43,048 nt of DNA from Brunnivagina elsteri CCALA 953 (lineage in GTDB: Bacteria > Cyanobacteriota > Cyanobacteriia > Cyanobacteriales > Nostocaceae): NCBI RefSeq assembly GCF_002289455.1, contig NZ_NTFS01000005.1, positions 1 through 43,048 of the forward strand, in the 5' to 3' direction. Numbering within the stretch: position 1 is the first letter of the stretch; each line of letters begins with the position of its first letter. The translations under genes and the position numbers were made by a program. Of this stretch, positions 1-43,048 are shown in pieces. Below the pieces are notes generated by a model. That model had not been told where the DNA came from. It worked only from the letters and a program-made list of their open reading frames with translations, and ran no database searches.

Positions 1-747
1 TATAAATTTATAGTTAAAATTACTAAAAGAACTAGCGAAATCACTTAGAATATAAAATTATAGAGACCAGCAAATACACAGTAAATATCTTTCAATAATC
101 GGCAATAAAGTGACGCATTTGACTAAAGTCGGTGGTATATTGCGTTGTAGTTGTTTTCTTTTAGAAAATAGGATGCAGGAGAACAAGAGCGATAAATCAA
201 CCGTTCACACTTTGCGATAAGCGGCAAAATCTGACTGGGGGATACATCCCACAGCAAAGTTTCGCGAACTTAATGCCTACGGCATATCGCAGGGACTTTA
301 GCATCCTGTAATGTTATTTTGATTACGAGTGATTTTCCTGCAAACAAAATTTTAATTGTTACCGGAAAACAACTACACGGACGTGATTCTAATCATTAAG
401 TGCAGACATTACGAACCCCAACTTAGAGTGTTCCAAGTAAAAAAGTGCCCAATTGTCATGCTGAATGGAGCGAAGCGCAATGAAGCATCTCTGTCTATTA
501 CATAGCGACTCAGGATCAACAGTTGGATCATTTATTTCTTGGATTACTCTTACTCTTTTTCGGATGGTTTAATCCTTTAGGTTTAGTCCTTTAAATCAGG
601 TATCTCGCTAGAAATACCTATAGCGAGGAAATACTTTAATATTAGAACTTTTCTCAACAGAACCTCTCTATTCTCCTGAGAAAGTTCTTGCCATCAACTT
701 CTCACACGACAGGGAATTTATCTAACCAAAACTTGCTTGATAAAACT
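1..747. other. Gene-free leader region of the first gene
   Basis: I see no credible coding sequence here on either strand. It holds a degenerate palindromic repeat at about 214-290, whose ends read GCGATAAGCGG and GGCATATCGC and which belongs to the family also found near 7478, 9420 and 15833. A stretch at about 455-500 resembles the dispersed 'gtcatgctga...gcatctc' type of cyanobacterial repeat. A short hairpin with arms CTCGCTA (604-610) and TAGCGAG (621-627) lies upstream of the first gene and may be part of its leader. Confidence 0.55.
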
Positions 748-2148
748 ATGGAAAACACAGCTTATCTTCATATGACTTCAGCCGACAACGACGTATCCAC
801 AAGCACTGAGACTGTTTCTGAGCGGGTTGGTTTAGCGTTCTGGAGTTGGAAGAAGTTGTCCTTATGCGCGGTGATGCATTTTTTACCCGTAGCTTTGTCA
901 CTATCTATTGTTAGCATTGCGGGACAAACTTTAGCAGCAAAACCAGGAACTGGAGGTGCTGAAGTAAGTAATATTCAACAATGCTTAAAACGCTTAGGTT
1001 ACTTCTCAGGACCAGTAACAGGCAACTACGGACCACGTACTCAAGATGCTGTTGCTAGATACCAAAGAGCAAATCGACTACCTGCAATTGGTTCTGTCGG
1101 TCCTCAAACACAAAGATTACTGCGATCGCAATGTAATGCAAGGGGTACAAATCGTCCTATAGCCCGTAATCCAGTTAACAATACAAGCGGTGTTCTCAAG
1201 CTTGGTAGTCGAGGTGTCGCTGTAAGCAATCTCCAGCGAAATTTACTACGCTTGGGTTATTTTAACGGTCCAGTTAATGGCACTTTTGGACCCCAAACCC
1301 AGCAAGCAGTAATTTTATTTCAACGTCGGAATGGGATTACAGCCGATGGAACCGTTGGTAGCAGAACCCAGAACACAATTGTAGCTCTAATCAATCCCAA
1401 TCCTGGGAATAACGGCTTTGGTGGAGATAGCTTACCAAATGCTTTAAATTTCGGTGACAGAGGTCCATTAGTACAACAGTTGCAACAAAATTTGCAGCGC
1501 TTAGGTTTCTTTAATACAACACCTAACGGAAATTTCGGACCTGCAACCCGCAATGCAGTAACTAGATTCCAAAGCCAAAATGGAATTATTCCCAATGGGA
1601 TTGCTGACTCGCAAACTTTAAATAGAATTACTCAAGCTCTCGCTTCCAATCCAAATAACCCCAATAATCCCAACAACCCTACAGATGGTTGTTCTGTTGC
1701 CCAAGGAGAACTTTGTGTGGGAGAACGTAGCCAGCGCGTAATTGTTCTACAACAGCGTTTGCAGCAATGGAGAGTATACGGAGGTAACGCAGATGGATTT
1801 TATGGACCATCCACCAGGGATGCAGTAGCGCAATTCCAGCGTGCATCGGGATTACCCATGACAGGTTTTGTCGATTTCCGTACTTGGCAAGCATTAGGCT
1901 TTTCCAACAACACGACTCCTCCCAATGTCCAAAAACCTACTGCTGAAAACCGTTATATAGTCGTTGTTCCCATCTCCGCTAACGACACCCTTAACCGTGT
2001 CCGTCAGTTACTTCCCCAGGCATTTTCAGCACAATCCCGCAGAGGTGATTACGTCAACGCAGGTGCATTTGTAGAACGTTCCGATGCCCAAAGACTCAGC
2101 GAACAACTGCGCGATCGCGGTTTCGATGCCAGAGTTGAGTATTTTTAA
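748..2148 (+). CDS. Exported protein with four peptidoglycan-binding modules and a SPOR-like C-terminus
   Basis: A 466-residue protein if it starts at the ATG at 748. The frame is open to a TTG at 688, but the ATG start fits the 'MEN.AYLH' N-terminus I recall for cyanobacterial relatives. A hydrophobic segment at about residues 37-63 should be a signal anchor. Four PG_binding_1 modules follow, at about 72-127, 147-213, 230-297 and 325-385, each carrying a variant of 'LQ..L..LG(Y/F)F.GP..G.FGP.T..AV..FQ'. An Asn-Pro-rich linker precedes module four. The last 65 residues resemble a SPOR-type fold, which in other proteins binds denuded glycan strands. The likely role is non-enzymatic attachment to periplasmic peptidoglycan, since no catalytic domain is visible. 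It stands alone, with no operon partner. Confidence 0.88.
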   Translation: MENTAYLHMTSADNDVSTSTETVSERVGLAFWSWKKLSLCAVMHFLPVALSLSIVSIAGQTLAAKPGTGGAEVSNIQQCLKRLGYFSGPVTGNYGPRTQDAVARYQRANRLPAIGSVGPQTQRLLRSQCNARGTNRPIARNPVNNTSGVLKLGSRGVAVSNLQRNLLRLGYFNGPVNGTFGPQTQQAVILFQRRNGITADGTVGSRTQNTIVALINPNPGNNGFGGDSLPNALNFGDRGPLVQQLQQNLQRLGFFNTTPNGNFGPATRNAVTRFQSQNGIIPNGIADSQTLNRITQALASNPNNPNNPNNPTDGCSVAQGELCVGERSQRVIVLQQRLQQWRVYGGNADGFYGPSTRDAVAQFQRASGLPMTGFVDFRTWQALGFSNNTTPPNVQKPTAENRYIVVVPISANDTLNRVRQLLPQAFSAQSRRGDYVNAGAFVERSDAQRLSEQLRDRGFDARVEYF

Positions 2149-2170
2149 TTAGATTCAGTAATATTACGTA

Positions 2171-2235
2171 GGTTGGGTTAGGCACATGCAAATATTTGAG
2201 AATAACGAATAATACATAATGTGCCGTAACCCAAC
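2171..2235. repeat. Imperfect inverted repeat downstream of the peptidoglycan-binding gene
   Basis: Arms GGTTGGGTTAGGCACAT (2171-2187) and its near reverse complement (2219-2235, one bulged G) enclose about 31 AT-rich bases. It resembles the 'taggttgggtt' palindromes common in cyanobacterial intergenic DNA. It lies 22 bases after the stop codon and could fold at the transcript end, but no T-run follows it, so I do not call it a terminator. Confidence 0.6.
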
Positions 2236-2280
2236 ATAAATATTTTTTGTTCTACTAATAAACCCAATTAGATTAAGCAA

Positions 2281-2405
2281 CTAAACAAAATTTGCTATTA
2301 ATTTATAGTGCTTTAATAATCGAGTCTCTTCTTCCGCAGATACAGCACCACTAAAAAGATATCCCTGCATCAGTTCGCAGTGCGATCGCTTGACTTTCAA
2401 GACAG
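2281..2405 (-). pseudogene. C-terminal fragment of an EAL-domain gene
   Basis: The minus strand reads about 41 codons ending in TAG. The peptide contains 'HCELMQGYLFSGAVSAEE', which matches the C-terminal end of EAL (cyclic-di-GMP phosphodiesterase) domains, where '(M)QGY(L/F)FS.P' is characteristic. No catalytic part (E.L, DDFG) lies upstream: the frame runs straight into the 3' end of the neighbouring Gfo/Idh gene. I read it as a remnant of a deleted gene. A HIP1 octamer falls inside it where family members would have a less basic sequence. Identification rests on this short motif only. Confidence 0.6.
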
Positions 2406-2408
2406 TCG

Positions 2409-3416
2409 CTACAAAACTACAACTGAGATTCCACCTTGATTTAAAGATTCACTCAAAGCTGTGAGAATTTGCACTAGCTCAGTACCTACCCTCCCTGATG
2501 AAATAACAGGAGAAGTATTTGCTTCCACACATTCAAGAAAGCACTGAAAAACTTTCTTCAAGGGTTCAGCTTTTTCTAATTCCAATACTTGCTGACTTTG
2601 ATTAATGGGAATATAGCTATTTCCCTGTACCTCAAATTCTCCTTTCAATAGGGTCAATGGAGCATTAACCAACATTTCATCAAAAATCAAGCTTCCCTGG
2701 CTCCCAACTACACCCAGCCGTCGCTGCTTATCATTATTTAACCAGCACAAATGAATATATGCTTCAAATCCACTGGGATAAGTAAGTGTAGCCCAAACTA
2801 AATCGGATACCCCTTGCAACCAAGTTTTACCCGTCGCCTGCACTTTCACTGGAGATTCCCCAATCCATGTATTAAAAATTGCAATATCGTGAATTGCTAA
2901 ATCCCAAAGTGCATCAACATCTTGACGAACTGGTCCTAGGTGAGTACGAGTCGCATATCCGTAGCGTAAATTACCTAACTCCCCCGACTCGATAATGATT
3001 TTACCCCTTTCCACTACGGGATGAAACAAATAAGTGTGATCCACCATGAGGATACGCTGTTGCTGTTCTGCTAAATCGCATAATTCTCGGCATTTCCTAG
3101 GATCAATAGTCAGAGGTTTTTCAGCAAGAACATGCAATCCCCAGTGCAATGCATCAGCAATCAATGAGTAATGGGTTGCTGCGGGAGTTGCAATTATGAC
3201 TCCATCAAGTTCAGGCAAATTTTGTAATGCTTGCCATTCAGTTGTTAGCAAAACATCATCGCTTAGTTTATATTGCCTTTTGACAACTTCCAAGCGTTCT
3301 CGATTAGGTTCTACTACTGCGGCTAAATTTACCTGCGAATGTTCTGATACAACCCTTAACCAGTGGACTCCCCAACGTCCAACTCCAATTACGGCTATAT
3401 TAATTTTTTTGGTCAT
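2409..3416 (-). CDS. Gfo/Idh/MocA-family NAD(P)-dependent oxidoreductase
   Basis: A full-length 335-residue protein. The N-terminal Rossmann fold shows the dinucleotide motif GVGRWG at residues 11-16, and the family EKP motif, whose lysine sits at the active site, is at 99-101. The 'DLAIHDIAIF' segment (171-180) carries the conserved acid/histidine region of the C-terminal alpha/beta domain. These enzymes oxidise or reduce sugars, inositols or related polyols; the substrate cannot be told from sequence. It is alone on its strand: rnc lies 111 bases upstream across a tandem-repeat spacer, and the EAL remnant abuts its 3' end. Confidence 0.9.
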   Translation of the reverse strand: MTKKINIAVIGVGRWGVHWLRVVSEHSQVNLAAVVEPNRERLEVVKRQYKLSDDVLLTTEWQALQNLPELDGVIIATPAATHYSLIADALHWGLHVLAEKPLTIDPRKCRELCDLAEQQQRILMVDHTYLFHPVVERGKIIIESGELGNLRYGYATRTHLGPVRQDVDALWDLAIHDIAIFNTWIGESPVKVQATGKTWLQGVSDLVWATLTYPSGFEAYIHLCWLNNDKQRRLGVVGSQGSLIFDEMLVNAPLTLLKGEFEVQGNSYIPINQSQQVLELEKAEPLKKVFQCFLECVEANTSPVISSGRVGTELVQILTALSESLNQGGISVVVL

Positions 3417-3417
3417 T

Positions 3418-3467
3418 AGTTAGTAGTTAATAGTTAATAATTAGTAGTTATTAGTTATTAGTTATAC
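3418..3467. repeat. STRR-type tandem repeat (tagttaatagttat variants)
   Basis: About seven degenerate heptamers of the type 'ttagtag/ttatta' fill the spacer between the Gfo/Idh gene start and rnc. This is the usual form of short tandemly repeated repetitive DNA in filamentous cyanobacteria. No gene lies in the spacer. Confidence 0.75.
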
Positions 3468-3527
3468 CCAATACCCATTAACAACCTTATTGATTATTAA
3501 CTAACATATTCTAAATTTGGCTCAGTA

Positions 3528-4241
3528 TTATTGCTGAGGCGGCAACCCTAAAAATGCAACTTTTGCTGCGGCTTGTTCGGCAGTTTTGATTGAGCGTCCT
3601 TTGCCTTGACCGAGTTTTTTGCCGTGCAACCAGACTTCTGCATTAAAACGGTCTTCGTTGTGTTGCGCTTGCTGAATTTCGATAACTCGGTATTCTGGTA
3701 ATACTTTATACTGTCCCTGCGTCCATTCTTGAAGTGCGGCTTTATAGTTAAGTCGGGCTGGATCGAGGCGAATTTCGGCTGCAAGTTCGTTGAAATGGGG
3801 GTCAAGCCAAGGACGAATGAGGTCAAGATTGTTGGTACTGAGATAAAGGGCACCAAGTACCGCTTCAAATGAATCTGCGAATCGTGATTCTTGACCAACT
3901 TGATCGGTGGTTGCACTACCAGCGACAAGTAAATATAGTTCTAAACCATAGGAACGGGCGAGTTGTGCGAGAATGCGATCGCTCACTAAAACCGAACGAA
4001 TCGCCGCAAAATCACCCACTGAACATTCATAATAATTATCCCACAACACAACAGCAGCAACCAAGCGCACAACTGCATCACCAACAAACTCCAGTTGCTC
4101 GTAATTTGCCGATTCTGATACTGTTGGATGGGTCAACGCCATATCCAGCAAATCCCACTTAATGGGTGCTTCTAATGGGAGACCAAATTTTTTGACCAAA
4201 TTTTCAAGCTGACGCTGACGGCGTGGGTACGCAAGAGACAT
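3528..4241 (-). CDS. rnc: Ribonuclease III
   Basis: The 237 residues have the complete bacterial layout: an N-terminal endonuclease domain and a C-terminal double-stranded RNA-binding domain (about 164-234, ending in the basic 'GKGRS.K.AEQ.AA' helix). The signature NYEQLEFVGDAV is at 46-57. The metal ligands by family comparison are E48, E51 and D55, with D123 and E126 in 'ADSFEAVLGALY'. The enzyme cuts double-stranded RNA in rRNA and mRNA processing. Filamentous cyanobacteria often carry more than one RNase III gene, so this may be one of several. Its start lies 382 bases downstream of the rnpB 3' end on the same strand; joint transcription is possible but unproven. Confidence 0.95.
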   Translation of the reverse strand: MSLAYPRRQRQLENLVKKFGLPLEAPIKWDLLDMALTHPTVSESANYEQLEFVGDAVVRLVAAVVLWDNYYECSVGDFAAIRSVLVSDRILAQLARSYGLELYLLVAGSATTDQVGQESRFADSFEAVLGALYLSTNNLDLIRPWLDPHFNELAAEIRLDPARLNYKAALQEWTQGQYKVLPEYRVIEIQQAQHNEDRFNAEVWLHGKKLGQGKGRSIKTAEQAAAKVAFLGLPPQQ

Positions 4242-4250
4242 TATTATTTA

Positions 4251-4306
4251 TTGGGAATTGGGCATTGAGAATTGAGAATTGGGAATTGGGAATTGGGAAT
4301 TGGGCA
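4251..4306. repeat. STRR of 'ggaattg' heptamers
   Basis: Roughly eight copies of a 7-base unit close to GGAATTG run directly upstream of the rnc start codon. The surrounding gap (4242-4623) contains no gene. Confidence 0.85.
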
Positions 4307-4484
4307 TGAGTGTTTTAATTAATTAGTCAAAACAAGTCAAAACAAAGGATAAATAACCCAATCACTTTCTAAAGGACTTCCAGAAAATAAAATACCCCGA
4401 TTATATAATTATCAATCGTATCATTCGTAGGGGCTGGGTGAGTCCACTTGGCGGTGTCGGCTTCCGTCCCCGAAGTTTGCTCAA

Positions 4485-4560
4485 CGCGGGGAACCCGCGC
4501 ACGCAACTTCTCTTCGCCAAAGTGGCGTTGGCGAAGCCTGCGCTTTGCGCTTACCCGAAG
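4485..4560. repeat. Palindromic intergenic repeat between rnpB and rnc
   Basis: This contains a stem of TTCGCCAA (4513-4520) and TTGGCGAA (4528-4535), followed by a GC-rich 'GCCTGCGCTTTGCGCTTACC' stretch typical of dispersed cyanobacterial palindromes. It lies about 65 bases past the 3' end of rnpB and could fold in a read-through transcript. Confidence 0.6.
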
Positions 4561-4623
4561 GGTATCCCCCTTATATATTGGGACAATTTATTTGTTGGTG
4601 TTCCCTAGCCAATAAAAAATATA

Positions 4624-5087
4624 AGGAGAGAGTCGGACATAAGCCGGGTTCTGTTATTGCCTGTAAAACGTTACAAGTAACACTTTACAAAACAATGGCG
4701 GTTATCTATCTGGGATGCCTGTTACCAGAACACCTCTAGCGGCTCAATTTGCGGAACTGGTAAAAGACCAACCATAGTTCCATTACCTTGCTTCCAACCG
4801 GGGTTTACCGAGCCAGCACCTCTCGATGCTGCTGGTGCGCTCTTACCGCACCTTTGCACCCTTACCAAACTACGTTATAAGTTATGAATTATTAGTTATG
4901 AGTTATTAATTCCTAACATTTAACTCCTAACTCCTAACTTTACTTTGGCGGTATCTTTCTGTGGCACTATCCTCGCGATCGCTCACACTGGACGTTATCC
5001 AGCAGGTTTGGTCTTTCAGAAGCCCGGACTTTCCTCAAACTTGTCATTTACGACTTATCTGCAACCACCTACACCTACTCTCTCCCA
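4624..5087 (-). ncRNA. rnpB: RNase P RNA (catalytic subunit)
   Basis: The minus strand shows the universal bacterial RNase P core in order: 'GAGGAAAGTCCGGGC' near the 5' end (P4 strand one), 'GGTGCGGTAAGAGCGCACC' (P10/P11 region), 'CGGTAAACCCCGG', and the 3' 'ACAGAACCCGGCTTATG' (P4 strand two) followed by 'TCCGACTCTC'. The RNA cleaves 5' leaders from tRNA precursors. The ends are estimated from the pairing GGGAGAGAG/CTCTCTCC, so each may be off by a few bases. The region expected to form P12 is replaced by about 63 bases of STRR DNA (4876-4938), an arrangement known for rnpB of heterocystous cyanobacteria. A -10-like TAAACT lies just upstream. A short open frame on the opposite strand is a shadow. 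Confidence 0.95.
4876..4938. repeat. STRR inside rnpB (P12 position)
   Basis: On the rnpB strand this reads as heptamers 'gttagga'/'aactaat' in two blocks, placed between the 'AGATACCGCC' and 'GGTAAGGGTG' landmarks where other bacteria have the P12 helix. P12 is variable and peripheral, so the RNA should tolerate it. Confidence 0.85.
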
Positions 5088-5132
5088 CTATCTAGTTTAA
5101 TCTTTAGATGGCATTTAGACTCCAACTTTTAA

Positions 5133-5840
5133 TTATCTTCTTTTGTTCCAAGGCAAAGCGTAGGTCCAAGGTAGTTTTTTGATAGTGAAGGGACAATTAA
5201 CAATACACATAGGTGGTTTATTTACACCAGGGCTAAGTCCAACACGTACTTCTGACAATCTCAGTACAAGTTGCAACGAAAATTCTAAGGTTACTTCTTC
5301 ATTCATGAATTTTTTGTATAAAATTCGATTAGCTTTGACGGGATTTTTTTCTAAGCCTTTGATATCAACAATTGGCTTTTTAGTGTTATAAACTCCGCTT
5401 TCTTTGTCACGCTCAAATGTATTTTCGGAAGTAATTGTTGTCGTAAGTGTTTTTTCTGGTGCTACCAAACCGGGGCTTTGGGGCACAGCTAAGTCACGGG
5501 TGATATCAGGAGATTTCCGAATCACTCGCATCGATTGCTTATTATGTTTAATTACTATGGAACTATTATCCCAATCAACATAAACTGCAAGATTTTTAGA
5601 CTTATTCTCTACAAACATTAATACTTCTTTTAAGTCTTCTAATCCGTGTGTGGGAGCTAGCTTAAAGTTAATTCCTACATCATCAAATATATTCTGCTCT
5701 TTGAGTTGCTCATCAACTGATGCCTTATTGTAGGAAAAATTGATTTTGTCATCGATGGACTCAATCATGCGATTGATTGTATAAGATATACCGATGATAT
5801 AGAAGGTTAAAATTAGTAAGTTATTGTCACCTGCTCGCAT
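5133..5840 (-). CDS. Unrecognised membrane-anchored protein
   Basis: The 235 residues match no family I recognise. The N-terminus has a hydrophobic stretch (about residues 6-22) that could be a signal anchor. The rest is charged and soluble-looking, with a Thr/Ser-rich linker near the middle and a motif-poor C-terminal half that ends in an unusual Trp/Pro/Lys/Arg tail. The tail is encoded by DNA carrying a short 'ccaagg' direct repeat. The ATG at 5840 is the only in-frame start before the hydrophobic segment. It lies 46 bases upstream of rnpB on the same strand. Length and codon use look real. Function unknown. Confidence 0.7.
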   Translation of the reverse strand: MRAGDNNLLILTFYIIGISYTINRMIESIDDKINFSYNKASVDEQLKEQNIFDDVGINFKLAPTHGLEDLKEVLMFVENKSKNLAVYVDWDNSSIVIKHNKQSMRVIRKSPDITRDLAVPQSPGLVAPEKTLTTTITSENTFERDKESGVYNTKKPIVDIKGLEKNPVKANRILYKKFMNEEVTLEFSLQLVLRLSEVRVGLSPGVNKPPMCIVNCPFTIKKLPWTYALPWNKRR

Positions 5841-5935
5841 ATTTTTAAGTTTTTAACTCCTCACGAATAATTTATTTTGTAAGTTATTATAGGTAATCGA
5901 TAATTGGTGATATTTAACAATTAACAATGAACAAC

Positions 5936-7090
5936 TTACTTCATCTTTTTAATTGAAGAAGGATTTTCTAACCAACCGTATCGCCAAAAAATGAACAGCA
6001 AAGTTAGAGCTATGGTTCCCATCACTGCCAAGCACAGGGGATACCCCCAATACCAATTCAACTCTGGCATATTATGCGGTGATTTCTCCGTATTAAAGTT
6101 CATTCCATAAACACCTGCAATAAAAGTTAGAGGAATAAAAATGGCAGAAATAACTGTGAGCAGTTTCATAATTTCGTTCATTTTATTGCTTACTGCTGAC
6201 ATGTAAACATCCATTAAACCAGCTCCTAGTTCTCGGTAAGTTTCAACCATATCCATCACTTGCACGGTGTGGTCATAACAATCCCGCAAATGAAACCGAA
6301 CCTCCTCACTAATTAAATCGCTACTATCTCTAATCAATGAATTTATAGCATCGCGCTGGGGCCAAATTGCACGTCTTAACTGCAATAATTCACGTCGAAC
6401 TTGATATATATTCCTGAGAGTTTCGCGAGTCGGCTTCGCAATTACTTCTTCTTCTAATTCCTCTATCCGCTCGCCATATTTTTCCAAAACAGGAAAAAAA
6501 CCATCAATGACTGCATCTAAAAGTGCATAAGCCAAATAATCAGCACCGCGTTTACGAATTACTCCTTTACTGTTTTTAATTCGATGACGTACAGGTTCAA
6601 AACAATCATATTCAGGTTCTTCTTGAACTGTCAGTAAGTAATGTTCTCCTAGTACAAAACTCACTTGCTCACTATAAAAACCGCAAGTGAAATCTTTAGG
6701 TACAACCATACGGGCAATGATTACTAGCTGTTCCTCATATTCTTCTATTTTGGGACGTTCTGACATGTTAACTATATCTTCTAGAACTAAATGATGTAGC
6801 TTAAATACATTACCTAAAGTCTGTAAAGTCTCTAGGCTACCTAAACCTTGAACATCAACCCAAGAAACTGAATGTGTATCCAAAAAATCCTCACATTCAT
6901 CGGCAGAAATATTACTTTTATCGACATAATCTAATTCGTTATAATCTATTAAACGGATTTGCGGAAGTGGCGAATTAGCTCGAACATTGATTGTCCCTGG
7001 TAGTTCACCAGGTTGATGATAAAATTCGTTATCATCTGTTTTCTCTACAGTTAGAAAATGTGTTTGAGGACGGCGATGTTTTCTTTTCAT
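5936..7090 (-). CDS. corA: CorA-type magnesium/cobalt transporter
   Basis: The 384 residues follow the CorA plan: a long cytoplasmic acidic N-terminal domain, a coiled stalk helix, and two C-terminal membrane helices (about 308-328 and 349-371). The signature GMN at 329-331 follows helix one and forms the outer selectivity loop of the pentameric channel. The loop 'NTEKSPHNMPELNWYWGYP' is slightly shorter in acidic residues than E. coli CorA, as in the widespread CorA-II branch. It should import Mg2+, possibly Co2+ or Ni2+. It is monocistronic and oriented towards the unrecognised membrane protein, 95 bases away. No M-box-like leader is evident in the 487-base upstream gap. Confidence 0.93.
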   Translation of the reverse strand: MKRKHRRPQTHFLTVEKTDDNEFYHQPGELPGTINVRANSPLPQIRLIDYNELDYVDKSNISADECEDFLDTHSVSWVDVQGLGSLETLQTLGNVFKLHHLVLEDIVNMSERPKIEEYEEQLVIIARMVVPKDFTCGFYSEQVSFVLGEHYLLTVQEEPEYDCFEPVRHRIKNSKGVIRKRGADYLAYALLDAVIDGFFPVLEKYGERIEELEEEVIAKPTRETLRNIYQVRRELLQLRRAIWPQRDAINSLIRDSSDLISEEVRFHLRDCYDHTVQVMDMVETYRELGAGLMDVYMSAVSNKMNEIMKLLTVISAIFIPLTFIAGVYGMNFNTEKSPHNMPELNWYWGYPLCLAVMGTIALTLLFIFWRYGWLENPSSIKKMK

Positions 7091-7416
7091 GCAATTTACA
7101 TAATATGTTCATTTGTGATTTATATTAAATATTTTGCCCAATTTTAAATTTTAGACAGAGAATTTGGCAATTTAATTATAGGATTGAATTAATTAAAATA
7201 CTCAATCTGTAATCTGGCAGACTTAGTTAAAAATACAGCCATATTATATTACCAGCCTTGTACTGATTTGGGATTTACAATTTTAGGTTTACAAATTAAG
7301 ATTTATAGCACTAAATTATAAAACTAGCACCACCTTCCCTATTTGTATCAGTGTTGCCAGTAAAGTCAATATTTACGAAATATTTGCGGAAAATCAGCAG
7401 TATTATCAAAAATTAG
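7091..7416. other. AT-rich gap between corA and groL
   Basis: No gene is visible on either strand. The left part should carry the corA promoter. Several direct 'atttaca' words occur, but I see no regulatory site I can name. Confidence 0.5.
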
Positions 7417-7454
7417 ATAAAAAAGCAGTTTGTCGTACTTGAACAAACTGCTTT
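7417..7454 (-). terminator. Rho-independent terminator, probably of groL
   Basis: On the minus strand, AAGCAGTTTGT pairs with ACAAACTGCTT across a 9-base loop (stem arms at about 7443-7454 and 7422-7433). The stem runs into six T residues. It lies 124 bases past the groL stop codon, beyond a palindromic repeat. Confidence 0.75.
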
Positions 7455-7477
7455 ATAAAAATTTACAAATAACTAAA

Positions 7478-7516
7478 CGCGATATGCCAGAGGCATTAAG
7501 CTCCGCTTATCGCATG
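7478..7516. repeat. Palindromic repeat GCGATATGCC...GCTTATCGC
   Basis: A hairpin-forming repeat whose minus strand reads GCGATAAGCGGAGCTTAATG then GCATATCGC. A partial second copy of its centre (GGAAGCATTAAGCTCC) follows at about 7531-7546. Relatives sit at 214-290, 9420-9457 and 15833-15871. Confidence 0.75.
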
Positions 7517-7577
7517 TTTTTGCCATGTACCGGAAGCATTAAGCTCCCTCACTAAGGGCTATGTGTTCAGCTTGATA

Positions 7578-9340
<1,763 letters not shown>

Positions 9341-9419
9341 TTCGTAAATACCGTCAAATTAATTTTGGATTGTGGATTTTATAGTTAGCTTATCTGTCTG
9401 ATGTTCTAGAAGAACCGCT

Positions 9420-9457
9420 ACGCGATAAGCGGAGCTTAATGCGGTCAGCTTATCGCA
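9420..9457. repeat. Palindromic repeat GCGATAAGC...GCTTATCGC
   Basis: Arms CGATAAGC and GCTTATCG enclose 'ggagcttaatgcggtca'. It is the same family as the copy at 7478-7516, so groL is flanked on both sides. The remainder of the gap (9341-9644) contains a short 'tcggca' tandem triplication at about 9513-9530 and no gene. Confidence 0.75.
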
Positions 9458-9644
9458 TCTTTGTGGATTAACCCTGAAGAAGGTTTAAAACCTTTGAATA
9501 ATTTGGTATTTTGTCGGCATCGGCATCGGCTTCTGCCAGCTTATTGTTTAGCCTAAAATTCGCTCAGATACAGATAAATTGAAAAAAAATGATTAATATA
9601 CATTTGAAGCTCGCGGAAAACCACAGTAGTTATTGAGTCGGGAG

Positions 9645-10772
9645 ATGGATATACAAGGATTTCTTCAATCTCTCGGAATTGCCAAACCTAGCGGTTCCGG
9701 CTGGTTAGCGGTAGTGTTTACCTTTTTATTAGCTTGGCTGGTTACATGGCGTTTAATTCCCACAGTTAGAAAATTTGCTCTACGTGTTGGTTGGGCTGAC
9801 CAACCCAACGCTCGACGACTAAACCGTGAACCTTTACCAAATGCAGGAGGGTTAGCTATTTACACTGGCGTAATCGCTGCAATGGTATTGGCTAGCTGGT
9901 TACGACCAATTGAAGTTCAAAGTGTATTAATTCAAGTTTTAACTATTTTACTGGGAGGCTCAATACTCGTATTAATTGGTTTTATTGATGACCAATTTGG
10001 CTTACCCTCCTCAGTAAGACTACTTGTCCAAGTCCTGACCGCCTTGTTACTTGTGGCTAACAAGATTAACATCGAGGTGACAATTGGAACCCCTATTGAC
10101 TCAACCCTCTCAGTTTTAGTGACGGTGTTGTGGGTAGTCGGAATCACCAACGCCATTAATTTAATGGATGGGATGGATGGCTTAGTGGGAGGGGTAGGAT
10201 TTATTACCTCAATGAGCTTACTTGCTGTATCTGCCCAATCATTTAACCGTGCTGCCGCAACACTTGTGTTAGCTGCTTTGGCAGGTGGGGCACTCGGCTT
10301 TCTGCGCCACAATTTTTACCCCTCACGGATTATTATGGGGGATGCGGGTGCGTACTTCTTTGGTTATGTGCTTGCTGCTACGGCGATTTTAGGCAAACTT
10401 CAAGCATCGACAATTTTTGCATTAGTGCCCCCAGTTTTGTTTCTCTTGCTGCCTGTACTCGACACTACCCAAGTTGTGGTAAGGAGGTTGATGGCAGGTA
10501 AAAATCCGATGAATACCCCCGGAAAAGACCATTTGCACCATCGTTTGCTGGCATGGGGTTTATCCCAGCGACATGCGGCAATAACTTTGTGGGCGATCGC
10601 ATTGGTTTCTAATTTGGTGGCAATGTACTTCCAGCGTTTGACTTCAGTGCAGATACTGGTGACAGCTATTGTCATTATTCTGCTGTTGGCGTTTACTGTT
10701 TGGCAGCGAATTCGTGCCTTACGGATGACAATTCCAGAAAAAGATCGGGTGACGGTAAAGGAGGGAGAATAG
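9645..10772 (+). CDS. MraY/WecA-family undecaprenyl-phosphate sugar-1-phosphate transferase
   Basis: This gives 375 residues from the ATG at 9645; a TTG at 9633 is an alternative start. It is a polytopic membrane protein with about 11 hydrophobic segments. Family motifs are present: 'DQPNARRLNREPLPNAGGLA' (substrate loop), 'IGFIDD' (the DD pair binding Mg2+), 'NAINLMDGMDGL' (the NxxN/D..D motif), 'GDAGAYFFGY', and 'HLHHRLL' (the HIHH-type motif of WecA/TagO/WbpL). The HLHH loop puts it with GlcNAc-1-phosphate (WecA/TagO-like) transferases rather than true MraY. It would start a lipid-linked glycan, for example for O-antigen or exopolysaccharide. It is alone, with no glycan cluster around it. 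Confidence 0.9.
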   Translation: MDIQGFLQSLGIAKPSGSGWLAVVFTFLLAWLVTWRLIPTVRKFALRVGWADQPNARRLNREPLPNAGGLAIYTGVIAAMVLASWLRPIEVQSVLIQVLTILLGGSILVLIGFIDDQFGLPSSVRLLVQVLTALLLVANKINIEVTIGTPIDSTLSVLVTVLWVVGITNAINLMDGMDGLVGGVGFITSMSLLAVSAQSFNRAAATLVLAALAGGALGFLRHNFYPSRIIMGDAGAYFFGYVLAATAILGKLQASTIFALVPPVLFLLLPVLDTTQVVVRRLMAGKNPMNTPGKDHLHHRLLAWGLSQRHAAITLWAIALVSNLVAMYFQRLTSVQILVTAIVIILLLAFTVWQRIRALRMTIPEKDRVTVKEGE

Positions 10773-10958
10773 GGTTAATTTTGTGAGGTGCGATCGCATA
10801 ATTGAACTGCGATCGTACTACTTTCTCTTTGATAAATAGGTTCAATTTCGGTTATTGGAAGCGAACACTCGATCTAAATTTTGAAGTATCTTCTAAATCG
10901 ATAATAATTCTTTTGATGTATTTGAATCTGGTACTAACCAATTGGCAACCAACATTAT

Positions 10959-11168
10959 TCATGAGGCTTCCACATATTCGCACAAAGTAGTTGATTCGGG
11001 AATTGGCAACCCTTCTTCCCGTAATCCATCCAAATGAAAAGCGATCGCTTCTTTAATTTGTTGGTTAACTTCTTGAATAGTTGTACCAGTCGCGACACAT
11101 CCAGGTAAATCTGGCACGTAAGCTGAATAGTTGTTTGCTGCTTGTTCGATTACTATTGCATAACGCAT
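10959..11168 (-). CDS. hicB: HicB-family antitoxin
   Basis: The 69 residues form a compact HicB fold. 'YAIVIEQAANNYSAYVPDLPGCVATG' matches the degenerate RNase H-like N-terminal core, and 'EAIAFHLDGLREEG.PIP' the helix that packs on the toxin. No C-terminal DNA-binding domain (HTH or RHH) is present, so autoregulation may rely on another factor, as in short HicB proteins. Its ATG overlaps the last base of the hicA stop codon (TAATG), so the two genes are translationally coupled. Confidence 0.88.
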   Translation of the reverse strand: MRYAIVIEQAANNYSAYVPDLPGCVATGTTIQEVNQQIKEAIAFHLDGLREEGLPIPESTTLCEYVEAS

Positions 11169-11416
11169 TAGTTATTCTCCTCTTCTTTTTTCTCTTCTGT
11201 TGGTAGTGTTTCTTCGCTACTTTGTATGTCCCCTTTTAACTGAGCTTGTTTCAAAATACTATTTAAAGTTCCTGGTGCTAAATAATCAGATAATTTTCCT
11301 GGAACTGTTACCAAACCCGATTTTGCATTGTGCTTATATTGACGATGGCTTCCCCTAGTTCTCGCAAGATACCAATCATCTGCCTCTATTAGTTTAATCA
11401 CTTCACGAACTTTCAT
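11168..11416 (-). CDS. hicA: HicA-family mRNA interferase toxin
   Basis: The 82 residues have the HicA dsRBD-like fold: 'VREVIKLIEADDWYLARTRGSHRQYKH', with the catalytic histidine in 'GSHRQ' (about residue 23), then 'GLVTVPGKLSDYLAPGTLNSILKQAQL'. The toxin cleaves mRNA when free of HicB. After the core there is an unusually acidic tail of about 18 residues (Glu/Lys/Asn-rich) that minimal HicA proteins lack. The order is toxin first, antitoxin second. The pair begins 40 bases after fabG on the same strand and may receive read-through from it. Confidence 0.9.
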   Translation of the reverse strand: MKVREVIKLIEADDWYLARTRGSHRQYKHNAKSGLVTVPGKLSDYLAPGTLNSILKQAQLKGDIQSSEETLPTEEKKEEENN

Positions 11417-11456
11417 CTTACCGTTGAGATTCCCCCTTGTCCCCCATTTCTCCTTC

Positions 11457-12260
<804 letters not shown>

Positions 12261-12404
12261 TTATATTACAGGTTAATGGGCATTGGGTATTTGGTATGGA
12301 AATTACAAGTTACGAATTAAAAATTTCTCTTTTCCTTTGTCCTTTTCCCCTTTTCCCCAACTAAGATTAAAGACGAACTATAACCATAGATTAATCGGTG
12401 CTAT

Positions 12405-12722
12405 ATGGCTACGAAAAAGCAATTTAACAGTTTTGAAGAAATGCTTGCTAATTCTGATGTGCCCGTGCTGGTGGATTTTTATGCTGATTGGTGCGGACCT
12501 TGTAAGATTATGAGTCAGGTTTTAGAGCAGGTCAATGCTCAACTCCAAGGTCGGATGCAGGTTGCCAAAATTGATACTGAAAAATACCCGCAGTTAGCAA
12601 CCCAATATCAAATTTATGCATTACCAACATTGGTTTTATTTAAACAGGGTCAACCCGTAGATAAAATTGAGGGTGTTATGCAAGCTCCAGATTTAGTACG
12701 ACATTTGGAAACTAAGCTTTAA
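12405..12722 (+). CDS. trxA: Thioredoxin
   Basis: The 105 residues have the standard thioredoxin length. The redox centre WCGPC is at 29-33 (C30, C33), the buried Asp is in 'LVDFYADW', and the cis-proline is P74 in 'YALPTLVLF'. It is a cytosolic disulphide reductase that would take electrons from thioredoxin reductase or ferredoxin-thioredoxin reductase and activate Calvin-cycle and other enzymes. Cyanobacteria have several thioredoxins (m, x, y and a divergent type), so the symbol marks the family rather than a proven orthologue. It is divergent from fabG. A GC-rich 'ggggtggggttttcccgccc' stretch about 65 bases downstream may mark the transcript end. Confidence 0.93.
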   Translation: MATKKQFNSFEEMLANSDVPVLVDFYADWCGPCKIMSQVLEQVNAQLQGRMQVAKIDTEKYPQLATQYQIYALPTLVLFKQGQPVDKIEGVMQAPDLVRHLETKL

Positions 12723-12870
12723 CTTCAATTTACATATATTTAGAATTAGGGTAGAGCAAAAATAAATTATCTTACCCAAATTGATGTAGGGGTGGGGTTT
12801 TCCCGCCCTCACTCATAAATGATAGGGTTGATGTGCTGTAATTAGCACTTTTTCGCAAAATCCAAAAATC

Positions 12871-13791
12871 CTAAGAACGCCGTACATTTAAACAACACCA
12901 TTCTTTGCGTTTCCAGAGCGTTGCGACTATCCAACCATGTTTTTCTAAAGCATCGGCAACAGATTTAGATTGTTCTACCAAAACTCCGCTAAAGATACCC
13001 CAAGTCGAAGGCTTTGCGATCGCGCTTATTTGCGGCACTAAACTAATAATTACATCGGCTAAAATATTACAAACAATGCCATCCACTGGCTGTTCGAGCA
13101 TTTTTACTAAAGCTTCAACGCTTCCCTCTCCAGCAATTATCCGCTCGGCTGCTATCCCATTCAGAATACGGTTTTCCATAGTCGCTTTTACTGCCAAAGG
13201 GTCAGTATCCACACCATAGGCTTTCTTTGCACCAAGTAAAATAGAACCGACGCAAAGGATACCAGACCCACAACCAATATCCGCAATTACCGCATTATCT
13301 TCTTTAGTATTACCGCTTTGAAAAAATGAATTATAATCACTGAAACGCATTTCTAACGCTTCTAAGCAAAGTTGTGTTGTTGCATGATTCCCTGTGCCAA
13401 AAGCAACACCAGGGTCAAGCTTAATTAGCAAACGGTCTGAGTTTTCTGGTGGTGGTAGCCATGCTGGATTGATTAAAAAGCGATCGCCTATTTCTTGGGG
13501 ATGCCAATATTGTTTCCAACTGCTTGCCCAGTCTTGCTCATCAATTAAATTCCACTGCAATTCAGGTTCAACGATTCCGAAGCAAAGAGCATCCTGTCGC
13601 AGCCACAAAGATAATGCTGCTAAATCGAGTAAATGGACTTTAATTTGCGGCAAATAAGCTTTAACGACACTAGAATCACCTTTCCGCTCGCTAGCGCTTC
13701 CCTGGCAGCCAAAATTTTCTAACCGCCAAAAAACCGATTCTTCCAGTTCAGTCTCGCAAAAAATCTGTAATTCCCACCAGGTATTAGACAC
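12871..13791 (-). CDS. prmA: Ribosomal protein L11 methyltransferase
   Basis: The 306 residues show the two-part PrmA structure: an N-terminal L11-recognition domain (about 1-95) and a class I SAM-dependent methyltransferase domain. The PrmA hallmark '[14 protein letters not shown]' is at 130-143. SAM motif I is 'DIGCGSGIL' (171-179), followed by '[12 protein letters not shown]', and the catalytic-loop 'CNILADVI' is also present. It trimethylates ribosomal protein L11. It is followed by nothing on its strand for about 600 bases; upstream, serA is separated by 243 bases of repeats, so an operon is doubtful. Confidence 0.94.
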
Positions 13792-13800
13792 AAAAATAAA

Positions 13801-13930
13801 GTTAAGAGTTAGGAGTTGGAAGTTAGGAATTAAGATTTGAAAGTTAGGAGTTGAAAGTTATAAATTAAGAATTGGGAATGAAGAATGAGAAATCCAACAC
13901 TTTAATTCTTAACTCATCACTCCTAACTAT
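13801..13930. repeat. STRR of 'agttagg' and relatives
   Basis: Two blocks of degenerate heptamers (gttagga, gttgaaa, aattaag, taactca) lie between prmA and serA. The orientation of the unit switches near 13905, giving a loose overall inverted repeat. Confidence 0.8.
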
Positions 13931-14004
13931 ACTAAAAATTGATTAGAGCTTTACTTTTAAATGAAGTAAAAAACTCTGAGATACTTCCTTCGTCAGTATG
14001 ACAG
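13928..14004. repeat. 77-bp dispersed repeat, copy 1 (inverted relative to copy 2)
   Basis: The reverse complement of this stretch aligns base for base, with about 80 percent identity by eye, to 38966-39043. Shared words are GACGAAGGA, GCATCTC/GTATCTC, TTTAAAAGTAA and TTTTTAGTATA. It sits 30 bases downstream of the serA stop codon. Confidence 0.75.
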
Positions 14005-14034
14005 AAGTTTATTTTTTAGTCGTTTTTAGTATAT

Positions 14035-15615
14035 TTAAAGTGTTACCGTATACGCATCTCGAATACCGGGTACTTTAATAATTTCAGCTAAAATACCATC
14101 GGGTAAAGGGTCATCAAGACTGAGTGTCATTACCGCATCGCCACGGACGATTTTACGACCCACCTGCATACTAGCAATGTTGACATTAAAGCTACCCAAA
14201 AGGGAACCTAATTTGCCAATAATCCCTGGCATATCGCGGTGTAGGGTAAATAGCATGTGCTGGCTGGGGGGAACGTTGATGGGGAAACCATCAATATTAG
14301 TCAGGTGAATTTCACTATCACCTAATAGTACACCAGTTACCGCATGGGTTCCTAAATTCCCCGTCGCTTCCAAATGCAATGAACCACTGTAATCGCGAAT
14401 CGAGGCATCGCGGGTTTCAATCACACGAATACCTCGTTCTTTAGCTTCGATGCTGGCATTTACGTAATTAACTCGTTCGCGCAATGCTTGATGTAATAAC
14501 CCTTTTAAACTGGCAATGACTAGCGGTTGACTTGTGTTAGTCGCAAGTTCACCTTGAAGACGGATATTGAGTAATTCTACTCGACCACCAGCAAGCTGTC
14601 CGACTAATTTACCCAAGGTTTCCGCAAGCTGCATATAAGGCTTGAGTTCTTCTAGTACATCTGGTCCAAGTCCAGGGATATTGACAGCAGAACGTGCGGG
14701 AAGTCCTAATAATACATCGCGAATTTGCTCGGCTACGTCGATTGCCACATTAACTTGAGCTTCGGCAGTGGATGCACCTAAGTGGGGTGTGAGGATGATT
14801 TCCTTACCGATGTCCCGTAATTTTGACTCTCCCAGGGGTTCGGATTCAAATACGTCGATTGCCGCACCTATGATTTGCCCTGATTTGAGAGCATTAGCAA
14901 GTGCATCTTCATCGATAATACCGCCACGGGCACAGTTAATAATGCGGGCATTCGGTTTCATTTTCGCCAGTAGTTCAGCGTTAATGAGGTGTGTCGTTTC
15001 CGGTGTTTTGGGGATGTGGAGGGTAATATAATCGGCTTGTTGAGCCAATAAATCCATATCCACAAGTTGACAACCGATTTGTTCGGCTCGTTCGGTAGAA
15101 ATAAAGGGATCAAAAGCGAGTAACTTCATCCCCATTGCCTTAGCAACAGCAGCAACGTGGGAGCCAATTTTACCTAAACCGACGATACCCAAGGTTTTTT
15201 TATAAACTTCCGTACCCACAAAAGTTTTGCGATCCCATTCACCACGTTTTACCGAAGCATTGGCATCGGGAATGTGGCGAGATAAGGCTAGCATCATTGC
15301 GATCGCATGTTCGGCTGCTGCGATCGTATTACCTTCTGGTGAATTAACAACCACAATCCCATGACGAGTTGCTGTGGGAACGTGAACGTTATCAACACCA
15401 ACACCAGCACGACCTATAATTTTTAAGTTCGTACCAGCTTCAATTATTTCTTGAGTAACACGAGTACCCGAACGAATCATTAGCGCATCGTATTCACCAA
15501 TGATACTAATGAGTTCTTCTGGTTTTAAATTTGTTTTTACATCAACTGTAGCGACTTGGGATAAGATATCAATCCCAGCCTGGTCAATTGGATCGGAGAC
15601 GAGAACCTTAGACAT
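14035..15615 (-). CDS. serA: D-3-phosphoglycerate dehydrogenase
   Basis: The 526 residues are the long (type I, three-domain) form: a split substrate-binding domain, a NAD domain, an intervening domain and a C-terminal ACT domain (about 453-526). The dinucleotide motif GLGKIG is at 146-151. Catalytic residues by family comparison are R230, E259 and H278 (in 'LTPHLG'). It oxidises 3-phosphoglycerate to 3-phosphohydroxypyruvate, the first step of the phosphorylated serine pathway, drawing on the product of Rubisco. The ACT domain suggests feedback control by serine, which some long forms lack. It starts 12 bases after a start-less open frame described separately. Confidence 0.96.
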   Translation of the reverse strand: MSKVLVSDPIDQAGIDILSQVATVDVKTNLKPEELISIIGEYDALMIRSGTRVTQEIIEAGTNLKIIGRAGVGVDNVHVPTATRHGIVVVNSPEGNTIAAAEHAIAMMLALSRHIPDANASVKRGEWDRKTFVGTEVYKKTLGIVGLGKIGSHVAAVAKAMGMKLLAFDPFISTERAEQIGCQLVDMDLLAQQADYITLHIPKTPETTHLINAELLAKMKPNARIINCARGGIIDEDALANALKSGQIIGAAIDVFESEPLGESKLRDIGKEIILTPHLGASTAEAQVNVAIDVAEQIRDVLLGLPARSAVNIPGLGPDVLEELKPYMQLAETLGKLVGQLAGGRVELLNIRLQGELATNTSQPLVIASLKGLLHQALRERVNYVNASIEAKERGIRVIETRDASIRDYSGSLHLEATGNLGTHAVTGVLLGDSEIHLTNIDGFPINVPPSQHMLFTLHRDMPGIIGKLGSLLGSFNVNIASMQVGRKIVRGDAVMTLSLDDPLPDGILAEIIKVPGIRDAYTVTL

Positions 15616-15627
15616 GATTACTTGATT

Positions 15628-15783
15628 TTAAAGCTTGAGGTTTAAAGCTTGAGTTAATTTTTGGGCAAGACTCTTCAGTTTAGACTTAAATGCTTCCGAT
15701 TCAGCAGGAACGACAACAACTTTTGATAACTTTTGATAATTTTTATTATTTTTATTATCCGTTATTACTTCGTTTGCTACTTG
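15628..15783 (-). pseudogene. Start-less small reading frame just upstream of serA
   Basis: The minus strand has 51 sense codons between stops, ending 12 bases before serA. The last 30 residues read like protein: 'VVVVPAESEAFKSKLKSLAQ' and so on to an amphipathic helix. The first 20 are Asn/Lys-rich low-complexity sequence encoded by 'ttttattatt' and 'ttttgata' repeats. No ATG, GTG or TTG codon occurs. I read it as the tail of a small gene whose 5' part was lost or replaced by simple repeats. It could also be chance. I do not recognise the family. Confidence 0.35.
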
Positions 15784-15832
15784 CTAAGTCTACTTTTCCG
15801 GCTTTGCGTCCTCCACTATCAAGAAGCTAGTG

Positions 15833-15871
15833 GCTGCGATAAGCAGAGCTTAACCGCAAAGGCGTATCGCC
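15833..15871. repeat. Palindromic repeat GCGATAAGCAG...GGCGTATCGC
   Basis: A diverged copy of the hairpin family seen at 7478-7516 and 9420-9457. It lies in the serA/CsgG-gene divergent spacer. Confidence 0.65.
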
Positions 15872-16231
15872 ACCCATTCGGTAAATATAAACTATTGCCT
15901 GCCCCCACATACCAATATTTTTAATTATTTTTTCTGATAATTTTCTGTTCCCTAAGCTTCTACCGTAATCAGAGTGCCAACTTCAGTATCAGATTCAGTC
16001 AATACCTATCGTTAGAAAATAAAATTTATGTCTTGTAGTGGCGTTTCCCAGCATATCCAGCATATATCGCCATGAAGATTACGTAAATTTGCTGATATAT
16101 GTAGTGACAATACTTGTTTTTGGAAAAATAGTAGATATGATGAGTTATCTAGTTTCCTCAGAGTTACTTAGAAGCACAGGAATCGGATTCAATACTATTT
16201 GCTTAAATTGATGGTGAAAGGAGTAATACAG
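15872..16231. other. Upstream region of the CsgG-family gene
   Basis: No complete gene is present. On the minus strand a short peptide tail 'ESDTEVGTLITVEA' followed by TAG ends at about 15955, but a stop codon precedes it by 18 codons, so at most it is a gene remnant. The right part should hold the promoter of the CsgG-family gene. A clear Shine-Dalgarno AAAGGAG at about 16217-16223 fixes that gene's start. Confidence 0.45.
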
Positions 16232-17299
16232 ATGTATAAAGTTACCAATAATACAAAACCTACAAAAAATATTATGGCTTTAGGACGTTTCTATCTACCT
16301 GTTATCACTACTGGATTGATATTTGGTTTGGGGACGATAAATATTAATAGCGTCAATGCCATAGATAAAAAACTAGTAAATACACATATTCAAAATACTG
16401 CATCTGTCAAACTTAAAAATCTCAAATCAACATCCAAAGAGAAAGTTAGAATCGCTGTTTTGGATTTTGATTATAGTTCCGTTGCTAACGTTGAGTCTTG
16501 GTATTGGTATATTCGCGGTGATGGAAAAGGTGTCAGCGATATTTTAGTGAATAAGTTAGTAGATAGTGGCAAATATAGTGTAATTGAACGGAGTAAATTA
16601 GACGCAATTTTAAAAGAGCAAAATCTTGGTGCATCGGGAAGAGTTGACACAAGTACTGCTGCCCAAATTGGTAAACTTCTGGGAGTTGATGTTGTCGTCA
16701 TTGGTTCTGTGACTGGTTTTAATATCGAACGTGACAATGGTGGAGTCTGCGCTTTTGGGGTTTGTGCTGGAGGTAAAAAAGCTGCTGCAAACGTACAATT
16801 AAATGTACGCATGGTAAATACAACCACAGGTGAAATTATTGCCACCGCAGAAGGCAAAGGTAAATCAGGACGTGGTGATGGAAATCTCAGCGTGCGTGGA
16901 TTTAGTATTAATAGTAACTCAAATAAAGAATCTAAATTACTCACACTTGCAACCGCAGATGCGATTGAGCAAGTAGCTAAAAAAATCAATTCTGATTCCA
17001 GTCAAATTGCAGCAGTCCCAAAATCATTACCTACAAAAGAAGCTTTAGTTGCTGATATTTCCGGTAAAAGTGTAATTTTTAATCAAGGTAGTTCTAGCGG
17101 TTATCGTCAAGGAATGAAACTATCAATTGAACGAGTAACCAGAGAAGTCAAAGACCCCGCAACAGGTAAAGTCATCCGTAAAATTACTCAACAAGTTGGT
17201 GTAGTTGAATTAACGGAAGTCGATGCATTATCCAGCATCGGTAAAATCGTTTCTGGCACCACATTCAAAGTTGGCGATGTAGCAAAACCAACTGAATAA
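16232..17299 (+). CDS. Exported CsgG-family protein
   Basis: This gives 355 residues from the ATG at 16232, preceded by AAAGGAG at eight bases' spacing; earlier in-frame starts at 16199 and 16211 lack one. A hydrophobic segment with an 'A' cleavage region (about 18-43) marks it as exported. The CsgG/LpoB-like domain spans about 70-260: 'VRIAVLDFDYSS', 'ILVNKLVDSGKYSVIERSKL', 'AAQIGKLLGVDVVVIGSV', 'MVNTTTGEIIATAEG'. A C-terminal domain of about 90 residues ('ISGKSVIFNQGSSSGYRQGM') resembles those found after CsgG domains in other cyanobacteria. No lipobox cysteine is evident, and no curli genes (csgA, B, E, F) are near, so it is probably an outer-membrane or periplasmic assembly factor rather than a curli secretion pore. 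Confidence 0.85.
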   Translation: MYKVTNNTKPTKNIMALGRFYLPVITTGLIFGLGTININSVNAIDKKLVNTHIQNTASVKLKNLKSTSKEKVRIAVLDFDYSSVANVESWYWYIRGDGKGVSDILVNKLVDSGKYSVIERSKLDAILKEQNLGASGRVDTSTAAQIGKLLGVDVVVIGSVTGFNIERDNGGVCAFGVCAGGKKAAANVQLNVRMVNTTTGEIIATAEGKGKSGRGDGNLSVRGFSINSNSNKESKLLTLATADAIEQVAKKINSDSSQIAAVPKSLPTKEALVADISGKSVIFNQGSSSGYRQGMKLSIERVTREVKDPATGKVIRKITQQVGVVELTEVDALSSIGKIVSGTTFKVGDVAKPTE

Positions 17300-17392
17300 A
17301 CACCACATAATTTGTAATTAATAGTTCGTAATATTTGCAGTAAGTTAACATCGTAAGGGTAAACAGATGTTTGCCCTTGATTTTTGCACTTA

Positions 17393-17548
17393 TTTACATT
17401 GCATCCAATTTACATTGCATCCCAATACGGTACTCAGAAGAGAGAAGCAAGCTACGGTTAAGACAACAAATGTGGCTAGAACCCTTGTAAAGACGTTCCG
17501 GTGGAACGTCTCCAGAACCTTAACCGAACCGTATTACATTGCATCCAA
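17393..17548. repeat. 16-bp tandem repeat interrupted by a 112-bp palindromic element
   Basis: Two units of TTTACATTGCATCC(A/C)A (17393-17408, 17409-17424) are followed by an element bounded by AATACGGT (17424-17431) and ACCGTATT (17528-17535), and then a third unit (17532-17548). Inside the element is the hairpin AGACGTTCC/GGAACGTCT (about 17491-17511), a palindrome frequent in cyanobacterial genomes. A spurious open frame crosses it. The rest of the gap 17300-17590 holds no gene. Confidence 0.7.
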
Positions 17549-17590
17549 ACAGGAAGTGCTATATTACCTCTAATTACGAATTATTTGTTA

Positions 17591-18325
17591 TCAACAGAGA
17601 TTATCGGGATCAATACCCAATTCCCGTAATTTAGCCGCTAGTAAATCAGCACGCTGTTTTTCCTGTTCAGCGCGTTCATCACCTGTTAATAACAAATTGC
17701 CATCTGCATCCCACCAACGTAACCAGGGTAAGGTTACATTTTGATACAGACCTTGCCAAATACCCAATTCCACACCAAGGGGAGGAATAGAAAAATGTCC
17801 CCGTTGATTTTCTGTAACTAATTCATAACGATTTTCGACTAAATGGTAAACTTCCACTCGACTTTGCTGTACTTCATAAATACCGTAAAAAGCAGGTCTA
17901 ATTACTTGTTCATAAACCCAGAATTTACCAACCCAAGGAGTTTTATCTCTTTCTTCTTCACCATTACCAGAAACAAATTCTAAAACAATAAGTGGGGGAA
18001 TCAACTCTTGCCACAACACATAGGAACGTCGCATTTGATTATTTAAAACTGGCGGTACATTCCCTACATAGAACCAGTCTGGAGCTTCTGCACCTTTTTC
18101 TGGTGGGTCCATCATTCGCCAATAAATGCCACTATCTTGACCGATACAATAGTCTCCAGTTGGATGAATATGTTGCAATACTGGAGTAATTGAATCTGTT
18201 AGTAAAATACTTTGGGGATGCTCTTGAAAATTCTTCACAAATGTGCCGTCAGACTCTGGTAGCTGCGTATGGTCTGGGAAAGGTGCTGGTGTTGATATCG
18301 ATAATATTTCCGGAGTAGAAGTCAT
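17591..18325 (-). CDS. Uma2-family (DUF820) putative nuclease, copy 1
   Basis: The 244 residues contain the PD-(D/E)XK-like Uma2 core. 'APDWFY' supplies D83, 'LIVLEFVSG' E116 and 'GKFWVYEQ' K134, so the presumed metal-binding set is complete. The C-terminal 25 residues form a charged helix ('AEQEKQRADLLAAKLRELG') also found in the neighbouring paralogue. Uma2 proteins are hugely amplified in cyanobacteria and their biological role is unknown. It is followed at once by a second copy upstream on the same strand (146 bases apart), suggesting an old tandem duplication. Confidence 0.85.
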   Translation of the reverse strand: MTSTPEILSISTPAPFPDHTQLPESDGTFVKNFQEHPQSILLTDSITPVLQHIHPTGDYCIGQDSGIYWRMMDPPEKGAEAPDWFYVGNVPPVLNNQMRRSYVLWQELIPPLIVLEFVSGNGEEERDKTPWVGKFWVYEQVIRPAFYGIYEVQQSRVEVYHLVENRYELVTENQRGHFSIPPLGVELGIWQGLYQNVTLPWLRWWDADGNLLLTGDERAEQEKQRADLLAAKLRELGIDPDNLC

Positions 18326-18471
18326 AAAATTACTCAGTATGTGGGAAATAAACGCGTCTTTATATTCGGGTCGATAACATAAGTTTGTGATTAAACTACA
18401 TTTTACTATTTTGATGAGTGCTTGAGTATAAATGTTCTAGCACAGTAGAGTTTGCACTAGAACATGATGAT

Positions 18472-19218
18472 TCAAGATAGAGTGTCGGGATCAACACCCA
18501 ATTCCCGTAATTTAGCGGCTAATAAATCAGCACGTTGTTTCTCCTGTTCAGCACGTTGTTTTTCTTGTTCGACTTGTTCGCTACTCCACAACAGCAAATT
18601 TCCATCTTTATCCCACCATCGCAACCAGTTTAGGGTTTGACATAACCTTTCACCTTGCCAAATTCCTAAAAATAATTCCAGTTGGGGAATCCAATAGCGT
18701 CCATGCTCATCTGCGGAGATTTTGGTATATTCCGTATTTTGTAAGCAACGTACTTCTATACTTGGTTCGTAGTCGTCGTAGGTAACGTAAGTCGGAACCT
18801 TAAGAATATTTTCGTAAAAATAAAGCTTCCCATAGGGAGGAGTAGAACGTACCGATAACTCTCCACCTTCGGTATCTGAAAGAAATTCCATGACTACAGC
18901 AATAGAAGCACCTTCTAAATTTGGGGTATAGCTGCGACGAATGATATCTGCTGCGACAGGTTGCACTTGGGGTACATAAAACCAGTCTGGTGCTTTGACA
19001 ACAATTTTCTTGTTGACTGTGGCAACTAGTCCAAAGTTAGAACCAATTAGCATTTGTGGTTGAATGCGTTCTGCTGCACCTAAAGCATTGGTAAGGGCAG
19101 ATGCAAGGGAGGGTTGTTGAATATTTTCCACTGGATCATCGGGGAGAACATAGTCTGCTGGGAGTGCTTCCCAGGTAACAATTGGTTCTTTTGGGATTGG
19201 TTTAATTTGTAAAACCAT
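18472..19218 (-). CDS. Uma2-family (DUF820) putative nuclease, copy 2
   Basis: The 248 residues share the layout of copy 1: 'APDWFYVPQV' (D78), 'AVVMEFLSD' (E111) and 'GKLYFYENI' (K131). The final coiled helix has one more 'EQEKQRA' unit than copy 1. The N-terminus differs, with a Pro/Val-rich segment. Identity to copy 1 is clearest after the catalytic region ('GIWQG', 'LRWWDKDGNLLL'), so the two have diverged substantially. Function unknown beyond the nuclease-like fold. It may share a promoter with copy 1. Confidence 0.85.
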   Translation of the reverse strand: MVLQIKPIPKEPIVTWEALPADYVLPDDPVENIQQPSLASALTNALGAAERIQPQMLIGSNFGLVATVNKKIVVKAPDWFYVPQVQPVAADIIRRSYTPNLEGASIAVVMEFLSDTEGGELSVRSTPPYGKLYFYENILKVPTYVTYDDYEPSIEVRCLQNTEYTKISADEHGRYWIPQLELFLGIWQGERLCQTLNWLRWWDKDGNLLLWSSEQVEQEKQRAEQEKQRADLLAAKLRELGVDPDTLS

Positions 19219-19270
19219 AGGAACACTCCAAGTTAATTGGGGTTGGAGTTTGCCTTTACATTTTAATCAA

Positions 19271-19303
19271 ATTTATTGCGGATTTATTGCGGATTTATTA
19301 CGG
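19271..19303. repeat. Three tandem 11-bp units ATTTATTGCGG overlapping the panB stop
   Basis: Three adjacent units ATTTATTGCGG (the last with A for G at one position) end inside the panB reading frame, so the panB stop codon and last proline codon lie in the third unit. Confidence 0.75.
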
Positions 19304-20068
19304 AAAATTCTTTTCTCTGACTTCCGTGCTAAATTCCTGGACTGCGCTATTTATTATCTGACGTAAATTAGTGTAAACCTTGGCAAAAGGTGGTTGTTTT
19401 TCGGTTAGTCCTAATAAATCTGAAGTCACCAAAACTTGCCCGTCGCAATCCTTCCCTGCACCAATACCAATTGTGGGAATGCTTAATTTTTGGGTAATTT
19501 GCAAAGCCAAATCTGCGGGTATATGTTCCAAAACGATCGCAAATGCTCCTGCTTCTTCCAATGCGATCGCTTGGTGTAAAATTCTCTCTCCAGCTTCCTG
19601 TGTTTTCCCCTGTTGTCGCAATCCCAATTGATGTACTGACTGCGGTGTTAATCCCACATGCCCCATCACCGGAATCCCAGCTTCCACCAAACGGGAAACT
19701 GTTTCCACCATTGTTGGATATCCACCCTCCAACTTTACGGCTTTTGCCCCCGTCTCTTTTAATACCCGACCAGCCGAATGTATCGCTTGCTGAATACTTT
19801 CTTGGTAAGTCAAAAACGGTAAATCTACTACTATTAATCCTCTGTTTACCCCACGTCGCACTGCTTTGGCATGATAAATCATTTCATCTAATGTAATTGG
19901 TAGTGTCGTTTCATACCCAAGTATTGCTGCCATTGAATCACCAACCAAGATCAAATCGACACCAGCAGCATCAAGGATTTGAGCAGTTATATAATCCCAT
20001 GCCGTCAAAGATATAATCGAACGACCTTGTTGTTTCCACTGAATTAGTTGCTGAATGGTGACAGGCAT
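19298..20068 (-). CDS. panB: 3-methyl-2-oxobutanoate hydroxymethyltransferase
   Basis: This gives 256 residues from the ATG at 20068 (MPVTIQQL); a TTG three codons upstream also opens the frame. The TIM-barrel active-site residues known from E. coli PanB are present: D44 and S45 in 'VGDSMA', D82 in 'VVDLPF', K112 and E114 in 'VKLEGG', and E181 in 'VLEHIP'. The enzyme transfers a methylene group from 5,10-methylene-tetrahydrofolate to 2-oxoisovalerate to make ketopantoate, the first step of pantothenate and coenzyme A synthesis. No other pan genes are adjacent. The 3' end runs into a short tandem repeat. Confidence 0.96.
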
Positions 20069-20082
20069 AATCGGCAAAGTTA

Positions 20083-20300
20083 GGAATTATAAGTTTTGAG
20101 TTAGGAATTATGAGTTTTGAGTTGGGAATTATTATACTAAAAACGCTTAAGGATTATACTTTTTATCTGCCAAACCTAATATTTATTAAGTCTCTCCCCT
20201 TAGTAAGGGGAGAGGTTGGAGAGGGGTTCTATATTAGTCAAATTTTAAGCCGTTTGCAGTATAACTTCTAACTCCTAACTCCTAACTATTAACTTCTAAC
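20083..20300. repeat. STRR blocks and a CTCCCCTTAG/TAAGGGGAG hairpin
   Basis: Heptameric 'gttagga/attatga' repeats occupy 20083-20135 and 20266-20300. Between them is a palindrome CTCCCCTTAGTAAGGGGAG at about 20194-20212, followed by 'ggttggagagggg', a motif widely dispersed in cyanobacteria. No gene is present. Confidence 0.75.
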
Positions 20301-20301
20301 T

Positions 20302-21399
20302 CTATTTTACTTCCCGACTGAATGCCACATGGGTTTTTGCTTTGGGCATTTTTGGCATCAACCAAGCTAAACCCTCACTAGTTCCAACCCACAATTTGTT
20401 TCCTGTATCGGGTTCTAGTGCCAAAACTCGGCTTGATGGTAAGCCTGCAACTTGGTCTAAAAGCGCTCCCGTACTCGGATTTAAACGCATTAAACCACTA
20501 TTTGTACCCACCCAAACACTACCATCCTTGGCAAAGCGAATTGATGTGACATTTTTACCGCGCAATCTTGTTACAGAACGCAACACCATACCATTTTTGG
20601 GATTAATCACGAGTAAATTATTTGGCATCCCAGCCCAGATTAATCCTTGGGGGCTAATTGCCAGGGTTTGTACTGTTCCCCCTGGTAAATTCTGAATTTT
20701 TTTTAGTATCAAGGCATTGGCTGAGTTTACCCGTACCAAACCATCGAGGGTTCCTACCCAAAGTTGTCCTTCTGCATCCAATGTCATCGCATTCGCACTA
20801 ACACCAGGTAAATTTTTAACTGTGGTCATAATTAAACCTTGGTCGGGACTAACCAACGCCAAACCGTTATCAGTCCCCGTCCACAAGTAACCACGTTTAT
20901 CTACTAATAATGACAGGACGCGCTTGGAAGGTAAAAATAAATTCTGAGCGGTGATTTCACTTGTACGTAAATCTACTCGCTTCAAGCCTTCGTAAGTTCC
21001 TACCCACAAACGCCCAACCTTATCTTGTGCGATCGCGCCAATTGCAGTATTGGGTAAACTTACTCTCGCTAAAATTTTACCTGTATTTGGGTCAATTCGC
21101 GATAATCCTCGCCACGCACCAACCCAGAGATTACCCGTAAAATCCCTTTGTAAAGCGTTAACTCGGTAGTCAATTTCCTGCCTTCTATCATCGTTCCCTT
21201 CTCCTTTTCCTGGAGGAGGTGCAGAAGCCGGATAAGCTGGAGTTAATTCGGATGGATCGATATCTAGAGTGCTTTGAGCAAATGTCACCCTATTTGCCCC
21301 AGACAAAACTATCAACCCTGTTAAGGCAGATGTAATTAATAAACTAGTCGGCTTACGAAAAAATACCACTGTTAAGTTTCCTTTGGAGACACTCCCCAT
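20302..21399 (-). CDS. Secreted beta-propeller protein with two-component-regulator propeller repeats
   Basis: This gives 365 residues from the ATG at 21399; the frame is open to a TTG at 21507, but the ATG places a signal peptide (about residues 12-41, ending near 'VTFAQ') at the right distance. Then follows a short acidic, Pro-rich linker and about seven blades of the 'G.LWVGT..GL.R.(N/D)P..G' Reg_prop type. In hybrid sensor kinases such propellers are periplasmic ligand-sensing domains; here no membrane helix, kinase or diguanylate cyclase follows, so it is a free-standing propeller. Partner and ligand unknown. It is transcribed away from rbcL. Confidence 0.82.
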   Translation of the reverse strand: MGSVSKGNLTVVFFRKPTSLLITSALTGLIVLSGANRVTFAQSTLDIDPSELTPAYPASAPPPGKGEGNDDRRQEIDYRVNALQRDFTGNLWVGAWRGLSRIDPNTGKILARVSLPNTAIGAIAQDKVGRLWVGTYEGLKRVDLRTSEITAQNLFLPSKRVLSLLVDKRGYLWTGTDNGLALVSPDQGLIMTTVKNLPGVSANAMTLDAEGQLWVGTLDGLVRVNSANALILKKIQNLPGGTVQTLAISPQGLIWAGMPNNLLVINPKNGMVLRSVTRLRGKNVTSIRFAKDGSVWVGTNSGLMRLNPSTGALLDQVAGLPSSRVLALEPDTGNKLWVGTSEGLAWLMPKMPKAKTHVAFSREVK

Positions 21400-21507
21400 C
21401 GCCTTTGCGAAAAGCTCAGGATTATTATCAGTGTTCCCAAAATTTGGAATTTTCAATACTTTATGGGTATTTTTTTTGACTAAATTGGTTAATGGGCAAT
21501 ATTGCAA

Positions 21508-22250
21508 ACTAATTATACGAACTAATTATGCTCTCCGTAGTTCTATCGGTCTTTTAAGGTAATTAAGCTAAAAAGCGCCTAAATTATATATTAGGGCAGG
21601 CAGGGATGCCTACTCCACAATAATTATAATAATTTAGATTATATGATTTAAATACAGAACACTTTACCACTCTTTTAATTCCCTATTCCCAAAATCACAA
21701 ATCAAGCCCTTTGTAAAAGATTTGTTACAAAAAGTTTAAATAAAAATGGAATAACAAAATTAAATAAGAATGTTAAGAATATTCAAAGATTAACTTATCC
21801 TATTATTGGTATAGTGATTAACGAATCACAATTTACGCAATGTGCAATTTTTGTCTTTCGCCGTTCGTTCACCTAAATCTCCTTCAGAGAAATTTTTGTC
21901 TATGTTTGTGCCCAGATGAAAGTCAAGTAGAATCGCAACCGAGAGCCGAAAAGACTTTCAGCTAGTTCGCGTTCCTTGAGTCAAAAGAGTATAACAAAGA
22001 GAAGATATGTAAAACCTGCTTCTTTGAACAAAGCGGTTAATAAGTTCGAGACGATTTAGTTGGATGTTGGGCAAAAGATAGAGAGGCTCTATTTACATAG
22101 CAGAAAAGAATAAAAAAATCATGTACTTATGTTAATTACTTAAGTACAGGGCTTAGATAGTAATAATGCTTGATAGAGAGTGAAATTGCGTATTGTGCGA
22201 ATTGCGATCGCGTTGATAGTCGATAAGTGACATCTTGTTGGAAGGGAAAT
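21508..22250 (+). promoter_or_regulatory. Long upstream region of the Rubisco operon
   Basis: There is no gene in these 743 bases. In related cyanobacteria the rbcL transcript has a leader of several hundred bases, so promoter and leader should lie here. Candidate elements are AT-rich direct words near 21716-21790, a perfect inverted repeat at 22122-22148, and the Shine-Dalgarno-like GGAAGGGA directly before the rbcL ATG at 22251. I could not find a convincing NtcA site (GTA-N8-TAC). Confidence 0.55.
22122..22148. promoter_or_regulatory. Palindrome TGTACTTA-N11-TAAGTACA in the rbcL leader
   Basis: Perfect 8-base arms separated by 11 bases, about 103 bases before the rbcL start. The arms and the central TTAATTA are AT-rich and symmetrical, as for LysR-type regulators (RbcR/CmpR family) or an RNA hairpin. 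Which of these, if either, is inference. Confidence 0.4.
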
Positions 22251-23681
22251 ATGTCTTACGCTCAAACGAAGACCCAGGCTAAAACAGGGTATCAAGCAGG
22301 GGTCAAAGATTACAGACTTACTTATTACACCCCAGATTACACACCTAAAGATACAGATATTCTTGCAGCATTCCGGATGACTCCCCAACCAGGAGTACCA
22401 CCCGAAGAGGCTGGTGCTGCTGTTGCGGCTGAGTCTTCCACAGGTACTTGGACTACCGTATGGACTGACTTGCTTACCGACCTAGACCGCTACAAAGGTC
22501 GTTGCTATGATATCGAGCCAGTTGCTGGTGAAGATAATCAATACATTGCTTACATAGCTTATCCTCTCGACTTGTTCGAGGAAGGCTCTGTAACTAACAT
22601 GTTGACCTCGATTGTAGGTAACGTATTTGGTTTTAAAGCGTTACGTGCATTGCGTTTGGAAGACTTACGTATCCCTGTTGCATACCTGAAGACCTTCCAA
22701 GGTCCTCCCCACGGTATCCAAGTAGAGCGTGACAAATTAAACAAGTATGGTCGTCCTTTGTTGGGTTGTACAATTAAACCCAAATTAGGTCTATCTGCTA
22801 AAAACTATGGACGTGCTGTATACGAGTGTTTGCGTGGTGGTTTGGACTTCACCAAAGACGACGAAAACATTAACTCCCAGCCTTTCCAACGTTGGCGCGA
22901 TCGCTTCTTGTTTGTAGCTGATGCAATCCACAAAGCACAAGCAGAAACAGGCGAAATCAAAGGTCACTACCTGAATGTCACCGCTCCTACCTGCGAAGAA
23001 ATGATGAAACGGGCTGAGTTCGCCAAAGAACTCAAAATGCCCATCGTCATGCATGACTATTTGACAGCAGGTTTTACCGCTAACACCACCCTGTCTCATT
23101 GGTGTCGTGACAACGGTATTTTGCTGCACATTCACCGAGCAATGCACGCAGTAATCGACCGCCAAAAGAACCACGGTATTCACTTCCGTGTATTGGCTAA
23201 AACCCTACGTATGTCTGGTGGAGACCACATCCACACCGGAACCGTTGTTGGTAAACTCGAAGGTGAACGCGGTATTACAATGGGCTTCGTTGACCTATTG
23301 CGCGAAAACTACGTAGAGCAAGACAAGTCTCGTGGTATCTACTTTACCCAAGACTGGGCTTCCATGCCCGGTGTGATGGCAGTTGCTTCCGGTGGTATCC
23401 ACGTATGGCACATGCCCGCACTCGTTGAAATCTTCGGCGATGACTCCGTACTCCAATTCGGTGGTGGTACATTGGGACACCCTTGGGGTAATGCACCTGG
23501 TGCAACCGCAAACCGTGTTGCTCTTGAAGCATGTATCCAAGCACGTAACGAAGGACGCAACCTGGCTCGCGAAGGTAACGACATTATCCGCGAAGCTTGT
23601 AAATGGTCTCCTGAACTTGCTGTTGCTTGCGAACTGTGGAAAGAAATCAAGTTCGAGTTCGAGGCAATGGATACCGTCTGA
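22251..23681 (+). CDS. rbcL: Ribulose bisphosphate carboxylase large subunit (Form IB)
   Basis: This gives 476 residues from the ATG at 22251 (MSYAQTKTQ), with GGAAGGGA six bases upstream; the frame's earlier start eight codons back is not conserved sequence. Active-site landmarks are K176 in 'TIKPKLG', the carbamylated K202 in 'GLDFTKDDE' with its Mg2+ ligands D204 and E205, 'HIHRAMHAV', and loop-6 'GKLEGERG'. It carboxylates ribulose 1,5-bisphosphate in carboxysomes as L8S8 with RbcS. Codon use is noticeably more biased than in neighbours (highly expressed). It is followed by rbcX and rbcS in one cluster, each separated by repeat-rich spacers of 184 and 174 bases. Confidence 0.98.
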
Positions 23682-23684
23682 TGA

Positions 23685-23852
23685 AGGGTTAGGAGTTGAG
23701 AGACGACCCACCGGGTCGTCTGTACAGGAGTTAGGAGTTGAGATTTAGGGGCTGAGGGTTGGAAGTTGGTATTTTTGCTAACTTCATGATTCAGAACTTA
23801 ACACTTATAATTCATAACTCATAACTCATCACTCATACTCATCACTCCTAAA
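23685..23852. repeat. STRRs and a small palindrome in the rbcL-rbcX spacer
   Basis: Heptamers 'gttagga/ttgagag' (23685-23770) and 'aactcat' (23795-23852) surround a perfect hairpin AGACGACCC/GGGTCGTCT at about 23701-23721. The hairpin could act as an mRNA processing or stability element between rbcL and rbcX. Confidence 0.75.
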
Positions 23853-23865
23853 GCTGGGGTCAGGC

Positions 23866-24258
23866 ATGAATATAAAGCAAATTGCGAAAGATACAGCAAA
23901 GACGCTGCAAAGCTACTTGACATATCAGGCATTGCGAACGGTGTTATTACAGCTTGATGAAACCAATCCTCCCTTACAGCATTGGTTGCACAACTTTTCC
24001 GCAGGTAAGGTTCAAGATGGGGAAAAGTTTATCGAAAGCTTATTCTGTGAAAAACCAGATTTAGCGATGCGAATAATGACTGTTCGCGAACACATTGCCG
24101 AAGAAGTTGCTGAATTTTTACCCGAAATGGTTCGTATGGGGATTCAGCAAGCCAATATGGAACACCGTAAGCAGCATTTTGAGCGTATCACGCAGTTTAG
24201 CGTGTCTCACCCAAGCTCTAAGAATGAATTGGACAATGAATTACACGATGGTAGTTAA
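23866..24258 (+). CDS. rbcX: Rubisco assembly chaperone RbcX
   Basis: The 130 residues have the all-helical RbcX core: 'AKDTAKTLQSYLTYQALRTVLLQL.ETNPP', which forms the groove binding the RbcL C-terminal peptide, and 'PDLAMRIMTVREHIAEEVAEFLPEMV', the dimer helix. The C-terminal 25 residues are a polar, disordered tail as in other filamentous species. It stabilises RbcL intermediates before RbcS joins. Its place between rbcL and rbcS is the standard arrangement in beta-cyanobacteria. Confidence 0.96.
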   Translation: MNIKQIAKDTAKTLQSYLTYQALRTVLLQLDETNPPLQHWLHNFSAGKVQDGEKFIESLFCEKPDLAMRIMTVREHIAEEVAEFLPEMVRMGIQQANMEHRKQHFERITQFSVSHPSSKNELDNELHDGS

Positions 24259-24415
24259 TAGATAATTACTAATGGGTAATGGGTAATGGGTAATTGTTAA
24301 TAGATAATGGTTACAGGCAGAAGCCAGAAATCAATAACTAATAACTAATAACTAAATTAACCGATACTAACTAGCTAATAACTAAAAACTATCAAATAAT
24401 CAATTATTTGCAACC
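24259..24415. repeat. STRR array in the rbcX-rbcS spacer
   Basis: Three copies of TAATGGG(TAATGGG) type units (24270-24290) and several AATAACT units (24330-24355) fill most of the spacer. No gene is present. Confidence 0.8.
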
Positions 24416-24432
24416 CATCACACCATTAAACT

Positions 24433-24783
24433 ATGCAAACTTTACCAAAAGAGCGTCGTTTTGAGACTCTCTCTTACCTTCCCCCTCTCTCTGACGCTCA
24501 AATTCAAAAACAAGTTCAGTACATTTTGAACCAAGGTTATATTCCTGCTATTGAGTTCAATGAAAAGTCCGATCCAACCGAATTTTATTGGACATTGTGG
24601 AAGTTGCCTTTGTTCAACGCACGTAGCACCCAAGAAGTACTTGGTGAAGTACAAGAGTGCCGTTCTCAGTATGGTAATTGCTACATCCGCGTTGTTGGTT
24701 TTGACAATATCAAGCAGTGTCAAGTACTTAGCTTTATTGTTCACAAACCAAGCCAAGGTGGTACTAGTGGCTATCGCTACTAA
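24433..24783 (+). CDS. rbcS: Ribulose bisphosphate carboxylase small subunit
   Basis: The 116 residues form the compact cyanobacterial small subunit: '[13 protein letters not shown]', '[16 protein letters not shown]', '[10 protein letters not shown]', '[23 protein letters not shown]' and '[10 protein letters not shown]'. It lacks the longer beta-A/B loop of plants. The last residues (GGTSGYRY) are slightly longer than the minimum. It is the last gene of the cluster; a strong terminator follows 86 bases downstream. Confidence 0.97.
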
Positions 24784-24868
24784 GTTTAATTAGTAGATTT
24801 GATGAGCAAATTTGAGTCTGGTTAAGCAATTAGGTTTGACTTTAACTTTGGTTTATTTATCACCATGT

Positions 24869-24906
24869 ATAGGAGAGGTGGAATTTCTGCCTCTCCTATT
24901 TGTTTT
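24869..24906 (+). terminator. Rho-independent terminator of rbcLXS
   Basis: A perfect 10-bp stem ATAGGAGAGG/CCTCTCCTAT with an 11-base loop, followed by TTTGTTTT. It is the clearest terminator in the window. The rest of the gap 24784-25098 holds nothing I recognise. Confidence 0.9.
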
Positions 24907-25098
24907 CGGATATTTTCAAGCATTTATCAAGCATTTATTTAGTTTGAGTGCCATAAACTTTAATGCAGGATTAACTTTTTGACTCTACTTAACATAATTT
25001 TATGATTTTTCAAGTCTCAAAACTTACAATCGCAATTTGCAATTAGAGTTTCATCGGTTAGAATGTGCTTCTTAACGTTCTCATAAATACATAATACA

Positions 25099-25719
25099 GT
25101 GAAATCAGACCATCTACCTCCGGTTAGAATTTGCTTTGTTGGCGAGTCTTTTGTTAATGGTACTGGAGACTCTGAATGTCTTGGTTGGACTGGTAGAGTT
25201 TGCGTCGATGCTAATAAAAAAGGTTATGACCTAACTTATTACAATTTAGGAGTTCGAGGTGAAACAACTCAAGAACTGAAACAGCGCTGGCGAAATGAAG
25301 TTCTACATCGCTTACCATCTGATGATGACGGTAGAATTGTATTTTCATTTGGGGTAAATGATACTGCTATTGTCAATGGAAAAATGCGAGTATCGCTGTT
25401 AAATTCTATATTTAATGTGCGGCAAATTTTGAAGGAAGCAAAAGAATTATATCCAGTTTTAATGGTTGGACCATCACCAATGTTGGATAATGAACAAAAT
25501 ACTCGGATTGCCGAATTATCAAATTATTTTGCCAAGATTTGTCGGGAATTAGATATTCCCTATCTTGATGTTTTCCCGGTTCTGAAAAAATCAACTATTT
25601 GGTTTGATGAAGCATACGCGAATGATAAAGCACATCCTCGTAGTGGAGGTTATCAAGCATTTGCTGATATTGTTCAAAATTGGGATGGTTGGTTAAAGTG
25701 GTTTCCACATCGCACTTGA
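25099..25719 (+). CDS. SGNH/GDSL-type hydrolase
   Basis: This gives 206 residues from a GTG start at 25099; no ATG precedes the first conserved block. Block I reads 'FVGESFVNGTG' with the nucleophile at S17 (the usual Asp of GDS is Glu). Block II Gly is in 'NLGVRGETT', block III is 'GVND' (N87, D88), and the catalytic Asp/His pair is D176 and H179 in 'NDKAHP'. The set is complete, so it should be an active esterase, lipase or thioesterase of the SGNH fold. There is no signal peptide, so it is probably cytosolic. Substrate unknown. It stands alone between rbcS and the GH13 gene. Confidence 0.87.
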   Translation: MKSDHLPPVRICFVGESFVNGTGDSECLGWTGRVCVDANKKGYDLTYYNLGVRGETTQELKQRWRNEVLHRLPSDDDGRIVFSFGVNDTAIVNGKMRVSLLNSIFNVRQILKEAKELYPVLMVGPSPMLDNEQNTRIAELSNYFAKICRELDIPYLDVFPVLKKSTIWFDEAYANDKAHPRSGGYQAFADIVQNWDGWLKWFPHRT

Positions 25720-25760
25720 TGTAAGTAATATCGCTACTGCTTACAATATTAATTTAACTC

Positions 25761-25784
25761 ACGCAGAGGCGCAGAGACGCGGAG
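25761..25784. repeat. Short CGCAGAG-type dispersed repeat
   Basis: ACGCAGAGGCGCAGAGACGC with an adjoining GGAG is a unit dispersed widely in cyanobacteria. Other copies here are near 34560-34575, 39217-39233 and 40453-40476, and a longer composite one at 32180-32270 has become coding sequence. Confidence 0.7.
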
Positions 25785-25896
25785 AAGAAGAGTTTTAAGA
25801 GTATTCAATTGTTAAGTGCTAAAAGTTCTACCCTCAGTGCGATCGCAAAGTATGATTAATCTGTAATTATGGCGATGAAGCTATGATTGGTAACAC

Positions 25897-27438
25897 ATGC
25901 AAGTTCAAACGCCTGATTGGGTAAAGCACGCTGTTTTTTATCAAATTTTTCCCGATCGTTTTGCCAAGAGCAAACAAATATCTGACGCGAAGAGCAAACA
26001 AATATATGATGCGAAGAGCAAACAACCCCGCAAAAGATTATTCCAGAGTGCAAGTTGGGAAGACTGGGAAGCAATGCCAACTTTACAAGGATATAAAGGA
26101 GGAGATTTGTGGGGAATTATGGAACAGTTGGATTATATTGAATCTTTAGGGATTAATGCAATTTACTTTACTCCAATTTTTCAATCAGCTAGCAATCACC
26201 GCTATCATACTCATGATTATTACCAAGTAGATCCAATGTTGGGAGGTAATGCAGCATTTAAAGAATTATTGGATGCGGCACATTCTCGTAATATTAAAGT
26301 TGTTTTGGATGGGGTTTTTAATCATTCAAGTCGTGGTTTTTTCTTTTTTCACGATGTATTAGAAAATGGTCCTTATTCCCCTTGGGTAAATTGGTTCAAG
26401 ATAGAAGGCTGGCCCCTGGCACCTTATACTGGAGATGCACCAGCTAATTATGGAAGTTGGGGTGAAAATCGTGCTTTGCCAGAATTTAACCATGATAACC
26501 CCGATGTGCGGGAATATATTATGGAAATTGCCGAATATTGGATTGAATTTGGTATTGATGGCTGGCGATTGGATGTACCATTTGAAATTAAGACACCAGG
26601 TTTTTGGCAGGAATTTCGCGATCGCGTCAAAGCAATTAACCCTGAAGCCTATATTGTGGGGGAAGTATGGGGTGATTCTAGAGAGTGGTTGGATGGAACC
26701 CAATTTGATGGTGTGATGAATTATATTTTTGCTGGTGCTGCGATCGCATTTGCCGCAGGTGATAGGGTTGTTTTAGAACAGGTTCAATCCCGCGATTATC
26801 AGCCATATCCACCATTGTTTGCTGCCGAATATGCTGCCAAAATTCAAGATTTACTCGCACTTTATCCTTGGGAAATTCAGCTAACTCAATTAAATTTACT
26901 TGCTAGTCACGACACTGCAAGATTGATGACAATAGCAGGTGGAGATAAGGATAGTGTTAAATTAGCTACATTACTAATGATGACATTCCCAGGTGCGCCG
27001 AGTGTCTATTATGGCGATGAAGTGGGATTGTTTGGAGGAATTGATCCGGATTCACGACGGGTATTTCCACTAGAATCAGCTTGGGATAGAGAAATACTTG
27101 ATACACATAAAAAGTTAATTGCCCTGCGTCACCAATATCCATGTTTGCGAATCGGTGAATACAAAACATTGTACGCCCAAGGTGAATTATATATCTTTGC
27201 CCGGATATTAAACAATCAGTCAGAAAATGAGTTTGAGAATGAAAAGTTGTTGATTGCAGTTAACGCAGGTACTGCATCGGCAAAAGCAACTTTTGGTGTG
27301 GCTGAATTGGATTTTCAACCGGGAAAATTACTTTATGGGGATGCTGAAGTTGAATGGAATGAAGAGGGAGAAATTCAGAATCTTAGCTTAAATGTTCCTC
27401 CTCGTAGTGGTTGTATTTTGGCAGTTGGGAATAAATAA
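25897..27438 (+). CDS. GH13 alpha-amylase-family glycosidase (neopullulanase/cyclomaltodextrinase-like)
   Basis: The 513 residues cover the catalytic (beta/alpha)8 barrel and C-terminal domain, without the N-terminal starch-binding domain of many neopullulanases. GH13 regions are clear: 'DGVFNHSS' (I), 'GIDGWRLDVP' with nucleophile D226 (II), 'IVGEVWGD' with acid/base E256 (III), and 'LLASHDTAR' with D339 (IV). Region V 'ALPEFNHD' (about 193-200) resembles the 'MPKLN' motif of cyclomaltodextrinase relatives. It should cut alpha-1,4 (perhaps alpha-1,6) glucan oligomers in the cytosol, as in glycogen or maltodextrin turnover. An in-frame tandem repeat occupies residues 23-43. Confidence 0.92.
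   Translation: MQVQTPDWVKHAVFYQIFPDRFAKSKQISDAKSKQIYDAKSKQPRKRLFQSASWEDWEAMPTLQGYKGGDLWGIMEQLDYIESLGINAIYFTPIFQSASNHRYHTHDYYQVDPMLGGNAAFKELLDAAHSRNIKVVLDGVFNHSSRGFFFFHDVLENGPYSPWVNWFKIEGWPLAPYTGDAPANYGSWGENRALPEFNHDNPDVREYIMEIAEYWIEFGIDGWRLDVPFEIKTPGFWQEFRDRVKAINPEAYIVGEVWGDSREWLDGTQFDGVMNYIFAGAAIAFAAGDRVVLEQVQSRDYQPYPPLFAAEYAAKIQDLLALYPWEIQLTQLNLLASHDTARLMTIAGGDKDSVKLATLLMMTFPGAPSVYYGDEVGLFGGIDPDSRRVFPLESAWDREILDTHKKLIALRHQYPCLRIGEYKTLYAQGELYIFARILNNQSENEFENEKLLIAVNAGTASAKATFGVAELDFQPGKLLYGDAEVEWNEEGEIQNLSLNVPPRSGCILAVGNK
25963..26025 (+). repeat. In-frame 24-bp tandem repeat in the GH13 gene
   Basis: About 2.6 copies of a 24-base unit encode AKSKQISD/AKSKQIYD/AKSKQ right after 'YQIFPDRF'. 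The unit length keeps the frame. Confidence 0.85.
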
Positions 27439-27666
27439 TTGAGGTCATATTTTCTGAGTTCAACCGATGTTTCCACTAAATTAGCCATGAAGTTGTATGG
27501 ATGAATTTTGAGAGTATTGCAGATTACTTATAAAATTTCTATAGCAAAGCTTACCTCAATCAATAGAAGTGGTTAATGGCTATTGGAAAATTATTAAATT
27601 TCCCGCTTGTCCCTATTCCCCACTCGCCACTGTTACACTAAGAATTGACCTCAAGAACAAGTGATT

Positions 27667-27903
27667 ATGCTCAAGCGCTCTAAATTCGAGACAACACAAT
27701 CTCAAATTATGCATCGTGCAGAAGATTTGATTTATGCAGCCTCAAATCGCTATCGTATTACGGTTCAGGTGGCAAATCGTGCAAAGCGTCGTCGTTACGA
27801 AGATTTTGACAATACGGATGATGTGCTGATGAAACCTGTGTTGCGGGCAATTATCGAGATGTCGGATGAGTTGACTCAACCTGAAATTATTGGTGAACTC
27901 TAG
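27667..27903 (+). CDS. rpoZ: RNA polymerase omega subunit
   Basis: This gives 78 residues from the ATG at 27667 ([13 protein letters not shown]); a GTG two codons upstream also opens the frame. It matches the short cyanobacterial omega subunit throughout, including the conserved '[27 protein letters not shown]' and the '[20 protein letters not shown]' helix. Omega promotes assembly and stability of the beta-prime subunit. It is monocistronic, followed by a hairpin 25 bases downstream. Confidence 0.95.
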
Positions 27904-27928
27904 TTTTACACTAAAATCTAGGGGCAAT

Positions 27929-27954
27929 TAGGGGCAAAGAACCCTTCGCCCCTA
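27929..27954. repeat. Hairpin TAGGGGC...GCCCCTA after rpoZ
   Basis: Seven-base arms enclose 12 bases. This is the 'gtaggggc' palindrome type found between cyanobacterial genes. It could end rpoZ transcription, but only a weak T-rich stretch follows. Confidence 0.55.
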
Positions 27955-28098
27955 CGTTGTCTATTCGTAATATTATATTTTTGGTGGAATATATTTTTAG
28001 TGGAAATTTCTTGTTTGTAGTTTTTCGATCTTGATTTAGGTAGAAATTTAAAATTATTTTTAGAGAATGTAACACTATATAGAAAAGCTACTAAAATA

Positions 28099-28671
28099 AT
28101 GGCAAATAAAAAGTTTCTAAATATTCCCAATATTCCTTTTTACTTAATTAATCAATCAAGATTTTTCAGGCTAAAATCAACACGCAGAATTTTATATTTA
28201 GCACTATTAATAATAGTTATGACTGCCGTATTTTTTAGTGCTGAACCAAGTAATATTAATACTACTCTAGGCTCAGGCTGGTTTGCGACTCAACCTGTCA
28301 TGGCACAGCGAATTACAGTTGGTGATGTTTGGAGACAAGTTTATCAGCAATTACCTGATTTTCCCAAAGAAAATAATTACACAAGTCGGGAAGGTGGAAA
28401 AGTTGCTGAAAATAACACTTTAGTCGGACGGATAATTCAATATCATGTTTATATTAAAGGACGTGCGCCAAATTATCGCTTGGATTGGAAAATCACATTA
28501 GCTGATTACTTAGATGCAAACGAAGTTATATATGATACTAATTATCCAGGACACGAATTGTTGAAAAAAAATCCTTTGGATGGAGATAAAGCTGCGATCG
28601 CAAAACTTTCTCGTAGTCAACGTAATGAATTAGTTCAAACTTTGGTTAATGTATTTAGTCCCAAATCGTAA
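28099..28671 (+). CDS. Exported conserved cyanobacterial protein of unknown function
   Basis: The 190 residues begin with a basic segment and a hydrophobic helix (about 30-47), then 'GWFATQPVMAQ' as a possible cleavage site. The mature part of about 120 residues contains 'VGRIIQYHVYIKGRAPNYRLDWKITLADYLDANE', a pattern that looks folded and conserved. I do not recognise a named domain. It is probably periplasmic or lumenal. The DUF1818 gene follows 24 bases on, so the two may be cotranscribed. The ATG at 28099 is the first in frame; others within the first 40 codons would remove part of the anchor. Confidence 0.75.
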   Translation: MANKKFLNIPNIPFYLINQSRFFRLKSTRRILYLALLIIVMTAVFFSAEPSNINTTLGSGWFATQPVMAQRITVGDVWRQVYQQLPDFPKENNYTSREGGKVAENNTLVGRIIQYHVYIKGRAPNYRLDWKITLADYLDANEVIYDTNYPGHELLKKNPLDGDKAAIAKLSRSQRNELVQTLVNVFSPKS

Positions 28672-28695
28672 ATTTCCCCAATACCCAATACTAAA

Positions 28696-29061
28696 ATGAA
28701 TCGTGTCATTAAAACTGGAGTTGGTTGGAGAATTGGTTGGAATCCTTCTGTTCCTGTATTTAAAGGTTTGCTGGGTACTGAAAATTGGGCTGTGGAATTA
28801 ACTGAAGCTGAATTAGATGATTTTTGTCGTTTATCTCTACAATTGTCAAATACAATGCAGCAATTAGCATCTGAATTGATGGATGAGGAAAAAATTGCTT
28901 GTGAAGCTGAGAGTGATTTGGTTTGGCTGGAAGTTGAAGGTTATCCCCATGACTATAGTTTACGCTTTATTCTCAATTCAGGACGCTCTGTAGAGGGTGA
29001 ATTTGCTGCTGCTGCGGTTGGTGGTTTGCTTCAAGCTGCGAGTATGCTGAAAGTGTTTTAA
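28696..29061 (+). CDS. DUF1818-family protein
   Basis: The 121 residues match the DUF1818 pattern as I know it: 'GVGWRIGWNP', 'FKGLLGTENWAVELTEAELDDFCRL', 'ESDLVWLEVEGYPHDYSLRFILNSGRSVEGEF', and a small-residue helix 'AAAAVGGLLQAASML'. The family is found in cyanobacteria and plastid-bearing organisms, and its function is unknown. It has no signal peptide, so it is cytosolic or stromal. It lies directly after the exported protein and before tRNA-Pro. Confidence 0.88.
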   Translation: MNRVIKTGVGWRIGWNPSVPVFKGLLGTENWAVELTEAELDDFCRLSLQLSNTMQQLASELMDEEKIACEAESDLVWLEVEGYPHDYSLRFILNSGRSVEGEFAAAAVGGLLQAASMLKVF

Positions 29062-29162
29062 TTTTCTGGTAAGATTATTTTTCTAGCAAATTATGCTATT
29101 ATGTTTGGGTTGATAGTTGCGAAGCTTAGATTTTTCATGTAGATAATCTAAAGTCGCTTTTA

Positions 29163-29236
29163 CGGGGCGTAGCGCAGCTTGGTAGCGCGCCACTTTGGGG
29201 TAGTGGAGGTCTTGGGTTCAAATCCCAACGTTCCGA
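29163..29236 (+). tRNA. tRNA-Pro (anticodon GGG)
   Basis: The 74-base cloverleaf has acceptor stem CGGGGCG/CGTTCCG (with two G-U pairs), D-arm GCGC...GCGC, anticodon stem CCACT/AGTGG with loop TTGGGGT (anticodon GGG at 29197-29199), and T-arm TTGGG TTCAAAT CCCAA. The 3' CCA is not encoded, as is usual in cyanobacteria. An AT-rich hairpin GGTTTTTAAAAACC about 6 bases downstream could be the terminator. Confidence 0.96.
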
Positions 29237-29337
29237 TTTTGGTTTTTAAAAACCGTTTCATTGAAAAAAGCTTTGACCTGTTGGTGTTTGAGACGCTAGC
29301 AGGTTTTTGAATTTTGGGTTGATTGTAGTGTTTGGGG

Positions 29338-29373
29338 TGCGATAACTCCACAGGAGTCGCTTCGCGATCGCAT
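29338..29373. repeat. Palindromic repeat TGCGAT...ATCGCA with HIP1
   Basis: Outer arms TGCGAT and ATCGCA enclose an inner CTCC/GGAG pair. It is a dispersed cyanobacterial palindrome. The gap 29237-29510 otherwise holds no gene. Confidence 0.55.
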
Positions 29374-29510
29374 TTCAATCACACCACCTCAGAAACCGAA
29401 AGAAACCCGATTTTTCTATGATGAGAAAATCCCAAATTACCTAAACTAAATCATTTTTGATTTTTTCTACCAACCAATTAGCAAAATTGTAAAATATAAG
29501 AAAAACCTTT

Positions 29511-29738
29511 ATGTTGCTACAAGAATTGCAGGAGCAAGTTTTCAAGTTACCACCAAGCGATCGCCTAGCGCTGGTAAGTGCCATTATTGAGTCTTTGCAA
29601 AATGATCTAATCCCCCAACCTAATCGCTCTAAAGCAATCCGTCGAATGCGCGGCTTGTTAAAAACAGATCAGTTAGCACCGACGGATGAAGAAGTGGCTG
29701 CAATGTTAGAAGAGGGACGAGCGGAGAAGTATCTGTAG
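29511..29738 (+). CDS. Putative VapB-like antitoxin
   Basis: The 75 residues begin with 'LLQELQEQVFKLPPSDRLALVSAIIESLQ', a helical pattern of small cyanobacterial antitoxins of the 'addiction module component' type, and end with a charged tail ('DEEVAAMLEEGRAEKYL') that should wrap the toxin. Its stop overlaps the GTG start of the PIN-domain gene by one base (TAGTG), which supports a toxin-antitoxin operon. Assignment rests on context and pattern; no classical AbrB or RHH fold is obvious. Confidence 0.75.
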   Translation: MLLQELQEQVFKLPPSDRLALVSAIIESLQNDLIPQPNRSKAIRRMRGLLKTDQLAPTDEEVAAMLEEGRAEKYL

Positions 29739-30145
29739 TGAGAGTTTTAATTGATACTAATATTGTCCTAGATTTTCTATTGCAGCGAGAGCCATTTTTC
29801 CAAGACGCAGAACTGCTGTTCCAAGCGATGGATTCTGGTCAAGTTGTTGGTTACGTAACGGCAACAACGCTAACGGACATTTTTTACATTGCTCGAAAAT
29901 ATACCCGTAGCCTTGAGCAAGCAAGGCAAGCAGTTTCAGAGACACTGACTGTTATGGCAATTTGTCCTGTTAATCGAGCAGTTTTGGAATCGGCGATCGC
30001 ATCTGGTTTGACAGATTTTGAAGATGCTGTTCAGATTTTTTGCGCCGTTGCTGAAGGCTTAGAGGCTATTTTGACACGCGATAAGCAAGGTTTTTTGAGT
30101 TCATCCATATCTGTGTTGTCAATTCATGAGTTGTTACAGCTTTAG
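29738..30145 (+). CDS. PIN-domain ribonuclease toxin (VapC-like)
   Basis: The 135 residues start with the PIN signature 'VLIDTNIVLDFLLQREP' (first catalytic Asp at residue 5), continue with 'VTATTLTDIFYIARK', 'SGLTDFEDAVQI' (second acidic cluster), and end with 'AILTRDKQGF' (last Asp). The acidic quartet is therefore present, giving a Mg2+-dependent RNase. It starts at GTG and is translationally coupled to the upstream antitoxin. The downstream coiled-coil reading frame begins within its stop region, in another frame. Confidence 0.86.
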   Translation: MRVLIDTNIVLDFLLQREPFFQDAELLFQAMDSGQVVGYVTATTLTDIFYIARKYTRSLEQARQAVSETLTVMAICPVNRAVLESAIASGLTDFEDAVQIFCAVAEGLEAILTRDKQGFLSSSISVLSIHELLQL

Positions 30146-30312
30146 TTCTTTTTACTAAAAGTAGACAACCCTCAGAAATTATTCTTTCGGAAGTTATCGA
30201 TAAATTAGCTACCGAGATAGCACAAAATAGTAATCAAATTAGCCCTTATCGTCTTCGTCTTGCTTATAGGGTTGATGAGTTAATAAGAGTTATATCAACA
30301 AAGTTAGTCCTC

Positions 30313-31086
30313 GTGACTAACACTTCTACTACTGATAGCAATTATCAATCAATTATTAACGAGTTAAATTCCCGCCTAAATCGTTTATCTGAAGAGTTTA
30401 ATAATTTACTTAGAGAGAGGCAAACTAATAAAAATAATCTAGATAATCGTATAAAAGAAATTTCTAATCTTTCAAAAAATATTTCTAATTTGCATAGAGA
30501 AATATCTAACCGTGATGCCGATATAGTTGTTTTACAAGAAAATATTCAAAACCTTACAAAAACAGTTCAAGATAAACAATCTCATATAAATGACTTACAA
30601 AATACAATATCTGACTTAACAATAAGTACTCAAAATTCAACAAATTTTAATCGAGAAAAAGAAAATATAATCAATAATCTACAAGACCAAATATCTCAGT
30701 TTAACCAGCAAAAATCAGAAAAATATAGCAGAATTAGGGAATTATCCAATAGTCTTCAAAGCAAAATATCTGAACTTGAAGAATTAAAAAATGAAAAGTC
30801 TCGATTAAAGGCTAAAAAAGATGAATGGGAACAAAGGTATCAAACGCTATATCAAAACTACCAACAACAAAATAATGAAATAGCTAGGTTGAAGACAGAA
30901 ATTGCTCAAGCGAAACGCTCACAACAGTCACAACCCAATAATAATCAGATTGCAACCAAAAAGAAAATTTCGGTAGAAGAATATCTAAGAATTTATAATC
31001 AAAATGATTATGTGTATGTCAATTCGTATTATCGGAAAGATGGAACCTATGTGAAAGCGCATTACAGAAGACGACCAAATGGATAA
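30313..31086 (+). CDS. Coiled-coil protein with a Tyr/Arg-rich C-terminal motif, N-terminus uncertain
   Basis: From the GTG at 30313 there are 257 residues. About residues 10-210 are almost continuous heptads rich in Asn, Gln, Glu, Lys and Ser (a long parallel coiled coil). The end carries 'NSYYRKDGTYVKAHYRRRPNG', a motif I recognise from the C-termini of various cyanobacterial proteins. The same frame is open for 61 more codons upstream, to a TGA at 30127, and that stretch reads like protein ('EIILSEVIDKLATEIAQNS', 'YRLRLAYRVDELIRVIS'), yet it has no ATG, GTG or TTG. The gene may therefore be 5'-truncated, perhaps where the toxin-antitoxin pair inserted. Function unknown. Confidence 0.65.
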   Translation: MTNTSTTDSNYQSIINELNSRLNRLSEEFNNLLRERQTNKNNLDNRIKEISNLSKNISNLHREISNRDADIVVLQENIQNLTKTVQDKQSHINDLQNTISDLTISTQNSTNFNREKENIINNLQDQISQFNQQKSEKYSRIRELSNSLQSKISELEELKNEKSRLKAKKDEWEQRYQTLYQNYQQQNNEIARLKTEIAQAKRSQQSQPNNNQIATKKKISVEEYLRIYNQNDYVYVNSYYRKDGTYVKAHYRRRPNG

Positions 31087-31146
31087 TTATTGCTCTTCCC
31101 ATTTACGATAAATTAACCTTAAAGAAGTGCATCGCAGGAGAAAGTC

Positions 31147-32145
31147 ATGAAAGCAGTATTAATGACAGCAGCAGGAAACCCAGAGGTATTGCAACTACAG
31201 GAAGTACCAAAACCTTCTCCCCAACCAACAGAAATCTTAGTTCAACTAAAAGCCGCAGGAATCAACCCTATTGACACAAAACTCCGGCAACGTGGTACTT
31301 TTTACCCCGATAAAATGCCTGCAATTATTGGTTGCGATGGAGCGGGAATTGTCGAAGCTATCGGTGCAGAAGTGACGAAATTCCGCGTTGGTGATGAGGT
31401 ATACTTCTGTAATGGTGGATTGGGTGGACACCAAGGGAATTACGCCGAATACACTACCATTGATGAGAAATTTGCGGCAAAGAAACCGACTTCTGTCTCC
31501 TTTGCGGAAGCTGCTGCTGCTCCTTTGGTATTAATCACAGCTTGGGAAGCATTATACGATCGCGGCAGACTTGAACCTGGGGAAAAGGTATTAATTCATG
31601 CTGGTGCTGGTGGTGTGGGTCATGTGGCGATACAATTGGCAAAGCTCAAAGGTGCGATGGTTGCTACAACTGTGCGTTCCTCGGATAAAATTAGCTTTGT
31701 TCGACAATTGGGAGCAGATCAAGTCATCAATTCCCAGCAAACCGATTTTGTCCAAGCTGCTTTAAATTGGACGAATGGGGAAGGTGTGGGTTTACTATTT
31801 GATACTATTGGTGGGGAAATATTTTCTCAATCTTTTCCAGCAGTACGGGTATATGGGGATATTGTGACGATTTTGGAACCCGATGCAAACACTATTTGGA
31901 AGGTTGCACGTAACCGTAATCTCCGTATTAGCTTAGAATTAATGTTGACACCGATGTTGCAAGGAATGGTAGAAGTGCAACAATATCATGGGGAAATTCT
32001 CGAACAATGTGCGAGTTGGATGGATAGAGGAGAGTTAAAAATTCACGTTAGTCATGAGTTTCCGTTATCAGATGCAGCAAAAGCTCATCAATTACTTGAA
32101 AGTGGGTCAATGACAGGTAAAATTGTTCTACTAATTGATAATTAA
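31147..32145 (+). CDS. Zinc-independent quinone oxidoreductase-like MDR enzyme
   Basis: The 332 residues are a medium-chain dehydrogenase/reductase: a GroES-like N-terminal domain ('GINPIDTKLRQRG', 'GCDGAGIVEAIG', 'GDEVYF') and a Rossmann domain with 'HAGAGGVGHVAIQLAKL' at 151-167. The zinc-binding cysteines and histidine of alcohol dehydrogenases are absent, placing it with NADPH:quinone reductase-like enzymes, which reduce quinones or activated carbonyls. A Shine-Dalgarno AGGAG lies 8 bases before the ATG. The pentapeptide-repeat gene starts 16 bases after it and might be cotranscribed. Confidence 0.9.
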   Translation: MKAVLMTAAGNPEVLQLQEVPKPSPQPTEILVQLKAAGINPIDTKLRQRGTFYPDKMPAIIGCDGAGIVEAIGAEVTKFRVGDEVYFCNGGLGGHQGNYAEYTTIDEKFAAKKPTSVSFAEAAAAPLVLITAWEALYDRGRLEPGEKVLIHAGAGGVGHVAIQLAKLKGAMVATTVRSSDKISFVRQLGADQVINSQQTDFVQAALNWTNGEGVGLLFDTIGGEIFSQSFPAVRVYGDIVTILEPDANTIWKVARNRNLRISLELMLTPMLQGMVEVQQYHGEILEQCASWMDRGELKIHVSHEFPLSDAAKAHQLLESGSMTGKIVLLIDN

Positions 32146-32161
32146 TTAAAACACAATCAAG

Positions 32162-34477
32162 TTGGACGAATCATTGTTTAAACGCAGAGTTTCGCTGAGA
32201 AAAGCGCAAAGTCTCGCAGAGAAACTACTTCGCGTACCTCTGCGTTTTACCTCTGCGTACCTCTGCGTTTCACTAATTTCTCTATTTCTCCTCTTCTTCC
32301 CTCTTACCGCACAAGCACAATCGCAGATGGAACGGATACCCCTAACATTGGAATTATTGCAAGAACGACTGCATAATCCAATTTTACGTGAGGGTAATTT
32401 GACTCTAGATTTACGACAAATGACGATAGATTTACGACCAGAAAATTCAAGCTTTCGTGATGAATTTTATCAGGTTTTACGGAAGGAGTTACAAAAGGCT
32501 GGTGCGAAGTCTTTGGGTTTGGATTTGAGTAATTCACTGATTCAAGGTGATTTTATTGGTAGTGATTTGGGTATACGAACTACCATATATCCACAAGCAA
32601 TTTCACCAACTTTTTCCCCAATAGAACAGGAACAAATTGAACAATTACGCGGTGTTTGTTTAGAATTATTAGGAATGTCTTTACCAAGTTCTAAGGATTG
32701 CCGATCGCTATTAAGGAGTCAGGCAAATTTATCTAGCGATATTAGCGTTTTTCGCGGAACATTAACAATGCAACAAACGCGATTTAATGGTGCTGTTCAA
32801 TTTGCAAATACTTTTTTTCTCCAACCTATTGATGCACAGGGTGCTATTTTTAATCAATCTGTAAACTTTACTGAGACAAGGTTTGGTCGTGCAGCTAATT
32901 TTACTAATGTTTCTTTTCGCAGGGAAGTTCAGTTATTCAATAGTATTTTTTTTGATAGAACTGATTTTAAACAAACTCAATTTCAAGAAGGTGCTTATTT
33001 TCAAGATAGTAGTTTTCAAGAAAATGCTAATTTTACTCAAGCAAATTTTAAACAGTTAGCTAAATTTAGTCGTTCTACATGGTGGAAGAATGTGGATTTC
33101 TCCCAAGTACGTTTTGCTGGACAAACGCAATTTACTAGAAGTAATTTTAATCAGTTTTTATTGTTGACAGAAGCGACGTTTGAACAAGCTGTTACTTTTA
33201 GGGAAGCAAATTTCAAATTACCTGTGAATTTGCGAAGTGCGAGCATTTTAAATTTGGCTGATTTTAGCGATACTAATTTTACCAAGTCTGCTTATTTAAA
33301 TGTGTCGGGTTTGGGGTTTAACTCGAATCAAGCGAAGATTTTGGGAAATCCCGGTGAAATTGGCAAAATGCTTTCTGTTTCTGGGTTACAGGGGAATCAG
33401 AATGTTTTACGAAACTTGGTACAGAATTTTCGAGCGCTACAGCAAATTTCTGATGTTAACCAACTAGAATATACTAAGCAGCAATTACGTTTGATTGAAT
33501 TTGCTCGAAAATTATTTGGTACTAATATTAATACGGTTTCGGCAGAAAAATTAATTGATTTGGGTTTTTCTGCTGCACAGATAGAAGCGATTATTGAGCA
33601 TCGTCAAGAAGAACCATTTCGCGATCGCAGTGAATTACTTGCACTGCCTGGTATTGATTTTGATACGTATCTTCAAGTTAGTGATGAGCGTTTATCGGAG
33701 ATATTCCCCCAGGATAACCCAACACGAGTAAGTGAGAAACGAAGCCGCATCATAATCAGTGAACCTTTATTATTAGGTAGCTGGTTATTAACTGCTTGGA
33801 GTTGGTTTGCTTTATCCTTGTTGTTGCTGCTATCGGGATATGGTACGCAGGTATGGTTAGTATTTGGAGTGGGAATAATTGCGATCGCATTTTTTGGTAT
33901 CATCTATTGGTTGATAGATAGGTTTCGTCGTCTCCATCCAGTGCCAATTCTCCCTAATTCTTATGAAACTTATTGGATTTTAGGAAGTTTCTGCATTTTT
34001 AATATTATTGGATTATTAGCAATTTTTCGGAATGCCGAACAACCTTGGCTAACTTTGGGATGTTTGCTATTAATCATTTTGCCAATTCCGATAACTTTAA
34101 TTATTCGACTTTATAAAATTGGACGTTTTCACAATCAAATGGATATTTCCTATTTCACTGAAGATGGAACATTACGACAATTGCGTTTACTTATTGGACG
34201 TTTACCTGTGATTCCCAGAAATCCGTCTTTTCGTGAAAGATATATGCCAATATTATGGGATAGACGTTGGAATTGGTTAAATTATTTTGATTTTAGTTTG
34301 AATAATTTATTACGTTTAGGTTTCAATGATATTCGATTGCGGGATGAATATCTTCCTGGCATTATTTCCAGTTTGGCATGGTATCAATGGAGTTTGGGAG
34401 TACTTTATATCACTTTGCTTTTATGGACACTTTCCCGCACAATTCCTGGTTTGAATTTATTGATTTATTTGAAGTAG
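32162..34477 (+). CDS. Large exported/membrane protein: pentapeptide repeats, HhH motif and C-terminal membrane helices
   Basis: Up to 771 residues from the TTG at 32162; a second TTG is at 32174 and no ATG occurs before residue 56. Residues 30-53 form a signal peptide ending 'LTAQAQ'. Residues about 190-385 are pentapeptide-like repeats (A(N/D)FxxxxF), a right-handed beta-helix. Residues 450-520 hold 'INTVSAEKLIDLGFSAAQIEAII' and 'FRDRSELLALPGID', a ComEA-like double helix-hairpin-helix motif. Four or five hydrophobic segments follow (about 535-660 and 745-771). If exported, the repeats and HhH lie outside the membrane. The 5' end of the gene (32180-32270) consists of a dispersed repeat. Function unknown. 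Confidence 0.8.
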   Translation: MDESLFKRRVSLRKAQSLAEKLLRVPLRFTSAYLCVSLISLFLLFFPLTAQAQSQMERIPLTLELLQERLHNPILREGNLTLDLRQMTIDLRPENSSFRDEFYQVLRKELQKAGAKSLGLDLSNSLIQGDFIGSDLGIRTTIYPQAISPTFSPIEQEQIEQLRGVCLELLGMSLPSSKDCRSLLRSQANLSSDISVFRGTLTMQQTRFNGAVQFANTFFLQPIDAQGAIFNQSVNFTETRFGRAANFTNVSFRREVQLFNSIFFDRTDFKQTQFQEGAYFQDSSFQENANFTQANFKQLAKFSRSTWWKNVDFSQVRFAGQTQFTRSNFNQFLLLTEATFEQAVTFREANFKLPVNLRSASILNLADFSDTNFTKSAYLNVSGLGFNSNQAKILGNPGEIGKMLSVSGLQGNQNVLRNLVQNFRALQQISDVNQLEYTKQQLRLIEFARKLFGTNINTVSAEKLIDLGFSAAQIEAIIEHRQEEPFRDRSELLALPGIDFDTYLQVSDERLSEIFPQDNPTRVSEKRSRIIISEPLLLGSWLLTAWSWFALSLLLLLSGYGTQVWLVFGVGIIAIAFFGIIYWLIDRFRRLHPVPILPNSYETYWILGSFCIFNIIGLLAIFRNAEQPWLTLGCLLLIILPIPITLIIRLYKIGRFHNQMDISYFTEDGTLRQLRLLIGRLPVIPRNPSFRERYMPILWDRRWNWLNYFDFSLNNLLRLGFNDIRLRDEYLPGIISSLAWYQWSLGVLYITLLLWTLSRTIPGLNLLIYLK
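32180..32270. repeat. Composite CGCAGAG repeat forming the 5' coding end of the pentapeptide gene
   Basis: AAACGCAGAG (32180-32189) and CTCTGCGTTT (32261-32270) bound an imperfect palindrome with three tandem ACCTCTGCGT units (32236-32268). It is related to the intergenic copies at 25761 and 40453. Confidence 0.75.
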
Positions 34478-34603
34478 AAAATTGAGAATTTAAAAAAACG
34501 TGATATTAGTTCCAGTCACACAACGACAATAAAATATTTTACTTCTTTGCATTTGATTCCTTTGCGTCTTTGCGCGATTTTCACTCCAAATTATCCAAAA
34601 ATT

Positions 34604-35161
34604 CTATCTTCGTTTTAACCAAGAAAAAACTTCACCAACACAAAGCGTTAGATTCATTCCTGCTAATACAGGTAAAGTACCATCTGCTGTTAATATAATA
34701 GGCAGAGAATTGGGTTGATAAACTATAATAGAACGTTCACTTGGGTCAATTAACCATCCTAACTCACTACCATTTTTAAGACAATGTAAAATATTACCAG
34801 TCACTTTAGTTTGACTTTGGTCTGGAGAGAGAATTTCAATTACCCAAGCAGGTGCAAAATTAATACCAGTGCTAATAATATCACCATTTTCATCAACAGG
34901 TACTTTCTCCCTGGCTACAATTGCTACATCAGGAACTACAGAGCGATTATCAAATGAACAACGTAATTCTGGAAAAGCTTCATAGTTACTACCTACTGCA
35001 TCAATGGTTGCCACTGCACACTTTTGTAAAAGACTATGTTTACCTCCTCCCATGTGTTTCTGAATCACCTCTCCATTGATGTATTCCCAAGCTGGTGATT
35101 CATCGATATACGAAAGTTTACAAAACTCTTCCAAAGTAACTTTGGGGATTGAAATCGTCAT
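34604..35161 (-). CDS. Uma2-family (DUF820) putative nuclease, divergent third copy
   Basis: This gives 185 residues from the ATG at 35161; a GTG four codons earlier is possible. It is a minimal Uma2 protein: 'VTLEEFCKLSYIDESPAWEYINGEVI', 'VVPDVAIV' (metal-binding Asp), 'WVIEILSPDQSQTKV' (Glu), and 'LGWLIDPSERSIIVYQP'. The lysine expected a few residues after SPDQ in the D..E..K pattern is not at its usual spacing ('TGNILHC'), as in a common cyanobacterial subgroup. It lacks the coiled C-terminal helix of the pair at 17.6-19.2 kb, so it is not a recent relative of them. Role unknown. Confidence 0.87.
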   Translation of the reverse strand: MTISIPKVTLEEFCKLSYIDESPAWEYINGEVIQKHMGGGKHSLLQKCAVATIDAVGSNYEAFPELRCSFDNRSVVPDVAIVAREKVPVDENGDIISTGINFAPAWVIEILSPDQSQTKVTGNILHCLKNGSELGWLIDPSERSIIVYQPNSLPIILTADGTLPVLAGMNLTLCVGEVFSWLKRR

Positions 35162-35383
35162 TTTCGCAACCACCTTTAACTGACATTTTGTGGCAAGTTT
35201 AGAATCACCATTGTATTTTAGCTTGCGTAGGACTCAAAAGGATGAAATCATTTTTTAGACTAATATCCAATCTTTGTATTTTCTATAACTTGTTCTGTAC
35301 TGTTTTTCTGCGGGAAAATAACATGTATAAATAAAGTAAAACTATCAAAAAATCCCGAAATCACCGGGTTGAAAAATAACAGT

Positions 35384-35908
35384 ATGCTTCAAAGTATGTT
35401 TTCTAGCAAACTGAGTTCGCGTACCTCCAACTTAATTTTTTTAGCATTGGGAGTCAGCGCTACATTAACAGCTACATTGACAATGACATCTCCCGCATCT
35501 GCCCAAAGTTCGACAATTATCTATCAACGCACCACAACTTACGATAATTACCATGAACCCAGCGTCATCTACCAACATACACAAACCAGTGAGCGTGATT
35601 TCCAACCTTACGTAACTAACTTTATCTACGGTAGTCCAATTTCTACACCATTTCCCGTTAACCCATACAACGGACAAATAATTCAAGGAAACGATAATTT
35701 TTATCATAATTCTTATTCTCAACGGAGGGTAATTATCCAACCCCGTGTAAGACGATATATCAAGGATACAACTTTGATAAATCCAATTTTTTTCAATCCG
35801 AATATTCGCAACTCAACTATTATTAACCCCAGAATTCTAAATCCCCATCACCATTACTACGGTAATCCTGTCCATCGCAATTCAGGTACTATTTTCATTC
35901 AGCCATAA
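35384..35908 (+). CDS. Secreted Asn/Tyr/Ile-rich low-complexity protein
   Basis: This gives 174 residues from the ATG at 35384 (TTG at 35369 is alternative). A signal peptide is plain: a hydrophobic core at about 17-35 and 'SPASAQS' as the cleavage site. The mature protein is rich in Tyr, Asn, Ile, Pro and His, with loose repeats such as 'TTLINPIFFNPN', 'NSTIINPRILNPH'. It has no cysteine and no recognised domain. It could be a periplasmic or surface structural protein. The open frame, the signal and its own spacer argue that it is real. It is divergent from the Uma2 gene. Confidence 0.72.
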   Translation: MLQSMFSSKLSSRTSNLIFLALGVSATLTATLTMTSPASAQSSTIIYQRTTTYDNYHEPSVIYQHTQTSERDFQPYVTNFIYGSPISTPFPVNPYNGQIIQGNDNFYHNSYSQRRVIIQPRVRRYIKDTTLINPIFFNPNIRNSTIINPRILNPHHHYYGNPVHRNSGTIFIQP

Positions 35909-35956
35909 TCGTAAGCATTTACTGGGGTTTTCGCGTGGGGTTAGAAGTCGGGTTAC

Positions 35957-36077
35957 TAATTTAGTCATGCTGAGTGGGGGATTGTTCGTGGGGAAAGGAA
36001 CCCGACTTCGTAATTTAGACTTCGTAATTTAGTCATGCTGAGTGGGAGATTGTTCGTGGGGAAAGGAACCCGACTTC
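35957..36077. repeat. 68-bp tandem duplication downstream of murG
   Basis: About 1.8 copies of a unit running from 'taatttagtcatgctgagtg' to 'gaacccgacttc'. The start word AGTCATGCTG recurs at 35963 and 36031 (period 68). The copies are almost identical (one difference at the G-run), so the duplication is recent. Confidence 0.85.
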
Positions 36078-36105
36078 CTGGGTTCCCTCACTTCCTTGCC
36101 TCAAA

Positions 36106-37176
36106 TTACTTTTCCATCACTTCCCGCAATAACTGCGCTAATTTCTCCGCACTATCCGTCAAAGCTACGGTTTTGGCATTTTCCCCCATTTTCCGCAACT
36201 CATCGGGGGATTTTAACAACCGCAAAACCTCGCTTCGCAAAATATCCTCTGTCAATTCCGCTTGTTTAAATAATAATGCTGCATTCACAGCAGTAAACAC
36301 ATTCGCATTATACGTCTGATGGTCTTCAGCCGCAAAAGGATAGGGTATCAAAATTGCTGGGGTTTCGCATACCGCTAATTCCGTCAAACTGCCCGCTCCA
36401 GAACGACTAATAGCCAAATCTGCCCTACGTAATAATGCTGCCATATTCTCGTAAAAAGGCAAACTTATATACTGTGGATGTTGCAAACTCCCAGCTTCCT
36501 CATCTTTATCCCCAGTGATATGTACCACATAAGCACCCGCTTCAAACCATGCAGGGGAACAACTCCGCACTAATTTATTAACCGCGATCGCACCCTGACT
36601 GCCGCCAAATACGACAATTAAAGGTGCTTCTGGGGGAATTGATAAATCTAAAGTTGAAACAATTTCCGCATCTAAAAATTGACTTCTAACTGGAGTACTA
36701 GTATAAATTACCTTTGATTTAGGTAAGTACTTTGCCGCCACATCAAAACCAACAGCCACCGCATCACACCAGGGTCCAAAAAAACGGGTAACTTTACCAG
36801 GTAAGGCATTTGACTCGTGGAGAATCACAGGTAAACCAAGCGATCTCGCTGCAATTACCGACGGTCCAGCAATATAACCACCTGTAGTAAAAACACCCTG
36901 GAAATTGCCTTGTTTCAGTAATTTCCGAACTGCGATTACAGAACCAACCAGCTTACCCAGCGTGAGGAGCGACGAAATCCCAAAACCTTTTTGAAATCCT
37001 TCAACAGATATAGTATTCAGCTTATACTGTTTGGGAACTAGCTGCGTTTCCAGGCGATTCGGAACACCCAGCCATTCTATTTGATACCCTGGCAATTTCT
37101 CTGCCAGTGCGATCGCAGGAAACAGGTGTCCTCCTGTACCGCTTGCTGCAATTAATAATCGTATCGTATCAACCAT
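36106..37176 (-). CDS. murG: UDP-N-acetylglucosamine:lipid II-forming glycosyltransferase MurG
   Basis: The 356 residues have the GT28 two-domain fold. The N-terminal domain shows 'ASGTGGHLFPAIALA' (GTGGH at 13-17), 'FTTGGYIAGPSVIAA' and 'VILHESNALPGKVTR', the membrane/acceptor side. The C-terminal domain shows 'VVFGGSQGAIAVN', 'ADLAISRSGAGSLTELA' and 'IPYPFAAEDHQTYNA', the UDP-GlcNAc site. It transfers GlcNAc to lipid I to make lipid II on the cytoplasmic face. It stands outside any division-cell-wall cluster, as usual in cyanobacteria. The gene is divergent from the NTF2-like protein gene (80 bases). Confidence 0.96.
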   Translation of the reverse strand: MVDTIRLLIAASGTGGHLFPAIALAEKLPGYQIEWLGVPNRLETQLVPKQYKLNTISVEGFQKGFGISSLLTLGKLVGSVIAVRKLLKQGNFQGVFTTGGYIAGPSVIAARSLGLPVILHESNALPGKVTRFFGPWCDAVAVGFDVAAKYLPKSKVIYTSTPVRSQFLDAEIVSTLDLSIPPEAPLIVVFGGSQGAIAVNKLVRSCSPAWFEAGAYVVHITGDKDEEAGSLQHPQYISLPFYENMAALLRRADLAISRSGAGSLTELAVCETPAILIPYPFAAEDHQTYNANVFTAVNAALLFKQAELTEDILRSEVLRLLKSPDELRKMGENAKTVALTDSAEKLAQLLREVMEK

Positions 37177-37256
37177 CCAACTTGTCCCAGAGCTATAGCT
37201 TCATTAAGATAAAACAATTCACAGTTTTCTGTAGTTAAATATCCAACGTATCAGCA

Positions 37257-38063
37257 ATGTCTAACCAAATTAATTTATTACTGAGACGCTCCCTAGTGGC
37301 AGTCAACCGAAAGTCAACTTTTTTTCTAATTGCTTTCAGTTTAATTACTGGCTGGCAATCCGTTAAAGCCGTTACTCCATCTAATGCTCCTCCCTCCCTC
37401 ACCAATTTATTGGTGCAAATTGATACCGCAGCAACTAAGGGCGATATCAAAACTGTAATGCAATACTATAGTCCAAATTTTACACATGGTGACGGCTTGA
37501 CACGCCCAAATATGGAAAAGGCTTTAGCATCGCTTTGGCAGCGTTACCCCAAATTACGCTACACGACACAGCTACAATCCTGGAAAACTCAAGGTAATGT
37601 CACCATTGCCGAAACCGTAACCCAGATATCTGGTTTACCTTCGACAAACAGCCAGAATTTAGCACTCAACACGACAATTCGCTCACGTCAACGCATTTCT
37701 GGTTCGCAAATCATCCAACAGGATATATTATCCGAACGAACCCAAATTACATCCGGAGCAAAACCACCCCAAATTGATATCAAGTTACCTCAGCAAGTAA
37801 AGGTGGGACAACAGTATACTTTTGATGCGATCGTTCAAGAACCCCTTAGCGAAGATTATCTTTTAGGTGCTGCTTTGGAGGAACCTGTAAAACCCGAAAA
37901 ATACCTCAATCCCACTCCTGTTAATCTGGAATTACTCTCCGCAGGTGGATTATTTAAGGTTGGTACAGCTCCCGCAACCCCCGGTAGTCAGTGGGTTTCT
38001 GCTGTGATTATGCGTGGTGATGGTACAACAATGGTGACGCAACGAGTCCAAATAGTTAAGTAG
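37257..38063 (+). CDS. Exported protein with an NTF2-like domain
   Basis: The 268 residues begin with a basic n-region and a hydrophobic segment (about 18-38, 'FFLIAFSLITGWQSVKA'), so it is exported or membrane-anchored. Residues about 48-145 ('LLVQIDTAATKGDIKTVMQYYSPNFTHGDGLTRPNMEKALASLWQRYP') fit the NTF2/SnoaL-like cone fold used for binding small molecules. The C-terminal part (about 160-268) is a beta-rich, Ig-like segment ('IDIKLPQQVKVGQQYTFDAIVQEP'). No catalytic residues can be assigned. The ATG at 37257 is the first start; the gene is divergent from murG. Confidence 0.78.
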   Translation: MSNQINLLLRRSLVAVNRKSTFFLIAFSLITGWQSVKAVTPSNAPPSLTNLLVQIDTAATKGDIKTVMQYYSPNFTHGDGLTRPNMEKALASLWQRYPKLRYTTQLQSWKTQGNVTIAETVTQISGLPSTNSQNLALNTTIRSRQRISGSQIIQQDILSERTQITSGAKPPQIDIKLPQQVKVGQQYTFDAIVQEPLSEDYLLGAALEEPVKPEKYLNPTPVNLELLSAGGLFKVGTAPATPGSQWVSAVIMRGDGTTMVTQRVQIVK

Positions 38064-38147
38064 GAGAAAGGCAGAAGGCAGAAGGAATAAAATATATTTT
38101 TGCCCTCATCATAACTGTCTTCTCATTTTCTTGTATCCTCTTTAATA

Positions 38148-38186
38148 CCGAATGCCCAATGCCCAATCCCCAATGCCCAATTCTCA
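38148..38186. repeat. STRR 'atgcccaa' upstream of the SDR gene
   Basis: Four to five units of (T)GCCCAA(T/C). The repeat is open in the reading frame of the following gene and gives a false 13-codon N-terminal extension. Confidence 0.8.
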
Positions 38187-38190
38187 ATAT

Positions 38191-38961
38191 ATGAATCAAA
38201 TTATATTAATTACAGGTGCTAGTAGTGGTATTGGTGCTGCTTGTGCGAAATATTTTGCTCAAGCTGGGGCAAAATTAATTTTGGCTGCACGACGGATGGG
38301 GAAATTGCAGCAGGTTGTGGAAACTCTGAATATTCAAGCTTCAGATGTACATTTAATTCAGCTAGATGTGCGCGATCGCATTGCTGTTGAGTCTGCTATT
38401 TCCCATCTTCCCCCTGAATGGTCGCATATTGATATCTTGGTCAATAATGCTGGTTTAAGTCGCGGTTTGGACAAACTCCAAGAAGCCGATTTCCAAGATT
38501 GGGAGGATATGATTGATACCAATGTCAAGGGTTTACTTTACGTGACTCGCAACGTTTTACCGGGAATGGTGCAACGTAACAAAGGTCATATTATTAATAT
38601 TGGTTCGATTGCTGGACATCAAACCTATCCCGGTGGTAATGTTTATTGTGCTACAAAAGCCGCCGTCAAGTCGATTTCTGAAGGTTTAAAGCTGGATTTA
38701 ATTGGTACGCAAGTTCGAGTTACTTCTGTCGATCCGGGAATGGTGGAAACTGAATTTAGTAATGTGCGTTTTCATGGGGATAATCAACGTGCGGATAAAG
38801 TGTATCAAGGTTTAACCCCACTTACACCTGATGATATTGCTGATGTCATCTTTTTCTGCGCGACTCGTCCACCACATGTAAATATTAATGAAGTAATTTT
38901 AATGCCTGTCGATCAAGCTAGTGCAACTTTGGTTAATCGTAATAGAATTCAAATATACTGA
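38191..38961 (+). CDS. Short-chain dehydrogenase/reductase (YdfG-like)
   Basis: This gives 256 residues from the ATG at 38191 (MNQIILITGA); the 13 codons upstream are STRR DNA and are excluded. TGASSGIG is at 8-15, NNAG at 85-88, and the catalytic S139, Y152 and K156 (YCATK) are present. The 'GMVETEFSNVRFHGD' loop and 'LTPDDIADVIFF' near the end match the NADP-dependent serine/3-hydroxy acid dehydrogenase (YdfG) group. It may reduce malonic semialdehyde or related 3-oxo acids; the substrate is inference. Confidence 0.9.
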   Translation: MNQIILITGASSGIGAACAKYFAQAGAKLILAARRMGKLQQVVETLNIQASDVHLIQLDVRDRIAVESAISHLPPEWSHIDILVNNAGLSRGLDKLQEADFQDWEDMIDTNVKGLLYVTRNVLPGMVQRNKGHIINIGSIAGHQTYPGGNVYCATKAAVKSISEGLKLDLIGTQVRVTSVDPGMVETEFSNVRFHGDNQRADKVYQGLTPLTPDDIADVIFFCATRPPHVNINEVILMPVDQASATLVNRNRIQIY

Positions 38962-38965
38962 AATT

Positions 38966-39043
38966 CGGTCATGCTGACGAAGGAGGCATCTCAAAGGTTT
39001 TCACTTTATTTAAAAGTAATAGCCCTAATCAGTTTTTAGTATA
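38966..39043. repeat. 77-bp dispersed repeat, copy 2
   Basis: This is the counterpart, on the opposite strand, of 13928-14004, and begins five bases past the SDR stop codon. Both copies sit immediately downstream of a gene. The rest of the gap to 39275 carries a 'ctctgcgtctctgcgtgatg' repeat (about 39217) and no gene. Confidence 0.75.
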
Positions 39044-39275
39044 TATTCAGCTTCTTTAACAAAAATAATACAAATATACCATTAATAATAACTCTTTACG
39101 CCTCGCAAGTCGAAGTCATTACGACTATAATTTATTTAAGAGACAAAAAAAGTTACCCCATATATGGAGAATTTTGTAATTGGTGCGATACTCTCAATTC
39201 TAATTATGTAATTTCTCTGCGTCTCTGCGTGATGCAATTATCTCATTCATCTAAATCTAAATAAGGAACAAAAAT

Positions 39276-39671
39276 ATGGACATGCTGCGATTTGAACATA
39301 TCAATCTTTCCTGCAAAAATATTGATGTAAGTAAGCAATTTTATCACAAACTATTTCCCGATTGGAACGTACGTGTTGAAGGAGTTTATGAAGGTAGAAA
39401 ATGGCTACATTTCGGTAATAACCAATTTTATCTAGCCCTAAATCATACACCAAACGCAGAAAAAGTTCACACAAATTACGAGAATATTGGCATTAATCAT
39501 GTTGGAATCGTAATTAAAGATGGTGATGCAATGCAACAGCACTTAAAGCAAGAAGGAATTGATTACTACATAATGCAATCCCCGGAAACTAAACATAGAA
39601 TATATGTAAATGATCCAGACGGAAATGAAATAGAGTTAGTAGAATATCAGCCAGATTATGCTCTGAGATAA
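39276..39671 (+). CDS. VOC-superfamily (glyoxalase/dioxygenase-like) protein
   Basis: The 131 residues form one vicinal-oxygen-chelate unit of two beta-alpha-beta-beta-beta modules: 'LRFEHINLSCKNIDVSKQFYHKLF' and 'GINHVGIVIKDGDAMQQHLKQEGI', ending with the family 'YVNDPDGNEIELVEY'. Candidate metal ligands are H8, H72 or H74 and the Glu in 'NEIELVEY'. VOC proteins include glyoxalase I, dioxygenases and fosfomycin/bleomycin resistance proteins; the reaction here cannot be specified. Single gene, 'AAGGAAC' as a weak ribosome-binding site. Confidence 0.88.
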   Translation: MDMLRFEHINLSCKNIDVSKQFYHKLFPDWNVRVEGVYEGRKWLHFGNNQFYLALNHTPNAEKVHTNYENIGINHVGIVIKDGDAMQQHLKQEGIDYYIMQSPETKHRIYVNDPDGNEIELVEYQPDYALR

Positions 39672-39998
39672 GATTAATTCTCTAGATATCGGGGATATGT
39701 CGGCAAATTTTCGAGAAAACTGTGTAACAGGATACTGTATCTGAAACATAACAGAGATAGTATTACCAAACCCTTTACTTTTGTACTTTTAGCGGAATTA
39801 TCCGCTTGAAAAACACCGGGGTAGTAGAAGATAGCTAGTTACAAAAGTGGTTGGCAGCCATGTACTTGAATACTGAGTATATTGAGATATTTTGTTTAAA
39901 TTTGTTTCAGTAATGTCAGTGATTTTCTACACTCTGGTGATTTATTTTTTCGATTTAATTAAATATTCAAAATAAATATTCATTCTTTAATTTTGAGA
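39672..39998. other. Gene-free gap between the VOC gene and yjbQ
   Basis: Both genes end here (convergent). A small hairpin AGCGGAATTATCCGCT at about 39789-39804, followed by TGAAAAA, could terminate the minus-strand transcript weakly. Nothing else is recognisable. Confidence 0.5.
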
Positions 39999-40412
39999 TT
40001 AACTGGAGATATGAACTACTAATTCTCGAACATGGTTTTGTTGTCTATGTTCCCAAACGTAAATACCTTGCCATGTTCCTAAAACCAAGTGTCCATTATT
40101 GATGGGAATCTGTTCGGAAGTATGAGTTAAGACAGTGCGGATATGTGCTGGCATATCGTCGCTTCCTTCAGCATCATGGATATATTTTGCTGACTCTGGA
40201 ACAAGTTTTGCCATGAAGTTGGCTAAATCTAGTAAAACATCTGGATCGGCATTTTCTTGGATAATTAAACTAGCTGATGTATGTCGTAAAAATACTGTGC
40301 AAAGTCCTATTTTCACTCCTGATTCGGTGACAATTTCGGCAATCCTTGGTGTGATATTATACAGTGATTTGCCGTTGGTAGAAACCTTGAGTAGTTTTTG
40401 ATAGTGAGTCAT
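39999..40412 (-). CDS. YjbQ/UPF0047-family protein
   Basis: The 137 residues match the small beta-barrel YjbQ family over their whole length: 'GLCTVFLRHTSASLIIQENADPDVLLDL', 'YIHDAEGSDDMPAHIRTVLTHTSEQIPI' and 'LGTWQGIYVWEHR'. The conserved histidines and Asp cluster a metal site. Some members have been reported to have secondary thiamine-phosphate synthase activity; the physiological role is unsettled. It stands alone; the following small membrane-protein gene is divergent. Confidence 0.93.
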   Translation of the reverse strand: MTHYQKLLKVSTNGKSLYNITPRIAEIVTESGVKIGLCTVFLRHTSASLIIQENADPDVLLDLANFMAKLVPESAKYIHDAEGSDDMPAHIRTVLTHTSEQIPINNGHLVLGTWQGIYVWEHRQQNHVRELVVHISS

Positions 40413-40596
40413 TGTGATGAATTTATTGTGTTTAGTCTAGATTAACTTATCTCACGCAGAGTCGCGGAGGCGCAGAGAGGAATATATAATATGTTTTAGA
40501 TGCTTAGTTTTGAGAAGAGTATTTATCGGCACTGAAATATTTTTTGGGAAGGATTAAGGTAAGGAGTTAATAATCAGAGTCGGTTAAGGCATTTGT

Positions 40597-40830
40597 ATGT
40601 CAGCTAGTTTAATATTTTTAATTGCTCAATTAGTAGTTGTATGGCTAATTTTTAAAGCTTTACTGAATGTATTAAATACAGTAATTAGTGCTGCGATCGC
40701 AATCTTTGTAATCGCAATTGTTCTCATGTTTTTCGGATATAGTCCAGAAGCTCTTATCCAAAAAATCAGCAATTTTCCTCAAATGATTCAACAGATGGTG
40801 ACAGACATTAAAAAGTTTTTTGGTTGGTAA
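40597..40830 (+). CDS. Small membrane protein
   Basis: The 77 residues are mostly two hydrophobic helices (about 4-20 and 27-48: 'LIFLIAQLVVVWLIFKALL' and 'VISAAIAIFVIAIVLMFFGY') and an amphipathic C-terminal helix ('ALIQKISNFPQMIQQMVTDIKKFF'). Similar short proteins are common in cyanobacterial genomes, and I do not know a function. The ATG at 40597 is the only start. It is convergent with the glycosyltransferase gene, 14 bases apart, with no terminator between them. Confidence 0.78.
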   Translation: MSASLIFLIAQLVVVWLIFKALLNVLNTVISAAIAIFVIAIVLMFFGYSPEALIQKISNFPQMIQQMVTDIKKFFGW

Positions 40831-40844
40831 TTTTGGCTGATAAT

Positions 40845-41951
40845 TTAATTAATACTTTTAAAAAAGTTAATTACATTTTTGGCTATGAATTCGTTGCCAT
40901 CTTTAGCAATGGGTTCTGTTTTGCGTGGTTGTTGAAGTGGTTGATTGATAAAATCCCAATCTCCCTCGAAAAATTCCTGAGGTGTTAAAATTTGGTGTTG
41001 GTTGTAGTTGGAAATTCCTTCGATTAAGAATGCTGCTTCTGCGAAGTCGTTGCGAGTCACGGAAACTATTGGTAAATCAAGTTTGGTTGCTTCCGAAAAG
41101 GTTCCAAAACCAGGTTTAGATAATACTCGACTACAAGCTGGCATTAAATCGACTGGACGACATTTTTTATCGGCAATTTTGATTAAGTTTGGCAAATCTG
41201 GTGCTGATGCATCAAAAGTGATAAATTGCCAGTCGGGGAATCGTTTGAGGTTATGGTAGGGGATTTGTTGCAAACCTAATCCACCAAATGTAAGTAAGAT
41301 AGTTTTTTCTTTGGCTGTATGAATATTCCAAATAGCACGAATTTCTGTTTCTGAATAGCGAGGAGAACCACCAGTTAAACCAATATCGGTAATATTGGGA
41401 AATGCTTGCATTGGTTCGTGGAAGGGAAGACGGAAAGTGCGGTATTCTTCTGGGGTTACTCCTGGATACATACCGTAACATTCACTAATCCAATCTGCGA
41501 TCGCAATAAATTCACATCCCCAATCACGGTAAATAAAATCCCAGGAAAAGTTACTAATCATCCAGCAAGGAATATTTGCTTGTTTGGCGATAATTGGTGT
41601 CAGAAAGGGAATATCTCCTAAGATTAAATCAACGCGATTTTGTTGAATAAAATCTACTTCGGTAGCGACGATTGATTTTTGTTTTTTTTGAATTTCTAAC
41701 AGTTTTTCTAGAGTTGCTGGTTTATCCATCGTTAAACTATCAGCTTGTACTACACCTAAATCATAAGCACGTTGACGGTGGATAAAATCACCTTCGATAT
41801 AGCATTCTAAGAGCCATCTTGGTGCAGTTGTTGTGAGAATAAGCAAAACTTCAGGTAATAGCTTTTGGATTGTTGCAGCTACAGATGCGGTGCGAGTTGC
41901 ATGACCAAATCCGTGGTTGGTAATAGCAATATAGATAGTGGGACGTTGCAT
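40845..41951 (-). CDS. MurG-like/GT-B glycosyltransferase-family protein
   Basis: The 368 residues start with 'IYIAITNHGFGHATRTASVAATIQ', the glycine-rich GHGH-type loop of GT28/GT1-like enzymes, and carry a donor-site half with 'TILLTFGGLG', 'PVDLMPACSRVLSKPGFGTFSEATKLDLPIVSV'. The second part resembles UDP-sugar-binding segments of MurG and of the N-terminal domain of plant arabinokinases. It lacks the MurG acceptor motifs and is not a second MurG. Acceptor and sugar are unknown; it is soluble or peripheral (no membrane helix). The alpha/beta hydrolase gene lies 52 bases upstream on the same strand, so they may form an operon. Confidence 0.85.
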   Translation of the reverse strand: MQRPTIYIAITNHGFGHATRTASVAATIQKLLPEVLLILTTTAPRWLLECYIEGDFIHRQRAYDLGVVQADSLTMDKPATLEKLLEIQKKQKSIVATEVDFIQQNRVDLILGDIPFLTPIIAKQANIPCWMISNFSWDFIYRDWGCEFIAIADWISECYGMYPGVTPEEYRTFRLPFHEPMQAFPNITDIGLTGGSPRYSETEIRAIWNIHTAKEKTILLTFGGLGLQQIPYHNLKRFPDWQFITFDASAPDLPNLIKIADKKCRPVDLMPACSRVLSKPGFGTFSEATKLDLPIVSVTRNDFAEAAFLIEGISNYNQHQILTPQEFFEGDWDFINQPLQQPRKTEPIAKDGNEFIAKNVINFFKSIN

Positions 41952-42003
41952 AATTTTAGAATATTTAAGTTAGAGTTAATATCTCTCTATCGGGGAAAGC
42001 AAA

Positions 42004-42939
42004 TCAAATGAATTGAGTATCTTTCAAGAAATTTATAACATTTTTATTAATAATTAGTGATGCATCTGATGAGGCATCATGACCACATTCTTTAATTATT
42101 TGCAAGCGTGAATTAGAAATATGTTGGTGTAATTTATTTCCATCACTTGCTGGAAACCAAGTATCATGTTCCCCCCACATAATTAACGTGGCAACATTAA
42201 TGTTACTGAGATTACTTTGGATTTTAGTTAACCAATTAGGTTTATTTTTTTGCGAACATTCAATTTCTTGTGCAGCAATCTTTAATTCTTCTGCGACTTT
42301 TGTGAGAGTACCAGAGAATTCGAGATAGGGATAAGTTATCCAATACACATCCTCTTTAGTTAGGGTTGATGGATTATATAATACACTACGACGTTCGATT
42401 GCCATCACTTCTCTAACTAGAGGTGAAAACAAATAAGGAAGACGTAAACTATCTATAGTTTGGATTAACTCAAGTGGAACTTGTGAAAGTAAAGACATTC
42501 CCCAATGAGGTAATTTTTGGGCAAAAATAGGCACATTAATCACCGCTAACCTCGCAATTAAATCGGGATTTTCCTGCGCGATCGCAAGTGCAGTTAAAGC
42601 ACCCAAAGACTCTGCTAAAATTACGACAGGTTCATTACATAATGCCTGAATAATTCGCACAAATTCAATAACTTGATGTCCTTCTGTTTCTCGACGTGAT
42701 ACTGGTTTTTCTGAAAATCCATAACCCTTAGCATCAAAGCAAATAACCCGAAAATATTTGGATAGCGGTTTAATACTATTGCGCCAATTATAGCTCCAGC
42801 TACCAACACCATGAAATAAAAATAATGGTTTTCCTGTACCTACTTCACCATAGGCAATTTTGACGGGATAACCGTTAGCATCTGTAATAGTTAAACTTTG
42901 TCTACCCTTGGGAAAGTTTAGCTGCCACCAATCTTTCAT
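42004..42939 (-). CDS. Alpha/beta-fold hydrolase
   Basis: This gives 311 residues from the ATG at 42939 (MKDWWQLNF); a start 13 codons earlier lies entirely in AT-rich tandem repeat. The fold is typical: oxyanion loop 'LFLFHGVGSWSYNW', nucleophile elbow 'LAESLGALTAL' (Ser; the first Gly of GxSxG is Ala), Asp in 'MWGEHDTWFP', and His in 'ECGHDAS'. The triad is complete, so it should be an active esterase, lipase or haloperoxidase-like hydrolase. No signal peptide. It is upstream of the GT-B gene on the same strand. Substrate unknown. Confidence 0.88.
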   Translation of the reverse strand: MKDWWQLNFPKGRQSLTITDANGYPVKIAYGEVGTGKPLFLFHGVGSWSYNWRNSIKPLSKYFRVICFDAKGYGFSEKPVSRRETEGHQVIEFVRIIQALCNEPVVILAESLGALTALAIAQENPDLIARLAVINVPIFAQKLPHWGMSLLSQVPLELIQTIDSLRLPYLFSPLVREVMAIERRSVLYNPSTLTKEDVYWITYPYLEFSGTLTKVAEELKIAAQEIECSQKNKPNWLTKIQSNLSNINVATLIMWGEHDTWFPASDGNKLHQHISNSRLQIIKECGHDASSDASLIINKNVINFLKDTQFI

Positions 42940-42974
42940 TTTAGATTTTAGATTTTGGATTTTAGATTTTGGAT
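42940..42974. repeat. Tandem 'ttttaga/ttttgga' repeat abutting the hydrolase start
   Basis: Five heptamers (ATTTTAG, ATTTTGG) end one base before the start codon at 42939. The end of the window (42979-43048) holds more 'aactcctga' heptamers and no gene. Confidence 0.75.
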
Positions 42975-43048
42975 ACATTCACTGTCGCTGAATACAAGCT
43001 TTAGATTTTCTAACTCCTGAATCCTGACTCTTGAATACTTAATTAACC

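Follow-up and report, generated by a model that had tools for sequence, protein, structure and literature searches.

A dispersed palindromic CGCAGAG repeat, conserved in frame, probably extends the signal peptide of a cyanobacterial pentapeptide protein

Rickettsia palindromic elements (RPE) are 105-146 bp long, form a long stem-loop and lie in frame within conserved genes where they are tolerated, and they are reported in 19 reading frames (PMC2229807). An RU-2/YPAL element of Yersinia is located within the predicted signal peptide of YPO1552 and is described as retained in both Y. pestis and Y. pseudotuberculosis (Delihas, 2007, PMC2759123), while cyanobacteria carry small mobile dispersed repeats (Elhai, 2008, as cited in PMC4390886). 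Among the papers surveyed, nothing was recognisably on the element described below or on a coding use of such cyanobacterial repeats, which is weak evidence of absence.

The locus analyzed here lies in a window (the whole stretch of DNA under analysis) of 43,048 nucleotides from the member of the Nostocales Brunnivagina elsteri CCALA 953, and contains a 96-bp composite of two inverted copies of a dispersed repeat of about 46 bp built on CGCAGAG, located near the start of a pentapeptide gene. Like RPE, this element is palindromic, forms a long stem-loop and sits in frame within a conserved gene, although at 96 bp it is slightly shorter; unlike RPE with their 19 reading frames, it occupies one gene, its composite form is not repeated among the own-genome matches listed, it forms the leader of the protein, and it occurs in two orientations. 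A search of 60 genomes with the N-terminal peptide, a short query of low sensitivity, returned 12 matches, 11 of them at the pentapeptide gene and the odd one (G049) with a stop, so the element was not encountered in several unrelated genes; since that feature of RPE is lacking here, we do not file the element as a member of the RPE family. Whereas the RU-2 insertion is described from two Yersinia species, the CGCAGAG element is found in many genera, the start codon, frame and charge could be followed here, and several other repeats were found in the same slot. The small dispersed repeats of cyanobacteria resemble it in kind, being small and mobile. The case likely works as the coding palindromes of Rickettsia and the Yersinia RU-2 do, with translation from a TTG codon; what is new is that the element exists in two forms, each the inverse of the other, and that four further dispersed repeats occupy its slot in other lineages.

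The pentapeptide gene (32162..34477, forward strand) encodes a protein of 771 amino acids with a putative signal peptide, Pentapeptide_3 repeats, an HHH_3 motif and, judged by eye, a hydrophobic C-terminal part; no NCBIfam model matched it at E ≤ 0.001. Upstream on the same strand is a quinone oxidoreductase-like gene (31147..32145), whose stop lies 16 nt before the TTG start codon at 32162..32164, and the end of the oxidoreductase gene precedes the pentapeptide gene start in many relatives too. The element spans 32177-32272, corresponding to codons 6-37, and encodes a basic stretch followed by the beginning of a hydrophobic core. Its left arm (32177..32223, forward strand) has heptamers spaced 10/12/10, specifies the basic n-region, and is 91% identical over 47 nt to its best other copy, while the right arm (32228..32272, reverse strand) is the same kind of unit inverted, with a spacing of 10/13/10, and ends in the LCVS of the core. 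The signal peptide inferred from these features comprises 52 residues (32162..32317), with cleavage after AQA placed by eye. Codon reading and a scan of charge and hydropathy bear out an earlier note on this DNA, which had proposed that the repeat encodes the basic n-region and runs into the hydrophobic core; its observation that an ATG is missing also holds for the stretch from the preceding in-frame stop to the mature part, and the first in-frame ATG is located after the presumed cleavage site.

The window holds 12 copies of CGCAGAG where 2.08 are expected (none of 100 shuffles reached 12), and five of the 12 heptamers lie at 32183-32267, within the first 106 bases of the pentapeptide gene. 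The region 32162-32300 contains a long hairpin with inverted arms and folds at -42.6 kcal/mol compared with -25.2 (sd 3.5) for shuffled sequences (z = -4.97, 0 of 200 as low). In the bacterium's own genome (7.0 Mb in 801 contigs), CGCAGAGNNNCGCAGAG with at most one mismatch was found at 92 places and its reversed control at none. A similarity search with 32162-32285, in which 40 of 55 candidates were scored, listed about 57 matches at E ≤ 1, located in query positions 8-65 or 57-113; each arm is thus dispersed separately, and no other match among those listed spans both arms, so the composite consists of two common dispersed units in opposed orientation, without a second own-genome copy among these matches. 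The dispersed matches begin at query position 16 (32177) or later, except for one weak match from position 8 (E = 0.03), which places the repeat edge 15 nt downstream of the first base of the TTG. The proposal that a dispersed repeat forms the N-terminal region is therefore upheld, with units scattered through the genome and both hairpin and inverted arms confirmed, and the start region is indeed a palindromic composite, but the start codon itself lies outside it.

Elsewhere in the window, CGCAGAG clusters at 25762..25784 (forward), 39215..39229 (reverse) and 40455..40477 (forward) are intergenic, as the earlier note had it; these clusters share the heptamer with the gene's element but not its layout (spacing 8 vs 10/12/10 in the left arm), and a lone exact heptamer at 2038 lies inside an ORF. 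Among other dispersed copies, overlap with an ORF of 120 aa or longer was seen at one of 26 places (29 loci were checked, three of them without a regex match, and some places share one array), and this overlap, at L088, is probably an over-extended ORF. At about 1486-1560 of that locus, an ATG inside the repeat extends the ORF into a dispersed copy, 19 codons ahead of a likelier in-frame ATG, an arrangement that can mislead start calling. In the alignment of the elements, inverted ends can be seen near TTTAAACGC. In genome G029, all 14 CGCAGAGGTNCGCAGAG places (L105-L118) lie within near-identical 115-bp elements that have TATAGCG...GCTATA ends and a CGCAGAG array inside, and which look like a recently spread MITE carrying the array.

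The pentapeptide protein is present in 33 of the 60 genomes searched (its own included) and also at 41 loci of named records; one near relative of the gene (88% identity) is L075, from the Calothrix sp. CSU_2_0 record. We collected 71 loci (L005-L075, of which L070 lacks the anchor) and built a tree of 63 rows, excluding L072 and L074 (partial), four duplicates and L068 (short). A row was classed as element-bearing when the DNA before the mature part held at least three family heptamers, a definition blind to frame, and 23 of the 63 tree rows qualified. The 25 element rows considered below are the window gene and 24 relatives, with the worn remnants L006 and L044 added by eye and genome G016 left outside, though its broken gene matches the element-type N-terminus; these rows share ancestry and are not independent. 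The element occurs in three parts of the tree (the Nostoc/Nodularia clade, the window's genus and G014), and its label changes six times, three of them forced by well-supported branches, for which one old insertion with losses and more than one insertion are both possible. Distant homologues do share the N-terminal residues, a result that the earlier note had counted as refuting its reading of a co-opted repeat, and they do so because the same element sits at the same place in them.

The start codon is TTG in 24 of the 25 element rows and GTG in one, always at the same offset, seven codons before the element's CGC-type codon, and in frame with the mature protein. The script that assigned starts took the first in-frame ATG, GTG or TTG that lies no more than 20 codons from the upstream stop and is followed, seven codons on, by a CGC-like codon; every one of the 25 rows has such a start, and L007, L027 and L047 have one more possible start ahead of it. 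In an alignment of 20 rows, the second and third bases of the start (T2 and G3) never vary. The suggestion that a TTG now serves as the start is thereby strengthened; the ATG after the cleavage site, also considered as a start, is not seen in other element-bearing rows. Of the 37 rows with fewer than three heptamers, 17 have TTG as the earliest in-frame start past the upstream stop, 12 have GTG and eight have ATG; without the worn L006 and L044, TTG is found in 15 of 35. This raw count covers 60 of 70 loci, the others being L032, L035, L036, L037, L040, L041, L068, L072, L074, and L075.

The start and the element end lie 78, 81, 90, 99, 102, 123, 141, or 147 nt apart, each value being divisible by three, where the end is the in-frame terminal arm (many rows have other matches to the loose motif, and the alternative in L044 is out of frame). 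These lengths require 10 changes on the tree, and 10-11 across 200 bootstrap trees. The frame used has stops in none of the 25 rows, while the other five frames of the element have stops in 25, 15, 25, 10, and 17 rows, or in 25, 4, 24, 5, and 6 when the outer 9 nt at each end are omitted. Forward frame +1 is thus stopped in 25/25 rows even away from the element's ends, and with the ends omitted forward +2 is stopped in 4/25, reverse +1 in 5/25, and reverse +2 in 6/25. Openness is therefore partly a default of the element, in which three other frames are mostly open, and this lowers our confidence in a translated in-frame insertion; an open frame as proof of coding is weakened once the ends are omitted. 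Constraint on amino acids was sought through codon positions in 15 related row pairs, which are not independent of one another, and was not found in the repeat part, where differences at positions 1/2/3 are nearly flat (54/76/84 in 1539 nt; 214 differences, 13.9%) compared with 919/530/2304 in the mature part. By this result, the residues of the repeat part themselves would matter little. Such a flat pattern fits an n-region and would also fit an untranslated stretch, and the main evidence pointing to translation is the kept frame.

In the n-region of a signal peptide, charge counts and sequence does not, and an n-region of 33 residues, as proposed here, is unusually long, a point against the translated insertion. 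A simple scan of charge and Kyte-Doolittle hydropathy gave a net charge before the core of +2 to +10 in 25/25 rows, and the best 15-residue window has a mean hydropathy of at least 2.19 in all 25. The features of a Sec signal peptide are present, namely a basic n-region, a hydrophobic core and an AxA-like site (the site placed by eye), whereas a twin-arginine leader was rejected by eye, the RR pair being missing in L006, L009, and L015. In the means of the 25 rows, each of the six frames of the element has a basic first half (+2.0 to +4.6) and a hydrophobic second half (mean hydropathy 0.44 to 1.55), a pattern that is strongest in the frame used. Since every frame of the palindrome gives, on average, a basic part followed by a hydrophobic one, its insertion, length changes in threes and inversion would all be tolerated.

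Comparison of the elements in forward and reverse-complement sense splits the rows into two classes, one of eight rows (L005, L007, L009, L013, L016, L018, L027, and L046) and one of 11 (L022, L024, L042, L043, L045, L047, L048, L050, L051, L065, and L071). Between classes, 73 of 88 pairs align better reversed, 10 better forward and five equally, with the exceptions clustered in L013, L046, and L065, and within classes 79 of 83 pairs align better forward; the classes were drawn by hand from the same score matrix, which makes these counts partly circular. The pair L007 and L024, for instance, scores 68 in the forward and 124 in the reversed comparison. L006, L015, L025, L020, and L021 are hard to place, L044 was left out, and the element end of L020 was set differently here and in the six-frame scan. 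A mark independent of the matrix is a one-base gap, which lies in the left arm of seven clean rows of the first class and in the right arm of eight clean rows of the second (with L021), covering 15 of the 20 aligned rows, the other five having larger gaps there; this is where an inversion in place would put it. On the tree, a single orientation change suffices for the 19 clearer rows (as in 185 of 200 bootstrap trees), and all 24 assigned rows need four, compared with a mean of 8.2 and a minimum of four in 500 shuffles, some of which reach four. The two forms apparently arose by inversion in place, the alternative being re-insertion in the opposite sense. L042 and L065 are close relatives with opposite hairpin loops, TTTTTT in one and AAAAAA in the other, and here the loop alone appears to have flipped.

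Lineages without the CGCAGAG element hold other dispersed sequences between start and core, identified by matches within their own genomes (E ≤ 0.001). The insert of L010 has at least 40 matches in G007, and those of L039, L019, and L049 have at least 20, at least 37 (mostly to the middle part) and at least 39 in their own genomes, counts to which the query locus itself and some matches on both strands contribute. When the four inserts and the CGCAGAG element were compared mutually, no match was better than E 0.37. Translation of the inserts in L010, L019, L039, and L049 is less certain since later start codons are present there. In addition, the CGCAGAG element of L043 and L045 is itself interrupted by short in-frame inserts, which we take to be possible small dispersed repeats of cyanobacteria. 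We tentatively suggest, at somewhat less than even confidence, that the leader slot is a landing site for palindromic selfish DNA, with five mutually dissimilar repeats in the same gene and a CGCAGAG palindrome that could be inverted in place as a working signal peptide.

The explanation we consider probable for the window gene is an old translated in-frame insertion that lengthened the signal peptide, with the start at TTG 32162. The gene would start at this old TTG shortly after the oxidoreductase stop, probably through translational coupling, and a Nostocales ancestor would have gained the palindromic CGCAGAG pair in frame, five codons past the start and before an existing hydrophobic core. 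Translation of the units would yield a long basic n-region and the first hydrophobic residues of an extended Sec-type signal peptide of about 52 aa, and the insertion would have been tolerated because a palindrome that is basic then hydrophobic in six frames keeps a usable leader through length changes in threes or inversion. The element's position, frame and start codon are kept across the rows, and translation, export and coupling are what these sequence patterns suggest. We regard it as unlikely, but deserving of weight, that the repeat is instead an untranslated leader, with translation from an internal CTG, TTG, or GTG just before the core. In the window gene, a CTG inside the repeat (codon 27, 32240) would give a leader of normal length, 21 of 25 rows offer at least one ATG, GTG, TTG or CTG in the stretch from codon 7 to the core, and the flat codon-position pattern agrees with this explanation. 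However, in 18 of the 25 rows the stretch that begins at codon 7 and ends at the core is free of ATG, GTG and TTG, and in four of the 18 it is free of CTG as well: L006, L024, and L051 have no internal candidate at all, and L025 has none by the cut-off, its TTG at codon 27 lying just inside the core window. Moreover, the frame to the upstream TTG was kept through at least 10 length changes.

Retention of the element as an RNA or DNA hairpin, acting as an attenuator or initiation aid with coding incidental, appears improbable to us. Many rows have a strong hairpin (z down to -10.1), and the repeat part differs less (13.9%, as above) than mature third positions (2304/9176, 25%), but the hairpin is absent or weak in L006, L018, L020, and L044 (z +0.6 to -1.0, 60 shuffles each). 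Conserved RNA structure was likewise rejected as weak in a 20-row consensus of 11 pairs at -3.58 kcal/mol with a covariation term of -0.07, a test weakened by aligning both orientations together. The earlier note had favored a start overwritten by the repeat, or else a silenced gene. A recent overwriting that leaves the gene silenced or barely expressed would accord with the lack of an ATG, the rare start codon, the strong hairpin soon after it and a late frame change in the near relative L007. We give it very little credence: the TTG lies upstream of the repeat edge and TTG or GTG is kept across relatives, which argues against the replacement of an original start, while the element is common to several genera and the mature part shows strong third-position bias between element-carrying rows. 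The frame has been kept across genera through many length changes, which speaks against silencing, and silencing in this one strain is improbable.

If the translated insertion is true, it offers a route by which repeated DNA becomes lasting protein sequence, in a region where signal peptides need little beyond charge and hydrophobicity. Arginine-rich codons on one arm of a palindrome tend to give hydrophobic codons on the other, and this complementarity of arms yields a testable prediction of where coding repeats survive. In repeat-rich cyanobacteria, open frames alone are an insufficient basis for start calls.

Several further features were observed among the homologues and in the window. In L007 and L075, the reading frame switches at about residue 720 and identity with the window protein is then 100% to the end, reflecting either a real gene change or an assembly error. 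At G016:C1:1176686-1177536, the homologue is fragmented with several stops, its N-terminus being 60% identical to the element-type leader and open over 101 aa. The match at G034:C1:3517316-3517888 covers only the last ~190 residues, in an open frame of 199 aa, and is possibly a truncated or split gene. Within the window, 29511-30145 holds two small adjoining ORFs with a 1-base overlap, the second of which looks PIN-type toxin-like by eye, and which we presume may form a toxin-antitoxin pair.
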